From: Haloprofundus halobius
GTDB lineage: Archaea; Halobacteriota; Halobacteria; Halobacteriales; Haloferacaceae
Direction: 5' to 3'
DNA: 64,000 nt
Assembly: GCF_020097835.1 (NCBI RefSeq)
Contig: NZ_CP083666.1
Span: 930,001 to 994,000 of the forward strand
Part shown: piece by piece, positions 1 to 64,000 of the stretch
Layout: each line of letters starts with the position of its first letter
Numbering within the stretch: the first letter of the stretch is position 1
The notes under the pieces: model-generated
The model's database searches: none
Told to the model about the DNA's origin: nothing
The model's input: the letters and a program-made list of their open reading frames with translations, nothing else
Made by a program: the position numbers and the translations under genes

Positions 1-126
1 GACGGCGACGGCTACGACGACGGTCGGGAAGTGGCGGCCGGGACGGACCCGACCGAACCGACGGGGACGGCGGCGTTCTGGGTCGCGCGGGTGTTCGCGT
101 CGTTAAAGTCGCTCGTATCGGTATGA
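1..126 (+). CDS. C-terminal end of a protein with a thrombospondin type 3-like calcium-binding repeat (partial)
   Basis: The window opens inside this gene; only the last 41 codons and a TGA stop are present. The visible start, DGDGYDDGREVAAGTDPTEP, has the Asp-rich spacing of the calcium-binding type 3 repeat found in many secreted or surface haloarchaeal proteins. It is followed by a short, mildly hydrophobic tail (AAFWVARVFASLKSLVSV). From the family I infer an exported protein, but its main domain lies upstream of the window and cannot be identified. Frame and stop are clear; function is not. Confidence 0.55.
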   Translation, partial: DGDGYDDGREVAAGTDPTEPTGTAAFWVARVFASLKSLVSV

Positions 127-228
127 TTCGCGTCGTCGAAATCGCTCGCGTCGGCGTCGATTTAGTTGGTTGTCTCGCGTCCGCGCATACTCGTGAGCGT
201 AGAGGAGAGGTCAGTAGAATGCGGAAAC

Positions 229-558
229 TCAGTCGCCTACGTTGTCCGCACCGGTGCGGAGCGGTCGTACCGCGACCGTTTCGGGAGAGACGATGACTTC
301 ACAGCCGCTGAACGAGAAGATGAACTGTCCTTCCGTTGGCGGTGACCCCGTCGTACTCTCGGTGAACAGGTCGTCGAGGGCGTCGGGGTCGACCACGCCG
401 TACAGTTGGTCGAGTTCCAGGGGGTCGCAGTCGGTCGTCGTCGCAACGGCCCTGACTACTGCTTCGCTGACCGATTCACCGGCGGCGGAGAACGTCTGAT
501 ACGACTCTTCGGTTGCTCCGTTCGAAGAGACTCCGAGATCGTCTGCGTAATCAGTCAT
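229..558 (-). CDS. HalOD1 output-domain protein
   Basis: The protein has 109 residues. It matches the halobacterial output domain HalOD1: a helix with SEAVVRAVA, then CDPLELDQLYGVVDPDALDDLF at about residues 44-65, then two beta strands (GQFIFSFSGCEVIVSPETVAV). HalOD1 proteins are small haloarchaeal proteins, often stand-alone or attached to response regulators; their biochemical role is not established. It begins at an ATG and has no partner gene in tight spacing. A second, divergent HalOD1 protein lies at 25402-25836. Family assignment is confident, role unknown. Confidence 0.85.
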   Translation of the reverse strand: MTDYADDLGVSSNGATEESYQTFSAAGESVSEAVVRAVATTTDCDPLELDQLYGVVDPDALDDLFTESTTGSPPTEGQFIFSFSGCEVIVSPETVAVRPLRTGADNVGD

Positions 559-958
559 GTTATCACGGACCGCCAGATACTCTCATACACGGTAGTCTCG
601 GTGGTAGCCCTAAGCAGTTGTGGTGACCACGTTCGCTGATAGTTCAGGTTTATCAACATTTCTGTATAATCGAAACGCGTCGAGCGGTGGGACACCGGAG
701 TGGAGAACACGAGAGTTGAGAATACTGGAGTGGAGAACACCGGCGCAGCGGAACGCCGAGGTGGAAAACACCGAGGCGAAGAGCGGACCCGCCCGTGGCG
801 TGACCCAGTGGCGTGACCCATCCAACCGGTCCGCGCCGTACCGGTTTGGAAGAGAAAGTTCGGCGAGCGCACGAGCGGAAGAGCGAAAGTCGAAACCGGC
901 AGCGATGTTGTTCCCATAAGCAGAACAGGCTAAAATGTCGACGTTGACCATACTGTGC
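559..958. other. Intergenic region with short tandem repeats, no gene supported
   Basis: No convincing coding frame lies in these 400 bases; all open frames are low-complexity antisense or overlapping frames. The stretch contains two small tandem arrays (698-742 and 795-820). It separates the divergent HalOD1 and copper-protein genes and must hold their promoters, but I cannot pick a clear TATA box for either. Confidence 0.6.
698..742. repeat. 15-bp tandem repeat, three copies
   Basis: Three adjacent 15-base units are visible: GAGTGGAGAACACGA, GAGTTGAGAATACTG and GAGTGGAGAACACCG. A looser fourth copy (GAGGTGGAAAACACCG) follows near 758-773. About 50 bases on, GTGGCGTGACCCA is repeated twice head to tail (795-820). 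Both look like intergenic minisatellites. Confidence 0.8.
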
Positions 959-1306
959 ATGGCGCTTCAACAGATCACACATCTGTCCGACGAACAGCGC
1001 GACTGCCTCGACAACTGCCTCGAAGCCACACAGGCGTGCGAGTGGTGCGCCGACGAGTGCATCGACGAGGGCGAAGGGATGGAGCGGTGTATCCGTCTCT
1101 GCCGGGACGTCGCCGACGTGGCGTCGATGCACGCACGATTCATGGCGCGGAGTTCGTCGTACAGCGACGACCTCGCCGCCGTCTGTGCCGACGCCTGCGA
1201 GGAGTGCGCCGACGAGTGCGCCCAACACGACCACGAACACTGCCAGGTGTGCGCCGACGTGCTCCGCGACTGTGCGGAGTCCTGTCGGAACATGGCCTCG
1301 GCGTAG
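959..1306 (+). CDS. Cys-rich four-helix bundle copper-binding protein (DUF326/Csp-like)
   Basis: The protein has 115 residues including about 15 cysteines, spaced along predicted helices as CxxxC, CxxC and CxxxxxC pairs (for example ACEWCADEC, CADACEECADEC, CQVCADVLRDCAESC). This is the pattern of the DUF326 family, which includes the Csp copper-storage four-helix bundles where inward-facing Cys residues bind many Cu(I) ions. I chose the ATG at 959 (MALQQITHLSDE), because homologues start near this helix; an in-frame ATG at 935 would add eight residues. There is no Tat or Sec signal, so a cytosolic form is inferred. Copper storage is a family-based inference. Confidence 0.85.
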   Translation: MALQQITHLSDEQRDCLDNCLEATQACEWCADECIDEGEGMERCIRLCRDVADVASMHARFMARSSSYSDDLAAVCADACEECADECAQHDHEHCQVCADVLRDCAESCRNMASA

Positions 1307-1458
1307 AACCGGCGCGCAAGACGACGTGTCGACTGCGGTCGACACCGAAATCGAGGCGGTCGAACCACACTATTTTTCGTTCTGAATCGGGAGACGGAAC
1401 GCCGACGTGTCCGCGAGTAGACGCGTTCTCGGCCGTAATCCATCCCCAGTCGGAGAGA

Positions 1459-2961
1459 ATGGGCACAACGGATAAATCACCACTCCCCGATGACCTATCC
1501 ATGGCCGGACGGATTAGTCTCCGAGTTGTCTTTGTCGCCCTCATCACACTCTCCGTACTCGCGGTCGGATTCGGATACGCGTCGTCGGCGACCGAGTCCA
1601 CGTTCGAGAGCAACCTCGACGGTGACAGCGTCGTCGACCCGAGCGCCCAAATCGCACCAGAGTCCGACGGCATCACCGTCGTCGCCACCGACTCGAACTC
1701 CTGGCGCGGCGAGAGCGCCGACGGACCGCGGGCGCGCGCCGAACTGGTCGCGTTCAACCCGAACGGGTCGACGCTGTACTACAACGACACCCACACGCGG
1801 TACTGGGACGTCGACCCCGTCGAAGGGACCGACGCGACGGTCGAGTATCTGTACGCCGACCACCTCGAACCGGACGAGTGTCCCGACGAGTGGGACGCCT
1901 CCGAACTCGGCGTCGACCAGGAGACGCTGGACACGTACGTCGAGGCGCACAGCGGCGTCAACGCCTGTACGGAGAACGGCATCGAGCGCGTGAACCTGAC
2001 GACCGGCGAGACCGAGACGGTCTACTCCGCCGAGACGCCCGGCAAACACTCCTCGCGCTGGCACGACGGCGACCGCATCAACGAGACGCACTACGCCGTC
2101 GCCGACATCCTCTTCGACCGGATGTTCGTCGTGAACACCGAGACCGAGGAGATCACGTGGACGTGGAACGCCAGCGACGAGTACGACACCGAGGAGGACG
2201 GCGGGCCGTACGCCGAGGACTGGACGCACATGAACGACGTCGAGGTGTTGGAGGATGGCCGGTTCATGCTGAGTCCGCGTAACCTCGACCGCGTCATCTT
2301 CGTCGAACCCGGTGAGGGCGTCCAGGAGGACTGGACGCTCGGCGAGGAGGACAACTACGACACCCTCAACGAACAGCACAACCCCGACTACATCCCCGAA
2401 GAGGAGGGCGGACCGGCGGTCATCATCGGCGACTCCGAGAACAACCGCGTCATCGAGTACCAGCGCGAGGACGGCGAGTGGGAGCAGTCGTGGACGTGGC
2501 GCGACGCGCGGATGCAGTGGCCGCGCGACGCCGACCGCCTGCCGAACGGCAACACGCTCATCTCCGACTCCAACGGCAACCGCGTCTTCGAGGTAAACCA
2601 GCAGGGTAAGATCGTCTGGAGCGTCAACATCGCGTTCCCCTACGAGTCCGAACGCCTCGGCACGGGCGACGAGTCCGCCGGCGGTCCGAGCGCGCAGTCC
2701 GCCGACATCGGCTCCCGCGACCCCTCGATAGACGAGCAGTTCTGGATCGGTCTCAAGAACGAGATTCCCGGGAAGTATCTCAACGGCCTAATGTACATCA
2801 CGCCGCCGTGGATGGGGATTCCCGAACTGTTCGCCATTCTCGTTGGCGCCGTCGGACTCGTCGGACTCGTCGGCGTCGAAGTCGCCGGGTTCGTCTCGCG
2901 ACGCCGCAGCGGGTCGACGACCGACGGAAGCAGCACGACGACGACGCGGGACAACGACTGA
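1459..2961 (+). CDS. Arylsulfotransferase (ASST)-like beta-propeller membrane protein
   Basis: The protein has 500 residues. A membrane segment near residues 18-35 (LRVVFVALITLSVLAVGFGY) anchors it at the N-terminus and a second hydrophobic stretch near residues 455-478 anchors the C-terminus, leaving a large acidic external domain. Repeated blade-like motifs such as WDVDP, ITWTWNASDEYD, WTHMNDVEVLEDGRF, VIEYQREDGEWEQSW and NTLISDSNGNRVFEV are typical of the ASST/NHL-like beta-propeller family. ASST enzymes move sulfate between phenols; whether this haloarchaeal version is catalytic cannot be told from the sequence. The start may be at 1459 or at the in-frame ATG at 1501, directly before the hydrophobic segment. 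The gene is monocistronic. Confidence 0.8.
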   Translation: MGTTDKSPLPDDLSMAGRISLRVVFVALITLSVLAVGFGYASSATESTFESNLDGDSVVDPSAQIAPESDGITVVATDSNSWRGESADGPRARAELVAFNPNGSTLYYNDTHTRYWDVDPVEGTDATVEYLYADHLEPDECPDEWDASELGVDQETLDTYVEAHSGVNACTENGIERVNLTTGETETVYSAETPGKHSSRWHDGDRINETHYAVADILFDRMFVVNTETEEITWTWNASDEYDTEEDGGPYAEDWTHMNDVEVLEDGRFMLSPRNLDRVIFVEPGEGVQEDWTLGEEDNYDTLNEQHNPDYIPEEEGGPAVIIGDSENNRVIEYQREDGEWEQSWTWRDARMQWPRDADRLPNGNTLISDSNGNRVFEVNQQGKIVWSVNIAFPYESERLGTGDESAGGPSAQSADIGSRDPSIDEQFWIGLKNEIPGKYLNGLMYITPPWMGIPELFAILVGAVGLVGLVGVEVAGFVSRRRSGSTTDGSSTTTTRDND

Positions 2962-3002
2962 CGGAAGCAGCACGACGGCGACTGACGGTCAGGCGAGCGT
3001 CG

Positions 3003-4046
3003 TCACCGGATGAACCGCTTGTAGAACTTCGCGGCCACTTTCAGTCCCGCGTTTCGCCGCCCGAGGCTGTGGTACTGAACCACCTCGGGGGCGAACTTCG
3101 CCTTGTAGTCGCAGAGCCGGGGGTTGTTCGCGCCGACGAGGTTGTACGTCGTCTCCCCGCGCTCCATCGCGTCCCGCATGATGTGCCAGTCGAGCAGGTC
3201 GTTCACCGGCAGGTCGTGGTCGGTCTTCGCGCCGCCCTGCCAACGGTGGACCGTGTCGCCGTGCGCGAGCGTCACCATCCCGCTGACGAACTCGCCGTCG
3301 GCGCGGAACACGTACGGGCGGACGCAGCCGTCGGGCAGTCGACGGTGGAGATCGGTGACAAACGCCGGTGTGACGGCGTAGGACTCGCCCTGTTCTTCGT
3401 GGCGGCGACGAACCTGCTCGACGATGCGCTCGATGGCGTCGACGCCCTCGACGTCGACGGTGTAGTCGGCGTCGGTGCGGACGTTCCGGCGGGCGTCGCT
3501 GCTGAACGAGTCGAGCAGCGCGTCCGGTCCCGGCGTGAGGTCGACGTGGTAGGTGTACCGCGGCGTCACGTCGAAACCGTTCCACTCGAACGGACGTGGG
3601 TCGTCGTAGCCGCAGGCCGTCCGGAAGTGGATGTAACTCGGGTCGAGCGTCTCGTCGACCCACCCCAACGCCGCCTCGACGAGTCGACGGTGACGTTTCT
3701 CGGCACGTCGCTGTTTGAGCGATTCGAAGTTGAGAAGCGCCGGCCCGAGATACGACACCCAGAGGTCCGGCGGCGGCGAGAAGACGCCGCGGATTCCCGC
3801 CTTCGAGAGCGAGAACACCGGAAACAGGCAGACCGGTTCCTGACCCTTGTAGCCGACGAGCGGGAAGAGTTCCGCGCCGGCGTGGGCGGCTTGTACCTCC
3901 AGCGCTTCGAGGCGGTGGTAGACGGTTCCGTGCGGGGACCGGGAGGCGAGGTCGTTCCAGCGTTCGAGGTCGTCGTCGGTGGCGAGACCGACGCGGACGC
4001 CGCGTTTTTCTATCGGGTCAGTAGGTGGAGTGGTCGATTGTGCCAT
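3003..4046 (-). CDS. FemAB/GNAT-like acyltransferase
   Basis: The protein has 347 residues with the two-lobed GNAT fold of the FemAB / Acetyltransf_6 group: the first lobe carries TVYHRLEALEVQAAHAGAEL, and the second FVSGMVTLAHGDTVHRWQGG followed by LLDWHIMRDAMERG and YNLVGANNPRLCDYKAKFAP, the usual C-terminal signature. Relatives add amino-acyl or acyl groups to cell-envelope glycans. It lies 3 bp downstream of the phosphodiesterase gene on the same strand, so the two are probably co-transcribed. In archaea such pairs are often found with surface-glycan genes; a role in envelope modification is inferred. The acceptor is unknown. Confidence 0.8.
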   Translation of the reverse strand: MAQSTTPPTDPIEKRGVRVGLATDDDLERWNDLASRSPHGTVYHRLEALEVQAAHAGAELFPLVGYKGQEPVCLFPVFSLSKAGIRGVFSPPPDLWVSYLGPALLNFESLKQRRAEKRHRRLVEAALGWVDETLDPSYIHFRTACGYDDPRPFEWNGFDVTPRYTYHVDLTPGPDALLDSFSSDARRNVRTDADYTVDVEGVDAIERIVEQVRRRHEEQGESYAVTPAFVTDLHRRLPDGCVRPYVFRADGEFVSGMVTLAHGDTVHRWQGGAKTDHDLPVNDLLDWHIMRDAMERGETTYNLVGANNPRLCDYKAKFAPEVVQYHSLGRRNAGLKVAAKFYKRFIR

Positions 4047-4049
4047 CGT

Positions 4050-5702
4050 TTATCGTTCGAGATAGCCGAGTTCGCTGAGTCGTGCTTCGACGGTCCCGTC
4101 GGCCGTCGCCCGTTTCGTCTCCGCCTCGTACGTCGGGTACGCCCGGGGCCCGACGGCCTTCACGGGAGCCAGCGGAGCGCCGTCCATTCGTTCGTCGTAC
4201 GGGACGCCCAGCGTCGAGAGCACCGTGGGAGCGATGTCGAACACCGACGCGCCGACCAGCGGGGCAGTCGCGTCGACAGCGTCGCCCGCGAGAGCGACGA
4301 CGCCCTCGAACTTGTGGTTCCACGATTCCTGTGGGTCGGGATCGAACTCCTCACCGCGGAGTCTCGCGGTGATGAAGTGGTCGTAGTTCGTCGGCACGAC
4401 GACGACGTCCGGGGCCTCGTCGACGTACGGCCCCTCGAAGAACGCCTCCCGCCGGGCGACGCGCTCGAACACGGGCTCACCGTCGTCGGTCGTCGCCGAT
4501 CGGAGACAGCCGAGGAGCGCAGTGCGGACCGCCTCGTACTCGCTCACGGGGACGACGCCGTCCGGTTCGCGACCGGCGAGATTGACGCGCACGCCGAGTT
4601 CGATGCGCGAACGCATGTACGCCGTCGACGCCGGGAAGTCGACCTGCTCGCTCGCAGCCTGAACCATCGACGACGGAACGCGTCGGAGGACGAACGACGC
4701 CAGACCCAGCCGCGAGAGGACGCGACCGAGTCGTTGGCTCGTCAGACCGACGTCCGCCAGCGCAGAAAGGAGCGCCGTCGCGTGGTTGCGGATGCGGCCG
4801 TCGACGTCGCCGTCCCCGTCGACGGGTTCGTTTCGGCGGAGTCGTTCGGTCGCGAGACGGTTCCACGACGGCATTCCGTCGCCGCCGCGGCGGGTTTCGA
4901 GGAGGCCGTAGTTCGCCAACCGTTCGTTCACGCGCACCTCGCCGCCGTGGTACTCGCCGATGCCGTGGTCGCTCACGACGACGACGGTATCGGGGTCACA
5001 GGCGTCGAGTATCTCGGCGAGTTGGCGGTCGACCGCCTCGTAGACGGCTCGAACCGCCCGTTCGTCGCCGGGACACTCGTGGAACACGGTGTCGGTCTGC
5101 TGGAACTGGACGAAGCCGAAATCGGGACCGAACCGCCCTGCGAGGTAGCGAAACGCCTCGCCGCGCATGCGTACCAACTCGCGGTACGTCTCGATTCGCG
5201 ACTGCAACGAGTCGTCGCCGTCGGCGGGGGCGTACACTCGGTACGCGCCGATTTCATCGCGGAGTTCCTCCAGCAGCCCCGCCGGGTGACAGTCTGGCTC
5301 CTCGGGGCCGACGTAGCCGGGGACGACCGCGCCGTCGATCTCCGGCGGCGGATGCGTGACCGGCGCGTTGACGACGACGCTCGTCAGGCCGCACTCGTCG
5401 AGATACTCCCACAGCGTCCGCGACTTCACGTCAGACGCGTTGACGACGTCCCAGTCGTACCCCTCGAACGTGAGAAAGCCGAACACGCCGTGCTTTCCCG
5501 GGTTGACACCGGTGTACACCGACGGCCACGCGCTCGGCGTCCACGGCGGGACCTGCGAGTCCAGCGGTCCGGCGGTTCCCTCCCGAAACACCGAGCGGAG
5601 CGCCGGGAGCGCGCCGTCGGCGAAGAGCGGGTCGAGCACGGGGAGACAGGCGGCGTCGAGGCCGACGAGGAGCGTTCGTACCGTCTCTGATTTACGTACC
5701 AT
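4050..5702 (-). CDS. Alkaline phosphatase superfamily phosphodiesterase / nucleotide pyrophosphatase-like protein
   Basis: The protein has 550 residues. It starts with the metal-binding strand TLLVGLDAACLPVLDPL, has the nucleophile region PPWTPSAWPSVYTGVNPGKHGVFGF (about residues 52-76, with Ser or Thr as candidate nucleophile), and later VVVVSDHGIGEYHG and NHKFEGVVAL, which carry the second set of Asp/His metal ligands. This is the type I phosphodiesterase branch of the alkaline phosphatase superfamily, acting on phosphodiesters or sulfates through two metals. No signal peptide is visible. It is the first gene of a pair with the FemAB-like gene, 3 bp apart. Substrate unknown; surface glycan or phospho-glycan metabolism is inferred. 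Confidence 0.85.
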   Translation of the reverse strand: MVRKSETVRTLLVGLDAACLPVLDPLFADGALPALRSVFREGTAGPLDSQVPPWTPSAWPSVYTGVNPGKHGVFGFLTFEGYDWDVVNASDVKSRTLWEYLDECGLTSVVVNAPVTHPPPEIDGAVVPGYVGPEEPDCHPAGLLEELRDEIGAYRVYAPADGDDSLQSRIETYRELVRMRGEAFRYLAGRFGPDFGFVQFQQTDTVFHECPGDERAVRAVYEAVDRQLAEILDACDPDTVVVVSDHGIGEYHGGEVRVNERLANYGLLETRRGGDGMPSWNRLATERLRRNEPVDGDGDVDGRIRNHATALLSALADVGLTSQRLGRVLSRLGLASFVLRRVPSSMVQAASEQVDFPASTAYMRSRIELGVRVNLAGREPDGVVPVSEYEAVRTALLGCLRSATTDDGEPVFERVARREAFFEGPYVDEAPDVVVVPTNYDHFITARLRGEEFDPDPQESWNHKFEGVVALAGDAVDATAPLVGASVFDIAPTVLSTLGVPYDERMDGAPLAPVKAVGPRAYPTYEAETKRATADGTVEARLSELGYLER

Positions 5703-6102
5703 CCTCGGTACTCTGGAGGCGAAATACTCCCTTTGTTATGAAGCAACTTGAATATTGTTCTCGCTTGAAATTTTGCGTTCAACGGGGAAAATCGATATTT
5801 CTCGTCCCAGTCTCGCGTAGTGTATTCGGGAGGATACTGTTAGATATCGGATACCTTCTACACCGCCGATCGATTCGGCCAACGCGAACGGACGCGCCGA
5901 GGCGGCAGAGTCTGAGACGGCAGCCGTCGACGGTCAGTCTCCACGAGCGGTCGTCTGCCCACCGGTGTAATCGTACGTTTAGCCGGTCGTCACCGGCTAA
6001 CGCCCGATTAGACTGACGACCGTCTCGGCGGGAGATCGGCGACCGCCGCGACTGCTTCGGTCGTGAGCGTTCCGATTCGCGCCGTCGTCACCGACCGGTG
6101 AC
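5703..6102. other. Intergenic region, AT-rich promoter side
   Basis: Four hundred bases without a supported gene. The left part (about 5735-5860) is much richer in A and T than its surroundings and lies directly upstream of the phosphodiesterase gene, so it is the likely promoter region. The right part holds a hairpin at 5979-6000. The only open frame here (5738-6016, plus strand) has no haloarchaeal composition and was left out. Confidence 0.6.
5979..6000 (-). terminator. Perfect 9-bp hairpin, candidate terminator of the CARF-like gene
   Basis: TTAGCCGGT (5979-5987), a 4-base loop and ACCGGCTAA (5992-6000) form a perfect inverted repeat about 100 bases beyond the stop of the minus-strand gene at 6103. 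There is no following T run, so it may be a processing or terminator-like structure. Confidence 0.4.
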
Positions 6103-6867
6103 TCAGTCGTACGTGAGTTTGTGCTCGAACGCTCGATAGACGCTCTCGCCGGTTTCAGTAAGCGAAACAAGCGTTCTACGGCCCGCACGCCGGCAGTCGA
6201 GATACCCCTTCGACTCCAGCGGGTCGACGACGTGCGCGTCGAGGCGTCGGTACTTCGACTGTCGGTTCTCCGTCGGTGTGTCGGTCATAAACGCCAGTTC
6301 CTCGCGTTCGGCGAACTCTATGAGGTCGCGCTTGTGGACCGTGTAGCCGCGATCGGTTCGGTCGCGGACGTAGCCCATGACGGCTATCTGTTCGCGCGTC
6401 GGCGACTCGATGGGGTAGTTGGGGAGTTCGCCGATGTCGACGACGCCGCGGGTCAGCGGCGCTTCGCGGATGTCGTGACCGTACGCCTCGGGTTCGACGC
6501 TGAAGGCGGCGGCGTGGGTCGTCATGCAGGCGATGGCCGCGCCGACGGCGGCGACGTTGGTCCCACTGGAGATGTTGACGAGCACCTCGTCGTCGGCGTG
6601 TTTCGCCGCGATGGTCGTCGTCACCCCCATCACGTCGTAGACGTCGTGCAGGCGCAGTTTTCGCTCTTCGATTTCGATGCCCGCATCCACGAGGTCGTCG
6701 CGGAGGGTCTCGTGGTAGGTCACCGTCGAGTCGGCGGCCGCGTCGACGAGGAGGTAGAGGCGGTCGGCGTCGAGTTCGGTCGCGGGGACGAACACGCGGT
6801 CGCGTTCGTAGCCGAGGGGTGCGATCTGCACCCGACGCACCGACCGCATGTCGCGGATACCGTCCAT
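6103..6867 (-). CDS. HFX_2341/DUF6293-family regulator: CARF-like Rossmann domain plus winged helix
   Basis: The protein has 254 residues. The N-terminal part alternates beta strands and helices: RRVQIAPLGYERDRVF, then DRLYLLVDAA, then VLVNISSGTNVAAVGAA at about residues 95-111. A Asn-Ile-Ser-Ser-Gly-Thr turn before a hydrophobic helix is the nucleotide-binding layout of CARF-type domains. The C-terminal part (about 165-250) reads as a winged helix (YTVHKRDLIEFAEREEL, KYRRLDAHVVDPLESKGYLDC, RTLVSLTETGESVYRAF). The architecture resembles Csa3 regulators that sense cyclic oligonucleotides, but no CRISPR genes are near. I recognise it as the haloarchaeal HFX_2341 family (DUF6293). DNA binding is inferred; ligand and targets unknown. 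Confidence 0.8.
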   Translation of the reverse strand: MDGIRDMRSVRRVQIAPLGYERDRVFVPATELDADRLYLLVDAAADSTVTYHETLRDDLVDAGIEIEERKLRLHDVYDVMGVTTTIAAKHADDEVLVNISSGTNVAAVGAAIACMTTHAAAFSVEPEAYGHDIREAPLTRGVVDIGELPNYPIESPTREQIAVMGYVRDRTDRGYTVHKRDLIEFAEREELAFMTDTPTENRQSKYRRLDAHVVDPLESKGYLDCRRAGRRTLVSLTETGESVYRAFEHKLTYD

Positions 6868-7484
6868 GTGCGGAGTGTCGGAAACGAGGTAATCAATCTT
6901 CGGAAGCGGCGGCGAAAACTGCGCGACGGGGGTCGGCAGGGGCGATGGAGATGTCGGCGTACAAAAACCGGGCGCCAGCGGGGGACTGTACCCGGGTGGA
7001 GGGGCGAACGTCAGCGGGACCTACGCGTCGGACTCGGACGCGCGAACCCCCGGAGAGGGGCGGACCGGCGACGTCGCCGCCGCGGTCCGGCACGTGTCCG
7101 AAGCGCTGCGACGAGCAGCGTGGAGGGGCGTCGGCGGGGACGGGCACGGCGGCCGACGCCGACCGCATCAGAGGCGGGTGCGGCGGCGCCGACCGTCGGA
7201 CCGTGCCTGTCGGACACGTGCATATTCACCATCCCGCGAGAGTATATTCAATATTGACACGAGACAGTCGTGACAATTGTGTCAGTCGCGCTAATCGCGT
7301 CCGTCGTGTTCGTCGGATCCGATTCGTTCGTCGTACTCGCCGTATCCGCCGCCTCCGTCGCGTCGTTCGTCTCGTTCGACCCGCCATCGCGACGCGCAGT
7401 TCGTCGGTCGGCGTCGAGAGACGAGAACGAAGACGGGGACGGACGAAAGCGAGAACGGAGTCGACTACAGGACGGCCACGAGTT
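6868..7484. other. Intergenic region of 617 bases, no gene supported
   Basis: I find no frame with convincing protein character. Open frames on both strands here are Arg- or Ser-rich and lack a plausible start or conserved motif. The stretch 7240-7400 shows repeated CGTCG/TCGTC trinucleotide steps and an AT-rich patch at 7222-7258 (GAGTATATTCAATATTGACA). It may carry the promoter of the minus-strand gene at 6103 or an uncharacterised small transcript. Confidence 0.5.
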
Positions 7485-8000
7485 CTACGAGCGGTTCAGT
7501 CGCCAGAGTCGAGCGTTCAGTAGTGTCGCGAAACTCACCCACAGGAAGCACGGGACGAGTAGCAGCGCCGCGCGCTTGTTCACCCGAGCGAACGCGACGA
7601 GCGTCGTCAGAAGCGACAGCCAGAGACCCGCGACGACGACCAGTCCGCCGAAAATCGACCGGCGGCCGAAGAAGACCAGGGTCCAGGAGGCGTTGAGCAG
7701 TAGCTGAGCGACGAACGCCCACAGCGCCTGCCGTCCGCGAACTGACCGGGCGTTGTCGCGGAACACCAGATAGAGCGCGACGCCCATCGTGACGTACAAA
7801 AACGTCCAGATCGGTGCGAACGCCCACCCCGGGGGCGTCGACTGCGGGCGCTCCAGTTCGGCGTACCAACTCGTGATCTCCTTTCGAGTCAACACGCCGG
7901 GGACGATACCGGCGAGTTCGCAGAGCGCGACGCACGCCGCCACACCGTCTCGATCCTCCGCGGAGAGGTCGAGCGCGGACGCCACCGTATCGAAAACCAT
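7485..8000 (-). CDS. tspO: TspO/MBR-family tryptophan-rich membrane protein
   Basis: The protein has 171 residues with about five membrane segments. The family signature is clear: WYAELERPQSTPPGWAFAPI followed by W and FLYVTMGVALYLV near residues 45-80, then ALWAFVAQLLLNASWTLVFFG, FGGLVVVAGLWLSLLTTLVAFARV and AALLLVPCFLWVSFATLLNARLW. TspO proteins bind tetrapyrroles and related ligands in membranes and are linked to oxygen, light or stress responses in archaea and bacteria. I start at the ATG at 8000, since the longer frame to 8027 would need TTG. It lies downstream of the DUF7521 gene on the same strand with a gap of about 160 bp. Confidence 0.9.
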   Translation of the reverse strand: MVFDTVASALDLSAEDRDGVAACVALCELAGIVPGVLTRKEITSWYAELERPQSTPPGWAFAPIWTFLYVTMGVALYLVFRDNARSVRGRQALWAFVAQLLLNASWTLVFFGRRSIFGGLVVVAGLWLSLLTTLVAFARVNKRAALLLVPCFLWVSFATLLNARLWRLNRS

Positions 8001-8159
8001 GGACGCCGGTACACTCTCGAAGAACAAACTGATTCCGTCGACTGTCGCCGCGTGATACCGACGGGACAGCCGTCGAACATCATCGACCGTCGAACGTCAT
8101 CGGCTGACGTCGTCGATGTCGGCGGCGGCGTCGGTGGCGAGACGCATCCGTCGCATCCC

Positions 8160-8444
8160 TCAGTCGACGTACAGCGAGTAGACGATGACCGCGAAGCCGA
8201 CAGCGGTGAGACCGCTCTCGACGACGAGTGCGTACATCTGTCCGGTCGCGAGCACTTGGTCGGCGACACCCGCGAGCAACGACCCGAGGGTGACGATGCC
8301 GAACCCGATAGCGAGCAGTCGGAGCGCCACCGCCCCGGTCCGTCGGTACGCTTTGTACGCGAAGTAGGTGATGAGCCCACCCAACACGAGTGTAAGCGTC
8401 TTGAGCGCGACGACGAGCGGACCCAGCGTGGTCGGGTCGGTCAC
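8160..8444 (-). CDS. DUF7521-type small membrane protein
   Basis: The protein has 94 residues with three hydrophobic helices (LVVALKTLTLVLGGLITYFA, LLAIGFGIVTLGSLLAGVA, LTAVGFAVIVYSLYV) and the motif YKAYRRTGAVALRLLAIGFG. This matches a haloarchaeal small membrane family (DUF7521) usually encoded right after a winged-helix regulator, as here. It starts with GTG that overlaps the expected stop of that regulator (GTGA at 8441-8444), which suggests translational coupling. Function unknown; a membrane partner or target of the regulator is inferred from gene order only. Confidence 0.8.
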   Translation of the reverse strand: MTDPTTLGPLVVALKTLTLVLGGLITYFAYKAYRRTGAVALRLLAIGFGIVTLGSLLAGVADQVLATGQMYALVVESGLTAVGFAVIVYSLYVD

Positions 8445-8817
8445 GTCTCCCTCCGAACTTCGACCAGAGGTCCGCGAGGCGCTCGTCGGCGGACTGCGGA
8501 CGCCGAGTTATCCCCACCTCGAACCGTCGGCGCTCGTTGAGACGTATCTCGACCGACTGGAACGACACCCAGTATCGCGTCGTGTGGTGGCCGTCGCTGC
8601 GTATCTCGGTCTGTTCGTCCAGCAGCGACGCGTCGGTGAGCCGTTCGAGTTTGCGGTACGTCGTCGACAGGGGGATGTCGCAAGCGTCGGAGAGTTGTCG
8701 TGCGGTCATGGCGTCGTCGAGTTGCCGGACGATGGTCCGGCAGTCGGGGTCGTCGAGGGCGTCCAGTACCTCCTGAAGCGAGGCGGTGCGAGCGGATTCC
8801 AGCTGCTTGCGCACCAT
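8441..8817 (-). CDS. Winged-helix transcriptional regulator with an apparent 3' frameshift
   Basis: About 120 residues of an ArsR-like wHTH protein are clear: LQEVLDALDDPDCRTIVRQL, then MTARQLSDACDIPLSTTYRK (recognition helix), then a wing with DGHHTTRYWVSF, ending ADERLADLWS. As the bases stand, the frame then misses the stop and runs on through the whole next gene to 8080 as Arg-rich nonsense. Adding one base after TGGTCG (near 8462) would give LWSEVRRET and a TGA at 8441-8443 overlapping the GTG start of the downstream gene. I therefore give 8441 as the natural end. This may be a real one-base deletion or a sequence error; the DNA-binding part is intact either way. Confidence 0.7.
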
Positions 8818-8913
8818 CGAGCAAACAATTCGACGGTAGGAAGATAGTTCGTTCGGCTCACAGGTGGTCGACCAGCCAGTTCACTCGGTCCTCGCCGTCT
8901 CGCGTCGAACCGC

Positions 8914-10104
8914 TCAGTTCGTCGTGAGGATTTCGACGACGTCACGGTGACCGAGCTCGTGGCCCGAACCGATCTGGCGACCGCTCCGACAGTCGACGCC
9001 GTGGAGCAGTCCGTCGCCGATGTCCGAGTGGAGGCGGTAGGCGAAGTCCTCGGTCGTCGACTGCTCGGGCAGGATGAAACAGTCGCGGAAGACGCCCTTC
9101 TCGTCCTTCTTGCCGTTGGCGCTTCCGGGAAAGATGGCGATACAGCCGAGCGCGTCGAACAGCGCCGATTCGAGCGCCGCTTGTACGCCGGTTCCGTCGT
9201 ACGCCTCGACGAACTCCCGAATCTGTTCGAGGCCCGCCTCCTGTTCCTCGGAGACGTCGCCGACGATTTCGAAGGAGGAATCGCCCGCGTCGTACTCGAC
9301 GACGTCTGCCTCGTCGGCGTTCTTGAGTGCTTTCTCCGCGTGCGCGCTCGCGGGCACGAACGTGAGGTGGTCGTAGTCGGGGTCGGCGGTTATCTCCTCG
9401 TAGTTCGCCTGCGCGACGGGTTTGTCCATCTTGTTCGCTGCGATGACCATCGGTTTCGTCCGCTTGCGAATCTCGCGCGCCAGCGACTCGCGCTCGCCGT
9501 CGTCCCAGGTGTTGGGGTCGAGTTCGAGACCCTCCGCGAGGATGACCTGTTTCATCCGGTCTTTGTCGATCTTGAACGCGCTCATCTGCTCGGCGAGGTC
9601 CTCCTCGATGTGCTTCTCGTCGCCGTCGTAGCCGCCCTGGTAGCGCTCGATACCCTTTTCGAGGATTTCGAGGTACCACATGTCGAGTTCGTCTTCGAGG
9701 AAGTCGATGTCGTCGCGGGGGTCGTGGCCCTCCGTCGCCTCGCCCTCGATGTCGGTCTCGCCGGAGAAGTCGACGACGTGGACGAGCACGTCCGCCTCGT
9801 TGAGATCGGTGAGAAACTGATTGCCGAGTCCTTTCCCCTCGTGCGCGCCGGGGATGAGACCGGCCACGTCGACGAGTTTCGCCGGCACGTAGCGGGTGCC
9901 GTGGCTACAGAATCCCGTGTTGGGGGTGCACGTCTCGTCGAACTCCGGGGCCGCACAGTCGACGCGAACGTACGCCTCGCCGATGCTCGGGTCGATGGTC
10001 GTGAAGGGGTACGCGCCCTCCGGTACGTCGTTCATCGTCGCCGCGTTGAAGAAACTGGATTTGCCCACCGAGGGCTTCCCCACTAGACCGATTTTGTAAC
10101 TCAT
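8914..10104 (-). CDS. ychF: Redox-regulated ATPase/GTPase YchF (Obg family)
   Basis: The protein has 396 residues. The P-loop GLVGKPSVGKSSFFNAAT is at residues 6-23, the switch region YPFTTIDPSIGEAYVRV follows, then DVAGLIPGAHEGKGLGNQFL (G3) and AANKMDKP (the NKxD G4 motif). The C-terminal TGS/ubiquitin-like part ends TTEDFAYRLHSDIGDGLLHG. YchF/Ola1 proteins are ribosome-associated P-loop NTPases, universal in archaea. The ATG at 10104 (MSYKIG) is used; the open frame extends 25 codons upstream but those residues are not conserved in type. Single gene; the flanking gene at 10267 is divergent. Confidence 0.95.
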   Translation of the reverse strand: MSYKIGLVGKPSVGKSSFFNAATMNDVPEGAYPFTTIDPSIGEAYVRVDCAAPEFDETCTPNTGFCSHGTRYVPAKLVDVAGLIPGAHEGKGLGNQFLTDLNEADVLVHVVDFSGETDIEGEATEGHDPRDDIDFLEDELDMWYLEILEKGIERYQGGYDGDEKHIEEDLAEQMSAFKIDKDRMKQVILAEGLELDPNTWDDGERESLAREIRKRTKPMVIAANKMDKPVAQANYEEITADPDYDHLTFVPASAHAEKALKNADEADVVEYDAGDSSFEIVGDVSEEQEAGLEQIREFVEAYDGTGVQAALESALFDALGCIAIFPGSANGKKDEKGVFRDCFILPEQSTTEDFAYRLHSDIGDGLLHGVDCRSGRQIGSGHELGHRDVVEILTTN

Positions 10105-10266
10105 TGGTCGTTCTGGCGGAGCGACACCCAAAAACCGTTCTACCCGCGTCGCGTATGCGTGAAACTGTCGTACATACACGAAGAGCAGAACGCGTCACCG
10201 ACCGCCCTCCGCTCCGCGCCGCCGAGGTTCAACGGCTCTTTGTGTCTCTCCGACGAACGACCGCGC

Positions 10267-10545
10267 ATGAGCGATACGTTCGGCGTCGGCATCCACGTCA
10301 CCGAGACCGACCTCCAGTTCGTCGTCCGCGTCCCCTCCGACATCGACTCGGGATGGACCGACCCCGAGGAGTTCCAGCGACTCGTCGAACGCGTCGTCTG
10401 GGAGCGCCTCGACCAGGAGACAGTGCTCCGCGAGATATCCGCCTCGACGCCGACGGGCGAGACGGTGTCTCTGGGAACGGTGACGTTGGAACCGGGCGGA
10501 ACCGTCGTCGACGAGTCGCTTCGCGCGCCGTCGACGGAGACGTAA
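10267..10545 (+). CDS. Conserved small haloarchaeal protein of unknown function
   Basis: The protein has 92 residues, acidic and without membrane segments: MSDTFGVGIHVTETDLQFVV, RVPSDIDSGWTDPEEFQRLV, then VVWERLDQETVLREI. The frame shows strong haloarchaeal codon bias and begins with ATG. I recognise the style of a conserved haloarchaeal domain of unknown function but cannot name it. It is divergent from ychF. Its TAA stop directly abuts the stop of the convergent gene that starts at 10546, with no spacer at all. Confidence 0.75.
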   Translation: MSDTFGVGIHVTETDLQFVVRVPSDIDSGWTDPEEFQRLVERVVWERLDQETVLREISASTPTGETVSLGTVTLEPGGTVVDESLRAPSTET

Positions 10546-11400
10546 CTACTCCGTTTCTGCGTTCGCCAACGACTCACCGACTGCGTCGAGCAGTTCGGCG
10601 TCGTACGTGGTTAGGTCGTAGCGGTTCGACCCGACGGTGTCGTTCCACAGTTCTATGACGCCGAGTTCGACGAGCGCCTGCAGGGCGACGCCGAGACTCT
10701 GTGGCGTCGTCTCCGTCTCTCCCAAGTCGGCGTGCAGTTGGCGGGCCTGCGGGTAGCTTCGGGTCGACTGGTCGATCGCGCGCTTGGTGTCTCGCCAGTG
10801 TCGACGGAGATAACCGAAGTTCGTCGGGTTCTCCGCGCGAAGTCGGTCGATGCGGGCCGACACCGGTTCGGCGACGGCGACGCTGTCGAACAGGTCCGCG
10901 ACGGCTGTGTCGACGGGCCCCGTCTCGGTGTGACAGACCGCGGTCACGGTGATGCTCTCGCGGAGCTTTCGGAGGGTTTTCAACAGCGGAATCGTGGACT
11001 CACCCGCCGACAACGGCGCAAGTGACTCCACCCAGACGAACAGTTCCCGTTCGGGGGCCGGGCGCGCGAGCGCGGTTTCGAGGGTGTCGGCGACGACGTC
11101 GGGCGACACCGGCGCGGCCGTGGTCGTTACTGAGATGCCGCCGAAGAGTGGTCCGTTCGACGTCGACGCCGCTGCGCTCCGGGTCGTCTCGTCGACGGTG
11201 AGAATCGTGTGTCCGGCCGGGTCCGGTCCGACCTCCGTTCGCCATCGGTCGACCCACTCGTCGGGCGTCGTCTCGGTCAGTACGGCGACGACATCGACCG
11301 ACTGGCTCTGGGTGAGCGCCGACGGTAACGGAGCCTCGTCCCCTCCTTTGCGGAGGTGGAGTCCCGAACGAACGGCCGTTGACGCCGAAGAGTCACCCAT
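10546..11400 (-). CDS. DUF7504-type haloarchaeal protein, RecA/KaiC-like fold with C-terminal wHTH-like part
   Basis: The protein has 284 residues. The N-terminal two thirds alternate strands and helices typical of a degraded RecA-like domain (VDVVAVLTETTPDEWVDRW, HTILTVDETTRSAA, ELFVWVESLAPL, TVTAVCHTETGP), with no Walker A glycine loop. The C-terminal part (NFGYLRRHWRDTKRAI, SYPQARQLHADL, LGVALQALVELGVIELW) reads as a winged helix. This fits the haloarchaeal DUF7504 family, probably regulatory. The ATG at 11400 is used; the frame upstream runs into the 5S flank. The missing Walker motif suggests it does not hydrolyse ATP. Confidence 0.7.
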   Translation of the reverse strand: MGDSSASTAVRSGLHLRKGGDEAPLPSALTQSQSVDVVAVLTETTPDEWVDRWRTEVGPDPAGHTILTVDETTRSAAASTSNGPLFGGISVTTTAAPVSPDVVADTLETALARPAPERELFVWVESLAPLSAGESTIPLLKTLRKLRESITVTAVCHTETGPVDTAVADLFDSVAVAEPVSARIDRLRAENPTNFGYLRRHWRDTKRAIDQSTRSYPQARQLHADLGETETTPQSLGVALQALVELGVIELWNDTVGSNRYDLTTYDAELLDAVGESLANAETE

Positions 11401-11511
11401 AGTGATGTTCCTTATCCATGTCGTGCGGGATAGAAAGATAAGTGTGCCGGTGGTCTGATGATTGTGTTCAGCTACGACGAAATATAGCCACAGCGGTTCG
11501 AAATGGAGTTT

Positions 11512-11542
11512 GCCCACCGAGCGGTGCTGTCGCTCGGTGGGC
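11512..11542 (-). terminator. Strong hairpin 3' of the rRNA operon
   Basis: GCCCACCGAGCG (11512-11523), a 7-base loop and CGCTCGGTGGGC (11531-11542) form a perfect 12-bp GC-rich stem starting about 20 bases beyond the 5S 3' end. It is the best candidate for termination or 3' end processing of the operon. No T run follows on the minus strand. No tRNA-Cys gene, common after 5S in other haloarchaea, is present between 5S and the next gene. Confidence 0.65.
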
Positions 11543-11561
11543 GATGAATGAAGTATGAGGA

Positions 11562-11682
11562 GAGGCGGCGAGAACGTGTTTCCAGAGGCTCGCACACTCC
11601 AGTAGTTGCGTTCACGCTGGTGAGCTTAACTTCCGTGTTCGGGATGGGTACGGGTGTTGCCTCACCGCTGTGGCCGCCTTAA
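11562..11682 (-). rRNA. rrf: 5S ribosomal RNA
   Basis: About 121 bases. Read on the minus strand it starts TTAAGGCGGCCACAGCGGTG, contains CCCGTACCCATCCCGAACAC, and ends CGCCGCCT, which pairs with the start. These are standard archaeal 5S elements. It is the last stable RNA of the operon, following 23S. Confidence 0.95.
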
Positions 11683-11764
11683 CGCCGACGAACGGACTCG
11701 AACCGTTCTTTCTTCCAAAGTCGGTCTGCAAGACGTACTGTCTTGGGCTTACTTGAACCGTAAT

Positions 11765-11798
11765 GTACGTGCAATCCAGTTAACGCCTGGACCCGTTC
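11765..11798 (-). other. 23S rRNA processing stem, 3' half with bulge-helix-bulge motif
   Basis: On the minus strand GAACGGGTCCAG, then GCGU-UAA, then CTGGATTGCACGTAC pairs with the 5' half at 14799-14832. Between the two long helices GCGU pairs with ACGU of the leader, and UAA is left as a 3-base bulge. This is the canonical target of the archaeal splicing endonuclease, releasing pre-23S. Confidence 0.85.
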
Positions 11799-11849
11799 GA
11801 GTTCTCGAACGAATGCAGCGTCTGAAAACCTCTATACCCATGCGGTATG

Positions 11850-14756
<2,907 letters not shown>

Positions 14757-14798
14757 ACGATGGTATAGTGATGGACACTGTAATCCGTTCGAGTAAAC

Positions 14799-14832
14799 GA
14801 ACGGGTCCAGTGGACGTCTGGATTGCACGTAC
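14799..14832 (-). other. 23S rRNA processing stem, 5' half with bulge-helix-bulge motif
   Basis: Minus-strand order: GTACGTGCAATCCAG, ACGU, bulge CCA, CTGGACCCGTTC. It pairs base for base with 11765-11798 around the whole 23S gene, leaving a 4-bp helix flanked by two 3-base bulges. Position and structure match archaeal 23S leader processing sites. Confidence 0.85.
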
Positions 14833-14984
14833 ACACGGTTTCATGACACGCGCCGGAGTGAATGGTCGCGTGTTCAACCCTTCCCACCCGCGCTTGCACG
14901 GGGTGGTGCATCGGTCTTGCTTCGGATCTGAATCGAGTGGCGTCTGCCACTTAAGGCACACGGTTCTCGAATCAGGTCCGAGTA

Positions 14985-15056
14985 TGGACCCACAGGGATT
15001 CGAACCCTGGGCATCCTCCTTGCAAAGGAGGCACTCTACCACTGAGCTATGGGCCC
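14985..15056 (-). tRNA. tRNA-Ala (anticodon TGC) in the 16S-23S spacer
   Basis: 72 bases without encoded CCA. Minus strand: acceptor GGGCCCA pairs with TGGGTCC, discriminator A. The anticodon stem-loop CTCCTTTGCAAGGAG gives anticodon TGC. The T-arm is CAGGGTTCGAATCCCTG. An Ala tRNA in the rRNA spacer is the usual archaeal arrangement. Confidence 0.97.
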
Positions 15057-15057
15057 A

Positions 15058-15087
15058 CTCCTGCTCTTCGGTCGTGAAGAGCAGGAG
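15058..15087 (-). other. Hairpin just upstream of tRNA-Ala
   Basis: CTCCTGCTCTT (15058-15068), 8-base loop, AAGAGCAGGAG (15077-15087): a perfect 11-bp stem ending one base before the tRNA 5' end. It probably isolates the tRNA from the 16S trailer for RNase P cleavage. That role is inferred from position. Confidence 0.6.
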
Positions 15088-15097
15088 CGTCTTTGTG

Positions 15098-15135
15098 GAG
15101 CCAACGTAGTTCTGAGGTGCCCGACCGATCGACGG
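15098..15135 (-). other. 16S rRNA processing stem, 3' half with bulge-helix-bulge motif
   Basis: On the plus strand GAGCCAACGTAGTTC (15098-15112), TGA, GGTG, then CCCGACCGA. As RNA the 4-base CACC pairs with GGUG of the leader and UCA is bulged out. It pairs with 16776-16813 across the 16S gene. Confidence 0.9.
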
Positions 15136-15203
15136 GTCGTCAGCGATCTCGGACGCGCGCAATGAAAGGTGTGCCACCCACGTCGGGGTGGTCACGGGTC
15201 AGT

Positions 15204-16676
<1,473 letters not shown>

Positions 16677-16677
16677 G

Positions 16678-16700
16678 CTCCCGAGTCAGAGACTCGGGGG
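16678..16700 (-). other. Hairpin directly 5' of 16S rRNA
   Basis: CTCCCGAGTC (16678-16687), loop AGA, then GACTCGGGGG (16691-16700) pair almost perfectly. It sits between the 16S 5' end and the processing stem. Probably part of the pre-16S leader structure. Confidence 0.6.
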
Positions 16701-16775
16701 GCGTGGCGGGATTTGCTCTCTGACGAGAGCGAATCACCGTTATAGGTATTGCATGGTCCGAGTTCGGCGACGGGA

Positions 16776-16813
16776 CCGTCGGTCGGTCGGGTGTCACCGA
16801 ACTACGTTGGCTC
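16776..16813 (-). other. 16S rRNA processing stem, 5' half with bulge-helix-bulge motif
   Basis: Minus-strand order: GAGCCAACGTAGTTC, GGTG, bulge ACA, CCCGACCGA, then CCGACGG. Pairing with 15098-15135 leaves GGUG/CACC as a 4-bp helix between two 3-base bulges, the canonical archaeal bulge-helix-bulge. It marks the splicing endonuclease site of pre-16S. Confidence 0.9.
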
Positions 16814-16887
16814 ACATCAGATTCCGTCTGTACGGCGGACCGCAGGGGCGGAATCCTCATTTCCTTCGGACCTAAGTCGATGCGATT

Positions 16888-16908
16888 GACGGGTATAAAC
16901 CCGTCGAA
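16888..16908 (-). promoter_or_regulatory. rRNA operon promoter, proximal
   Basis: Minus strand reads TTCGACGGGTTTATACCCGT, with a TATA box TTTATAC (rc of 16893-16899) inside a short palindrome. The TTCGACGG lead-in resembles known haloarchaeal rRNA promoters. Transcription would start about 25 bases on, still upstream of the 16S processing stem. Confidence 0.7.
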
Positions 16909-16998
16909 TCCCATCGGCGGTCCGTGACTGGTGACCGGGTCGAACGGCCACCGAATCATATCGCGTCTTGCTGCATTCCTATTGAGCGGCACGTAGAA

Positions 16999-17004
16999 CT
17001 TAAG
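16999..17004 (-). promoter_or_regulatory. rRNA operon promoter, distal
   Basis: Minus strand CTTAAG in the context ACACCCTTAAGTTCTACGTG is a plausible haloarchaeal TATA element about 100 bases upstream of the proximal promoter. Multiple tandem promoters are normal for haloarchaeal rRNA operons. Single-element evidence only. Confidence 0.5.
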
Positions 17005-17192
17005 GGTGTTGATTCGGTCCTATATCCGAAAAATAACGACAAATTCGAGTTACCGTCCAACACGGTAGACGTCTTCACGCGAACTCTCAATTTCTATCAG
17101 AGAGTCGGTTGATGTCCGCGGCGACTGACCGAGACCAGACACGATAGTAATATTATCATTCGCACGTATGTGTGAGACAAGATTCGTGTCGG

Positions 17193-17198
17193 TTTATA
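17193..17198 (+). promoter_or_regulatory. TATA box of tbp
   Basis: TTTATA at 17193-17198 lies about 30 bases before the tbp ATG at 17228, so the transcript would have a very short or no leader, as is usual for haloarchaea. Confidence 0.75.
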
Positions 17199-17227
17199 AG
17201 GCCGGGGCGAGGAATCCAGACCGAACA

Positions 17228-17788
17228 ATGACGACGCCGGCAAACTCAATCGAGATTCAGAACGTAGTCGCATCGACTGGTATTGGACAGGAGCTCGACC
17301 TGGAGGCGCTCGCGGAAGACCTCCCCGGAGCCGACTTCAACCCCGACAACTTCCCCGGCCTCGTCTACCGGACGCAGAATCCGAAGGCGGCCGCGCTCAT
17401 CTTCCGCTCCGGGAAAATCGTCTGTACGGGAGCCAAGAGCATAGACGACGTCCACGAAGCCCTCGGCATCATCTTCGAGAAGCTCCGAGAGTTGAGCATC
17501 CCCGTCGAGGAGAGCCCCGAGATCACGGTCCAGAACATCGTTTCGAGCGCCGACCTCGGACACAACCTCAACTTGAACGCGCTGGCCATCGGTCTCGGCC
17601 TCGAAGACGTCGAGTACGAACCCGAGCAGTTCCCTGGCCTCGTCTACCGGATGGACCACCCTGAAGTGGTCATCCTGCTCTTCGGAAGCGGAAAGATCGT
17701 CATCACCGGCGGAAAGCGGACCGACGACGCGGAGACCGCCGTCGAAGAGATTGTCGAGCGGATTCAGAACCTCGGTCTTCTGGGTTAG
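17228..17788 (+). CDS. tbp: TATA-box-binding protein
   Basis: The protein has 186 residues made of the two direct TBP repeats. The first carries FNPDNFPGLVYR and ALIFRSGKIVCTGAKS; the second YEPEQFPGLVYRMDHPEVVI and LLFGSGKIVITGGKR. Both contain the DNA-binding saddle strands and the QN(I/V)V starts (IEIQNVVAST, ITVQNIVSSA). TBP binds promoters together with TFB to recruit RNA polymerase. Haloarchaea often encode several TBPs; this copy, beside the rRNA operon and origin, looks like the housekeeping form, though that is inference. The ATG at 17228 gives the normal N-terminus. Confidence 0.97.
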   Translation: MTTPANSIEIQNVVASTGIGQELDLEALAEDLPGADFNPDNFPGLVYRTQNPKAAALIFRSGKIVCTGAKSIDDVHEALGIIFEKLRELSIPVEESPEITVQNIVSSADLGHNLNLNALAIGLGLEDVEYEPEQFPGLVYRMDHPEVVILLFGSGKIVITGGKRTDDAETAVEEIVERIQNLGLLG

Positions 17789-17897
17789 AGCTTCCGGCGA
17801 CACCAGAGCCGTCCTCTCCGGGACGGGTTTCTGCGAAGAACTGCCCCGGTTCGACACACGTGCGCGAACCGGTCTACGAGACGGACAGAACCGTCAT

Positions 17898-18719
17898 ATG
17901 TGGGCGTCGGAAACAGTCGGTCCGATAACCGCACGCGAGGATATCGCGTTTCTGGTCGGGTCGGCGAGCAGGGTCTCCGTGCTCGAACAACTGCATCGGA
18001 CGCTACAGCGGCCGATAGAACTCGCGGAGACGTGTCCGTGCACGCGCGAGACCGTTCAACGGGCGCTCTCCGACTTCGTCGACCGCGGCTGGGTGGAAAA
18101 GCGCTCTCACAGGTACCACCTCACGTTCGACGGGGGACTCATGCTGAGTCGGTACCGAGACCTCGTCGAAGCGAGCGAGAATGCGGAGCGATTGGCTCCT
18201 TGCGTCGCAAACATCGACAGTTCGCTCGCGGAACTCTCACACCAGCTCCTCCGACGAGCGACGGTCACCACCGGAACCGCGGAGAACCCGCACGCACCGA
18301 TAGACCGCTATCTCACGGTGCTCGGCTCCGACCCCGTGGAGACGTACTACGGGATCTCTCCCGTAGTCAGTCGGGTGTTCAACGGGGCGGCGGAGGTCAT
18401 CGGCCCGGAGACCGAGATGGAACTCGTCGTCGACGCGTCGATGCTGGAGGCCTCTCCCGAGATCGACCCGGAGGCGTTCGAGAGAGCCAACGAACTCGAC
18501 CAGTTCACCCTCTATCTCTCCCCGTCACCGGTCGAGATGGGTCTCGCCGTCTTCGACGGATACGCGTGGCTCGGCGCGTACGACCGGGGGAACCTCATCG
18601 CGTGCATCGACGGCGACGGAGATCGAACCGACGACTTCTCCGGAGCCGACACGAGGATAACGCAGCGAGACCCCGCGCCGGCGTCTGTGATCGGTTCGAT
18701 CACATTTTATTATTTCTAA
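17898..18719 (+). CDS. FilR1-domain helix-turn-helix regulator
   Basis: The protein has 273 residues. An N-terminal winged helix (IAFLVGSASRVSVLEQLHRT, then CTRETVQRALSDFVDRGWVE, then YHLTFDGGLMLSRYRDLV) is followed by a sensor-like half (TVLGSDPVETYYGISPVVSR, EMELVVDASMLEA, FTLYLSPSPVEMGLAVFDGY). This is the common haloarchaeal regulator type with a FilR1-like middle domain. It starts at the ATG at 17898. It ends in an AT-rich convergent spacer facing orc1. A related gene lies at 50780. Targets and ligand unknown. Confidence 0.8.
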   Translation: MWASETVGPITAREDIAFLVGSASRVSVLEQLHRTLQRPIELAETCPCTRETVQRALSDFVDRGWVEKRSHRYHLTFDGGLMLSRYRDLVEASENAERLAPCVANIDSSLAELSHQLLRRATVTTGTAENPHAPIDRYLTVLGSDPVETYYGISPVVSRVFNGAAEVIGPETEMELVVDASMLEASPEIDPEAFERANELDQFTLYLSPSPVEMGLAVFDGYAWLGAYDRGNLIACIDGDGDRTDDFSGADTRITQRDPAPASVIGSITFYYF

Positions 18720-18832
18720 TATATATGTATGAGTCAATAAAATATATACACATCTCCCACATTGACCCGAACGGAGTTGCCTCTCGTTGATCCGATTCGG
18801 CCCTCCAGTCGGCTCGAAAACACCGCGAAACG

Positions 18833-20038
18833 CTACAGTTCCCCGTCTTCGGTGAGCACTTCTTTGACGACTTCCGGGTTCTCCAGCAGTTGGTGTTTCG
18901 TGTAGCTACCCTCTGCGCTTCCGCCGCTGTGTTTCGACTGCTCGATGATGTCGAGGAAGGCGTGCTCCTTCAGGAGGTCGCGCACCCGACGCAGCGAGAG
19001 ACTGTCCGACCCCTCCTGCCGACAGATACTCTCGTATATCTCGTAGACGCGACTGGTGCGGAAGCCGTCCTTTCGCTGGTTCGATAGCGCAAGAACCGCG
19101 AGCGCCTGAAGCACGTATCGCGAGTGCGGTGTCGACCCCCGGATGAGTTCGCGGAACCGGTCAGTCTCCGCGCGCTCGCGTGCCTGCGTGACGTAGATTT
19201 CCTTGACCGTCGGCGCGCCGTTCGACTGCGCGATTTCGCCAGCGTATCGGAGGATGTCGATAGCTTTCCGTGCGTCACCGTGTTCGCGCGCCGCGAGCGC
19301 CGCCGCCCGCGGAATCGTCGACGGGTCGAGCACGCCGTCGCGGAAGGCGTCGCTGCGCGCGTCCATGATATCGCGGAGTTGGTTGGCGTCGTACGGCGGG
19401 AAAACGAATTCGCGCTCGCAGAGACTGCTCTTGACGCGTTCGTCCATCCGGTCTTTGTACTGAATTTTGTTGCTGATACCGATGACGCCGAGTTTACAGT
19501 TCTCGATCTTTCCGGCTTCGCCCGCACGCGAGAGTTGCATGAGAATATCGTCGTTCTCCAATTTGTCGATCTCGTCTAAGATGATGAGGACGACATCGTA
19601 CGTCACGTCCAAGATCCGCCACAGGCGCTTGTAGTACGTCGCCGTACTGAGGCCCTTGTCGGGAACTTTGATGTCGGTGAGTTCCGACTGGTTGACGCTG
19701 TCAGCGATAGTCTGAACCGCCTGCGTCTCGGTCGTGTCCTGCGCGCAATCGACGTACGCAAACGTCGCGTTGACGGTTTCCTCGCTGGCCGTCTCGACGA
19801 GCCGTTGGGAGACGTACTTCGCGCAGAGTGATTTTCCGGTCCCCGTCTTCCCGTAGATGAGGACGTTGCTCGGACTCTGTCCGAAGATCGCGGGATTGAC
19901 CGCCGTCGCGAGGTCCGAAATCTCGTCGTCGCGTCCGACGATGCGGCCCTCTCCCGGGAGGTGGCTGATCTCGAGTAACTCCTTGTTGGCGAATATCGGG
20001 TCCTCGCGTGTGAAGAGGTCGTCCCCTGCGTCCGGCAT
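18833..20038 (-). CDS. orc1: Orc1/Cdc6 replication initiator
   Basis: The protein has 401 residues. Order: initiator-specific start (LFTREDPIFANKELLEISHL), Walker A YGKTGTGKSLCAKYV near residue 60, Walker B VVLIILDEIDKLEND near 150, sensor 1 LGVIGISNKIQYKDRMDERV, sensor 2 GDARKAIDILRYAGEIA, then the C-terminal winged helix (YVLQALAVLALSNQ, SRVYEIYESICRQ, LSLRRVRDLLKEHAFLD). It binds ORB repeats and loads the MCM helicase. The gene sits beside a dense ORB cluster, two of whose repeats lie within 80 bases of the start. The ATG at 20038 (MPDAGDD) is used; the open frame upstream merely reads through ORBs. Confidence 0.95.
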   Translation of the reverse strand: MPDAGDDLFTREDPIFANKELLEISHLPGEGRIVGRDDEISDLATAVNPAIFGQSPSNVLIYGKTGTGKSLCAKYVSQRLVETASEETVNATFAYVDCAQDTTETQAVQTIADSVNQSELTDIKVPDKGLSTATYYKRLWRILDVTYDVVLIILDEIDKLENDDILMQLSRAGEAGKIENCKLGVIGISNKIQYKDRMDERVKSSLCEREFVFPPYDANQLRDIMDARSDAFRDGVLDPSTIPRAAALAAREHGDARKAIDILRYAGEIAQSNGAPTVKEIYVTQARERAETDRFRELIRGSTPHSRYVLQALAVLALSNQRKDGFRTSRVYEIYESICRQEGSDSLSLRRVRDLLKEHAFLDIIEQSKHSGGSAEGSYTKHQLLENPEVVKEVLTEDGEL

Positions 20039-20045
20039 ACCCGAC

Positions 20046-20180
20046 CACACCACGTTTCCGGTGAAATGGTTTCTCATTTTGGAGTGTCGACACACACACC
20101 ACGTTTCCGGTGAACCGGCTCGAAGGTGGGGGAGTGTCCAGGCGAAACAGAGGTTCAGGTTCACCGGAAACGAGGTGACC
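20046..20180. repeat. Proximal ORB cluster, three copies
   Basis: Two copies point toward orc1 on the minus strand (20046-20066 and 20093-20114, seen as CCACGTTTCCGGTGAA). One is on the plus strand (20158-20177, GGTTCACCGGAAACGAGGTG). The two inverted copies oppose the eight plus-strand copies on the other side of the AT-rich region. Confidence 0.9.
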
Positions 20181-20229
20181 CCTCCAGCCATCCGCGGTAG
20201 ACTCATCCAACCATTTGTGGAGGCTCACA

Positions 20230-20424
20230 CACACGAGAAACTGCGTCACGCACACGAGAAACTGCGAGATACCGCACCGTTTCAGGTGAGTTCACACGGC
20301 CCACACACTTCGATCGGTTCGTTCCCCGAGAAATCCCCAGACAAAGCGAATCCTCAGTCGAAAGTCGAGGCAGAGAGTCGGTACGAGAAAACGTTCGAGG
20401 CAGAGAGTCGATATGAGAAACAGT
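20230..20424. repeat. Non-ORB direct repeats inside the origin
   Basis: CACACGAGAAACTGCG occurs at 20230-20245 and 20251-20266 with a 21-base period. A second pair of 30-base units starts at 20365 and 20395 (TCGAGGCAGAGAGTCGGTAC and TCGAGGCAGAGAGTCGATAT, each followed by a GAGAAA tract). All four copies share GAGAAA. They do not resemble ORBs. Confidence 0.75.
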
Positions 20425-20489
20425 CGAACCACGAGCCTGTATGATTATTCCAGCCTCCGGTTCCGGTGCCGCTCGTTCGCGACCTCACT

Positions 20490-20560
20490 CTAAAATATCT
20501 GCGACCAGTTTAATGGACTATTAACCGGATTATGATATAAATCAATTGGTATCCTTGCGT
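20490..20560. other. AT-rich tract, candidate duplex-unwinding element
   Basis: CTAAAATATCTG, GTTTAATGGACTATTAACC and ATTATGATATAAATCAATTG lie within about 70 bases, far richer in A and T than the surrounding DNA. It lies between the inverted and direct ORB groups, where a duplex-unwinding element is expected. Confidence 0.65.
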
Positions 20561-20655
20561 CGGGAGACAGTAATCCCCGACAACAGATTCCGGAAAATAT
20601 GGTCGTTTATCCTCTGATTTGCGCGCTTGAGCCGACGCTATGCTCGATTTATGGC

Positions 20656-21243
20656 GTTCACCGGAAACGTGGTGTGTCCGCGCCCGACTGGACGTTCGTA
20701 CACGAATGACTGCTGGAGCTTCGAATCGACCAAAAAGCGATGCAGTTCGACGGTCCGGAGCGGAGAGGGTCCACACTCCAGTTCCCACGTTTCACCGGAA
20801 ACGTAGTGTGACTCTCTCTCTCTCTCACTCGCTCGACTCCTTCACCGGATAGTTAGTGAGCGTACTGGAATAGTCCACGTTAATCGGAGAGAACGTTCGA
20901 TTTCACCGGAAACACGGTGTCTCCCATCTGAATCTCTCGAACACCCGAATTCTCTCGATAGCGCTCCGGAGACGCCGCGGCGTATTCGCTACGTCTGCTG
21001 AGTCCCGGACTTTCATCGGAAACGTGGTGTGTTTCTACCCTATCTCCACGTTTCTCCCCTCGATTCGCTGCAAACCTCACACGAATTCACCGGAAATCCG
21101 GTGTCGTCCTTGACGTGACGTCCATCGCTTCCCGCTTCACGTGAGCCGGTTCTCTCGATCGGCCGACACCAGGGAGGGGGCAAAACGAGTTCTGTGCATC
21201 GGAAACGTAGTGCGGAACTCGATTCACCGGAAACCCGGTGTGG
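20656..21243 (+). repeat. Distal ORB cluster, eight plus-strand copies
   Basis: Copies start near 20656, 20789, 20841 (degenerate, TTCACCGGATAGTTAGTG), 20900, 21010 (TTTCATCGGAAACGTGGTG), 21086 (TTCACCGGAAATCCGGTG), 21194 (TGCATCGGAAACGTAGTG) and 21222. All have the same orientation. Spacing varies from about 28 to 135 bases. Confidence 0.9.
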
Positions 21244-21561
21244 CAATGCATCGCGTTGGGGGCGTTTCCGACCGGAAGTTCGACGAAGCCTCCCGCGGAC
21301 ACTCGAAAACCCAACTCGACATGGCTCGAATCATCGATTCTGAGCCAAACCCATTCGACGACGCGACCTGATTCAACCGCCCCAATTCAACCGCCCTGAT
21401 TCGATTCGACTTCTCTCGACCCGATTCGACGACAGTTTTCGGTTCGACGATAGCTTTCGACTCGGTACGCCTACCGTCCACTCTACTCCCCTACAAGCTC
21501 TCTCGACTGTGTCTCGCGCCGTGCTGATGGGCGTAACAGTCAATAACGACGCCGAAGATAC

Positions 21562-22140
21562 GTGCTATTAGTGGCCACTCGACACGGCGGTCAATTCGTC
21601 GAATCGCCGAGCATCCGCTCGAAACGGACGCCACACGACCCTCCGCTCAGAGACCCGACTCTCTACGCGCTCACCGACCACTTCCGAGAGCGACTGCGAC
21701 AGCCGGGTCGCTACGTCTCGCTTCCCGTCGTGAGCGACGCGATCAAATACGGACAGCTTAGGTGGAATCGGACCGAGGGATGGCGATTCGCACTCGTTCG
21801 CGACGGGGTTCGGTTCCTCGTCGTCGTCGGCGACACGGAGACGACTTCACCCGTCGTCGTCACCGCGTGGACCGAAATCGCCGACTGGGAGGAGGCGATG
21901 GCCGCCGACCGCTGGACATCCGACGACGTTCACACGATTCGCCTTCGGGCGGCGCTCAGCGACGACCCCGAGCGTCGGATACCCTCGCGCATTCGCCCCC
22001 GAATCGTCGAACGCCCGTTCGACGTCGGCGACCACCGTCTCACGACTGCTCCGGGGGACGGCCACGTCTACTGCTGCGCCTGCAACGGTCGATTCCGGTC
22101 GAAGCGGCAGTTGCTCACGATCGCCTGCCGACCGAGTTGA
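21562..22140 (+). CDS. Origin-linked protein of unknown function with C-terminal Cys cluster
   Basis: The protein has 192 residues from a GTG start at 21562 (a second GTG at 21571 is possible). It contains LYALTDHFRERLRQPGRYVS, then VVSDAIKYGQLRWNRTEGWR, FALVRDGVRFLVVVGDTET and, at the end, VYCCACNGRFRSKRQLLTIA followed by a final Cys. CxxC with a later Cys may form a metal-binding knuckle. The middle resembles toxin-like or DUF4258-like folds (short beta sheet with Arg/Trp), but I do not claim it. It is the first gene beyond the origin, transcribed away from it. Function unknown. Confidence 0.7.
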   Translation: MLLVATRHGGQFVESPSIRSKRTPHDPPLRDPTLYALTDHFRERLRQPGRYVSLPVVSDAIKYGQLRWNRTEGWRFALVRDGVRFLVVVGDTETTSPVVVTAWTEIADWEEAMAADRWTSDDVHTIRLRAALSDDPERRIPSRIRPRIVERPFDVGDHRLTTAPGDGHVYCCACNGRFRSKRQLLTIACRPS

Positions 22141-22493
22141 GGGTATCGCGACGACTCCCCCTTCGTTTCGTTCGCTCGTCGTTCGACCATCACATCGGCG
22201 GCATCCCACTCTCCCGCTCTTCACATACTTCCATTCTACACATGCTCCAGCGCTCACACAGGTTCCCACTCTTCACATACTTCCATTCTACACATGCCCC
22301 AGCGCTCACACTTGATCCCGCTCTACACATACTCCCTCTCTTAACGTTTAAACCAGCGAGATAGTTGCTTAGAGGCTCTACAAGCGGGGATATAACTACT
22401 CAGGGCACGTTCGAACGGACGACAGTCTGAAGAACGGCGGGCGTCTCTCAGGCCGAAGCACGTCGGACGTCTCTCGGACCGAAAAGACACATC
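22141..22493. other. Intergenic region with a 52-bp tandem repeat
   Basis: No gene is supported in these 353 bases. The first half is the repeat at 22217-22340. It ends in CTTAACGTTTAAACC (22340-22354), which may supply a TATA-like element for a short upstream transcript. The start of the next gene is at 22494. Confidence 0.6.
22217..22340. repeat. 52-bp tandem repeat, two full copies and a partial third
   Basis: A 43-base identical core with one mismatch begins CTCTTCACATACTTCCATTC at 22217 and again at 22269, both ending CCAGCGCTCACAC. A shortened third copy starts CTCTACACATACTCCCTCTC at 22321. The pyrimidine-rich strand bias is unusual for this GC-rich chromosome. It lies about 1 kb beyond the last ORB. 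Confidence 0.85.
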
Positions 22494-23051
22494 ATGCGAA
22501 CGCCAGCTTTGGGGAGAACGGCGACACGAACACGGCGACTACTCCGGCGAGTCACCTCACCCGTCCGCGAGACGGTTCGGCTCGGCGCGAACTGGGCCGG
22601 GGCCCGACTCTCGCCGGAGCGAACAGCCCACCCGTGGAAACGCGTCTGGCTCACACGAACCGATGTCCGGTGGCGCAATGCGGATACGGTAGTCGAATGT
22701 TTCCGCGTCGCCGACGGATACGTCGCCACGGTCGAGTACACCGACCGAGACGTGACGTGGCAACTGACCAAAGGTCCGGTTCCGCTGGCGAGTGCGCTCG
22801 CCGTCAGCGCGCTGTATCTGCAGTACGAGCTGACGCCGCACGTCGACGCCGACGGCCGGATGTTCATCGCCGTCGCGAAGGAGCACCCCGTCGAGGCGTT
22901 CCGAAACTTCGAGGCGAAGCCGTTCGAGTACACGTATCTCGATGGATACCGCTCGCTCGAAGAGCTTCCCAGTTGGATCGGCCGAGTCGACATCGAATCG
23001 GTTTATACCCGCCTTTCGTCCCGGTCGTCTCACGAACTGCCGCCCGGTTAA
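22494..23051 (+). CDS. Haloarchaeal protein of unknown function
   Basis: The protein has 185 residues, starting at ATG 22494 with a basic N-terminus (RTRRLLRRVTSPVRETVRLG). It continues with TRTDVRWRNADTVVECFRVA, DRDVTWQLTKGPVPLASALA and LQYELTPHVDADGRMFIAVA. Codon use is haloarchaeal and no other frame competes. I see no known motif and no membrane segment. It precedes the XPB gene by about 240 bases on the same strand; a shared transcript is possible but not shown. Confidence 0.7.
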   Translation: MRTPALGRTATRTRRLLRRVTSPVRETVRLGANWAGARLSPERTAHPWKRVWLTRTDVRWRNADTVVECFRVADGYVATVEYTDRDVTWQLTKGPVPLASALAVSALYLQYELTPHVDADGRMFIAVAKEHPVEAFRNFEAKPFEYTYLDGYRSLEELPSWIGRVDIESVYTRLSSRSSHELPPG

Positions 23052-23294
23052 CACCGGTTCTCCGACCATCCACTCCGCTTCGAACTCTCCGCTGGACGGG
23101 CTCCGGTCTTGGACAACCTCGAATTCTACGCCGACTCTGTGTCCTCGAACATCGACGCCAGCGGTCGCGCGCCGTCGTTCGTGTAGTTCCCCCGTCCGCA
23201 CACCAGAGACGACCCATCCGCATACCAGAGACGACTCATCCACGACACCACCGGAGTCGGAAACGGTTTTCCGCCCGCGTCCGTAGCCCGGACG

Positions 23295-25280
23295 ATGAAC
23301 GACGACTACGGGGACGACGCTCGCGAAACCGCGGAAACGGACCCGTCAGACCCCGAGACGGACGCTTCTTCCCCGGAACGCGCCACCGGCGCCGAAGACG
23401 CAGCGGACGACGAAATCATCGAAGCCGCCGAAGCCACCGCGGTCGACGAGATGACTGAAGACCCCGTCACCCTCGACTCGTTCTACGACGCGCTACAGAC
23501 GGAGGGACGCCCGCTCGCCACCGCCCAACAGATCGCTCGCCATCTCGACATCCCGCAGGCGACTGCCGCCGACGCGCTCGAAGCGCTGGCCGACGCCGGA
23601 ACCGTTCAGCGCGTCGACGTCGAATCCGACCCCGTCGTCTGGTACCCGACGCAGTGGGGCGACGTCGCTACGCGCGAGCGGGTCATCGTCTTCCCCGAAC
23701 GTCGAGAAATCGTCGTCGACCGACCGAAACAGTACACCCGCGCGCAACTGTCGCAGTTCGCCCACCTCGTCGACACGACCGGCGGCGACGCCGACGAACG
23801 CGGCTACCTCTACACGATTCGAACCGAGGACATCTGGCAGGCCCCCTTCGACGAGTTCGAGGGGCTCCTCAGAAGCATGCGGTCGGTGCTGCCGCGACGC
23901 TCGCCACATCTCGAGGAGTGGGCCGAGCGCCAGTGGAAGCGCGCCCACCAGTTCACCCTGCGAACGCACGAGGACGGCTACGTCGTCCTCGAAGCGGTCA
24001 ACGAGGACCTGATGGGCAACGTCGCCCGCGAGAAACTCTCCGAACAGCACCTCCACGCCCCCATCTCCGACACCGAAAGCTGGGTCCGCGAGGGTGAGGA
24101 GGCGGCCATCAAGCGCATCCTCTACGAGGCGGGCTACCCCGTCAAGGACGAACGGGACCTCGACACCGGCGACCCGCTCGAAACCGACCTCGCCGTCGAC
24201 CTCCGCGACTACCAGCGGGACTGGGTCGACCGGTTCGTCGACCAGCGCTCGGGCGTCCTCGTCGGGCCGCCGGGCAGCGGCAAGACCATCGCGGCCATGG
24301 GCGTGCTCGCGGCCGTCGGCGGCGAGACGCTCGTGCTCGTGCCGAGTCGCGAACTCGCGAGCCAATGGCGACAGGAACTGCTCGAGCACACGACGCTCAC
24401 GGCCGACCAGATCGGCGAGTACCACGGCGGGAAAAAGGAGGTTCGGCCGGTCACCATCGCCACCTACCAGACCGCGGGGATGGACCGCCACCGCCAACTG
24501 TTCGACTCGCGCGCGTGGGGGCTCATCGTCTACGACGAGGTCCACCACATCCCGAGTCGGGTGTTCAGACGCAGCGCCGACCTCCAGACGAAACACCGAC
24601 TCGGTCTCTCTGCGACGCCCATCCGCGAAGACGACAAGGAGGGGGACATCTTCACGCTCGTCGGGCCGCCCATCGGCACCGACTGGGGGAAACTGTTCGA
24701 CGCCGGCTTCGTCCAGGAACCGGAGGTAGAGATTCGGTACGTCCCGTGGACCGACGAGATGGCCGAGAACGAGTACCGCAGCGCCGACGGCCGCGAGCGG
24801 TACACACTCGCGGCGCTCAACCCCGCGAAAGTCGACGAGGTCAGACATCTGCGCGGCAAACATCTCGACGCCAAAGCCCTGATCTTCGTCGACTGGCTCG
24901 AACAGGGCGAGGCGGTCGCCGAGGCGCTCGACGTCCCGTTCATCAGCGGGGAGATGCCACACTACCGACGCCAGCGACTGCTCCAGCAGTTCCGCGATGG
25001 CGACCTTCGGACGCTGGTCGTCTCCCGCGTCGGCGACGAAGGTATCGACCTGCCGAACGCCGAAATCGCCATCGTCGCCTCCGGTCTCGGCGGGTCGCGT
25101 CGGCAAGGTGCACAGCGCGCCGGCCGGACGATGCGCCCCGTCGGCAACGCGGTCATGTACGTGCTCGCCACCCGCGGCTCTCCCGAGGAGGATTTCGCCG
25201 AGCGACAGCTCCGTCACCTCGCCGAGAAGGGGATCCGCGTCCGCGAGGCGGGCGCGTGGCCCACCGGCGGCAAGGAGTGA
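23295..25280 (+). CDS. rad25: XPB/Rad25-family DNA helicase
   Basis: The protein has 661 residues. The first 55 or so residues are an acidic low-complexity tail. An N-terminal wHTH-like part follows (YDALQTEGRPLATAQQIARH), then a damage-recognition-like region. The helicase core has the Q-motif-like VDLRDYQRDWVDRFV, Walker A GPPGSGKTIAAMG near residue 324, Walker B YDEVHH near 413, LGLSATPIRED (motif III), VVSRVGDEGIDLP (motif V) and GAQRAGRTMRP (motif VI). XPB relatives unwind DNA in nucleotide excision repair and transcription. Archaeal Bax1 nuclease, the usual partner, is not adjacent here. Confidence 0.93.
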   Translation: MNDDYGDDARETAETDPSDPETDASSPERATGAEDAADDEIIEAAEATAVDEMTEDPVTLDSFYDALQTEGRPLATAQQIARHLDIPQATAADALEALADAGTVQRVDVESDPVVWYPTQWGDVATRERVIVFPERREIVVDRPKQYTRAQLSQFAHLVDTTGGDADERGYLYTIRTEDIWQAPFDEFEGLLRSMRSVLPRRSPHLEEWAERQWKRAHQFTLRTHEDGYVVLEAVNEDLMGNVAREKLSEQHLHAPISDTESWVREGEEAAIKRILYEAGYPVKDERDLDTGDPLETDLAVDLRDYQRDWVDRFVDQRSGVLVGPPGSGKTIAAMGVLAAVGGETLVLVPSRELASQWRQELLEHTTLTADQIGEYHGGKKEVRPVTIATYQTAGMDRHRQLFDSRAWGLIVYDEVHHIPSRVFRRSADLQTKHRLGLSATPIREDDKEGDIFTLVGPPIGTDWGKLFDAGFVQEPEVEIRYVPWTDEMAENEYRSADGRERYTLAALNPAKVDEVRHLRGKHLDAKALIFVDWLEQGEAVAEALDVPFISGEMPHYRRQRLLQQFRDGDLRTLVVSRVGDEGIDLPNAEIAIVASGLGGSRRQGAQRAGRTMRPVGNAVMYVLATRGSPEEDFAERQLRHLAEKGIRVREAGAWPTGGKE

Positions 25281-25401
25281 TGGCGTCCTTTGACTGTCGT
25301 CCCCGAACGTCGCGAACGGGCGATTCCGTCCGAGATACTGTCGCCTGAGGGAGTTTCTCTGACAATTTCCCCGAGTGCTTCTCCTCTCGACGCCGCCCGG
25401 T

Positions 25402-25836
25402 TCATCGCATCGACGTATCCTCACTCTCCTCGGTGCCGGTCGGGTCCCGGCCCCAGTTCACGCCGTCTTGTTCCTCGGACTCGGGGCCGTCCGCATCGCT
25501 TGCGGCGGTCGCTCGCTCGCGTTCCGCGTCGGTGAGAGCGATGTCGATTCGACCCTCGGCCCACACCGTCACCTCACGTCCGCTGAAGACGAACGAGAGG
25601 CGGCCGTTCCGGTGGGCGGTGGCCTCCGACTCCTCTCGAAAGATGGCGTCGAGCGCGTCGGGGTCTATCGTCTCGTACAGCGGTTCAACCTCGTCGGTGC
25701 CTCTGTCTTCGATGGTCGCTATCGCGACGATGAGTTCGATGCTCGGGGGGTCTCGGGTTCGGTCGTACTCGATACTGTAGCACTCCCTCGCGGGGTCGTA
25801 GCCGATGTCTCTCGGTCCGTCGAACTGCCCGGGCAT
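25402..25836 (-). CDS. HalOD1 output-domain protein
   Basis: The protein has 144 residues. It carries the HalOD1 core: PPSIELIVAIATIEDRGTDE, VEPLYETIDPDALDAIFREE, then LSFVFSGREVTVWAEGRIDI. The 30-residue C-terminal tail is acidic and low in complexity. It starts at the ATG at 25836. It is convergent with the XPB gene and stands alone. Sequence similarity to the HalOD1 protein at 229-558 is moderate. Function unknown. Confidence 0.85.
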   Translation of the reverse strand: MPGQFDGPRDIGYDPARECYSIEYDRTRDPPSIELIVAIATIEDRGTDEVEPLYETIDPDALDAIFREESEATAHRNGRLSFVFSGREVTVWAEGRIDIALTDAERERATAASDADGPESEEQDGVNWGRDPTGTEESEDTSMR

Positions 25837-25923
25837 ATTATTCTACCTTTGCTCCCGGAATGAGAAGGGGCGCCAAGTATATAATCAGTACGCCTAACCA
25901 CGCAAGCAAGTTCCGCGAACCGA

Positions 25924-26988
25924 CTACGCGAGGACCACTTCGAGCGCGTCCATCGCCCGGTCGACCTTCTCGATATCGGCCCCGTAACCCATGTGTCCGA
26001 CCCGAATGATGTCGTCCGCGAGGTCAGCAAGCCCCGTCGAGAGGACCACGTCGTGCTCGTCGGCTAACCGCTGTTGCAACGTGGCCGCTCGGCCGGGAAC
26101 GTGAAACGCCGTCACCGTCGGCGACGGACGAGCGCCGTCGGTGAAGGGTTCCAACCCCATCTCCGCACCGCGCTCACGACACACTTCGGCGGCGGCGACG
26201 TGGCGACCGTACACCGCGTCCAGACCGTCCTCCAACAGCAGGTCAACCGCGACGTCGAGCGCGGCGACGTTGGCCGCGAGGTGCGTGTACGGGAACCCCT
26301 CGCTCACGTTGCGCCACGGGAGAAAGTTCGTGTACAGCGACGGCGGATCCCGCGCCTCCATCGCTGCCCACGCCTCATCGCTTATGGCGGCCGTCGTCAG
26401 TCCCGGCGGCGCGCTGAAACACTTCTGCGAGCCGCCCAGACAGACGTCGATTCGCTCGGTCGGAACGGGAGTCCCCCCGAGCGACGAGACGGCGTCGACG
26501 ACGGAGAGCACGCCATAGTCGTCGAGCACGTCGAGCACCGGGTCGAGGTTCGTGAGCGTCCCTGTCGGCGTCTCGCAGTGAACCATCGTCGCGAGTTCGA
26601 ACGGTTTGCCCATCTCCTCGCTCTTTTCGAGGATCGCCTTCACGGCGTCGACGTCGAGCGCTTCGGTGTACTCGACGCCGACGTGGACGGGTTCGCCGCC
26701 GTAGCTCTCGACGAAGTCGACGAAACCGTCGCCGTAGAGACCGTTCGAGATGCAGAGCACCCGATCGCCGGGTTCGACGAGCGAGGCGATGGCGGCTTCC
26801 AGCCCCAGAATCCCCTCGCCGCCGAGGACGACGACATCGTGATCGGTGTCGTACACCTCGGCGAGTTTCTCGGTGAGGTCCTCGTAGCGGACGCGGAACC
26901 GCTCTTCGACGTCGGGGTTCGGTTGCTCGCGCGCCATCGCACGGCGGACGGGTTCGGGAACGGCGGTCGGACCGGGTGTGAGTAACAT
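25924..26988 (-). CDS. Class V aminotransferase (alanine-glyoxylate / serine-pyruvate type)
   Basis: The protein has 354 residues. The start MLLTPGPTAVPEPVRRAMAR is the family hallmark. The PLP-contacting region VVDAVSSLGGTPVPTERIDV precedes the Schiff-base Lys in CLGGSQKCFSAPPGLT (about residue 195). The C-terminus has IIRVGHMGYGADIEKVDRAM. Such enzymes move an amino group from alanine or serine to glyoxylate or pyruvate using PLP. The exact substrate cannot be set from the sequence. It is divergent from the AIR-synthase gene with about 118 bases between them. Confidence 0.9.
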   Translation of the reverse strand: MLLTPGPTAVPEPVRRAMAREQPNPDVEERFRVRYEDLTEKLAEVYDTDHDVVVLGGEGILGLEAAIASLVEPGDRVLCISNGLYGDGFVDFVESYGGEPVHVGVEYTEALDVDAVKAILEKSEEMGKPFELATMVHCETPTGTLTNLDPVLDVLDDYGVLSVVDAVSSLGGTPVPTERIDVCLGGSQKCFSAPPGLTTAAISDEAWAAMEARDPPSLYTNFLPWRNVSEGFPYTHLAANVAALDVAVDLLLEDGLDAVYGRHVAAAEVCRERGAEMGLEPFTDGARPSPTVTAFHVPGRAATLQQRLADEHDVVLSTGLADLADDIIRVGHMGYGADIEKVDRAMDALEVVLA

Positions 26989-27106
26989 ACTCGTGTCTCT
27001 GTCCTGCGGAACTTTAGCCCGTCGGTGGCGAACGCGGGCTCGTCGTCGCTCTCTTCACCCGTCGGCGACGGGAAGACACATCACCCGTCCGTCCGCATTT
27101 TGGCTC

Positions 27107-28057
27107 ATGACCGGCAAGTTCACGCCCGAAGACCTCGCCGCCTACGTCTTCTCGCGGACGGGCGCACCGAACGACGACCTGCTCGTCGGCCCGGCGTTCG
27201 GCGAGGACGCCGCCGCCGTGCGCGTCGGCGGCGAGACGCTCGTCGTCAGCAGCGACCCCATCTCGCTGGCGGCGGAGCGAATCGGCACGCTCGGCGTCGC
27301 CATCGTCTCGAACGACGTCGCCGCCTGTGGCGGGGTTCCGGAGTGGTTGACCTGCACGATTCTCTTGCCCGACGACGACCCGGCGCTGCTCGACACCGTC
27401 ACCGCGCAGCTCGACACCGAAGCCGAACGACTCGGTATCACCATCGTCGGCGGCCACACGGAATCGGTCTTGGCGCTCTCGCGTCCACTCCTCTCGCTGA
27501 CCTGTGCCGGGACCGCCGACAGCTACGTCCCGACCGGCGGCGCACGACCCGGCGACCGCGTTCTCCTCACGAAAGCCGCGGGCGTCGAGGGGACCGCCGT
27601 GCTCGCGTCCGACTTCGCCGACGACTTGGACGTCGCCGACGCGACAGCGTTCTTCGACGAACTCAGCGTCATCCCCGACGCGGCGGCGCTCGCGCCGTTC
27701 GCGACGGCGATGCACGACCCGACCGAAGGCGGCGTCGTCGCCGGTCTCACCGAGATGGCCGTGGCCAGCGACGCCGTGCTCTCGGTCGACCCCGACGACA
27801 TCCCCGTCCGCGACGAGACTCGACGACTCTGCAAAGCGGTAGACGTCGACCCGCTTCGGATTCTCGGTTCGGGGGCACTCGCCGCGACCGTCACCGAAGA
27901 CGTCGCCGACGACGCGCTCGCTGCGCTGGACGAAGCAGGCATCGACGCGACCGAAATCGGAACCGTGGAACGAGAGACCGGAGCGACGGGCCTCCGCCTC
28001 GGCGACGAGTTCTTCGCGTCGCCGCCGGAGGACGACATGTACGCGCTCTGGGAGTAG
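27107..28057 (+). CDS. AIR synthase (PurM/HypE/ThiL)-family protein
   Basis: The protein has 316 residues. The ATP-binding N-terminal half carries LVGPAFGEDAAAVRVGGETL (metal-binding Asp) and GVAIVSNDVAACGGVPEWLT; then TIVGGHTESVLALSRPLLSL. The C-terminal half carries AMHDPTEGGVVAGLTEMAVA and ILGSGALAATVTED. This layout is closest to the HypE branch, but no hydrogenase genes are present, so the substrate is unknown. The family phosphorylates or dehydrates small carboxamide substrates with ATP. The ATG at 27107 gives the normal start. Confidence 0.85.
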   Translation: MTGKFTPEDLAAYVFSRTGAPNDDLLVGPAFGEDAAAVRVGGETLVVSSDPISLAAERIGTLGVAIVSNDVAACGGVPEWLTCTILLPDDDPALLDTVTAQLDTEAERLGITIVGGHTESVLALSRPLLSLTCAGTADSYVPTGGARPGDRVLLTKAAGVEGTAVLASDFADDLDVADATAFFDELSVIPDAAALAPFATAMHDPTEGGVVAGLTEMAVASDAVLSVDPDDIPVRDETRRLCKAVDVDPLRILGSGALAATVTEDVADDALAALDEAGIDATEIGTVERETGATGLRLGDEFFASPPEDDMYALWE

Positions 28058-28072
28058 GTGAGAAAGAGCGGT

Positions 28073-28837
28073 TCAGGACTCCTCGGGCTCCTCCCACTGC
28101 GCGTCGGGGTCGACCGGTTCGACGGCGCGGCGAATCTCCTCCTCCGTATACTCGATGTCGTCGAGCACCATCGCGAGTCGCTGCCAGCGGGCGCTTAACT
28201 CGCTTTCGCCCTCGGGACCGACGCGCGCGCCGCGGGTCTTGAAGAACGCCGTGCCGCGGCCGCGTTTCGAGCCCTCGCCGGTGTGGCCGTCGAAGACGGC
28301 GTCGAATTTGCCGCCGACTTCGAGGTCGCCGACCGGGAAGTCGTGCGCGGGTTTCTCGCCGCGTTCGCGCGCCGCCGCGCGCTCTTCGGCCACTTTGCGA
28401 AAGTACTCGTCGGCGTTCGAGGCCTCGCGCGTCGACGGGGCGCGCGCCGCCGCCAACGCGGCGTGAATCGCACAGAGACGACCCTCCCACGAGTCCATCG
28501 ACCACCGGTCGGTCGCGAGTTCCTCGTAGCGTTCGATGGTGAGCGCCACCTCGTCGCCGGCGCGGAGGTCCTCGACGACGTAGAGGTTGAGTCGGTCCCA
28601 GAGGTTCCAGCCGAACCCCGAGCGCGCGAGCTCCCACGCCGCCCACGCGGCGACCTCCTCGTCGGAGCGCCGGACGGCCTTCTGGAGCAGACTCGACACG
28701 ACGTATCGGCTGTAGCCGCCGTCGGTCTCGTTCTCCTCCTTCCGTTCGCCGAAATCGTTCTCGCCGGTCGCCTCCGGCGGCGTGTCGGCCTGCAGACTCC
28801 CGTCGGACCCGAACGTCGCCTGTCGCTCGTCGGTCAT
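28073..28837 (-). CDS. Stand-alone RarA/MgsA C-terminal-domain-like protein
   Basis: The protein has 254 residues. YVVSSLLQKAVRRSDEEVAA, then WAAWELARSGFGWNLWDRLN, then YVVEDLRAGDEVALTIERYE match the tetramerisation and C-terminal helical region of the RarA/MgsA AAA+ ATPases (pattern S-LQKA-RR-D--A-YW--EL--SGYG). There is no ATPase domain. A long charged middle (EYFRKVAEERAAARERGEKP) and an end region (FPVGDLEVGGKFDAVFDGHT) follow. RarA acts at stalled forks; a role of this shortened form there is inference. The ATG at 28837 is used instead of the upstream one at 28867. Confidence 0.65.
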   Translation of the reverse strand: MTDERQATFGSDGSLQADTPPEATGENDFGERKEENETDGGYSRYVVSSLLQKAVRRSDEEVAAWAAWELARSGFGWNLWDRLNLYVVEDLRAGDEVALTIERYEELATDRWSMDSWEGRLCAIHAALAAARAPSTREASNADEYFRKVAEERAAARERGEKPAHDFPVGDLEVGGKFDAVFDGHTGEGSKRGRGTAFFKTRGARVGPEGESELSARWQRLAMVLDDIEYTEEEIRRAVEPVDPDAQWEEPEES

Positions 28838-28961
28838 GCCGAACCGACGGTGCGGCGGCGTAATCAACGCTCTGCACTCGGGTCGTCGTGGCGCGTGTGG
28901 CTACCGTTAAGTAGCTCCCGAGAGACCGTCCACGAGAACTGTGATTTCCGTCCCGCTCGCC

Positions 28962-29041
28962 GTCTCCGCGCGGTCGGTCGACCCGCTCGCACGGTCGGCT
29001 GACTCGCCCCCCGTCTCCGGACGGTCGGCTGACCCGCTCGC
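28962..29041. repeat. Imperfect 29-bp direct repeat upstream of the methyltransferase
   Basis: GTCTCCGCGCGGTCGGTCGA (from 28962) and GTCTCCGGACGGTCGGCTGA (from 29013) each continue CCCGCTCGC, spaced 51 bases. A third partial ACGGTCGGCTGACTCGCC lies between them. They fill the promoter region of the gene starting at 29060. Confidence 0.75.
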
Positions 29042-29059
29042 GCAGCCGTCACCGCGACG

Positions 29060-31420
29060 ATGAGCGCATCGGGTCCGTCCGCGGCGCTTCTCACGGCCGC
29101 CGAAGCGCTCTGCGAGGCGTACCGGCGCACGGCGCGGGCGCGCCTCCACGCGGACGACCCCGCTGTCGTCGACGCGGCGAACACGTGGGTAGCGTTCGTG
29201 AGACACTATCACGGAAGCATCTTCGAATCCGACACCGAGGCGGCGGTCGACGACGAACCGGATGCGGAATCCGAGGCGGAGGTGACGCCCGAGATGGCGA
29301 CGGAATCCGAGCACGGCCCTCGTCGTGTCGCAGACGCGCTCACCTCCGGCGAGCGCACGCTTTTTCTCGACGCGCTGGCCGTCGATTTCGTGGTCTCGGG
29401 TCTCGTCGGCGCGGTCGAAACCGCGTTCGACGTCGACTGCGCGTCTCCGCCTGCGCCCGCCTGCGTCGACGTCGACGTCGACGCCGACTTCGGACCGACG
29501 TTCGACGCCGTCCACCGACGGATCCGAACCGACCTCCGCGACGAGGACACGGCGCGACTCCTACGTGTCGAATCGGCGGACGCCGATACACTCGATTCGT
29601 TGGACACCGACACCGTGGGTGCGCTGTACGAACGAATCGTCTCGCGGCGCGCGCGACTCGCTCTCGGCGAGTACTACACGCCTCGCGGTCTCGCCGACCT
29701 CGCCCTTCCGGACGACTGCGCCGACGAGACGGTGTTGGATCCGGCGTGCGGTGCCGGCGTCTTCCTCGCCGCAGCTATCGACCGGAAACGGGCGGCGCTC
29801 TCGGGGCTCGCACCCCGGCAGGCGCTCGACCGAATCACGTCGACCGTCGTCGGCGTCGACCTCAACCCCGTCGCCGTCCGCTGTGCTCGCCTCGCGTACC
29901 TCCTCGCGTTGACGCCGCTTCTCTCGGCTGCCGACTCGCCGACGGTCGAACTGCCCGTCCACCTCGGCGACTCGCTGGGGTTACACGAGGAACCGGTCGC
30001 AGAGCCTGTCCGCTCGCCTCCGACGACCGACCTCCGCGCCGACGTGCTCGTCGGCAACCCGCCGTGGTTGACGTGGGAACGACTCGACGACCGCGCTCGG
30101 TCGCGGTGGCGCTCGCGCCACATCGACCGACTGGGTCTCTTCCCGCGGCGGGGGGCCGAGCGACTGCTCGGCCACGGCAACGACGACCTGTCGGTCCCGT
30201 TCGTCTGGGTCTGCATCGAGCGCTATCTCGAAGCGAACGGTCACGCGGCGTTCGTGCTCAAACGCGACCTGCGAAGCGGTCCGGCGGGGCGACTCCTTCG
30301 CCAACTGCGCGTCGGCGACCGGCCGCTCTCGCTGCGTCGTGTCGAGGACTTCGGCGACCTCTCGCCGTTCGGCGACCAGGTGCGCGCGGCCGCGGCCCTG
30401 TATCGGTTCACGGCCGACGACGACACCGAGTTTCCGGTGAGTCTCCGAACGTGGCGGGCACGTGACGACGGCCGCGACGGCGACGAGGCCACTTACGCTA
30501 ACGTCGACGCCGCGCCGGTTTTCGCCACCCTCGACGGGATGCATCGGACGCTCGACGCGGAGACGACGGGACTCGCTCCCGTCGACGCCGACGACTCCGC
30601 GGAGTCGTGGGTCCGCGTCGACGCCGAGCGAGCGGCGCTCGGCCCCTGCGCCCACGAGATTCGCCACGGACTCAAAGACGACGCGAAGGCGGTGTTCACC
30701 GTCGACGACGAGGTGCTCTCGGCGCTGGAGCCCGACCACGTCTACCCGTACCTCCGGTCGAAGCACGTCGTCAAGTTCGGGCTGTTCGGCTACGACCGCC
30801 ACCTCGTCCCCCAGCGGCGGACGAACGAGGGGAACGAGGCGGCGCTCGCCCGCGACTGTCCGCGGACGTACGACTACCTCGACGACCACCGCGAGACGCT
30901 CGACACGCGGGCGTCGACGTGGTTCGACGGCGGCCCCTTCTACAACCTCTTCGGACTCGGGCCGTACACGTGGGCCGACTACAAGGTCGTCTGGTGTCGA
31001 CTGGGGTTCAAACCCCACTTCGTCGTCGTCTCGGCGGTCGACGACCCGGAACTCGGGGAGAAAACGGTCGTTCCCGGCGACCACTGCATGTTCGTCGCCA
31101 CCGACGACCGTCGGGAGGCGCACCTGCTCTGCGGGTTGCTCAACTCCGCGCCCTACCAGCGTTGCCTGCGCGACATCGGTGGGAAGGGGAAGGCGAGCCT
31201 CTCGAAGAGCACCGTCTCGAAGCTCTACCTGCCCGAGTGGCACGACGACCCGCTGTTTCGACGTATCGCCGACTGCTCGGAGCGAGCGCACGGCATCGTC
31301 CCCGACCACGTCGACGTGAGCAAGCGCGAGTACAACCGGACGACGATTCCCGAACTGGAGGCCGTGATAGGCGACCTCGACCGCGCCGTCGAGCGGTTGC
31401 TCGCCGAGCGCGATGAGTAA
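29060..31420 (+). CDS. N6-adenine DNA methyltransferase, Eco57I/PglX-like, orphan
   Basis: The protein has 786 residues. The N-terminal 200 are helical and acidic with no recognised nuclease motif. The methyltransferase core follows: RARLALGEYYTPRGLADLAL, motif I TVLDPACGAGVFLAAAI near residue 228, GVDLNPVAVRCARLAYLLAL, and catalytic motif IV VLVGNPPWLTWER near 330. The C-terminal half (VFTVDDEVLSALEPDHVYPY, GGPFYNLFGLGPYTWADYKV, then HCMFVATDDRREAHLLCGLL) looks like a target-recognition domain with the TaqI-like pattern. No restriction, BREX or DISARM partner is adjacent. tRNA-Tyr starts 35 bases downstream. Cytosine versus adenine is settled by NPPW; specificity unknown. Confidence 0.88.
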   Translation: MSASGPSAALLTAAEALCEAYRRTARARLHADDPAVVDAANTWVAFVRHYHGSIFESDTEAAVDDEPDAESEAEVTPEMATESEHGPRRVADALTSGERTLFLDALAVDFVVSGLVGAVETAFDVDCASPPAPACVDVDVDADFGPTFDAVHRRIRTDLRDEDTARLLRVESADADTLDSLDTDTVGALYERIVSRRARLALGEYYTPRGLADLALPDDCADETVLDPACGAGVFLAAAIDRKRAALSGLAPRQALDRITSTVVGVDLNPVAVRCARLAYLLALTPLLSAADSPTVELPVHLGDSLGLHEEPVAEPVRSPPTTDLRADVLVGNPPWLTWERLDDRARSRWRSRHIDRLGLFPRRGAERLLGHGNDDLSVPFVWVCIERYLEANGHAAFVLKRDLRSGPAGRLLRQLRVGDRPLSLRRVEDFGDLSPFGDQVRAAAALYRFTADDDTEFPVSLRTWRARDDGRDGDEATYANVDAAPVFATLDGMHRTLDAETTGLAPVDADDSAESWVRVDAERAALGPCAHEIRHGLKDDAKAVFTVDDEVLSALEPDHVYPYLRSKHVVKFGLFGYDRHLVPQRRTNEGNEAALARDCPRTYDYLDDHRETLDTRASTWFDGGPFYNLFGLGPYTWADYKVVWCRLGFKPHFVVVSAVDDPELGEKTVVPGDHCMFVATDDRREAHLLCGLLNSAPYQRCLRDIGGKGKASLSKSTVSKLYLPEWHDDPLFRRIADCSERAHGIVPDHVDVSKREYNRTTIPELEAVIGDLDRAVERLLAERDE

Positions 31421-31454
31421 TTCTTAAGTTCGACAGTCGACCTATCTTCAGGTA

Positions 31455-31528
31455 CCGCTCTTAGCTCAGCCTGGCAGAGCAGCCGACTGTAGATCGGCTT
31501 GTCCCCCGTTCAAATCGGGGAGAGCGGA
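31455..31528 (+). tRNA. tRNA-Tyr (anticodon GTA)
   Basis: 74 bases. Acceptor CCGCTCT pairs with AGAGCGG, discriminator A. The anticodon stem-loop GCCGACTGTAGATCGGC gives anticodon GTA. The T-arm is CCCCGTTCAAATCGGGG. No CCA is encoded and no intron is seen. Confidence 0.97.
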
Positions 31529-31934
31529 CTGAACTTCAGCACTAGTGAGCGAAGCGAATCTGTGCTGAATGTGAAGGACTGCTCTCCTGCGAACGAAGTG
31601 ACCAGTAACACGTCCATCTCGACCCGATTTGAGCAGGGAGGTGAGCAAGCGGAGCGAGCGAACGGGAACGACCGAGTTCAAATCACCGTGACTTCGCTTT
31701 CGCTCGTCACGAGCCCTCGTTCGCTTCGTCTGCGGACGGCCCGAAAGTCGTCCGCACGGCCTGCGCGACCTTCGGTCTCGCTTCGCTCACGAGGACGGGG
31801 CGAGCGGACATCCACCGCGAGTAGCGGAGTAACCACCCGACAGATAGCCGCCGAGAGTGGCATCCCGACCGTTTCGAGTCGTGCTTCCGACCCGAATCGC
31901 CGTCGTTTACCCGATGGACGGACGACTCTCGCCG
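31529..31934. other. Degenerate module downstream of tRNA-Tyr with T-arm copies
   Basis: No gene is supported in these 406 bases. Within 31576-31690 the order is CTGCTCTCCTGCGAACGAAG, CCCGATTTGAGCAGGGAG (an inverted copy of the tRNA-Tyr T-arm TCAAATCGGG), a run rich in GCGGAGCGAGCG, and GAGTTCAAATCACCG (a direct copy). TTCAGCAC (about 31533) and GTGCTGAA (about 31562) can pair as another hairpin. A matching module follows tRNA-Lys at 61972. Possible remnants of integration at the tRNA, or a functional post-tRNA element; neither is proven. Confidence 0.6.
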
Positions 31935-32342
31935 ATGCCAGCGTTCGCCTACGAGATCGACCTCGAAGTCCGCTTCCGCGACCTCGACCCGCTCGGCCAC
32001 GTCAACCACGCCGTCCACGCCAGTTACTGTGAGCAGGCGCGCATCCGCTACCTCCGCGACGTGCTCGGCTTCACCGGCGACGACGTCCCGATGGTCGTCG
32101 CCAACCTCGAACTCGACTACCGGAAGCCCATCACGTTCGACGACGATCTCACGGTGGCCGTCGCGGTGACGACCCTCGGCGAGTCGAGTTTCACGATGGC
32201 GTACGAACTACGCGCGGACGACGAGACGGCCGCCACCGCCGAGACGACGCAGGTCGTCATCGACCCCGAGACCCATCGTCCGACGCCGGTGCCGACGGCG
32301 TGGCGGGAGCGACTCGTCGACCACGAACCGGCGCTCGACTGA
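31935..32342 (+). CDS. Hot-dog fold acyl-CoA thioesterase (4HBT family)
   Basis: The protein has 135 residues. The 4HBT signature is clear: VRFRDLDPLGHVNHAVHASY (Asp and His-Asn active-site region) followed by YCEQARIRYLRDVLG. Then VVANLELDYRKPITFDDDLT and a strand TTQVVIDPETHRPTPVP. These enzymes release CoA from short or hydroxybenzoyl acyl-CoA esters. The ATG at 31935 is used; one at 31914 would add seven residues. Stand-alone gene; substrate unknown. Confidence 0.9.
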   Translation: MPAFAYEIDLEVRFRDLDPLGHVNHAVHASYCEQARIRYLRDVLGFTGDDVPMVVANLELDYRKPITFDDDLTVAVAVTTLGESSFTMAYELRADDETAATAETTQVVIDPETHRPTPVPTAWRERLVDHEPALD

Positions 32343-32513
32343 GACGACGTGGGATCTGTGCAATTCGTGAACTTTGCAAAATTTATGGGCATTCTCGAAT
32401 TTGTCGACTCTGCTCACTTCGTCACCTCTGCTCACTTCGCCACCTCTGTCACCACTCTCAACTCTCTGGAGATGCTCCCCGAAGAACGCCTCCGGGCGAG
32501 CTGACGCCACGCA

Positions 32514-32519
32514 TTTATA
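32514..32519 (+). promoter_or_regulatory. TATA box of the archaeosine operon
   Basis: TTTATA at 32514-32519 is about 25 bases before the queD ATG at 32542, predicting a leaderless mRNA. Upstream, TCTGCTCACTTCG(T/C)CACC occurs twice in tandem (about 32407-32444), a possible but untested control element. Confidence 0.75.
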
Positions 32520-32541
32520 CTGGAAGCGATATTCTCCGGAT

Positions 32542-33003
32542 ATGACTCGGAGCGTACTCGAAGACGACTCGGATGATCTCGCCTCCCGCGCCGGCGAGCG
32601 AGTCCTCCACATCGGCCGCGACCGGCCCATCCGCATCAGCGCGGGTCACCGTCTCATGCACCACGACGGGAAGTGTAGCCGCCCGCACGGTCACAACTAC
32701 GAGATTTCGGTCCGCCTCGTCGGCGAGCTCACCGAGGAGGGGTGGGTCGTCGACAAGGGCGAGGTCACGGCGATTATCGACGAATGGGACCACATGTTCC
32801 TCCTCGAAGACGGCGACCCGCTGGTCGAGGCGTTCGCCGCCGCCGGCGACGCCGACGCGACGGTCGTTCTCGACGCGCCGCCAACCGCCGAAGTGATGAG
32901 CGTCCTCTTGGAGGAGAAGCTCTCCGAGGCGTTGCCCGACACCGTCCGTGACGTCGCCGTCGAGGTGAGCGAGACGAGCGAACTCTGTGGTGGCGGTTTC
33001 TGA
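32542..33003 (+). CDS. queD: 6-carboxytetrahydropterin synthase QueD (PTPS family)
   Basis: The protein has 153 residues. The zinc-binding His residues are in ISAGHRLMHHDGKCSRPHGH followed by NYEISVRLVG; the catalytic Cys is in GKCSRPHGH. Later WVVDKGEVTAIIDEWDHMFL holds the conserved Asp-His, and VSETSELCGGGF closes the pterin site. It makes carboxytetrahydropterin, the second step towards the 7-deazaguanine base of archaeosine in tRNA. First gene of a three-gene set; its TGA is 2 bases before the queE ATG. Confidence 0.93.
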   Translation: MTRSVLEDDSDDLASRAGERVLHIGRDRPIRISAGHRLMHHDGKCSRPHGHNYEISVRLVGELTEEGWVVDKGEVTAIIDEWDHMFLLEDGDPLVEAFAAAGDADATVVLDAPPTAEVMSVLLEEKLSEALPDTVRDVAVEVSETSELCGGGF

Positions 33004-33005
33004 CC

Positions 33006-33800
33006 ATGCCCGTCACCTCGAACGTCGACGACCGCGAACGCGGCGGCGCTGAGCGACTCGCCGCCGACGCCCCCGACGGCGACGCGCTCCCGATAAACGA
33101 GTTGTTCGTCTCGCTGCAGGGAGAGGGGAAACTCGCGGGCGTCCCGAGCGTCTTCGTCCGGACCAGCGGCTGTAACCTCCGCTGCTGGTTCTGCGACTCC
33201 TATCACACCTCGTGGGAGCCGACCCACGCGTGGATGGGCCTCGACGAGATTCTGGCGGAAATCGAGTCGTTCGACGCCGACCACGTCGTCCTGACGGGCG
33301 GCGAACCGCTGATTCACGACGCGTCGGCGACGCTTCTCGAAGAACTCGCCGAGCGAGGCTACCACACCACCGTCGAGACCAACGGAACCATCGTCCCCGA
33401 CGCACCGGTCGACCTGGCGAGTATCAGCCCGAAACTCGCGAGCAGTACGCCGACGCCCGAACGCGACCCCACGGGTGAGGGCGAGTGGACCGAGCGCCAC
33501 GAGAAGCGCCGCATCGACCTCGACGCGCTCGCGACGCTCGTCGACCGCTTCGACTTCCAGTTGAAGTTCGTCGTCACCGGTGTCGACGACATGCCCGAAA
33601 TCGAGACGCTGGTCGCCGACCTCCGCGAGGCGTCGAACATGCCCATCTACGACGACGACGTGCTGTTGATGCCCGAAGGGCAGACCCGCGAACAGTTGGA
33701 CGCCACGCGCGCCACCGTCGCCGACCTGGCGCTCGAACACGGCTACCGCTACACTCCCCGAATCCACGTCGATCTGTGGAACGACGCGCCCGAAAAATAA
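33006..33800 (+). CDS. queE: 7-carboxy-7-deazaguanine synthase QueE (radical SAM)
   Basis: The protein has 264 residues. After a 25-residue acidic lead comes INELFVSLQGEGKLAGVPSV, the QueE start. The radical SAM cluster motif is SGCNLRCWFCDSYHTSWEPT (CxxxCxxC near residues 56-63). VVLTGGEPLIHD is the GGEP SAM-binding motif, and TTVETNGTIVP follows. It converts carboxytetrahydropterin to 7-carboxy-7-deazaguanine. Its position between queD and queC is the expected pathway order. The longer internal loop is common in haloarchaeal forms. Confidence 0.95.
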   Translation: MPVTSNVDDRERGGAERLAADAPDGDALPINELFVSLQGEGKLAGVPSVFVRTSGCNLRCWFCDSYHTSWEPTHAWMGLDEILAEIESFDADHVVLTGGEPLIHDASATLLEELAERGYHTTVETNGTIVPDAPVDLASISPKLASSTPTPERDPTGEGEWTERHEKRRIDLDALATLVDRFDFQLKFVVTGVDDMPEIETLVADLREASNMPIYDDDVLLMPEGQTREQLDATRATVADLALEHGYRYTPRIHVDLWNDAPEK

Positions 33801-33817
33801 CCCTCCCTCACTCACCG

Positions 33818-34561
33818 ATGAATCCCGACAACTCCGAAAACGCAGATTCGACCCCGACCGACGACGACACCAGCGAGAAACGCGCCGTCGTGCTCGTCTC
33901 CGGCGGGATGGACAGCGCGACGACCGCCTACGAGGCGGAGGGGCGCGGCTACGACCTCTACTTCCTGCACACCTCCTACGGCCAGAAGACCGAGACCAGA
34001 GAGTACGACTGCGCGAGGAAACTCGCCGACGAGATGGGCGCGCGCGACTTCCTGCACATCGAGACTGACCACCTGAAGCGCATCGGCGCGTCGAGCCTCA
34101 CCGACGACGCGATGGCCGTCGCGGACGCGGACACCGAGAGCGACGACATCCCGGACACCTACGTCCCGTTCCGCAACGCGAACCTGCTGTCGATGGCCGT
34201 CTCGTACGCCGAAGCCACCGACTGCGAGGCCGTCTTCGTCGGCGCGCACTCCGAGGACTACGCGGGCTACCCCGACTGCCGCCCGGCGTTCTTCGAGGCG
34301 TTCGAGGCGATGGTCGACGTGGGGACGAAACCCGAGACGAACGTCTCGGTCGAGGTTCCGTTCGTGAACGACTCGAAGACCGACATCGCCGCCCGCGGCG
34401 TCGAACTCGGCGTCCCGTTCGAGCACACCTGGAGCTGCTACCGCGCCGAGGAACCCGCCTGCGGCACCTGCGACTCCTGCGCCTATCGGCTGCAGGCGTT
34501 CCAGAACGTCGGCGTCCGCGACCCCATCGAGTACGCCGAACGGCCGCAGTACGCCGACTGA
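33818..34561 (+). CDS. queC: 7-cyano-7-deazaguanine synthase QueC
   Basis: The protein has 247 residues. The PP-loop ATP motif AVVLVSGGMDSATTAYEAEG is near residues 23-42. Then HTSYGQKTETREYDCARKLA and YVPFRNANLLSMAVSYAEAT. The zinc site is HTWSCYRAEEPACGTCDSCA (four Cys). It makes preQ0, the nitrile base inserted in archaeal tRNA at position 15 by arcTGT and then made into archaeosine. arcTGT is not in this window. It is the last gene of the set, with tandem 22-bp repeats starting in the stop codon. Confidence 0.95.
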   Translation: MNPDNSENADSTPTDDDTSEKRAVVLVSGGMDSATTAYEAEGRGYDLYFLHTSYGQKTETREYDCARKLADEMGARDFLHIETDHLKRIGASSLTDDAMAVADADTESDDIPDTYVPFRNANLLSMAVSYAEATDCEAVFVGAHSEDYAGYPDCRPAFFEAFEAMVDVGTKPETNVSVEVPFVNDSKTDIAARGVELGVPFEHTWSCYRAEEPACGTCDSCAYRLQAFQNVGVRDPIEYAERPQYAD

Positions 34562-34618
34562 TTCGCCGAGTCAGCCGTACTGATTCGCCGAGCCAACCGT
34601 ATTGATTCGTCGGTCGAC
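34559..34618. repeat. 22-bp tandem repeats overlapping the queC stop
   Basis: TGATTCGCCGAGTCAGCCGT(AC) at 34559-34580 and TGATTCGCCGAGCCAACCGT(AT) at 34581-34602 are adjacent copies; TGATTCGTCGGTCGAC is a shortened third. The first TGA is the queC stop codon. Another TGATTCGCCG occurs near 34649. Confidence 0.8.
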
Positions 34619-34700
34619 TTCCGCGTAGCGACCCCCCGCGACCACCGGTGATTCGCCGCGACCACCCATCGTTTTCACGCCTCCGCACGACCGACGAGCG

Positions 34701-35483
34701 ATGACCGAACGCACCGAGTCGGACGCCGGCACGGGCCGAAAGCGCGAGAACGCGCGCTCGTTCGGACGCGCGGCCTCGGCGTACTTCGACAGCGACGTCC
34801 ACCGTCGCGGCGACGGCGACGACCTGCAGACCCTCGCCGAGTGGTGCACCGGTGCCGACCGCGCGCTCGACGTGGCGACGGGCGCAGGTCACACCGCGGG
34901 AGCGCTCGCCGACGGGGGCGTCCCCGAGGTGGTCGCCGCCGACATCGCGCCGGAGATGGTCGCCACCGCGACGCGCGAGTACCGCGTCTCGGGCGTCGTC
35001 GCCGACGCCGAGCGCCTCCCGTTCGCGGACGACGCGTTCGACGCCCTTACGTGTCGTATCGCCGCCCACCACTTCCCCGACCCCGAGGCGTTCGCCTCGG
35101 AGGTCGCCAGAGTGCTCGAACCGGGCGGCGTCCTCGCCTTCGAGGACAACGTCGCGCCCGAAGACGACGACCTCGCGGCGTTCCTCGACGGGGTAGAGCG
35201 CATCCGCGACCCGACGCACGTCTCGCTGTATTCGGAGTCGCGGTGGCGCGAGCGATTCGAATCGGTCGGCCTGTCCGTCGCCGAGTCGGCGGTGACGAAG
35301 ATGCGTCTCGAATACGGACCGTGGGTCGAACGCACCGACGTTCCGGCCGCCGACCGTGCGGAACTCGAACGCCGATTTCGAAACGCGCCCGACGCGGCGC
35401 GCGACCTGTACGAGATCGAACTCGACGGCGACGACGTTCGCGCGTTCTCGAACCGCAAGGTCCTGCTGCGGGCCGTCGCGTAA
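34701..35483 (+). CDS. Class I SAM-dependent methyltransferase (UbiE-like)
   Basis: The protein has 260 residues. Motif I is ALDVATGAGHTAGALADGGV near residues 55-74. Then VVAADIAPEMVATATRE, VVADAERLPFADDAFDALTC, AAHHFPDPEAFASEVARVLE and PGGVLAFEDNVAPEDD. This is the Methyltransf_11 or UbiE/COQ5-like layout. The AHHFPD variant is common in small-molecule methylases. The start at ATG 34701 is clear. Substrate unknown. It follows the que genes by about 140 bases but its function need not be related. Confidence 0.87.
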   Translation: MTERTESDAGTGRKRENARSFGRAASAYFDSDVHRRGDGDDLQTLAEWCTGADRALDVATGAGHTAGALADGGVPEVVAADIAPEMVATATREYRVSGVVADAERLPFADDAFDALTCRIAAHHFPDPEAFASEVARVLEPGGVLAFEDNVAPEDDDLAAFLDGVERIRDPTHVSLYSESRWRERFESVGLSVAESAVTKMRLEYGPWVERTDVPAADRAELERRFRNAPDAARDLYEIELDGDDVRAFSNRKVLLRAVA

Positions 35484-35531
35484 CGCGGGAGGCCGAGAGT
35501 TCTTATCACCGTCTACGACCTCTGTACACGT

Positions 35532-36125
35532 ATGACACACGTGGCTGTCGTCGGCGGGGGACCGGCCGGGCTCAGCGCCGCGTTGTTCGCGGCCAAAAAC
35601 GGGCTCGAAGTGACCGTGTTCGACACCGACGCGACGCCGATGCACCGCGCGCGGCTGTTCAACTACCTCGGCGTCGGCGAGAGCGACGGCGTCGACGGTA
35701 CGGCGTTCGTCGAGCGCGCGCGGCGACAGGTCGACCGCTACGGCGTCGACTGGCGACACGAGACCGTGACGGGGCTGCTGAAAGACGGCTCGGAGTTCGT
35801 CGTCACGACCGACGCGGGCGAGTGCGCCGCCGACTACGTCGTCCTCGCCTCGGGTCGGGCGCGCGAACTCGCCGCCGAGTTGGGCTGCGACCGCACCGCC
35901 GACGGTACCGTCGTCGCCGACAGAGACGGCCGGACGAGCGTCGCCGGCGTCTACGCCGCCGGGTGGGTCGCTCGCGGAGAGAAAGTACAGGCGATCATCT
36001 CGGCCGGCGACGGGGCGGCCGCCGCACTCGACATCCTGAGCGAGGTCCGGGGAGCCCCGTTTCACGACTTCGACTACGCTGACGCGGACAGGGACGCGGA
36101 CGACGGAAAACGCTCCGCCACGTGA
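35532..36125 (+). CDS. Short FAD-dependent thioredoxin reductase-like oxidoreductase
   Basis: The protein has 197 residues. The FAD dinucleotide motif VAVVGGGPAGLSAALFAAKN is at residues 4-23. The second FAD motif is TSVAGVYAAGWVARGEKVQA, followed by IISAGDGAAAALDILSE. The NAD(P)H domain and the CxxC redox pair of thioredoxin reductase are absent, so it has only the FAD part. Such short forms occur in haloarchaea. Electron partner unknown. Stand-alone gene 48 bases after the methyltransferase. Confidence 0.83.
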   Translation: MTHVAVVGGGPAGLSAALFAAKNGLEVTVFDTDATPMHRARLFNYLGVGESDGVDGTAFVERARRQVDRYGVDWRHETVTGLLKDGSEFVVTTDAGECAADYVVLASGRARELAAELGCDRTADGTVVADRDGRTSVAGVYAAGWVARGEKVQAIISAGDGAAAALDILSEVRGAPFHDFDYADADRDADDGKRSAT

Positions 36126-36179
36126 GTTCTGACTACCGCATTCGCAACCGGTAAACGTCCGCTGTTCGTCGGGCGTCAC

Positions 36180-37112
36180 GTGCAGTTCGACGCCGAGGCC
36201 CGCGTTTCGCCGCTGGCCGGACTCGCCGTCGCGATTCTGGCAGTCAGCACCAGCGCCATCCTCGTCACGTGGAGCGAGGCACCGAGCCTCGTCAAAGCGT
36301 TCTACCGCGTGCTGTTCACGCTCGCGCTCGTCGCCCCCGTCGCGCTCGCCCGCAACGGCGGCGATTTCGCCCGAATAAGTCGTCGCGACCTGTTCTTCGC
36401 CGGTGTCTCGGGCGCGGCGCTGGCGCTACACTTCGCCTCGTGGTTCGAGAGCCTCGACTGGACCTCAGTCGCCGCGAGCGTGACGCTCGTGCAGGCGCAA
36501 CCGCTGTTCGTCGCCCTCGGCGCGTGGGCGCTGCTGGACGAACGCGTCACCGGCCGGACCGTCGTCGGCATCGCAATCGCACTCGTCGGGATGGTCGTCA
36601 TGTCGCTCGGCGACTTTCTCACCGGCGCCGCGGTCGTCGGCGAGGACCCCCTCTACGGCAACGCGCTCGCCGTCGTCGGCGCGGTCACCGCGGCCGGATA
36701 CGTGCTCGCCGGACGCTCGCTGCGCCAGCGCGTCGCGCTATTTCCGTACGTCACCGTGGTCTACGGCGTCTGCGCGCTCGTCCTGCTGGCGCTGACGCTC
36801 GCCCGCGGCCTCCCCCTGTTCGACTACGCCGCCGAAGAGTGGCTCCTGTTCGCGGCGATGGCGCTGGGTCCGGGGCTGTTCGGCCACACCGTCATCAACT
36901 GGGCGCTCGCGCACCTCGAATCGAGCGTCGTCAGCGTCTCGCTGCTCGGCGAGCCCGTCGGCAGCACGCTGCTGGCGCTCGTGTTGCTCTCGCAGGTGCC
37001 GACGCCCGCGACGCTCGCCGGCGGGGCCGTCGTCCTCGGCGGCATCTACGTCACCGCCTCGGCGCGCGGCAGAGACGCTCCGAGCGACGAAGCCGCCGTC
37101 GCCGACGCCTGA
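36180..37112 (+). CDS. EamA/DMT-family transporter
   Basis: The protein has 310 residues with about ten membrane segments in two five-helix halves. The first half starts LAGLAVAILAVSTSAILVTW and contains GAALALHFASWFESLDWTSV then ASVTLVQAQPLFVALGAWAL. The second includes AYVLAGRS-like GYVLAGRSLRQRV and GPGLFGHTVINWALAHLESS followed by VVSVSLLGEPVGSTLLALVL. These match the drug/metabolite transporter family. The start is GTG. Substrate unknown. Confidence 0.9.
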   Translation: MQFDAEARVSPLAGLAVAILAVSTSAILVTWSEAPSLVKAFYRVLFTLALVAPVALARNGGDFARISRRDLFFAGVSGAALALHFASWFESLDWTSVAASVTLVQAQPLFVALGAWALLDERVTGRTVVGIAIALVGMVVMSLGDFLTGAAVVGEDPLYGNALAVVGAVTAAGYVLAGRSLRQRVALFPYVTVVYGVCALVLLALTLARGLPLFDYAAEEWLLFAAMALGPGLFGHTVINWALAHLESSVVSVSLLGEPVGSTLLALVLLSQVPTPATLAGGAVVLGGIYVTASARGRDAPSDEAAVADA

Positions 37113-37150
37113 CGTCGAACTCTCGGGTCTCTTGGGTCTGTCGCACGTGC

Positions 37151-37558
37151 TCAGTGCAGTTTCAACTCGACGCGTCGCCCGTCCGGGTCGCGGACGTAGG
37201 CCGCCCAGTCGCGGCCGTAGGCCCCATAGCGCTTGTACGGTTCGCCCTCCTCGACTTCGACTCCCTCCTCGCGGAGTTCCGAGAGCAGCGTCTCGATCTC
37301 CGCTTCGGTCTCCATCTCGTTCGAGCGCAGCAGCAGGCAGATGTGCTCGCCGCCGACGTCGATGTCGTCCTCGTCGGTCGGAACGAGGTGCACGTGTCGC
37401 CCGCCGGCGACGACGGCGACGTACGGCACCTCTCCGGCCTCGAACCGCTCGCGGTCGCGAACTTCCATTCCCAACAGGTCGCGGTAAAACGAGAGCGCGC
37501 GGTCGAGGTCCGTAACGCGGATGGCGACGTGGTCGATGTCGACGACGGAGAGATCCAT
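37151..37558 (-). CDS. VOC-family (glyoxalase/dioxygenase-like) protein
   Basis: The protein has 135 residues with the VOC double beta-alpha-beta-beta-beta pattern. IDHVAIRVTDLDRALSFYRD begins module one (metal-ligand His at residue 10), and RDWAAYVRDPDGRRVELKL ends module two (Glu near 132). HVHLVPTDEDD provides a second candidate ligand. Such proteins use a divalent metal for isomerase, dioxygenase or fosfomycin-like reactions. Exact role unknown. Confidence 0.88.
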   Translation of the reverse strand: MDLSVVDIDHVAIRVTDLDRALSFYRDLLGMEVRDRERFEAGEVPYVAVVAGGRHVHLVPTDEDDIDVGGEHICLLLRSNEMETEAEIETLLSELREEGVEVEEGEPYKRYGAYGRDWAAYVRDPDGRRVELKLH

Positions 37559-37630
37559 ACGAGACAGTCGACGCGTCGCGACAAAGTCGTACGGGACGGT
37601 CCCGGCGTCGAGTGGCGGCGACGTTCTACA

Positions 37631-38110
37631 CTACTCCAGTAGTTGTTTCGTTTTCCGATGTCGGTACCGGAACATCGGCTCGAAGCCGATTCGTCCAGCG
37701 GGGCTCGCCTTTCGGCCGAGTTCGCCGCCGGGCAGTTCGTACTCGACGGTGTCCGACACTATCGTCTCCTCTCCGTCGCCGTAGAACTCGTGGGTGTGCG
37801 CCCACTTCTGGAACGGGCCGCTGACCATCTCGTCGCGGAACCACGGCGAGGCGTCGCCCTCCTCCCGCTCGACGATGACGGAGGTCCACCGCTGCTTCGG
37901 CGCGATGTCGAGCGGTTGCATCGCCATCCGGATCTCGGTCCCGGTGTCGAGGACGTCGGGGTTCTCCTCGCCGTCGGGGCCGCGGACCTCCTCGACGGTC
38001 AGAGCCATCCACTCGGGAGTCAGCGCTTCCAGCCCCTCGATTCGCGAGTAGAACTCCCACACCTCGTCGAGCGGTGCGGCGACGCGGCTTCGTCGCGTGT
38101 AGACGGCCAT
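37631..38110 (-). CDS. SRPBCC/START-like ligand-binding protein
   Basis: The protein has 159 residues from the ATG at 38110 (MAVYTRRSRVAAPLDEVWEF). Helix-grip fold features include YSRIEGLEALTPEWMALTVE, TEIRMAMQPLDIAPKQRWTS, FRDEMVSGPFQKWAHTHEFY and DTVEYELPGGELGRKASP. This is the haloarchaeal polyketide cyclase-like SRPBCC group. Binding of a hydrophobic ligand is a family inference. Confidence 0.87.
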   Translation of the reverse strand: MAVYTRRSRVAAPLDEVWEFYSRIEGLEALTPEWMALTVEEVRGPDGEENPDVLDTGTEIRMAMQPLDIAPKQRWTSVIVEREEGDASPWFRDEMVSGPFQKWAHTHEFYGDGEETIVSDTVEYELPGGELGRKASPAGRIGFEPMFRYRHRKTKQLLE

Positions 38111-38185
38111 CGGTGACGGTAGTAGGGGCGTGAGAAACAAAAGGCCGTCCGTGGCGGAGACTCGGAAGTGAACGCGGGTTCCCGT

Positions 38186-38431
38186 TCACGCACGGGTCGC
38201 GCGGTCGAACCCCGCCTTCCGGCGACGGGTCGTCTCCGAGAGGCGACGCCGGACGAACGAGACGGCCAGCGTCGTCAGGACGCCGACGGCGAAGACGGCG
38301 GTGAACGCCGCGTACGACAGGGCGACGAATATCACCAGGGGAGCGACGGCGAGCGCGACGGTGACACCGAACGTGGGGTCGGCCGTGGTGGTCGTCTGGG
38401 CGGTACTGCGGTGTTGTGACGTTGTGTACAT
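38186..38431 (-). CDS. Small membrane protein of unknown function
   Basis: The protein has 81 residues with two adjacent hydrophobic stretches (FGVTVALAVAPLVIFVALSY and FTAVFAVGVLTTLAVSFV) and an Arg-rich tail. It starts with ATG. The frame looks real but I know no family for it. Confidence 0.55.
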   Translation of the reverse strand: MYTTSQHRSTAQTTTTADPTFGVTVALAVAPLVIFVALSYAAFTAVFAVGVLTTLAVSFVRRRLSETTRRRKAGFDRATRA

Positions 38432-38581
38432 CGTTCTCTGGTAGTCGTGGTTGGTCGTCGGAAACGAGACGGTCGCGCCGACGAGAGCGAAGCGGAAGCG
38501 GGGGCCGAAGCGGCGCGAGGACCGGCGGCGGAGAGACCGGTCGCTCTCGAACGTGAGGCGCGTCGACGGACGTCGGCGGCG

Positions 38582-38701
38582 TCAGTTGCCGCCGCGGTTC
38601 GTCGGCAGGAGTGAGACGCGGAGGACTCCGACCCGCTCGCCGAACGCGCGACCGAGCGTGCGCTTTCGGCCGGCATCGATCGGGATTTCGAAGTTTGGCA
38701 T
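38582..38701 (-). CDS. Very small putative protein
   Basis: 39 codons from an ATG: MPNFEIPIDAGRKRTLGRAF and so on to the stop. The composition, with Pro, Phe and Ile early and codon bias like neighbours, makes it possible but not proven. A longer frame to 38767 has poorer N-terminal residues. The rest of 38432-38864 holds no gene I can support. Confidence 0.3.
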   Translation of the reverse strand: MPNFEIPIDAGRKRTLGRAFGERVGVLRVSLLPTNRGGN

Positions 38702-38864
38702 GGGTCGTATCCTCCGTGTGTGGACGCCAGCGGGGGCGGCGCAGTTCTCTCTATAGGTGGCTGTCACTTAACGGTACCCGGGGTATGTGACACACGGTCA
38801 CGGTACTGTTACATATCCGACCGAATCCGAACGATATTTGCCGTCTGTGGTGAACGTGTCGGTG

Positions 38865-39140
38865 ATGACCCCTCCAACTCCCCTGTTCGGTGCGTTGCCG
38901 GGCGGCCCCGAACTGATGATCATCTTCCTCATACTCGTCCTCCCGATAGGCGCTGGCCTGTTCGTCTACTACGACGCGAAGAACCACGGGATGGCGTACG
39001 CCCCGGCGTGGGCGCTCGGGGTCACGGCGCTCTTTTTCGCCGGGTTTCTCCCCGGCATCCCCGCCTTTCTGGCGTACATCTACGTCCGCGAGAAGCAGGC
39101 GCGTCACGGTTCGCCGAAACCCGACCTCGGGAGCGAGTGA
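38865..39140 (+). CDS. Small membrane protein
   Basis: The protein has 91 residues with two membrane segments: LMIIFLILVLPIGAGLFVYY and YAPAWALGVTALFFAGFLPG, then IPAFLAYIYVREKQARH. YYDAKNHGMAYAPAWAL is a conserved-looking link. The ATG at 38865 is chosen because it directly precedes the conserved part. Family is haloarchaeal; role unknown. The next small gene overlaps its stop by four bases. Confidence 0.7.
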   Translation: MTPPTPLFGALPGGPELMIIFLILVLPIGAGLFVYYDAKNHGMAYAPAWALGVTALFFAGFLPGIPAFLAYIYVREKQARHGSPKPDLGSE

Positions 39141-39286
39141 GCGTGTCTCCCGGCGGTCCCGACGTACTGACTTACTGGCTGTTCTTCGTCGCGCTCGCGC
39201 TCGTCTGCTACGGACTCGCAAAAGTCGTCCTGCAGCGACTCCTTGACGACGGATCTCGAAAATCGTGTTCGTCGCTCAGAGCGTGA
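39137..39286 (+). CDS. Tiny membrane protein overlapping its neighbour
   Basis: A 49-residue frame starts with GTG overlapping the upstream TGA (GTGA at 39137-39140), a common sign of translational coupling. It has one membrane segment, TYWLFFVALALVCYGLAKVV. Its last 11 bases overlap the 3' end of the convergent GH15 gene. Confidence 0.45.
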   Translation: MSVSPGGPDVLTYWLFFVALALVCYGLAKVVLQRLLDDGSRKSCSSLRA

Positions 39287-42200
39287 ATCGCTTCACCGTC
39301 GTCCCCGCCGTTTCGAGGTCGATGTCGGTCGCCGCCGCGACGATTATCTGGTTCTCGCCGTGGGAGATGTCGACTGTCGCCTCGTAAGTTCCGTCCTCGG
39401 GTTCGACGAGCGCGGTCCCCTCGTCGGTTCGGACCGCGACGATCGCGGCGTCGGTTTTGCCGGTGACGTGGAGCGTGTCGCCGCGGAAGTCGGTGTCGAC
39501 GCGGATCGAGGGACCATCGGGTCGCTCGGTTTCGAGGTAGCGTTTCTCGACCGCCGCGGGCGTCTCGACGGGCCTTCCGGCGTCGATGCCGTGCGCGAGA
39601 CGGACGAACTGCGCCATGCTCCACGCCAGCGGCGTCGCCGACCCGGTGCCTTCGCCGAACTCCCAGTTGTACTCGGTCTCCTGGTCGCGGTCCCACACCT
39701 GCTCGGCGAGCATCCGCCCGCTGTTGGCGAACGCCGCCATCGTCCGGAGCAGGTTCTCGGGGGCGAGCGGCCCGTCTTCGGTACCCGCGAGCAGTTCGTA
39801 CTCGCCGCGCTCGCCGGTGAAGATGGGCCACAGCCGTCCCTGCCCTTTCGTCTCGATGGACCACGGGGCGCCCTCCTCGTCGCCGCCCTGCTCGCCGTAG
39901 CCGTCGCCGTTGTACCGGTAGAAGGCCGGGCCGTACGGCGTATCGACGCGGATGGCCTCGTCGACTTCGACGAGGGAGTTGCGAATCACCTCGTCGTCCC
40001 ACGGCTTGATGCCCAGTCGGGTGAGTTCGAGGAACCCGCCGTCGATGATCTCGCGCTCGTCGAGCGTCGGGCCGTTGTTCGCCAGCGTCCGAAGGTGGCC
40101 CGCCTCCGGGTCGCCGTCGCGCGTCACGCGGACGTAGTACGGCGTGTGGGTGTGTAGTTCCGTCCCCGTCTCGGTGGCCGTCCAGCTTTCGACGTTCGCG
40201 GTCCAGTCGTCGGCCAGCGACAGCCAGACCAGCGCGTCGTCGGTCCGGCCCTCGTCTCGGGCGATGGCGGCCGCACAGACCAATCCGGCGATTTCGGCGG
40301 CGATAGAGGAGGGCGAGTAACCAGCCTCCTCCTCCCAGCGCTCCTGTGCCGTCGCGGGTCCGTTCCGCGCGACGTAGTCCGCCGAGCGCTTGACGTTGCG
40401 GTAGTCGTAGTCGGCCTCCTCGAAGCCGAGGCCGTCCTCGAAGAGCTGGTACGCCATCACCTGCGGGAAGGAGATGTTGTCGATCTGCTCGCCGCCCCAG
40501 CGGGTACGGCCGTCGAGATAGGAGTTCTGCGGGATGAAGCCGTGGTCGTCCTGCTGGTAGTTGTAGACGTACGAGAGCGCGGCCTCGGCGGTCTCGAGGT
40601 CGCCGACCGCCTCGAACACGGTGAACACCTGATAGAGGTCGCGCGCCCAGACGAAGTTATACCCGTACCCCTTCGCCTCCTCGGAGCTTACGGCCTCGCC
40701 CCACGGCACCGACGGCGAGGCGATGCCCGCGCCGAGGAACGTCTTGTCCTCGACGGCACGGAGCCCCATCAGACAGCTCTTGTACTGCGCTCTGAGGTCG
40801 TCGTCGGCGACGACGCACTCCGGCAGCGCCTTCGGTTCGAGGAACCGCTCCCAGGAGTCGACGTACGCCGCCCGAACCGTCTCGTAGCCGCGGGTCAGCG
40901 CCCCCGCCGCCTCGCCGAGCGCCGCCGCGGTGTCGGCGTTCTCGCCGAAGCCGAGCGCGAGCGTCTCGTCGAGTTCGGTCCCGACGCCGACCCGACCCAC
41001 GAGGACGATGTTCTCGTCGTCGACGCGCGAGCGCGACTCCGGTTGGTCGCCGCCCGAGAAGAGGCCGTGGAGGTACTCCGACCCGGCGACGCCGACGGTC
41101 GCCCACTCGAAGCGGTTCGCCGCCGCGAGCGCGAGCGCGACGCTGTACGGTTCGCCCTCTTCGTCCGTGAGAACCGGGTCGCCCACGTCGTACGCCCCGG
41201 CGTCGCGGGCGACGAGGTGGTAGCTGCCGGGTTTGCCGAGTCGCATGCCGCGGTCCTTCGCGCCGGTGTTCGTCAGCGAGGTGTCCGCGACGCTGAACAA
41301 CTGGTACTCGTTGCCGTCGAGCGCCTCGAAGGAGACGTCGACGACGAGCGCGTCGTGTTGAGGGTCGGCGGCGTATTCGAGCGTGAGTTCCCACTCGTGG
41401 CCTCGGCCGTCGCCGCGCTCGGCGATGATGTGGCGGAACACCAGCGCGTCCTCCTCGACGATTTCGGCCCGCCGCCCTATCGTCTCGGCGGCATCGTCGC
41501 GGCGCGTCTCGTTGTACGTTCGCGCCGTGTAGTCCGACCCCTCCTCGGCGTCGACGACGAGGAAATCGAGCGTCCGCAGGTTCATCAGGTCGACGCGCGG
41601 GAACCGGACCTCCGTCAGCGCGCCCTCGGTCAGCGTGAACCACACTCGGGAAGGGTCCTCGTCGCCGTGGTCGGCGACGGTGCCGACGCCGTACTTCTCG
41701 CCGGTGGTCCACCGCGGCCACTCCTCGGGGCCCGAGGGCGCGGACGTACTCACCGGCAGCGCGTCGACCTCGCGGAGCAACGCCGTCGTCACGAGTCGCA
41801 GCGAGTGCGACCAGCCGATCGGGGTGGCGCTGTCGAACGTGCCGTCGTCGAATATCTGCTCTGCGAGGTAGCCCGCCTCGGTGGCGAACGGTCCCTCCGG
41901 CAACAGCAGTTCGTACAGATTCTCGGCGCGCACGAGGAACGCCTCGCCGTCGAAGCCGAAGCGGTCCAGAAGCGTCGCCAGTTTGACCGCGGCGTTGGCA
42001 CCCCACGCCGTCGACACCGACCACACCTTCGGGGGTTCCTGGTCGCCGCGCCGCCAGGTGTCGTCCTCGAACCGGACGAGACCCGCGACCGGCGTCCCCT
42101 CGGGACTCCGGTAGAGCCCGTCGAGCGTCTCGCCGACGTGGTCGCGGAGGCGGTCGAGCGACTCCTCGGTCAGTTCCTCGACGTGGCTGTACTCGTCGAA

Positions 42201-43802
42201 GGCGTCGACGAGCGCGAGCGTGCTGGAGTCGAACCGGTCGTCGAGGTGACTGCCGTCGAGGCGGAGCGCGTAGTGGCCCACGTCTTCGATCCACAGCTCG
42301 TCGAGTCCCGCCACGACCGCACCGGCCTGCACCTCGGCGTGGTCGCCGAGTTTGTCGTCGACGGGCGCACGCGCGACGGCGGCGTACGCTTCGAGAAACG
42401 TCGCCGCTGTGTGCGTGAACCGTCCGCCCATGTTCTCCCAGGCGTTCTGACAGCGGATCGGGAGGCCGTCGTCGGCGAGCGTCTCGTCCATCGCGGTGAC
42501 GGCGCGGTCGATGGCCCCGCGGATCTCTCGGCGCTCGGCGGAACGCAGCCGCGTTCCGCGCTTTCGGAGATACGTGGCGAGGTACGTCGTGACGCTCGCG
42601 GTCTGGTCGGCCTGGTACTCGTCGCCCTCGTTACCTTCGACGCGGCCGTGCGCCCACCCCGGCGCGAGCGACCCGTCGACGGCCCAGACGCGGTGCGGCC
42701 ACGACCCGTCCTCCTGCTGGGTGTCACAGAGAAAGCCGACGCTTCGCTGGAGTTGGTCGTCCACGTCGAGGTCGAGCAGGTCGTCGCTCTCCAGCAGATT
42801 CGCGGCGACTTCGGCGTCGTCGCGGAACCAGGTGTAGCCGTAGCCGCCGGAGTGCGCGTAGAACGGGTCGAACTCGGGGCCGGCGATGTGCGCGCCCGTC
42901 GGCGCGGTCAGCAGCGACAGCGCCCGGAGGTCCGAGCGGACGACGCGGGCGTTCGGCGCGCCGTCGGGGACGTACACTTCGGCGCGCATCCGTCCCGCCT
43001 CGCGCAGATCGTCGGCCGTCGCGTGCGAGAGCGCGCAGTCGCGGAGATCCGAAAGCGCCTGCTCGCGGGTCAACTCGCCGTGGTCCGATAGCTGGGTGAC
43101 GAACGTCGTCCGGGCGGCGCGACCCTCGCGTTCGAACGGCGCGGAGACGACGATGTCGCCGCTGAGGTGGGTGTCCTCGTACCGGTTCAGGACGGCTTCA
43201 CGCGGGAACTCGAAGGAGTCCTCCGAGAGCATCTCGTCGAACCGCTCGGGGATCTGCCCGCGGACGTCGGTAAGCCCGGTCGACGCCGTGACGTAGTCGT
43301 GTTCGTTCCGGTGGAACACCTCGACCGCTTTCGTTCCGTTCGGCCCCGACGACTCGTGGATGAGGCGGCCGACGCGCGTCTCCCGGCCTTCGGGCGCGAA
43401 CGTCAGAAACGCCGTCAGATGGGCGTCCGCCGGTATCGCACCGCGGAGTTCGACGTGCGTGACGTGTGCCCGGCCCAGCGTGAGGTCGTACTGGTGGACC
43501 GTGTACGCCCCGGCGTCGTACTCGGTTTCGACGACGTTCGTCTCGCGGTAGTAGTGCTGCCGGACGGCGTCGAGTTCGTCGAACCAGCGGGTGCCGTCGT
43601 CGGTCTCGATGCCGAAACGCGATCGGTCGATGCCGTAGAGCCCGGAGAGCGAAGAGGAATAGTCCCGGAGGCGTCCGCGGGGGTCGACGTAGACCAGACG
43701 GTCTCCATGCGCCGAAAAGGCCCCGTTCGCGGTCGGACACTCCTCCGGAAAACGCGCGCCACGATTTCGCTTGTAATCGTTCAACGCGGTTCGGAGTCTC
43801 AT
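39276..43802 (-). CDS. Double GH15 glucoamylase-like protein
   Basis: The protein has 1508 residues and two glucoamylase-like modules. Module one (about 1-690) has YGYTWFRDDAEVAANLLESD, DTQQEDGSWPHRVWAVDGSL, the general-acid-like IRCQNAWENMGGRF near 454 and TPIGWSHSLRLV. Module two (about 695-1508) starts with the bacterial glucoamylase beta-sandwich (PRWTTGEKYGVGTVADHGDE, VWFTLTEGALTEVRFPRVDL), then NFVWARDLYQVFTVFEAVGD near 1050, RWEEEAGYSPSSIAAEIAGL near 1152 (acid Glu) and ATPLAWSMAQFVRLAHG near 1390, and a C-terminal beta domain. GH15 enzymes release glucose from alpha-glucan ends. No signal peptide. Divergent from the amylase gene, sharing a 145-base promoter region. The ATG at 43802 is used. 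Confidence 0.9.
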   Translation of the reverse strand: MRLRTALNDYKRNRGARFPEECPTANGAFSAHGDRLVYVDPRGRLRDYSSSLSGLYGIDRSRFGIETDDGTRWFDELDAVRQHYYRETNVVETEYDAGAYTVHQYDLTLGRAHVTHVELRGAIPADAHLTAFLTFAPEGRETRVGRLIHESSGPNGTKAVEVFHRNEHDYVTASTGLTDVRGQIPERFDEMLSEDSFEFPREAVLNRYEDTHLSGDIVVSAPFEREGRAARTTFVTQLSDHGELTREQALSDLRDCALSHATADDLREAGRMRAEVYVPDGAPNARVVRSDLRALSLLTAPTGAHIAGPEFDPFYAHSGGYGYTWFRDDAEVAANLLESDDLLDLDVDDQLQRSVGFLCDTQQEDGSWPHRVWAVDGSLAPGWAHGRVEGNEGDEYQADQTASVTTYLATYLRKRGTRLRSAERREIRGAIDRAVTAMDETLADDGLPIRCQNAWENMGGRFTHTAATFLEAYAAVARAPVDDKLGDHAEVQAGAVVAGLDELWIEDVGHYALRLDGSHLDDRFDSSTLALVDAFDEYSHVEELTEESLDRLRDHVGETLDGLYRSPEGTPVAGLVRFEDDTWRRGDQEPPKVWSVSTAWGANAAVKLATLLDRFGFDGEAFLVRAENLYELLLPEGPFATEAGYLAEQIFDDGTFDSATPIGWSHSLRLVTTALLREVDALPVSTSAPSGPEEWPRWTTGEKYGVGTVADHGDEDPSRVWFTLTEGALTEVRFPRVDLMNLRTLDFLVVDAEEGSDYTARTYNETRRDDAAETIGRRAEIVEEDALVFRHIIAERGDGRGHEWELTLEYAADPQHDALVVDVSFEALDGNEYQLFSVADTSLTNTGAKDRGMRLGKPGSYHLVARDAGAYDVGDPVLTDEEGEPYSVALALAAANRFEWATVGVAGSEYLHGLFSGGDQPESRSRVDDENIVLVGRVGVGTELDETLALGFGENADTAAALGEAAGALTRGYETVRAAYVDSWERFLEPKALPECVVADDDLRAQYKSCLMGLRAVEDKTFLGAGIASPSVPWGEAVSSEEAKGYGYNFVWARDLYQVFTVFEAVGDLETAEAALSYVYNYQQDDHGFIPQNSYLDGRTRWGGEQIDNISFPQVMAYQLFEDGLGFEEADYDYRNVKRSADYVARNGPATAQERWEEEAGYSPSSIAAEIAGLVCAAAIARDEGRTDDALVWLSLADDWTANVESWTATETGTELHTHTPYYVRVTRDGDPEAGHLRTLANNGPTLDEREIIDGGFLELTRLGIKPWDDEVIRNSLVEVDEAIRVDTPYGPAFYRYNGDGYGEQGGDEEGAPWSIETKGQGRLWPIFTGERGEYELLAGTEDGPLAPENLLRTMAAFANSGRMLAEQVWDRDQETEYNWEFGEGTGSATPLAWSMAQFVRLAHGIDAGRPVETPAAVEKRYLETERPDGPSIRVDTDFRGDTLHVTGKTDAAIVAVRTDEGTALVEPEDGTYEATVDISHGENQIIVAAATDIDLETAGTTVKRFTL

Positions 43803-43947
43803 GGAAGAGAAGCGAGACGAAATAGCATAAGCGTTGGTGGCAGTCGCTCGCGGCGCGACCCCGTGCCCCGAATTCCCGACACGCTTCGCGCGCAGCAACT
43901 GTTCGAAGGGGCGTAAAGTCAATGTCGTCGGGTGCGATAGCACGCCC

Positions 43948-46005
43948 ATGCACCATCCAGGTCCGCCGCGGTTCACCGCGACCGGACGAACGCTCGAACT
44001 CGCACCGACCGACCCCGACCCCGGCTCGACGTACCGCTGGCGGATCGAAAGCGCACCGCTGGCCAGTCAACTGTCGCTCGGCGACGACCCCGTCGAGTTC
44101 ATCACGCCCGACGCGCCCGGCACGTACGTCGTCGAACTCGACGCGCCCGACGGGACGCACCGCCAGACCATTCGCGCGTTCCCCGGCGAACTCGCACCCG
44201 CCGGAACCGCCGGCGGCGCGAGCGGGATGAGCGGCTTCGCCAGCGGCTCCGCGAGACCGACCGGCAAGAGCGGCGACGTCAGCGGCTCCGGTTCGGGCGC
44301 TGGCTCCGGCGGCAGTAGCGGGGGCGGGCGCCCGCGGATACAGCTTCACGGCTCCGTCGAGGGCGACCACGTCGTCGTCCGCGCCGACCCCCGGACGAAC
44401 CCCAACAGCGACCGCCCGCGCGACTCGCTCGACGTGGAGTTTCTCGTCGACGACCGCGACGACCTCCGCGCCCGCGACGTGACGGTCGACGGCTGGGAGC
44501 TCCGCGTCCCCGTCGAGAAACTGCCGAAGCTCGCCCGTGTCCACGCCGTCGCCGTCGGCGAGTCGTACAGCGTCCCTGACTCCGTCGCCATCGAGCGCGG
44601 CGAACTCACTCCCTCGGACCACGTCAGCGTCGGTGGACGCGTCGACGCCGAGGGCCACGCGTCGACTGCCGGCGACGAGGAGATCTCCATCATCCGCCTG
44701 AACGAACCGCCGGAGTGGTCGACCGAGGTGACGCTGTACGAGATCTACGTCCGCGGCTTCGCGTCGGACGACGAGGAGGCGGACAACACGTTCGAGGCGC
44801 TGACGAAGCGCCTCGACTACCTCGACGAACTGGGCGTCGACTGTCTGTGGCTCACGCCCGTGCTGCAGAACGACGACGCCCCGCACGGCTACAACATCAC
44901 GGATTTCTTCAGCATCGCCGAGGACCTCGGTACCCGCGAGGAGTACGAGGCGTTCGTCGACGCCGCCCACGACCGCGGGATGAAGGTGCTGTTCGACCTC
45001 GTGCTCAACCACTCGGCGCGCCAGCACCCGTTCTTCGAGGACGCGTACGGGAATCCGGACTCCGAATACTACGACTGGTACGAGTGGCAGGAGAGCGGCG
45101 AACCCGGCACGTACTTCGACTGGGAGAAGATCGCCAACTTCGACTTCCGGAACCTGGAGGTCCGGAGACATCTGCTCGACGCGGCGGACACGTGGGCCGA
45201 GATCGCCGACGGCTTCCGCTGCGACATGGCGTGGGCCGTCTCGCGGCCGTTCTGGACCGAACTCCACGAGCGCCTCAAGACGCGCGACCCCGAGTTCCTG
45301 CTCCTCGACGAGACGATTCCGTACATCGCGGACTTCCACGACCTCGCGTTCGACATGCACTTCGACACGACGCTGTACTTCACGCTCCGGCAGGTCGGCC
45401 GCGGCGTCGAACCGGCGGAGGCCATCCTCGACGCCGTCGAGCAGCGTCGGGAGGTCGGGTTCCCCGACCACGCGTCGTTCATGCTCTACCTCGAAAACCA
45501 CGACGAAACGAGATACGTCGTCGAGTGCGGCGACCCCGAGGCGTACGCCGCGGGGGCGGCGTTGTTCACGTTGCCGGGCGTCCCGATGCTGTACGGCGGA
45601 CAGGAACTCGGGCAGATGGGCCGCCGCGACGCGCTGGCGTGGGACCACGCGAACGAAGAGCTCCGAAACTACTACGAGTCGCTCATCGACATGCGCAACG
45701 AGACGGACGCGCTTCGCTACGACGGCGCGTTCAGCCGCATCGACTACGAGGCAGAGTCCGACCGCGTCGTGGCGTTCGCCCGCGAAGACACCGTCGCTTC
45801 GGACGCCTCGCGACGAGCCCTCACTCGCTCCGCTCGCGAGGACGGCCAGAAGTACGTCGTCGCGCTGAACTTCGGCGCAGACCCCGCGCCCGTCGAGTTC
45901 GGCCCGTCCGTCGAGAACCGCGACGTGGTCTCAGGCGAGATGCTCGAAGCCGACGAACACGGCCTGTACGTCGACCACGTCGCGGTTCTGCCGGTCGATG
46001 AGTGA
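43948..46005 (+). CDS. Cytoplasmic GH13 alpha-amylase-family enzyme
   Basis: The protein has 685 residues. An N-terminal beta-sandwich (STYRWRIESAPLASQLSLGD, TYVVELDAPDGTHRQTIRAF) leads to a Gly/Ser linker near residues 95-130, then a second beta domain and the TIM barrel. Catalytic motifs: VLFDLVLNHSA, DGFRCDMAWAVS (nucleophile Asp near 425), LLLDETIPYIADFHD (acid Glu near 454) and LYLENHDETR (Asp near 517). No signal peptide, so it acts on internal glucans. It is divergent from the double glucoamylase; together they would break alpha-glucan to glucose. Start ATG at 43948. Confidence 0.92.
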   Translation: MHHPGPPRFTATGRTLELAPTDPDPGSTYRWRIESAPLASQLSLGDDPVEFITPDAPGTYVVELDAPDGTHRQTIRAFPGELAPAGTAGGASGMSGFASGSARPTGKSGDVSGSGSGAGSGGSSGGGRPRIQLHGSVEGDHVVVRADPRTNPNSDRPRDSLDVEFLVDDRDDLRARDVTVDGWELRVPVEKLPKLARVHAVAVGESYSVPDSVAIERGELTPSDHVSVGGRVDAEGHASTAGDEEISIIRLNEPPEWSTEVTLYEIYVRGFASDDEEADNTFEALTKRLDYLDELGVDCLWLTPVLQNDDAPHGYNITDFFSIAEDLGTREEYEAFVDAAHDRGMKVLFDLVLNHSARQHPFFEDAYGNPDSEYYDWYEWQESGEPGTYFDWEKIANFDFRNLEVRRHLLDAADTWAEIADGFRCDMAWAVSRPFWTELHERLKTRDPEFLLLDETIPYIADFHDLAFDMHFDTTLYFTLRQVGRGVEPAEAILDAVEQRREVGFPDHASFMLYLENHDETRYVVECGDPEAYAAGAALFTLPGVPMLYGGQELGQMGRRDALAWDHANEELRNYYESLIDMRNETDALRYDGAFSRIDYEAESDRVVAFAREDTVASDASRRALTRSAREDGQKYVVALNFGADPAPVEFGPSVENRDVVSGEMLEADEHGLYVDHVAVLPVDE

Positions 46006-46148
46006 GGGGACGCCCGCGCGGGTACTCGGCGACGCGGTGGTCCGGACGCGGACAGTCTGACCGAATCAGACCTCGTTTTCGCGGTTTAGCGACTCCGATA
46101 TCCTCAGTCGCCTGAAAGTATATCAGCCGTCCACCCGCCCCTTTCGCT

Positions 46149-46807
46149 ATGCCCGGCATCGCGATGGTCGTCTTCTCGCTTCCGACGGTCGACGACGAAG
46201 TCAGCCTGCTCCGCGAGTACGTCTTTCCGGCGATGGACCGCCTCGCCGACTCCGATGAGTTCGACGCCGAACATCGAATCCGCGCGCTCCGCTACGTGCA
46301 GACCCCGACTTACCCGGCGGCGAAGTGCGCATGGCGATCGAAGACGAGTACGGGGCCGTCGTCGACCACGAACGCGACCGGTGGAACGACCTTCGGGACT
46401 CGTCGCTCGTCGACTCGTGGTGTGTCGAAGCGCGCGAGATCGACGCCGAAACCATCGCTGCCGACCGGTTTGCGGGCGACAGGACAGACATCGCGGCGCA
46501 CGCGCCGTTTCTCGCCACTAGCGCCGCCAAGGAGTGGTACGAGACGTTCGACGGCCCTGTTCCGGCCGTCGCCGACGACGACGCGGCCGTCTCCTCGGGG
46601 TGGTGGATGTTCGTCCACCTCTTTGCGAACCTCCAGGGCGCAGACTGGGACGACGAGATCGACGCACTCCTCGTCGCCATGGAGAACCGACTTCGGTCGC
46701 TCGAACTGTATCAGAGTCCCGATACTGCACGCGAGCGACTCCGTGACATACAGAACCGTGTCGACGAGTTCGAAGCGGTGTTGAACGACACAGATACCAG
46801 CATTTAG
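46149..46807 (+). pseudogene. Frameshifted gene of unknown function
   Basis: Two frames join into one protein of about 219 residues. The first (from ATG 46149) reads MPGIAMVVFSLPTVDDEVSL and continues to YVQTPTYP; then it becomes Arg/Ser/Thr-rich. The second continues from about 46322 as VRMAIEDEYGAVVDHERDRW and on to NRVDEFEAVLNDTDTSI at 46807. Adding one C to TTACCCGGCGGC near 46315 would fuse them (TYPGGEVRMAIEDEY). So a one-base deletion or sequence error is likely. No family recognised; the region WWMFVHLFANLQGADWDDEI is distinctive. Confidence 0.7.
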
Positions 46808-47074
46808 GGCCTTCAAATAGCCATTCAGTTTTCGTGTCGTAAATCCGTTCATCGGTATGAACCTATCTGTCGATTGTCGACAACTGGCGACGTAAACCTC
46901 GTCACACGACGTACAGTTCCATAAAGACTTATGACTGTTCAGAATTCATGACAGTCTGGAGGTCGGCAACACCGTTTGTCGTGCCATGCACTCGACAGTC
47001 GACGCGTCGACCTCACACTTTCCTACGCGAAGCTGTCCGAACAGTAGCGACGCGTCCCTCGTCCGCGGCGACGG

Positions 47075-49408
47075 TCACGACATGTCGGTGAGCGAGTCGA
47101 GTAACTGGACCGCGGGTTCCTTCGCGAGCGGTTCGTTCGCGTTGCCGCAGTGCGGTGACTGCACGCACGCCGGACAGCCGTCGCTGCAGTCGCAGTCGTC
47201 GATGAGGCGCGCGGTCCGCTTCATCAGCGTCTCCACCTCCCCGTACCCCCCGCGCGTGAGGCCGACCCCACCCGGATACCCGTCGTAGACGAAGATGGTG
47301 CTCTGTCCGGTGTGGTCGTGATACGGCGTCGAGAGTCCGCCGATGTCTGCGCGGTCACAGAGCAACGTGAGCGGAAACAGCGAGATCATGCCGTGCTCGG
47401 CCGCGTGGATGCCGCCGTTGAACCCCCAGTCGCCCGCGGCCTCGCGCATCTCGCGCTCGACGTCGCCGGGGACGGTGAAGTACAACGCTTTCGTCCGTAG
47501 GCTCGTCTCCGGCAGGTCCAGAGGCTCCTGTCCGATGGCTTCGCCGCGCTTCGGGTCGCGACGCTCGAATCCAGTAATCTGCTCGGTCATCGTCACGTCG
47601 GCGAATCGAACGGATGTGTCGGGCCGCGCCGACAGCGGTTTTTCGGCGATATCCCCGTTTACGGCGATGCTCTTCTCCGTCAGCACGCGGGTGTAGTAGT
47701 CCGCCCACGTCGCCTGCAACTCGGCGACATCGCGGTCCAAATCGAGGTCGATCACCTCGTACGACTGCCCCTGATGGTGGTACACCGCACCCGGGTGCAC
47801 GTCGCGAAGCGCGTCCGAGAAGGAGAGCGACGCCACGACTTCGTTTCGGTCGCGGACCACGAGGTCGATTTCGCGGCGCTCGATGGTTCGGAGGCTCATC
47901 GAGTGCTGCGGACTCCCCTCGCCGCTGTGAATCCATCTCGCTCCCTGCGCGGTGTCGCGGCGGTCCAGGCGGCCCGCGGATTCGAGGTCGGAGACGACGT
48001 TCGGATACGGAGATCCGAAGGTTCGCTCGTCGTCGACGGAGAGCCAGTTTTCGGCGGCCGCGGAGGCGACGTGGTCCGGCAGCAGTTCGGTGTTTTCAGG
48101 GTCCGACGCCGCCTGCTCGGGGTCACCGTCGAACAGCTCGTCGGGGTTCCGCATCAGGTACTGGTCGAGTTGGTCCTCGCCGCCGACGAGGACGACCAGC
48201 GCCGCGTCCGCCCCCCGGCCCGCTCGCCCCGCCTGCTGGAACGCCGACATCCGCGTGCCGGGGTAGCCGTCGAGAAGCACGGCGTCCAATCCGCCGACGT
48301 TGACGCCGAGTTCGAGCGCGTTCGTGCTCCAGACCCCCCGCAGATCGCCGTCGTGCAGGCGCGATTCGATGTCGCGGCGCGTGTCGTGTTTCAGCGACGC
48401 CTGATACGCCTGTACCCGCCGTGCGAGGTCACGCTCGCCGCGTCGGCGCAGTTCTCTGCTACTGTCGGTCGCGTAGCGTTCGGCGGCCTGCCGGGCGCGG
48501 GTGAACGCGAGCGTCTGGTAATCGTTCGCCACCAAATCGACGAACAGATTTTTCGTCTCCGTATGACTCGACGTCCGCCGCCCACTCCCGCCTCCCTGAC
48601 CTTCGTTCTCGTACTCCGGGGGGTTCCACAGCACCCAGTGTTTCTCGCCCGTCGCCGCGGTGTCCTCGTCGACGAGCGCGAACGACGACTCTCTCCGCCC
48701 GGTGATGCGCGCGGCGTGTTCGACGGGGTTGCCGATGGTCGCCGAACAACAGACGAACTGCGGGTCCGCGTCGAACCGCTCACAGATGCGGTTCAGTCGC
48801 CGGAGCGTCAGCGCGACGTGACTCCCGAAGACGCCGCGGTAGCCGTGGACCTCGTCGACGACGACGGTTTCGAGCGACGAGAAGAACCACTCCCAGAGCC
48901 GATGTGAGTGCGGTAGCAACGCGTAGTGCAGCATGTCGGGGTTCGACAGCAGAACCGTCGGTGCGCGGTCACGGACCGCCCGTTTCTCCGACTGCGAGAG
49001 ACGGCCGGTGTACTGCGCGACGGAGACGCGACTGCCGAAGCCGAGGTCACGCGCCAACTCCCCCAACGTCTCGGCCTGGTCGGCGACGAGCGCGTTCTGC
49101 GGGCCGAGATACAGCGTCCGCCCGCCGTGGTCCATCGCGCGCTCGAACGCCGGAACCGTGTACGCGAGGCTCTTCCCGCTGGCCGTCTGCGTCGCCAGCA
49201 CGACGTTCTTTCCGTCTCTGAGAGTTTCGACCGCCTCGGCCTGATGGCGGTAGAGTCGGTCGATTCCCCGTGCTTGGAGCGCCGAGTCGAGTCGAGGTTC
49301 GAGGTCGACGTCGGCGAACTCCGGGTCGCGCGCCGGGACCGTCCGGTGGTCGGCGATCTGTCCTCGGTAGTACGGCCGGTCCCGAAGCCACGCGATGAAC
49401 TCGTCCAC
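47075..49408 (-). CDS. Hrq1/DUF1998-type superfamily 2 helicase
   Basis: The protein has 777 residues with a GTG start. Motifs in order: Walker A ATQTASGKSLAYTVPAF near 73, YLGPQNALVADQAETLGEL, DEVH in VVVDEVHGYRGVFGS near 187, CCSATIGNP, NALELGVNVGGLDAVLL and FQQAGRAGRG (motif VI). The C-terminal DUF1998 zinc region has DDCDCSDGCPACVQSPHCGN (four Cys) near 755. This is the Hrq1 RecQ4-like helicase family, acting on DNA 3'-5'. It is convergent with the frameshifted gene. The spacer 46808-47074 has no visible gene. Confidence 0.92.
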   Translation of the reverse strand: MDEFIAWLRDRPYYRGQIADHRTVPARDPEFADVDLEPRLDSALQARGIDRLYRHQAEAVETLRDGKNVVLATQTASGKSLAYTVPAFERAMDHGGRTLYLGPQNALVADQAETLGELARDLGFGSRVSVAQYTGRLSQSEKRAVRDRAPTVLLSNPDMLHYALLPHSHRLWEWFFSSLETVVVDEVHGYRGVFGSHVALTLRRLNRICERFDADPQFVCCSATIGNPVEHAARITGRRESSFALVDEDTAATGEKHWVLWNPPEYENEGQGGGSGRRTSSHTETKNLFVDLVANDYQTLAFTRARQAAERYATDSSRELRRRGERDLARRVQAYQASLKHDTRRDIESRLHDGDLRGVWSTNALELGVNVGGLDAVLLDGYPGTRMSAFQQAGRAGRGADAALVVLVGGEDQLDQYLMRNPDELFDGDPEQAASDPENTELLPDHVASAAAENWLSVDDERTFGSPYPNVVSDLESAGRLDRRDTAQGARWIHSGEGSPQHSMSLRTIERREIDLVVRDRNEVVASLSFSDALRDVHPGAVYHHQGQSYEVIDLDLDRDVAELQATWADYYTRVLTEKSIAVNGDIAEKPLSARPDTSVRFADVTMTEQITGFERRDPKRGEAIGQEPLDLPETSLRTKALYFTVPGDVEREMREAAGDWGFNGGIHAAEHGMISLFPLTLLCDRADIGGLSTPYHDHTGQSTIFVYDGYPGGVGLTRGGYGEVETLMKRTARLIDDCDCSDGCPACVQSPHCGNANEPLAKEPAVQLLDSLTDMS

Positions 49409-49564
49409 GACCGCGTTCGGGGGTGAACGAGCCTAACGGTTGCGGGTCGGTGGTCGCGTTCGGACCCCTGGGACACGGATCTGCCGCCGGCGTCGTCCGA
49501 CACCGACGACTCGCCGGCCTCCGTCGCCAACGAGGTTTTGTTCCGGCGGTGCGAACGGCCGATC

Positions 49565-49999
49565 ATGGCCGATTACGACGCGGTGCTCGTCTACGACGGC
49601 GAGTGTCCGTACTGCTCCGTCGCCGCCCGCGCGCTCCGGCGGCTCGACGACATCGGCGCGATTTCGTGGTACGACGACGCCGCGCAGGCGGCGTTGGAGG
49701 CGCAGTTCGGCGAGACGCCGTTCGCGATGGTACTCTTCGACGCCCGCCGGGGCCGCGTCTACGCCGGTCGTTCCGCCGCGGAGGAACTCGCCGACCGTGC
49801 GGGCACGCCGGATATCGTCGGTTCGCTCGTCCGCGACAGCTACGACCGTATCGCCGCCGCCGTCGGCGTGGCCAGTAGCCGAGGCCGCGACCCCGCCGAC
49901 GTTCACGACGCGTACCCGCTGACCGACGCGGCCCGCGAGCGGTTCGACGCGCTCGTCGCCGCGGCGGCCGACCGCCCCGAAGAATCGGAGTCGGCGTGA
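49565..49999 (+). CDS. DCC-family thiol-disulfide oxidoreductase-like protein
   Basis: The protein has 144 residues. The start VLVYDGECPYCSVAARALRR holds the DxxCxxC pattern that names the DUF393/DCC family, which has a thioredoxin-like fold. ISWYDDAAQAALEAQFGETP follows. It starts at the ATG at 49565. The stop overlaps the GTG start of the next gene by four bases, so they form a pair. Confidence 0.87.
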   Translation: MADYDAVLVYDGECPYCSVAARALRRLDDIGAISWYDDAAQAALEAQFGETPFAMVLFDARRGRVYAGRSAAEELADRAGTPDIVGSLVRDSYDRIAAAVGVASSRGRDPADVHDAYPLTDAARERFDALVAAAADRPEESESA

Positions 50000-50481
50000 C
50001 CGACGACGGCGGGGCGGACTACAGCGAGGCGGGAACCGACGGGACGGATTCCAGCGGGAAGGCCATCGGCGGCACGTACACGCTCGTCGTCGAACTGGCG
50101 ACCGACACCCGGCTAACCGTCGGTGCGCTCGGTGCGGTCGACGTGCTCGCCGGCGGCTACGCCTACACGGGCAGCGCTCTCGGTCCCGGCGGGTTCGCCC
50201 GCGTCGACAGACACCGCGAGGTGGCCGCGGGCGAGCGAGTCGTCCACCACTGGCACGTCGATTATCTGCTCGGGCACCCGGCGGCGTCGATTCGGGACGT
50301 GGTCACCACTCCCGGCGAGGACGTCGAGTGCGCGGTCTCGACTGCGCTCGGCGACGGCCCGATTCCCGGTTTCGGGTCGTCGGACTGTCGGTGTCTGTCG
50401 CATCTCGCGCGGTGGCCCACCGTCGACGAGGCTCGGCGAGCGACGATACGAGCGCATAGAGAGGCCCTCGGCTCGAAGTGA
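49996..50481 (+). CDS. DUF123 (GIY-YIG-like) nuclease-family protein
   Basis: The protein has 161 residues. After a 25-residue acidic lead it carries GGTYTLVVELATDTRLTVGA, GGYAYTGSALGPGG, VDRHREVAAGERVVHHWHVD and FGSSDCRCLSHLARW. This matches the DUF123 family, related to GIY-YIG nucleases and sometimes fused to endonuclease III. Nuclease activity is a family inference. It is translationally coupled to the DCC gene (GTGA overlap at 49996-49999). Confidence 0.88.
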   Translation: MTDDGGADYSEAGTDGTDSSGKAIGGTYTLVVELATDTRLTVGALGAVDVLAGGYAYTGSALGPGGFARVDRHREVAAGERVVHHWHVDYLLGHPAASIRDVVTTPGEDVECAVSTALGDGPIPGFGSSDCRCLSHLARWPTVDEARRATIRAHREALGSK

Positions 50482-50685
50482 CGAGTCGACGAATCGATGA
50501 GACATCGGAAGCGGCCGCGACCGGCGGGCGGTCCGGGCAGAGCCGTCCGCCGGTCGAAGCCGCCTCCCCGCTGGCCGTCGATCCGGGCAAGGCCGACGAC
50601 CGCGGTTTGCCGGTTGTCAGAGGCACCCCGGCACTTCCAACTACGATTGGGGGGGTCTTTACATCATCCATCGTCGAATCTCTGC

Positions 50686-50722
50686 AACCTCCGAAAACAG
50701 ATATATAAATCCGTCGGAGGTT
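50686..50722. promoter_or_regulatory. Inverted repeat touching a TATA box upstream of the second FilR1-type gene
   Basis: AACCTCCGA (50686-50694) and TCGGAGGTT (50714-50722) are perfect 9-base inverted arms around a 19-base AT-rich centre. The second arm overlaps TTTATATA (50721-50728), a likely TATA box about 52 bases before the ATG at 50780. A later CTTTTACC near 50750 would place a start at the ATG. Candidate operator or autoregulation site. The remaining bases of 50482-50685 hold no visible gene. Confidence 0.5.
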
Positions 50723-50779
50723 TATATACTATATGTCGCAACCGAACACTTTTACCCGTCGTCCGGGCTTCACTATCTG

Positions 50780-51568
50780 ATGAGTCAGTTAGGTCCCTCT
50801 GAGATAATGGCCGCCGTCGCCCGACGCGGCAGCGTCCTCCGTTCACTCGATGACGACGGGACCCCGAAGTGTCAGCTCGTGGACTTTCTCGACGTCTCGC
50901 GTTCGACGGTCGACCGAGGCATCCGCGAACTCGAAGGGCTGGAGTTGGTCGAACGCGCCGACAACGGCTATCGGCGTACGCTCGCGGGGCAACTTGTCCT
51001 CTCCGAGTACGATAGTTTCGTCTCGCAACTCGACGGCATCGTCGAATCACTGGACGCCCTCGACACGCTCAGTCCGACGACCGAGTTCGACGCGAAGGTG
51101 CTCGACGGCGCGGAAATCGTCTACGCGGAGAAATACTCGCCGCACCAGCCGGTCACCTGCCACGGTGAGGTGGTCTCGCGTGCCTCCTCCGTTCGGGGGC
51201 TCGCTCCGACCGTTCTTCCGCAGCAGGTCCAGATCTACCACGAACGCATCGTCGAGGGGTCGCTCGAGGCCCACCTCGCGCTGTCGGACGCGGTAGTGGA
51301 ACGGCTGGTCGCCGCGTACGACGAGGAACTGCAGGAGGCGCTGTCGACCGGACAGCTCCACTTGCGACAGACGCCCGTCGACCCGCCGTACAGTCTCATC
51401 TGCGCCGAGACGCCGACGGGTCCCGAAATCAGCCTCCTGCTCTACGGCGACACCGGTGCGTACGCGTTCATCGGAAACGACGACCCGGAGGCCGTCGAGT
51501 GGGCCGAGTCGACGTTCGAGAACTGGTGGACCGACGCCGCGCCGCTGTCGGTGCGCTCGGACCAGTAG
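50780..51568 (+). CDS. FilR1-domain helix-turn-helix regulator
   Basis: The protein has 262 residues. N-terminal wHTH: IMAAVARRGSVLRSLDDDGT, LVDFLDVSRSTVDRGIRELE, LVERADNGYRRTLAGQLVLS. The sensor half has RGLAPTVLPQQVQIYHERIV, LVAAYDEELQEALSTGQLHL and ISLLLYGDTGAYAFIGNDDP. Similar in plan to the gene at 17898. The inverted repeat at its promoter could be its own target. The downstream aminotransferase begins 32 bases after its stop. Confidence 0.8.
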   Translation: MSQLGPSEIMAAVARRGSVLRSLDDDGTPKCQLVDFLDVSRSTVDRGIRELEGLELVERADNGYRRTLAGQLVLSEYDSFVSQLDGIVESLDALDTLSPTTEFDAKVLDGAEIVYAEKYSPHQPVTCHGEVVSRASSVRGLAPTVLPQQVQIYHERIVEGSLEAHLALSDAVVERLVAAYDEELQEALSTGQLHLRQTPVDPPYSLICAETPTGPEISLLLYGDTGAYAFIGNDDPEAVEWAESTFENWWTDAAPLSVRSDQ

Positions 51569-51600
51569 CTCTTTCGGCTGCCTCGCGTACCTGCGCGCAG

Positions 51601-52755
51601 ATGCTCCCACGGATTCCCTACATCGAGTGGATTACCGGACGACCGGCGGCCGCCGACCACGACCTCGGGTCGAGCGACCTCAGGCGTGCCCCGCCGTCGT
51701 CGAACGTCGTCCCGCCCGTACTCTCCGACCGCGGCGACCCGCCGGAAGACGTGACGCTCCGGTCTCAGATCGCTGCTATCTACGGTGTCCCGCCCGAGTC
51801 GGTTCTCGTCACCGCCGGTGCGACGCACGCGAACCTGGTGGCGGCGGCCACCGCGCTCGCCGCTGCGACCGAAAGTCGGACGAAGACGAACGGAGCGACT
51901 GGGACGACCGGGACGAACGAAGCGCCCGCCGTTCTCGTCGAGAACCCGGGGTATCAACCCCTGGTCCGAACCCCGCGAGGACTCGGCGCGCGCGTCGACC
52001 GGTTCTCCCGGTCCGCCGACGAGCGGTACCGACTCTCCCCCGACAGCGTTGCCGACGCCTTTCCCGACCGACTGGCGCTCGTGACGGTGACGAACCGGCA
52101 CAACCCGAGCGGTCGACTCACCACCCGAGAGACGCTCGCGTCGCTGGCCGACCGGGTCGCCGACGCGGGCGCGTACCTGCTGGTCGACGAGGTGTACGCG
52201 CCGTTCGTCTCGGCTTCCGAAGCGGGTTCGACCCCCGGAAGCGGCCCGCGACCGTTCGGCGGCGTCTCCGCTGCGGGACTGCCGAACACCGTCGTCACCG
52301 GGTCGCTCACGAAGTTCTACGGTCTCGGCGGGCTCACAGTCGGCTGGCTCGTCGGTCCGCAGTCGTTCGTCGAGCGCGCCCGACGCGTCCTCACCCACGT
52401 CCCCTTCGTCGCGACGCCGACGGCGGCGTTGGCGCGGCGGGCGCTCCACCACGAGGCCGACCTCACGGCGCGCTCGCGAGACCACCTCGCGAGCAACCAC
52501 GACCGCCTCACGGCGTTCGTCGACGGCCGCTCGGACCTCGCGGGCGACGTCCCCGAGGACAGCAGCTACGCGTTCCTCTCGCACGAGTCGGCCGACGGCG
52601 ACGCCGTCTCCGAGGCCGCGTGGGACGCCGGGATTCTGGTCGTCCCCGGCCGGTTCTTCGACGACGCCTCGTCGTTCCGGCTGTCGCTCGGCCGCGCGCC
52701 CGACGAAGTCGACGCCGGACTCGACGCGCTCGGCGCGGTCCTGGACGATCTCTGA
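51601..52755 (+). CDS. Class I/II PLP-dependent aminotransferase
   Basis: The protein has 384 residues. Key motifs: VLVTAGATHANLVAAATAL (PLP phosphate binding), VTNRHNPSGRLTTRETLASL (Asn-Pro-Ser-Gly), YLLVDEVYAPFVS (Asp and Tyr contacts) and TGSLTKFYGLGGLTVGWLVG with the Schiff-base Lys near 240. It belongs to fold type I. The cognate amino acid is not clear; similar haloarchaeal genes are called aspartate or histidinol-phosphate-like. The ATG at 51601 is used. Confidence 0.9.
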   Translation: MLPRIPYIEWITGRPAAADHDLGSSDLRRAPPSSNVVPPVLSDRGDPPEDVTLRSQIAAIYGVPPESVLVTAGATHANLVAAATALAAATESRTKTNGATGTTGTNEAPAVLVENPGYQPLVRTPRGLGARVDRFSRSADERYRLSPDSVADAFPDRLALVTVTNRHNPSGRLTTRETLASLADRVADAGAYLLVDEVYAPFVSASEAGSTPGSGPRPFGGVSAAGLPNTVVTGSLTKFYGLGGLTVGWLVGPQSFVERARRVLTHVPFVATPTAALARRALHHEADLTARSRDHLASNHDRLTAFVDGRSDLAGDVPEDSSYAFLSHESADGDAVSEAAWDAGILVVPGRFFDDASSFRLSLGRAPDEVDAGLDALGAVLDDL

Positions 52756-52761
52756 ACCGGC

Positions 52762-55700
52762 TCAGTCCAGCGCCGCCGCGAGTTTCTCGACGGGGTGCGG
52801 CGGTTCCTCGCCGGCCGTCAGGTCGCCGAGTTGCGTCCGACACGACGCGCCGGGGGCGACGACGGTGCCACCGGCGTGCTCGACCTGTTCGACCAGTACC
52901 TCGCCGATGGCTTCGCTCATCGAGTGGTGTTCGGCTTCGTAGCCGAACGACCCGGCCATCCCGCAACAGCCGGAGTCGAGCGCTTCGACGTCGTATCCCG
53001 CCCGTCGGAGCACGCCGACGGCGTGGTAGTCCTTCTTCGTCGCCTTCTGGTGACAGTGGCCGTGGTAGGTGAGGAACTCGCGGTGTCCGCCGTCGGAGAA
53101 GGACATCGCCTCGTCGAGGCGGAACGTGTCGACGTACTCCAGTATCCCGTACGTCCCGGCGGCGACGACGCCCGCGTCGCTGTCGGGCGTCTCGTCGGGG
53201 CTCCGCTCCTCGGCCTTCGTCGGGTCGGTCACCGTCGCGGGTTCGCCCCCGAGCAGGTCGAGGTAGTCCGACTGGAACATCACCGCGTCGGAGGGTTCGA
53301 CGACGACGACGTCCCACCCCTCCCGTACCAGCGGGGCGAGCGTCTCCACGTTCGACTCGGCGGTGTCGTACGCTTTCCCGAGGAAACCCTTCGAGAACGC
53401 CGGTCGGCCGCTGTCGGCGACGTTGCCGGGAACGCGCACGTGGACGCCAGCGGCTTCCAGCACCCTGACCGCGGCCTTCCCCGCCTCTGGGTGGTTGAAG
53501 TTCGTGTACGTGTCCGGCAGCAACAGCGCCTTCCGGGTCGCCCGTGACTCGGGGACGCGCGCCCCGCCGCGCTCGTCGAACCACGCCGCGAACGGCTGGG
53601 CGTGGAACGTCGGCAGCGTTCGCTCGCTCGCGATACCGACCGTCTTCTCCAGGACCGTCCGCGCGCCCGGCACCTTCGTCGCCCAGTTCGACAGCGGCGC
53701 GAAGCGGGACCCGAGCGAGGAGAGCCACGCGATGTTGGCGAACAGTCGGTCGCGAAGACCCGGGCCGTGGCGCTTGTGGTGTTCGTGCGTCACCTCGGCT
53801 TTGAGCTTCGCCATGTCGACTTCGCTCGGACAGTCGCGCGCACAACCCTTGCAGCCGATGCAGAGGTCCATAATCTCGTGCATGAACTCCACGTCGAACT
53901 GTTCCTCGTCGCCCAAATCGCCGCTCATCGCCTGTCTGAGCATGTTCGCACGCCCCCGCGTCGACAGCGACTCCTCGTCGGCGGCGCGGTAGGTCGGACA
54001 CATCACGCCACCCACCGTGGACTGGCCGCCGCGACAGCCGCCGCAGCCGTGACAGAGTTCGACCATCCCCTGAAAGCCGTTCTCGTTCTCCCAGTTCAGC
54101 GCCGGGTCCAGTCCGGCGTCGAACTCGTACTCCGGGGAAAGACGGAGGTTCTCGGTCATATCGACGTCCCCGCAGACGTTCCCGGGGTTGAGAATCCAGT
54201 CGGGGTCGTACGCCGTTTTCAGGTCGCGAAAGACGTTCCAGAGACGGTCGCCGTACAGCTTCCGGTTCCACTGGGTGCGCGCGCGGCCGTCGCCGTGTTC
54301 GCCCGAGACGCTGCCACCGTACTCGACGACGAGGTCCGTCGCAGCGTCGGCGATGGCCTCCATCTCCGCGACGCCCTCGATGGTCTTGGTGTTCGTCAGC
54401 GGGCGGATGTGGAGCACGCCCGGCCCGGCGTGGGCGTAGTAGCTCGCGAACGTGTCGTGGTCGTCGAGAATCGCCTGGAAGTCGACGACGTAGTCCGGAA
54501 GGTTCTCTGCCGGAATCGCGGTGTCCTCGATGTAGGCGATGTGTTTCGCGTCCGAGGTGCGCGAGAGCAGGATGGGGAGCCCGGACTTGCGCATCTTCCA
54601 GAACTTCGCTCTCGTCTCGGCGTCGTGTGCCTCCATCGCCGTGGCTGCGTACCGTTCTTTCTCGGTTTTCTCGGCCGCACCCGGCGTCGGGTCGGCCGTC
54701 GACAGTTCCCTGTTCACCCGGTCGGCGACGAGGTCCGCGACCTGCTGGCGGCCGTCGTCGTCGTCCTCGGCGTAGAACTCGACGAGCAGCACCGAGTCGG
54801 TTCCCTCCGGAAGCAACCCGACCACGTCGGCGAACTCGGCGGTGTCGCGGGCGAGCGAGAGCAGCACGTCGTCCATCACCTCGACGGCGGCGGGGTCGTG
54901 TTCGAGGATGGGCGCGACGTCCTCCATCGCGTCGACGACGCTCTCGTACGTCAGGAGCGCGACCGACTTCGTGTTCGGCACCGGTTCGAGCGAGACGGTG
55001 GCCTCGGTGACGACGGCGAGGGTCCCCTCGCTCCCGGCGAGCAGTCGAGCGAGGTTGACCCTCCCCGCCTCGCTGGCGGGGTCGACCCCCGAGTCGTCCG
55101 GCGTGCGACGTTCACCGCGCGCCTCGTCGACGAGCATGTCGAGGTTGTACCCCGAGACGTTGCGCTTCAGTTCCGGGTAGCGAGCGTCGATCTCGTCGGC
55201 TTCCTCGTCGATGATGCGGACGACTTCGGCGTAGATTCGGGGCAGCAGGTCGCTTTCGGGACCATCGCCCCACGCCGACGAGTCGGGGTCGGCTTTCTCG
55301 CGCAGTTCCGACACCTCGATGTCACCGAACGTCGCCACGGTGCCGTCGGCGAGGACGACCTCCGCCTCCTCGACGTAGTAGTCGGTCTTGCCGTACTGCA
55401 GCGAGTGCGCGCCCGTCGAGTTGTTGCCGATAGCGCCGCCGATGGCGCTTCGGTCGCCCCACGCCGGGTCGGGTGCGAACTTCAGCCCGTGCGGCGCGAG
55501 TTCCTCGTTGAGTTCGCCGAGTATCGCCCCCGCCTGCGCCGTCGCGCGCCGTCCGTCGGCGTCGATATCGACGACGGCGTCCATGTACCGGGAGAAATCG
55601 AGGACGACGGCTTCGTTCACGGTCTGCCCGGCGAGACTCGTCCCGCCGCCGCGCGGGAGCACCGGAATCTCCCGCTCGGCGCAGTAGCCGACCACCGTCG

Positions 55701-55953
55701 CCACGTCGGCCGTCGAGGTCGGAAAGACGACGCCGACGGGTGTCACCTCGTAGGCGGAGGCGTCGGTCGCGTACAGCTGTCGGGTGTAGCTGTCGAAGCG
55801 CACGTCGCCGTCGACGCGCGCTTCGAGGTCGCGGACGACGCCCGGACGAGCGACGTCGTCGTTCCGGTAGTCGTAGTTGGCCGCGGCGTCCGCCGAGGGG
55901 TCCGCGTCTCGCGACGAGTCCGCGGAGGCGGCGGACGAAGAGTCAGATGCCAT
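52762..55953 (-). CDS. Fused FAD/Fe-S D-lactate dehydrogenase-like (glycolate oxidase-type) protein
   Basis: The protein has 1063 residues. The FAD-binding PCMH domain (about 50-250) has YCAEREIPVLPRGGGTSLAG and GAIGNNSTGAHSLQYGKTDY. The FAD-linked cap follows (VEMEAIADAA region, SVSGEHGDGRARTQW). Then CHGCGGCRGGQSTVGGVMCP near 632, CIGCKGCARDCPSEVDMAKL near 696, and the CCG domains (SGCCGMAGSFGYEAEHH near 994). This is the fused form of the GlcD + GlpC type that oxidises D-lactate or glycolate and passes electrons to the membrane quinone. Divergent from the lut genes. Start ATG at 55953. Confidence 0.92.
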   Translation of the reverse strand: MASDSSSAASADSSRDADPSADAAANYDYRNDDVARPGVVRDLEARVDGDVRFDSYTRQLYATDASAYEVTPVGVVFPTSTADVATVVGYCAEREIPVLPRGGGTSLAGQTVNEAVVLDFSRYMDAVVDIDADGRRATAQAGAILGELNEELAPHGLKFAPDPAWGDRSAIGGAIGNNSTGAHSLQYGKTDYYVEEAEVVLADGTVATFGDIEVSELREKADPDSSAWGDGPESDLLPRIYAEVVRIIDEEADEIDARYPELKRNVSGYNLDMLVDEARGERRTPDDSGVDPASEAGRVNLARLLAGSEGTLAVVTEATVSLEPVPNTKSVALLTYESVVDAMEDVAPILEHDPAAVEVMDDVLLSLARDTAEFADVVGLLPEGTDSVLLVEFYAEDDDDGRQQVADLVADRVNRELSTADPTPGAAEKTEKERYAATAMEAHDAETRAKFWKMRKSGLPILLSRTSDAKHIAYIEDTAIPAENLPDYVVDFQAILDDHDTFASYYAHAGPGVLHIRPLTNTKTIEGVAEMEAIADAATDLVVEYGGSVSGEHGDGRARTQWNRKLYGDRLWNVFRDLKTAYDPDWILNPGNVCGDVDMTENLRLSPEYEFDAGLDPALNWENENGFQGMVELCHGCGGCRGGQSTVGGVMCPTYRAADEESLSTRGRANMLRQAMSGDLGDEEQFDVEFMHEIMDLCIGCKGCARDCPSEVDMAKLKAEVTHEHHKRHGPGLRDRLFANIAWLSSLGSRFAPLSNWATKVPGARTVLEKTVGIASERTLPTFHAQPFAAWFDERGGARVPESRATRKALLLPDTYTNFNHPEAGKAAVRVLEAAGVHVRVPGNVADSGRPAFSKGFLGKAYDTAESNVETLAPLVREGWDVVVVEPSDAVMFQSDYLDLLGGEPATVTDPTKAEERSPDETPDSDAGVVAAGTYGILEYVDTFRLDEAMSFSDGGHREFLTYHGHCHQKATKKDYHAVGVLRRAGYDVEALDSGCCGMAGSFGYEAEHHSMSEAIGEVLVEQVEHAGGTVVAPGASCRTQLGDLTAGEEPPHPVEKLAAALD

Positions 55954-56078
55954 CGTCTCTGTGTTGTGTGGTACCGTACTATAAACGTCCGGACACGACG
56001 GTGACCAAACTCGAAATCGTCCGTCGATTAGCCGCGTCCGCCGTCGTTCGTTTCAGAATCACCATAACCGAAAACACA

Positions 56079-56603
56079 ATGACAGAGGCCACGCTAGGTG
56101 GTGACATGAGTGCAGGTACGCTATCGGCGTTCGAGCGGTCTCTCGGGCGACTCGATGTCGACTCGACGCGGACGGTCGCCGACGAGTTGGACGACGCGCT
56201 CGCGTCGGTCACGCTCGACCCGGTCGTCGGCGCGCCGCTTCCGTTCGGCGGCTGCTCGCTCCCCGACTGGGTTCGGACCGACCCGACGCCCGCAGAACTG
56301 GACGAGGCGAAGACGGGTGTCACGGCCGCCGAACTGGCCGTCGCCGACTACGGCAGCGTCGTGATTCGCGCGACGCCCGACGCCACCGAACAGGTGAGTC
56401 TCTTCCCCGACGTGCACGTCGCCGTCGTCCGCGCCGCGGACGTGGTTCCGGGGATGCCCGAGGCGTTCGAGCGACTCGCCGAGTGGACCGCCGACGGCGA
56501 CAGCGCCATCGTCGCCACGGGGCCGAGCGCGACGGCCGACATGGGCGCGCTCGTGAAAGGCGCGCACGGTCCCAAGGAGGTGCGGGTGGTGGTGGTCGAA
56601 TGA
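56079..56603 (+). CDS. lutC: LUD-domain lactate utilisation protein LutC
   Basis: The protein has 174 residues. The LUD pattern is VTAAELAVADYGSVVIRATP, then VSLFPDVHVAVVRAADVVPG and SAIVATGPSATADMGALVKG followed by AHGPKEVRVVVVE. It is the small LutC/YkgG subunit of L-lactate oxidation. It may start at 56079 or the in-frame ATG at 56106. Its stop overlaps the lutBA start (ATGA), so the two are coupled. Confidence 0.9.
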   Translation: MTEATLGGDMSAGTLSAFERSLGRLDVDSTRTVADELDDALASVTLDPVVGAPLPFGGCSLPDWVRTDPTPAELDEAKTGVTAAELAVADYGSVVIRATPDATEQVSLFPDVHVAVVRAADVVPGMPEAFERLAEWTADGDSAIVATGPSATADMGALVKGAHGPKEVRVVVVE

Positions 56604-58813
56604 GTTCGACCCGCGACGAGAAAGCGACGAGGATCCGTCACTTCCTCGCCACCGAAGGCGACGCCGTCGCCGAGGGGACCCGCGGGTTCAACGCCGGACG
56701 TTACGAGTCGGTCGGGAGACTCGACGAGTACGAGGAACTGAAAGACCGCGCCCGCGCCATCAAGGAGGACGCCATCGAACGCCTCCCAGAACTCGTCGAC
56801 CAGTTACGCGAGTCCGTCGAAGCCAACGGGGGGACGCTCTACGTCGCCGACGACGCCGACGACGCCAATCGCTACATCCGGGAGGTCGTCGAAGAACGGG
56901 ACGCCGAGACCGTCGTCAAGAGCAAGTCGATGACCACCGAGGAACTGGAGGTCAACGACGAACTCCGGGCGGCGGACGTGGACGTCGTCGAGACGGACCT
57001 CGGCGAGTGGGTGCTCCAACTCGCCGACGAAGTGCCGTCGCACATCATCGCGCCCGCCATCCACAAGTCCCGCGAGGGTATCGCCGAGTTGTTCGAGACG
57101 ACGTTCGACCTCGACGAACCGCTCGAAACCGCCGAGGAACTGACGATGTTCGCCCGCGAGAAACTGGGCGAGCGCATCGCCGAGGCCGACGTCGGGATGA
57201 CCGGCGCGAACTTCATCGCCGCCGACTCCGGCACCCTACTGCTCGTCACCAGCGAGGGCAACGCGAGAAAGTCGGTCGTCGTCCCCGACACGCACGTCGC
57301 CGTCGCGGGCGTCGAGAAGGTCGTTCCGTCCGTCACCGACTTCCAGCCGTTCGTCGAACTCATCGGGCGCTCCGGGACCGGACAGGACATCACCTCCTAC
57401 GTCTCGCTCTTGACGCCGCCGGCCCCCTCGCCGACCGTCGAGTTCGACGCGCCCGACGTCCCGATGACCGACGGGGAGACGAACAGGGAGTTCCACCTCG
57501 TGCTCGTCGACAACGGCCGGATGGCGATGCGCGAGGACGAGCAGTTGAAGGAGACGCTGTACTGTATCCGGTGTTCGGCGTGCGCGAACTCCTGCGGCAA
57601 CTTCCAGAGCGTCGGCGGTCACGTCTTCGGCGGGGAGACGTACTCCGGCGGCATCGCAACCGGGTGGGAGACCGGTATCGAGGGTCTCGACGTGGCCGCG
57701 GAGTTCAACGACCTCTGCACCGGCTGTTCGCGCTGCGTCAACGCCTGCCCCGTCAAAATCGACATCCCGTGGATAAACACGGTCGTCAGAGACCGCATCA
57801 ACCGCGGCGAGGGCGGGAAACTCGACTTTCTCGTCGAGGGGCTCACGCCCGACGAGGAGTCCGGCGGGTTGGACCTCGGCAAGCGCTTCTTCGGCAACTT
57901 CTCGACGGTGGCGAAACTCGGTAGCGCCACCGCACCCGTCTCGAACTGGGTGGCGGGGACGCGCCCGGCGCGACGACTCCTGGCGAAGACGGTCGGCGTC
58001 GACCCTCGCCGTGACCTCCCGTCGTTTCAGCGTGAGACGTTCCGCGCGTGGTTCGAGCGTCGCGGCGGGGCACAGGTCCCCGCCGCCAGAGCGCGGCGGG
58101 AGGCGGTCGTCTACCCCGACCTCTACACGAACCACGTGCAGGTCGAACGCGGGAAGGCGGCGGTCCGGACGCTCGAAGCGCTCGGCGTGCACGTCGTCGT
58201 TCCCGAGGTGCCGTCGAGCGGCCGCGCCCCCCTCTCACAGGGGATGGTGTCGACCGCCGCGCGCCACGCCCACGAGGTGTACGCGGCGCTGGCCGAACAC
58301 GTCGACGCGAATCGCGACATCGTCGTCGTCGAACCCTCGGACCTGGCGATGTTCCGCCGCGAGTACGAGAAGTTCCTCGCGCCGAAGTCGTTCGAACGGC
58401 TCGACATGCACAGCTACGAGGTGATGGAGTACGTCTACGGACTGCTTCACGTGGGGGCCGAGACGACGCTCCTCTCGACGCCCGACGGGGACGACGCGGG
58501 CGTCGCTTACCACAGCCACTGCCAGCAGCGAACGCTCGGCCTCGAATCGTACACCGTCGCCGTGCTCGAAGACCTCGGCTACGACGTGGTCACCTCCGAG
58601 ACGGAGTGCTGCGGGATGGCAGGGTCGTTCGGCTACAAATCCGAGTACTACGAACTGAGCATGGACGTCGGCGAGCCGATTCGCGAGCAGTTCGAGGCCG
58701 CCGACGCCGCGAATCGGACCGTCGTCGCCTCCGGCACCTCCTGTCTCGAACAGTTGGACGCGCTGCTGTCGCGACCGACGCGACACCCGGTCGAACTCGT
58801 CGCACCGCGCTGA
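56600..58813 (+). CDS. lutB: Fused LutB-LutA lactate utilisation Fe-S protein
   Basis: The protein has 737 residues. The LUD domain (1-300) has TVVKSKSMTTEELEVNDELR and GANFIAADSGTLLLVTSEGN then ARKSVVVPDTHVAVAG. Two 4Fe-4S motifs follow: YCIRCSACANSCGNFQSVGG near 320 and CTGCSRCVNACPVKIDIPWI near 373. The last 230 residues are the LutA-type CCG domain (YHSHCQQRTLGLESYTVAVL, ECCGMAGSFGYKSEYYELSM near 669). LutA is usually separate; here A and B are one chain. With LutC it oxidises L-lactate to pyruvate. Confidence 0.92.
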   Translation: MSSTRDEKATRIRHFLATEGDAVAEGTRGFNAGRYESVGRLDEYEELKDRARAIKEDAIERLPELVDQLRESVEANGGTLYVADDADDANRYIREVVEERDAETVVKSKSMTTEELEVNDELRAADVDVVETDLGEWVLQLADEVPSHIIAPAIHKSREGIAELFETTFDLDEPLETAEELTMFAREKLGERIAEADVGMTGANFIAADSGTLLLVTSEGNARKSVVVPDTHVAVAGVEKVVPSVTDFQPFVELIGRSGTGQDITSYVSLLTPPAPSPTVEFDAPDVPMTDGETNREFHLVLVDNGRMAMREDEQLKETLYCIRCSACANSCGNFQSVGGHVFGGETYSGGIATGWETGIEGLDVAAEFNDLCTGCSRCVNACPVKIDIPWINTVVRDRINRGEGGKLDFLVEGLTPDEESGGLDLGKRFFGNFSTVAKLGSATAPVSNWVAGTRPARRLLAKTVGVDPRRDLPSFQRETFRAWFERRGGAQVPAARARREAVVYPDLYTNHVQVERGKAAVRTLEALGVHVVVPEVPSSGRAPLSQGMVSTAARHAHEVYAALAEHVDANRDIVVVEPSDLAMFRREYEKFLAPKSFERLDMHSYEVMEYVYGLLHVGAETTLLSTPDGDDAGVAYHSHCQQRTLGLESYTVAVLEDLGYDVVTSETECCGMAGSFGYKSEYYELSMDVGEPIREQFEAADAANRTVVASGTSCLEQLDALLSRPTRHPVELVAPR

Positions 58814-58912
58814 GTCGCACTCGTCCCATTTCGTCGCGCACAGTCGGGCCCATCTCCTCACGTCTCGGCGGTGCGGGCCGACGGTCCGTCCTCTCGACGC
58901 GCTTTTTCGAAC

Positions 58913-59524
58913 CTACTCCTCGACGATGATGCCGCCGCGCATCCCCATCTCCTTGTGCGGAGTACAGAAGTACTTCGTCGTCCCCACTTCGTCGAACGTC
59001 TGCTCGAACGTGTGGCCCTCGTCGGCGACGAGTTCGCTCTCGAAGCCTCCGTCCTCGTCTATCACGTCGTGGGTGCCGCCTGCGCCGGTCCACTCCCAGA
59101 CGACGGTCGTTTCCGGCGAGACGCGAATCGCCGGCGGTTCGTACGCGTGCGGACCCTCGATGCCGTCCGCACCGACCATCACCGTCACCTCGCTCTCGCC
59201 GGTGTGGTCGGCGAACTCGTCGTAGTTGTCGGTCGGTTCGAACCACGACTCCCACTCCTCGTCGTCGGCCGCCTCGGTCTGTGTCGCCTCGGTGGTCTCG
59301 GTCGAGCCGTCCGTCTCGTCGGTTTCACTCGTCTCGTTCGTTCCCGTCGCGTCGCCGGTCTCCATGTCGGTGGGCGTCGAGTCCGACCCCGCTCCGTCGG
59401 TCGAACAGCCGGCGAACGTCGTCATCGCGGCGACGGCGGCCGCACCTGCGGTTCGCAGCGCGGTCCGCCGTGAAACCGTTCGGGGGGCGTCAAATCGGCC
59501 GTCGTCCGGTCGCTGTCGAGTCAT
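58913..59524 (-). CDS. Halocyanin-like blue copper lipoprotein
   Basis: The protein has 203 residues. A Tat signal (SRRTALRTAGAAAVAAMTTF) ends in a lipobox AGCS near residue 38. A Thr/Glu-rich linker follows. The plastocyanin fold has VVWEWTGAGGTHDVIDEDGG (first His ligand) and TTKYFCTPHKEMGMRGGIIV with Cys, His and Met. Type 1 copper electron carrier, exported folded by Tat and anchored by lipid. Convergent with the lut genes. Confidence 0.95.
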   Translation of the reverse strand: MTRQRPDDGRFDAPRTVSRRTALRTAGAAAVAAMTTFAGCSTDGAGSDSTPTDMETGDATGTNETSETDETDGSTETTEATQTEAADDEEWESWFEPTDNYDEFADHTGESEVTVMVGADGIEGPHAYEPPAIRVSPETTVVWEWTGAGGTHDVIDEDGGFESELVADEGHTFEQTFDEVGTTKYFCTPHKEMGMRGGIIVEE

Positions 59525-59714
59525 ATCCGTCACGACGGCGGCCGAGCAAAAGTCGTTCGCCCCGTGATTCACGGACTGAGAACGGTCCGTCGCGGAGTGA
59601 CAGACGGTGAAAAAAGGCGTCTCGGCGCCGCAATGTACGGGCGTCCGTCTAGTGTGCGAGGCGGACGCTCGTCTTCTACGAACATTAAAGACCCGGGCCT
59701 CCATGAGGGCGAGT

Positions 59715-60005
59715 ATGGACGGGACGCCACAAGAAATCACGACGCTCGTCGGCCGAGAGGTGTACTCCAACAACGGAGTGTACGTCGGCGAAGTCGAGGA
59801 CGTGCGCCTGGACCTCGACCAGGAGGTCGTCACGGGACTCGCGCTCGCCGAACTGAACCGGGAGCTGTTCGAAGGTCGAATCCAGCGGGGCAAGGGAGTG
59901 CTCATCCCGTACCGCTGGGTCCGTGCCGTCGGCGACGTCATCCTCATCAACGACGTCATCGAGCGACTGAAGCAACCGGAAGAAGAGTCGGAAATCGCGG
60001 TCTAA
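59715..60005 (+). CDS. PRC-barrel domain protein
   Basis: The protein has 96 residues. TLVGREVYSNNGVYVGEVED, VRLDLDQEVVTGLALAELNR and IPYRWVRAVGDVILINDVIE form the PRC beta-barrel. A TATA-like ATTAAAG at 59684-59690 places the transcript start right at the ATG at 59715, so I prefer it to the ATG at 59703. Haloarchaeal PRC proteins bind RNA or partners; CdpB-type forms act in cell division. This one may be of that kind, but it is not shown. Its stop overlaps the convergent DHH gene. Confidence 0.85.
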   Translation: MDGTPQEITTLVGREVYSNNGVYVGEVEDVRLDLDQEVVTGLALAELNRELFEGRIQRGKGVLIPYRWVRAVGDVILINDVIERLKQPEEESEIAV

Positions 60006-61429
60006 CTGCCGTTCCCGCTCTCGCTGCCGTCGACACCCATCGCCTGAAACAGTTTTCGCCGTACTGCTTCCTCAGTCAGTTCCAGCAACGTGTCACGGTT
60101 GTCCTCGCTCGTCTCGATACCGGTGAAGATGCCGAGCGGAATCTCGACGCTCGCCTGCGTCGAGTGACCGGCCGCCTCGCCGATGTTTTTGAACGCGTCC
60201 TGCAGGATGTTCCCGATGTTCATCCGGATGTCCTTCGAGCGCGCGGCGAGGTAGATGGTGTCCTCGGCGATGCCGAAGACGGCGGTGGTGGTGATTCCCT
60301 CCAGGTTCAGGAGGTGCTGAGCGGCCTGCGCGAGCGCCTCACGGTCGCGGATGAAGCCCGCGTTCGAGACGAGGTGACTCCCTTGCACTTCCCGGTTTTG
60401 GATGGCTTCGGCGAGCACGTCCAACGTCTCGGGTGACATCGACGGCGACTCGACCTGTTCGAGCGTGTCGTGGTTCGCGAAGGGGTAGAGGTACGCCGCC
60501 GCCGTCAGGTCCGCGGGCGTCGTGTCGCGCTTGAAGTCGAGCGTCTCCGCGCGGATGCCGTACAGCAGCGCCGTTGCGACTTCCTCGCTCGGGCTGAGGT
60601 CGAACTCCTGGATGTACTTCGTGAGAATCGTCGAGGTAGAGGAGACGTTCGGGCGGACGTCGGTGAACGTCGCGTCGAACTCGCGGTCGGGTTCGTAGTG
60701 GTCGATGAAGATATCGATGGGAACGTCGACGTCGAAGTCGCCGGACTTCATGTGGTCGACGAGCGCGACAGCGCCGTACTCCGCTAGCGGCTTGGCCTCG
60801 TCGCGCGACAGCAGGTCGATGCCGAGGAGGTTGACGAACGCGCGGTTCTCCTGGTGGCCGATGTCGCCGTTGTAGAGGATGTCGGCGTCGACGCCGTACT
60901 CCTCGGCGATCTGCCTGAGCGCGACGGCGCTGGCGATGGAGTCGGGGTCGGGGTTGTCGTGCGTCAGGACGGCCAGGTCGCCGTCGGTCTCGACGAGCAC
61001 GTCGGCCAACTGCCGGGCTTTGTACTCCAACTCGCCGGATTCGAGCGTTCGGAGCGCCGAGTCGGCGATGACCGTCGAGGGGTTGATGACCACGTCCGCG
61101 CCGAGGTCGGTCAGTTCGTCCTCCGAGACCGGGTCGGAGGCGCGCACGACGACGAACTGGTCGCCGCCGCGTTCGCGTATCGCCGACACCGCGGCCTTGT
61201 TTGCCTCCACGTCCGACGAGAGGATGAGGACGACGTCCCGGTCGGCGACGACCGACGCCACTTCCGGTTCCCGGATGTCCTGTTGCTGTGCGTTCAGGTC
61301 CTGGTCGCGGAGTGCCTCGACCCGACTCTCGTCCTTGTCGAGGATGAGGACATCTTTCCCTCCGGCCGCGAGTTCGTCCGCGACGGCATGCCCGACGCTC
61401 CCACACCCCAAGATAGCGTACGTAGACAT
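60002..61429 (-). CDS. TrkA-N / DHH-family phosphoesterase fusion
   Basis: The protein has 475 residues. The N-terminal Rossmann (TrkA-N) domain begins MSTYAILGCGSVGHAVADEL and then DVLILDKDESRVEALRDQDL. The DHH domain holds AVLTHDNPDPDSIASAVALR (metal Asp), YNGDIGHQENRAFVNLLGID, VALVDHMKSGDFDV and DIFIDHYEPD. The DHHA1-like end carries VFGIAEDTIYLAARSKDIRM and NIGEAAGHSTQASVEIPLGI. The phosphodiester substrate may be cyclic dinucleotide or nanoRNA; unknown. The ATG at 61429 is used. Confidence 0.9.
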   Translation of the reverse strand: MSTYAILGCGSVGHAVADELAAGGKDVLILDKDESRVEALRDQDLNAQQQDIREPEVASVVADRDVVLILSSDVEANKAAVSAIRERGGDQFVVVRASDPVSEDELTDLGADVVINPSTVIADSALRTLESGELEYKARQLADVLVETDGDLAVLTHDNPDPDSIASAVALRQIAEEYGVDADILYNGDIGHQENRAFVNLLGIDLLSRDEAKPLAEYGAVALVDHMKSGDFDVDVPIDIFIDHYEPDREFDATFTDVRPNVSSTSTILTKYIQEFDLSPSEEVATALLYGIRAETLDFKRDTTPADLTAAAYLYPFANHDTLEQVESPSMSPETLDVLAEAIQNREVQGSHLVSNAGFIRDREALAQAAQHLLNLEGITTTAVFGIAEDTIYLAARSKDIRMNIGNILQDAFKNIGEAAGHSTQASVEIPLGIFTGIETSEDNRDTLLELTEEAVRRKLFQAMGVDGSESGNGS

Positions 61430-61897
61430 CGAAGAGATGCTGACCTCAGAACTCATCAGTATCTTCTGTACCCGCGGACGACACTTAACAGCATCCGTTT
61501 GTTTCTCTCGCGAGTTCGCTTCGGAGGCGTGACTAGAGGAACGAATTCGGCCACGAGAACTCCGTGGCCCTGACACACCAACGCTCTGTAACGACGGCCG
61601 TGGCGAGATGAGACCCAATTACACCGGCACCACGGCCGCCGCAGAGCGAGCGAACGGACACCCGATCGCCATCTGTAACGTGGGTCGGTACACTACTCAA
61701 CACCGGTGCTAAATTATATGGTGTGTACCACGCTAATATTCGACTTCATCGCTGTACCCACCGTTTTCGGCCGATACTGTGAACCCACTTCGGCACCCGT
61801 GTCGGTCCGGCCGGGACCGCCGTTCGGGTCTCCGCGCGCCATCGCGACCGAGACGAAAGGAAACGCCTTTTAGCGTACCCCCGAAACGAAGTACTGA
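61430..61897. other. Intergenic region with nested inverted repeats
   Basis: No coding frame is supported in 468 bases. Inverted repeats are dense: GGCCACG / CGTGGCC at 61549-61555 and 61563-61569; CGGCCGTGG / CCACGGCCG at 61595-61603 and 61630-61638; GGTACAC / GTGTACC at 61687-61693 and 61723-61729. A short AT-rich tract AAATTATATGG lies inside the last. This could be a structured non-coding RNA or the promoter zone of the minus-strand gene at 61429. Confidence 0.5.
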
Positions 61898-61971
61898 GGG
61901 CCGGTAGCTCAGTTAGGGAGAGCGACGGACTCTTAATCCGTCGGTCGGGGGTTCAAATCCCTCCCGGCCCG
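61898..61971 (+). tRNA. tRNA-Lys (anticodon CTT)
   Basis: 74 bases. Acceptor GGGCCGG pairs with CCGGCCC, discriminator G. The anticodon stem-loop GACGGACTCTTAATCCGTC gives anticodon CTT. T-arm GGGGGTTCAAATCCCTC. No CCA encoded. Confidence 0.97.
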
Positions 61972-62110
61972 TTTTCCTGCAACGAAGTGAGCAGTGAAAA
62001 CGCCACGAAGGGATTTGAATCAGGGAACGGAGCGTAGCGGAGTGACCGTGGTTCAGATCCCGTCGGTTCGTTCGCTTCGCTCACTCCCCGACGACGTTCG
62101 CAAACGCTTC
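61972..62110. repeat. Module downstream of tRNA-Lys with T-arm copies
   Basis: Order after the tRNA: TTTTCCTGCAACGAAGTGAG, then AAGGGATTTGAATCAGGGA, an inverted copy of the tRNA-Lys T-arm TTCAAATCCC, then GGAGCGTAGCGGAGTGACCG, then TGGTTCAGATCCCGTCGG, a direct copy. The same order follows tRNA-Tyr at 31576-31690. It is non-coding. Confidence 0.65.
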
Positions 62111-62232
62111 GCGTTTGCTCACTCCCTCCCAACCCGCTTCTCGAATTTCACGTCTCGGAGCGACCGGCTTGCAGACGAAACGCCTCGAAACTTTTTGCTC
62201 CTCCCCGTCGACTCCCCCACGGGTGACCCCTC

Positions 62233-62907
62233 GTGTCCGACAGTCCGCGCCGCCTCCTGACGCTCCGCCGCCTCGTCGCACTCGCCGCGCTCGCCGTCGT
62301 GACAACCCTCTATCGACACCTGATTCGGCCGTGGCACATGTCGTGGGGGGCGACGACGGCCGAACGTCGGTCGGCGCTCCCCGGCGACGACCTGCTCGAC
62401 GACGCGCTCGCGGAGTCGACGCGGGCGGTGACCATCGCCGCGCCGCCGGAGCGCGTCTGGCCGTGGCTGGTCCAACTCGGGCAGGGTCGGGCCGGGTTCT
62501 ACAGCTACGACTGGCTGGAGAATCTCGTCGGGGCCGACATCCACAACGCCGAGCGCATCCTCCCCGACGAGCAGCGTCTCGCCGTCTCGGACACCGTTCG
62601 ACTCGCTCCCGAGGACTACTTCGTCCGGCCGCCGGTGACGACGCTCACCGTCCGGGAACTCGACGCCGGGCGAATCCTTGTCCTACAGGGGTTCGATGGC
62701 GGGACGTGGGCGTTCGTGCTCGAACCGATCGCGGAGGGGACGACGCGACTGCTCGTCCGTTCGCGGGCGGCCCCGATTCGCAGCCGGCCCGGTCGGCTGT
62801 TGCACTCTCTCGTCTACGAACCCGTCCACTTCCTGATGGAACGAAAGATGCTGTTGGGCATCAAGGCACGTTCGGAGGGGGAGTCGTCGCCGTCTCCCGA
62901 CTCGTAG
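62233..62907 (+). CDS. SRPBCC-family protein with N-terminal membrane anchor
   Basis: The protein has 224 residues from a GTG start. One membrane segment (LVALAALAVVTTLYRHLI) is near residues 14-31. Then TRAVTIAAPPERVWPWLVQL, the usual SRPBCC start, GQGRAGFYSYDWLENLVGAD, and LVLQGFDGGTWAFVLEPIAE. Similar haloarchaeal proteins are annotated polyketide cyclase-like. Role unknown. Confidence 0.8.
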   Translation: MSDSPRRLLTLRRLVALAALAVVTTLYRHLIRPWHMSWGATTAERRSALPGDDLLDDALAESTRAVTIAAPPERVWPWLVQLGQGRAGFYSYDWLENLVGADIHNAERILPDEQRLAVSDTVRLAPEDYFVRPPVTTLTVRELDAGRILVLQGFDGGTWAFVLEPIAEGTTRLLVRSRAAPIRSRPGRLLHSLVYEPVHFLMERKMLLGIKARSEGESSPSPDS

Positions 62908-62976
62908 CAGAGTCGCCGGTACGCGACCCGCACGACACGCAGTCGTTATACGCCGGACCCCCCTACTCGGTTCACC

Positions 62977-63693
62977 GTGACCGAGTTCCCCGACGCAGAC
63001 ACCACCGACGACATCGCGGCCGAACGCGACGAGACCGTCGAAGCAGTTCGTTCGCACGCGGGCCAGATCGCCCGACAGCTCGCACTGTTGCAGGGCGGTG
63101 ATTACGGCCAGCGGACGTTCAACACCGACGAGGGCGAGTGGACGCTGAAGTACGAGGCCGGCGACCTGCAGTATCTCCGCTTCAGCGGCCGCTCCGGCGA
63201 CGACGTCTACGTCGTCTCGACGAAACAGCCGCCGGACCCGACCGACCTCCACCGGGCGATGGCCGACTACGACGCGTTCGTCGAGTCGTACAACCGCTAC
63301 GTCCGCTCGCTCGACGGCGTGCTCGACGACGTGCGGGGCGACTTTCCGAAAGTGGAGACGACCGACGCCGTCGTCTCCGAACGGGACCGCCTGGTCGAGC
63401 GTATCCGGGACGTCGCCGACGCCATCGCGGGCGAACTGCACCGGTACGACGGTACCGACTACGGGACGTTCTCCGCGCGCGTCGACGGCGCACGATGGGA
63501 GTTGAAGCGCGAGCACGCACGCGTCTCCTACCTTCGCGTCGGCGGTCAGAGCGGCACCTACCTCGTCTCGCAGTACGAACCGCCGTCGGCGCCCGACGTT
63601 CGCGAACACGCCGACGCGTTCGCCGGCTTCGTCGAGGCGTACAACGACCACGTCGCCGAACTGGAAGCCGACCTCTCGGAGATCTCCCTCTGA
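62977..63693 (+). CDS. Internally duplicated haloarchaeal protein of unknown function
   Basis: The protein has 238 residues from a GTG start. Two similar halves are clear: DYGQRTFNTDEGEWTLKYEA with YLRFSGRSGDDVYVVS and YDAFVESYNRYVRSLDGVL, against DYGTFSARVDGARWELKREH with YLRVGGQSGTYLVS and FAGFVEAYNDHVAELEADL. Each half has a helical start (RDETVEAVRSHAGQIARQLA; RDRLVERIRDVADAIAGELH). Duplication of an about 110-residue domain is read directly. No known family. Confidence 0.8.
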   Translation: MTEFPDADTTDDIAAERDETVEAVRSHAGQIARQLALLQGGDYGQRTFNTDEGEWTLKYEAGDLQYLRFSGRSGDDVYVVSTKQPPDPTDLHRAMADYDAFVESYNRYVRSLDGVLDDVRGDFPKVETTDAVVSERDRLVERIRDVADAIAGELHRYDGTDYGTFSARVDGARWELKREHARVSYLRVGGQSGTYLVSQYEPPSAPDVREHADAFAGFVEAYNDHVAELEADLSEISL

Positions 63694-63895
63694 TAGTCAT
63701 CCGCAGCGGATAGTAGTTTTAGCAGGAATTCATTATTCACACAATCAACATATTTATAAGTATCCCGCCCTGAAGATAGGGCACGGAACACGATTACACA
63801 GTACGCGTTCACCCTCGCGCAGCCAGCGCTCGGGCAACGACCGGAGCCCCTCGCCCGATACGGCCCCGTCACGCTATCACACGTGGTTCGCTTAC

Positions 63896-63913
63896 AGAGT
63901 AACTATGTACTCT
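63896..63913. promoter_or_regulatory. Short palindrome upstream of the last gene
   Basis: AGAGTA (63896-63901), six bases, TACTCT (63908-63913) form an inverted repeat ending 16 bases before the ATG at 63930. It could be an operator. The repeat is short, so this may be chance. Confidence 0.35.
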
Positions 63914-63929
63914 TTGGTGAATCACAACG

Positions 63930-64000
63930 ATGTCCAGTCTACTTACTCCGTCCGACGAAGAGAACGAGATGACACTCACAGAACTGCTCGACGTCCTCGC
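63930..64000 (+). CDS. Start of a gene cut by the window end
   Basis: Only 23 codons are present: MSSLLTPSDEENEMTLTELL and DVLA. TLTELLDVLA resembles the start of haloarchaeal DUF7344-type winged-helix regulators, but too little is visible to be sure. A TTTATA near 63751-63757 is far upstream. Confidence 0.45.
   Translation, partial: MSSLLTPSDEENEMTLTELLDVL

Follow-up and report, generated by a model that had tools for sequence, protein, structure and literature searches.

The DNA that follows the tRNA-Tyr(GTA) gene of the window (the whole 64,000-nt stretch analysed here) is, judged by its sequence, a worn member of a class-wide repeat family that sits on the 3' ends of haloarchaeal tRNA genes. 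The ends of the repeat units follow each tRNA, their cores travel, and their arrays grow and shrink between sister species. It is established that units are gained and lost precisely at nt 73 of the tRNA, that the T-loop is an exchange boundary, that the arrays have a polarity and that cores are common to several tRNAs. Several scenarios may explain these properties. The one that we prefer, with a confidence that stays somewhat short of even, is that the units are non-autonomous hairpin cassettes that are inserted at tRNA 3' ends via the T-loop by an enzyme provided in trans. Whatever their origin, the units shape many haloarchaeal tRNA neighbourhoods and can mislead the annotation of att sites and partial tRNAs. 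They also provide, in Haloferax, a tractable archaeal model for small-cassette recombination or tRNA trailer function.

The units behind tRNA-Tyr and tRNA-Lys

The window is a segment of a haloarchaeal chromosome (G000:C1:930001-994000) that includes an archaeal rRNA operon (Rfam). The discriminator base of tRNA-Tyr is 31528 and its nt 53-73 correspond to 31508-31528. The following features were recognized at this locus:

31455..31528, + strand: tRNA-Tyr(GTA), host of the array (ARAGORN, whose call spans 31455-31529; Rfam RF00005)
31530..31576, + strand: hairpin 1, immediately 3' of tRNA-Tyr (arms 31535-31542 / 31562-31569)
31577..31586, + strand: GACTGCTCTC, remnant of an inverted tRNA-Tyr acceptor end (8/10 to GTCCGCTCTC)
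31587..31605, + strand: CTGCGAACGAAGTGACCAG, remnant of a second hairpin 1 (from the sequence; compare L063)
31623..31634, + strand: inverted T-arm copy CCCGATTTGAGC, complement of tRNA-Tyr nt 54-63
31635..31675, + strand: hairpin 2 core, containing GCGGAGCGAGCG, a relative of the GGGAG..GAACGGGAACGACCG core family
31676..31684, + strand: direct copy, part 1, GTTCAAATC, nt 53-61
31685..31795, + strand: hairpin-rich insert of 111 nt that splits the direct copy after nt 61
31796..31808, + strand: direct copy, part 2, CGGGGCGAGCGGA, nt 61-73 (repeat search)

The motifs that the initial annotation had reported behind tRNA-Tyr were all recovered at their positions, in the sequence itself and by the repeat search. 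Regarding the direct copy, that annotation had seen the GTTCAAATC part and missed its continuation past the 111-nt insert, so the 21-nt copy, which is the more striking feature, was left incomplete: CGGGGCGAGCGGAC, at 31796-31809, duplicates CGGGGAGAGCGGAC from the end of tRNA-Tyr. The repeat search of the window also shows that 31504-31524 is complementary to 31618-31638 (21 nt, 81%); taken alone, the inverted copy of the window is a strong but short match. The remnant of a second hairpin 1 shows the locus to be a composite of two units. Behind the tRNA-Tyr of the sister genome G001, hairpin 1 is near-identical and the inverted acceptor end is almost whole, and homologues of the 111-nt insert are found behind tRNA-Tyr in both G001 and G003.

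The window contains a second unit, in which the order of the parts is the same as behind tRNA-Tyr:

61898..61971, + strand: tRNA-Lys(CTT), host of the second unit (ARAGORN, Rfam)
61972..62000, + strand: hairpin 1, TTTTCCTGCAACGAAGTGAGCAGTGAAAA
62010..62019, + strand: inverted T-arm copy, GGGATTTGAA
62020..62049, + strand: hairpin 2 core
62050..62061, + strand: direct copy of tRNA-Lys, first part, GGTTCAGATCCC
62123..62136, + strand: direct copy of tRNA-Lys, end, TCCCTCCCAACCCG, past a hairpin insert (repeat search)

The inserts at 31685-31795 and 62062-62122 belong to a second kind of hairpin insert, which splits the direct copy within the T-arm and is also seen at L232 and L478. Examples of such inserts, which recur at several tRNAs, are GTTCGCAAACGC-TTCG-GCGTTTGCTCACTCCC and GACCCTCGC-hairpin-GCTCGGTCCC. 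Downstream of the tRNA-Ala of the rRNA operon of the window there is no arrangement of the kind found behind tRNA-Tyr and tRNA-Lys.

Anatomy, cognate match and distribution

The general anatomy of the units was read from the 46 tRNA genes of the window genome and their downstream DNA. Units are present behind approximately one third of these genes; they begin immediately 3' of the tRNA, measure ~75-165 nt, contain no gene and are filled with hairpins. The typical unit is made up of a T-rich stretch with hairpin 1, an inverted T-loop (nt 54-63), a structured core and a direct copy of nt 53-73, in this order. The direct copy is ~98% identical to the tail of the cognate tRNA and has sharp edges: in 190 copies, the identity per position is 0.93-1.00 over nt 53-73; at nt 51 it has dropped to background, and at position +1 past the tRNA end it is ~0.6. 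The inverted copy spans nt 54-63 and is cognate-specific at nt 57 and 62-64, and a trace of an inverted acceptor, faintly cognate, is left as well.

The comparison of the inverted T-arm with the adjacent tRNA, which the initial annotation had proposed, favors the cognate match: the score of the inverted copies in 165 units is 5.62, as against 4.84 +/- 0.07 when the tRNA labels are swapped, and none of 2000 permutations reaches it. Similarly, none of 5000 shuffles of the tRNA labels reaches the match observed for the direct copies of the window genome, and the tails match the cognate tRNA in 177 of 278 cases and a non-cognate one in 14 of 278, in a sample that was partly selected by pattern. 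The copies also change together with their tRNA. Where tRNA-Tyr has TTCAATT for TTCAAAT, or an altered acceptor end, the direct copy changes alike and the inverted copy often does so (L078, L087 and L076, across genera). The T-loops of G063 are often TTCGAAT, and a known core is flanked in this genome by GGGATTCGAA and GGTTCGAATCCC (L502). The suggestion that the tract belongs to an unrecognised repeat family tracking its tRNA is thus strongly supported by the cognate positions of the inverted copy and by the direct copy of nt 53-73.

Of 145 Halobacteria genomes, 114 contain a strict pattern, GGATTTGAA-N22-52-GGTTCAAATCC, and these represent 49 of 58 genera; examples of carriers are Haloarcula, Halorubrum, Natrinema, Halobacterium and Haloferax prahovense. 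When genomes were drawn from across the phylum, 30 of 40 Halobacteria had the pattern, as against 0 of 157 Halobacteriota outside this class, and the reversed control pattern had zero matches in every genome scanned. The family is nearly confined to Halobacteria. Among 30 sampled matches, 29 are located 33-271 nt 3' of a tRNA on the same strand, and the remaining one is a displaced unit adjoining a tRNA-Arg remnant. One genome with no exact match to the pattern has tail copies behind 11 of its 30 tRNAs, some of them weak. Haloarchaeal intergenic DNA often contains loops of the GAGCGAAGCGAGC type, and the window has degenerate copies, as would be the case if the units were chance repeats in GC-rich intergenic DNA rich in GAGCGAAGCGAGC motifs. 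Nevertheless, the label permutations, the zero matches of the reversed control, the absence of the pattern from the related non-haloarchaea and the adjacency to tRNAs refute this explanation for the family.

No non-tRNA match near the gathering score was obtained with the covariance models of known RNA families (Rfam) at six unit-bearing loci, and no description of the units was found in the open-access papers searched. Two Woesearchaeota MAGs (DPANN) display the same unit layout behind tRNA-Ser (Ser-GCT in L254 and Ser-CGA in L301). Transfer, shared origin, convergence or a mis-binning of the MAGs may account for these units.

Gain, loss and exchange of units

Three genomes of the same genus have an intact copy (at least 17/22 matching) behind 15/45, 18/46 and 9/45 tRNAs, respectively, and orthologous tRNAs differ in this respect. 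The tRNAs Ser-GCT (L043) and Leu-CAG (L052) of G000, which abut a downstream ORF, lack a unit in all three sister genomes, and so does the tRNA-Ala of the rRNA operon. The comparison of sister genomes reveals clean filled and empty sites at Leu-CAA, Gly-TCC, Arg-CCT, Leu-TAG, Ser-CGA and Glu-CTC, and the trailer of the unit-free sister often restarts exactly past the direct copy. At Leu-TAG, an integrase element begins where the trailer does, which places the unit between the tRNA and the element. That is the arrangement in G000 (L050), whereas in G002 (L137) the element is found directly at the tRNA and the units beyond attR, a contrast that is helpful for the ordering of events.

tRNA 3' ends are classical docking sites for mobile elements, and the initial annotation had considered that the tract could be a relic of site-specific integration. 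The clean filled and empty sites with a duplicated tRNA 3' end agree with this proposal, but not in the form of relics of large elements. In these genomes, integrase elements are found behind tRNA-Gly, tRNA-Leu and tRNA-Glu. The tRNA copy at their far ends is longer (~43 nt where it is clearest) and is accompanied by neither an inverted T-loop nor a hairpin 2, and in G004 and G002 a unit array lies beyond attR. The units are therefore part of the native tRNA trailer and are displaced by the large elements. The units were accordingly ruled out as att sites of these elements, given the longer att blocks and the arrays outside attR. Direct repeats of the tRNA 3' end are a hallmark of ordinary large integrative elements (PMC8371274, PMC3119063), and the units could have been left by such elements after the loss of their cargo. 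Yet the intact elements differ in the respects just described, and neither the two-hairpin anatomy nor the cores common to units across tRNAs are accounted for, which makes this origin very improbable. Tyrosine-integrase elements at tRNAs (SNJ2, pR1SE, HF2-like prophages) resemble the units in their tRNA 3'-end direct repeat, clean filled and empty sites and intact tRNA; unlike them, the units are short and gene-free, with a 21-nt block, an inverted copy and no integrase.

The content of the arrays varies between sister genomes (Ser-GGA). In arrays of at least two units, the tRNA-proximal copy is the better matched one in 28 cases and the worse in 3, decay being an indirect gauge of the insertion end. 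Exact tandem duplications of units exist in G128, G152 and G081. By clustering, one and the same core is found at several tRNAs, each time with a tail re-matched to the local tRNA. Hairpin 1 and the core have been swapped independently, with breakpoints at the T-loop copies. Wrong tails derived from other tRNAs would be the footprint of a recent jump; three nearly complete sets of tRNAs contained no clear example.

The strongest rival to the cassettes is replication-based template switching combined with gene conversion. The palindromic T-arm would be the site of template switching and slippage, and strong gene conversion in the polyploid haloarchaea would act alongside; these processes could create both copies and keep correcting them, duplicate units in tandem and swap cores, all in the absence of a dedicated enzyme. 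The alternation of inverted and direct copies, the near-perfect quasi-palindromes, the identical tandem duplications, the decayed outer copies and the faintly cognate part of the inverted acceptor would all be expected in that case. Nevertheless, mutation alone would not be expected to produce cores with a fixed orientation and internal loops conserved in sequence across many genera (A1). Moreover, the copy is always exactly nt 53-73, and the family is nearly restricted to Halobacteria, yet T-arms are universal. On balance, a replication or repair product seems somewhat unlikely.

Structure and possible mechanisms

In one core family, 22 sequences from different genera have 95.7% of their cells paired, and nine pairs changed on both sides represent 31 cells, as against 8.3 +/- 2.2 in shuffled data; these sequences share the pattern by which they were selected, which fixes the T-arm stem and not the covarying inner stem. 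Sliding the partner abolishes the signal. The cores also contain conserved unpaired motifs (GCGCGCAG / GAGCAC), and all units that were read face the tRNA in one orientation. The initial annotation had also considered a processing element, in which the inverted copy could pair with the tRNA T-arm; in predicted transcripts its main partner is the direct copy (0.76) and not this T-arm (0.22), and in predicted folds the sense strand is more stable than the antisense. Since the excess of G-U over A-C is weak, the strand bias would derive mostly from purine loops, and the covariation does not tell RNA from single-stranded DNA as the form in which the units work; the strand asymmetry was set aside as proof of an RNA role for the same reason. 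In the predicted folds of the tRNA with its first unit (139 units), the 5' acceptor strand pairs with the distal over the proximal tail copy (0.73 vs 0.06), which is probably an effect of the multiloop parameters.

The third explanation in order is a functional trailer RNA, co-transcribed with the tRNA, in which the two hairpins would be under selection for a role in termination, 3' processing or pre-tRNA stability. It would be congruent with the strong covariation of the stems, the predicted stability of the sense strand, the T-rich tracts that follow the tRNA and each copy (0.5-0.63 T vs 0.19 in the background) and the absence of units behind gene-abutting tRNAs such as Ser-GCT. Yet intact units occupy a minority of tRNAs that differs between genomes of a single genus, distal units decay, and the weak G-U excess leaves purine loops as the main source of the strand bias. 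We consider such a function improbable.

In the case of mobile cassettes, site-specific recombination through the 7-nt T-loop would move the units, with catalysis in trans by a putative tyrosine recombinase or a similar enzyme. New units would enter adjacent to the tRNA, whose displaced 3' end would turn into the direct copy, and old units would decay or be lost when the 21-nt repeats recombine with each other. The inverted T-loop and the core could constitute a folded or accessory recombinase site, comparable to the attC hairpins of integrons, and the ends might be matched to a new tRNA by correction within the hairpin or by core exchange between existing units. The exact copy of nt 53-73, the filled and empty sites, the polarity of 28 vs 3 arrays, the array content that varies between sisters, the sharing of cores and the separate swapping of hairpin 1 and core, the covariation of the inner stem and the adjacency to tRNAs count in favor of this scenario. 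Blocks of nt 53-73 extent were reportedly assigned to T-loop-type integration by Williams in 2002. A Haloquadratum prophage is flanked by a 22-nt tRNA duplication (PMC3119063).

Several points count against the cassettes. No dedicated recombinase is carried by or adjoins any unit, integrase counts from a generic PF00589 search are unrelated to the distinction between pattern-rich and pattern-poor genomes, the units are absent from the plasmids and phages searched, none was found as a viral attP, and a narrow pattern had no match in viral contigs. Clean empty sites can also be produced by deletion between direct repeats, so the present data do not separate the cassette, replication and trailer-RNA readings. 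In addition, double-stranded DNA would close only with difficulty into a circle of ~130 bp, and the recipient tRNA would be destroyed by a T-loop crossover with a unit that is not cognate, so that target switching would require an extra step. An unlikely extension of the cassette scenario is that tRNA genes serve as distributed insertion sites between which generic cores move, the T-loop arms and the 3' tail being written or corrected from the recipient. In that case, the arrays would be a chronological record behind each tRNA, which would resemble integrons and CRISPR arrays while being independent of both.

The E. coli tyrT locus contains 178-bp repeats with the last ~19 bp of tRNA-Tyr (rtT RNA, Rfam RF00391). 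Like the units, these repeats are tandem, non-coding and located behind a tRNA gene, each with a copy of its 3' end; compared by description, they represent one enterobacterial locus, whereas the units are found behind many tRNAs in nearly all haloarchaea and have an inverted T-loop copy, two hairpins and cores common to several tRNAs. The units resemble integron arrays (attI/attC) in ending in an imperfect covarying two-stem hairpin, in their fixed orientation and in being most intact beside a fixed site; unlike in integrons, this site is a tRNA, and the units, too short and hairpin-filled, have no ORF. Integrons have been reported in 75 archaeal MAGs from nine phyla, with haloarchaea not mentioned in the text searched (PMC9668308). 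Finally, REP elements, MITEs and IS200-605-derived palindromes are also short, gene-free, hairpin-rich and dispersed but, by their descriptions, differ from the units, which are almost only behind tRNAs and have direct and inverted copies derived from their target. Since the units have neither an integrase nor an ORF, they are not classed as tRNA-nested integrative elements or as integrons; by analogy, they seem to work like a tRNA-targeted cassette.

Two broader searches for a viral attP retrieved other sequences. The TTCGAAT pattern mainly detected tRNA-Ser(CGA) anticodon arms, with one host-flank unit (L373), in 19 contigs inspected. A wider pattern matched 15 contigs, all unrelated, including palindromes from a Bifidobacterium provirus. 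A near-perfect long palindrome is found in Bifidobacterium chromosomes (L270, L273) and in probable proviruses from IMG/VR (L362, L363, L366, L367, L370, L372), and it is made up of two inverted copies of an apparent tRNA 3' half (GGATTTGAACCRTG..CAYGGTTCAAATCC-ATGCCCCGC).
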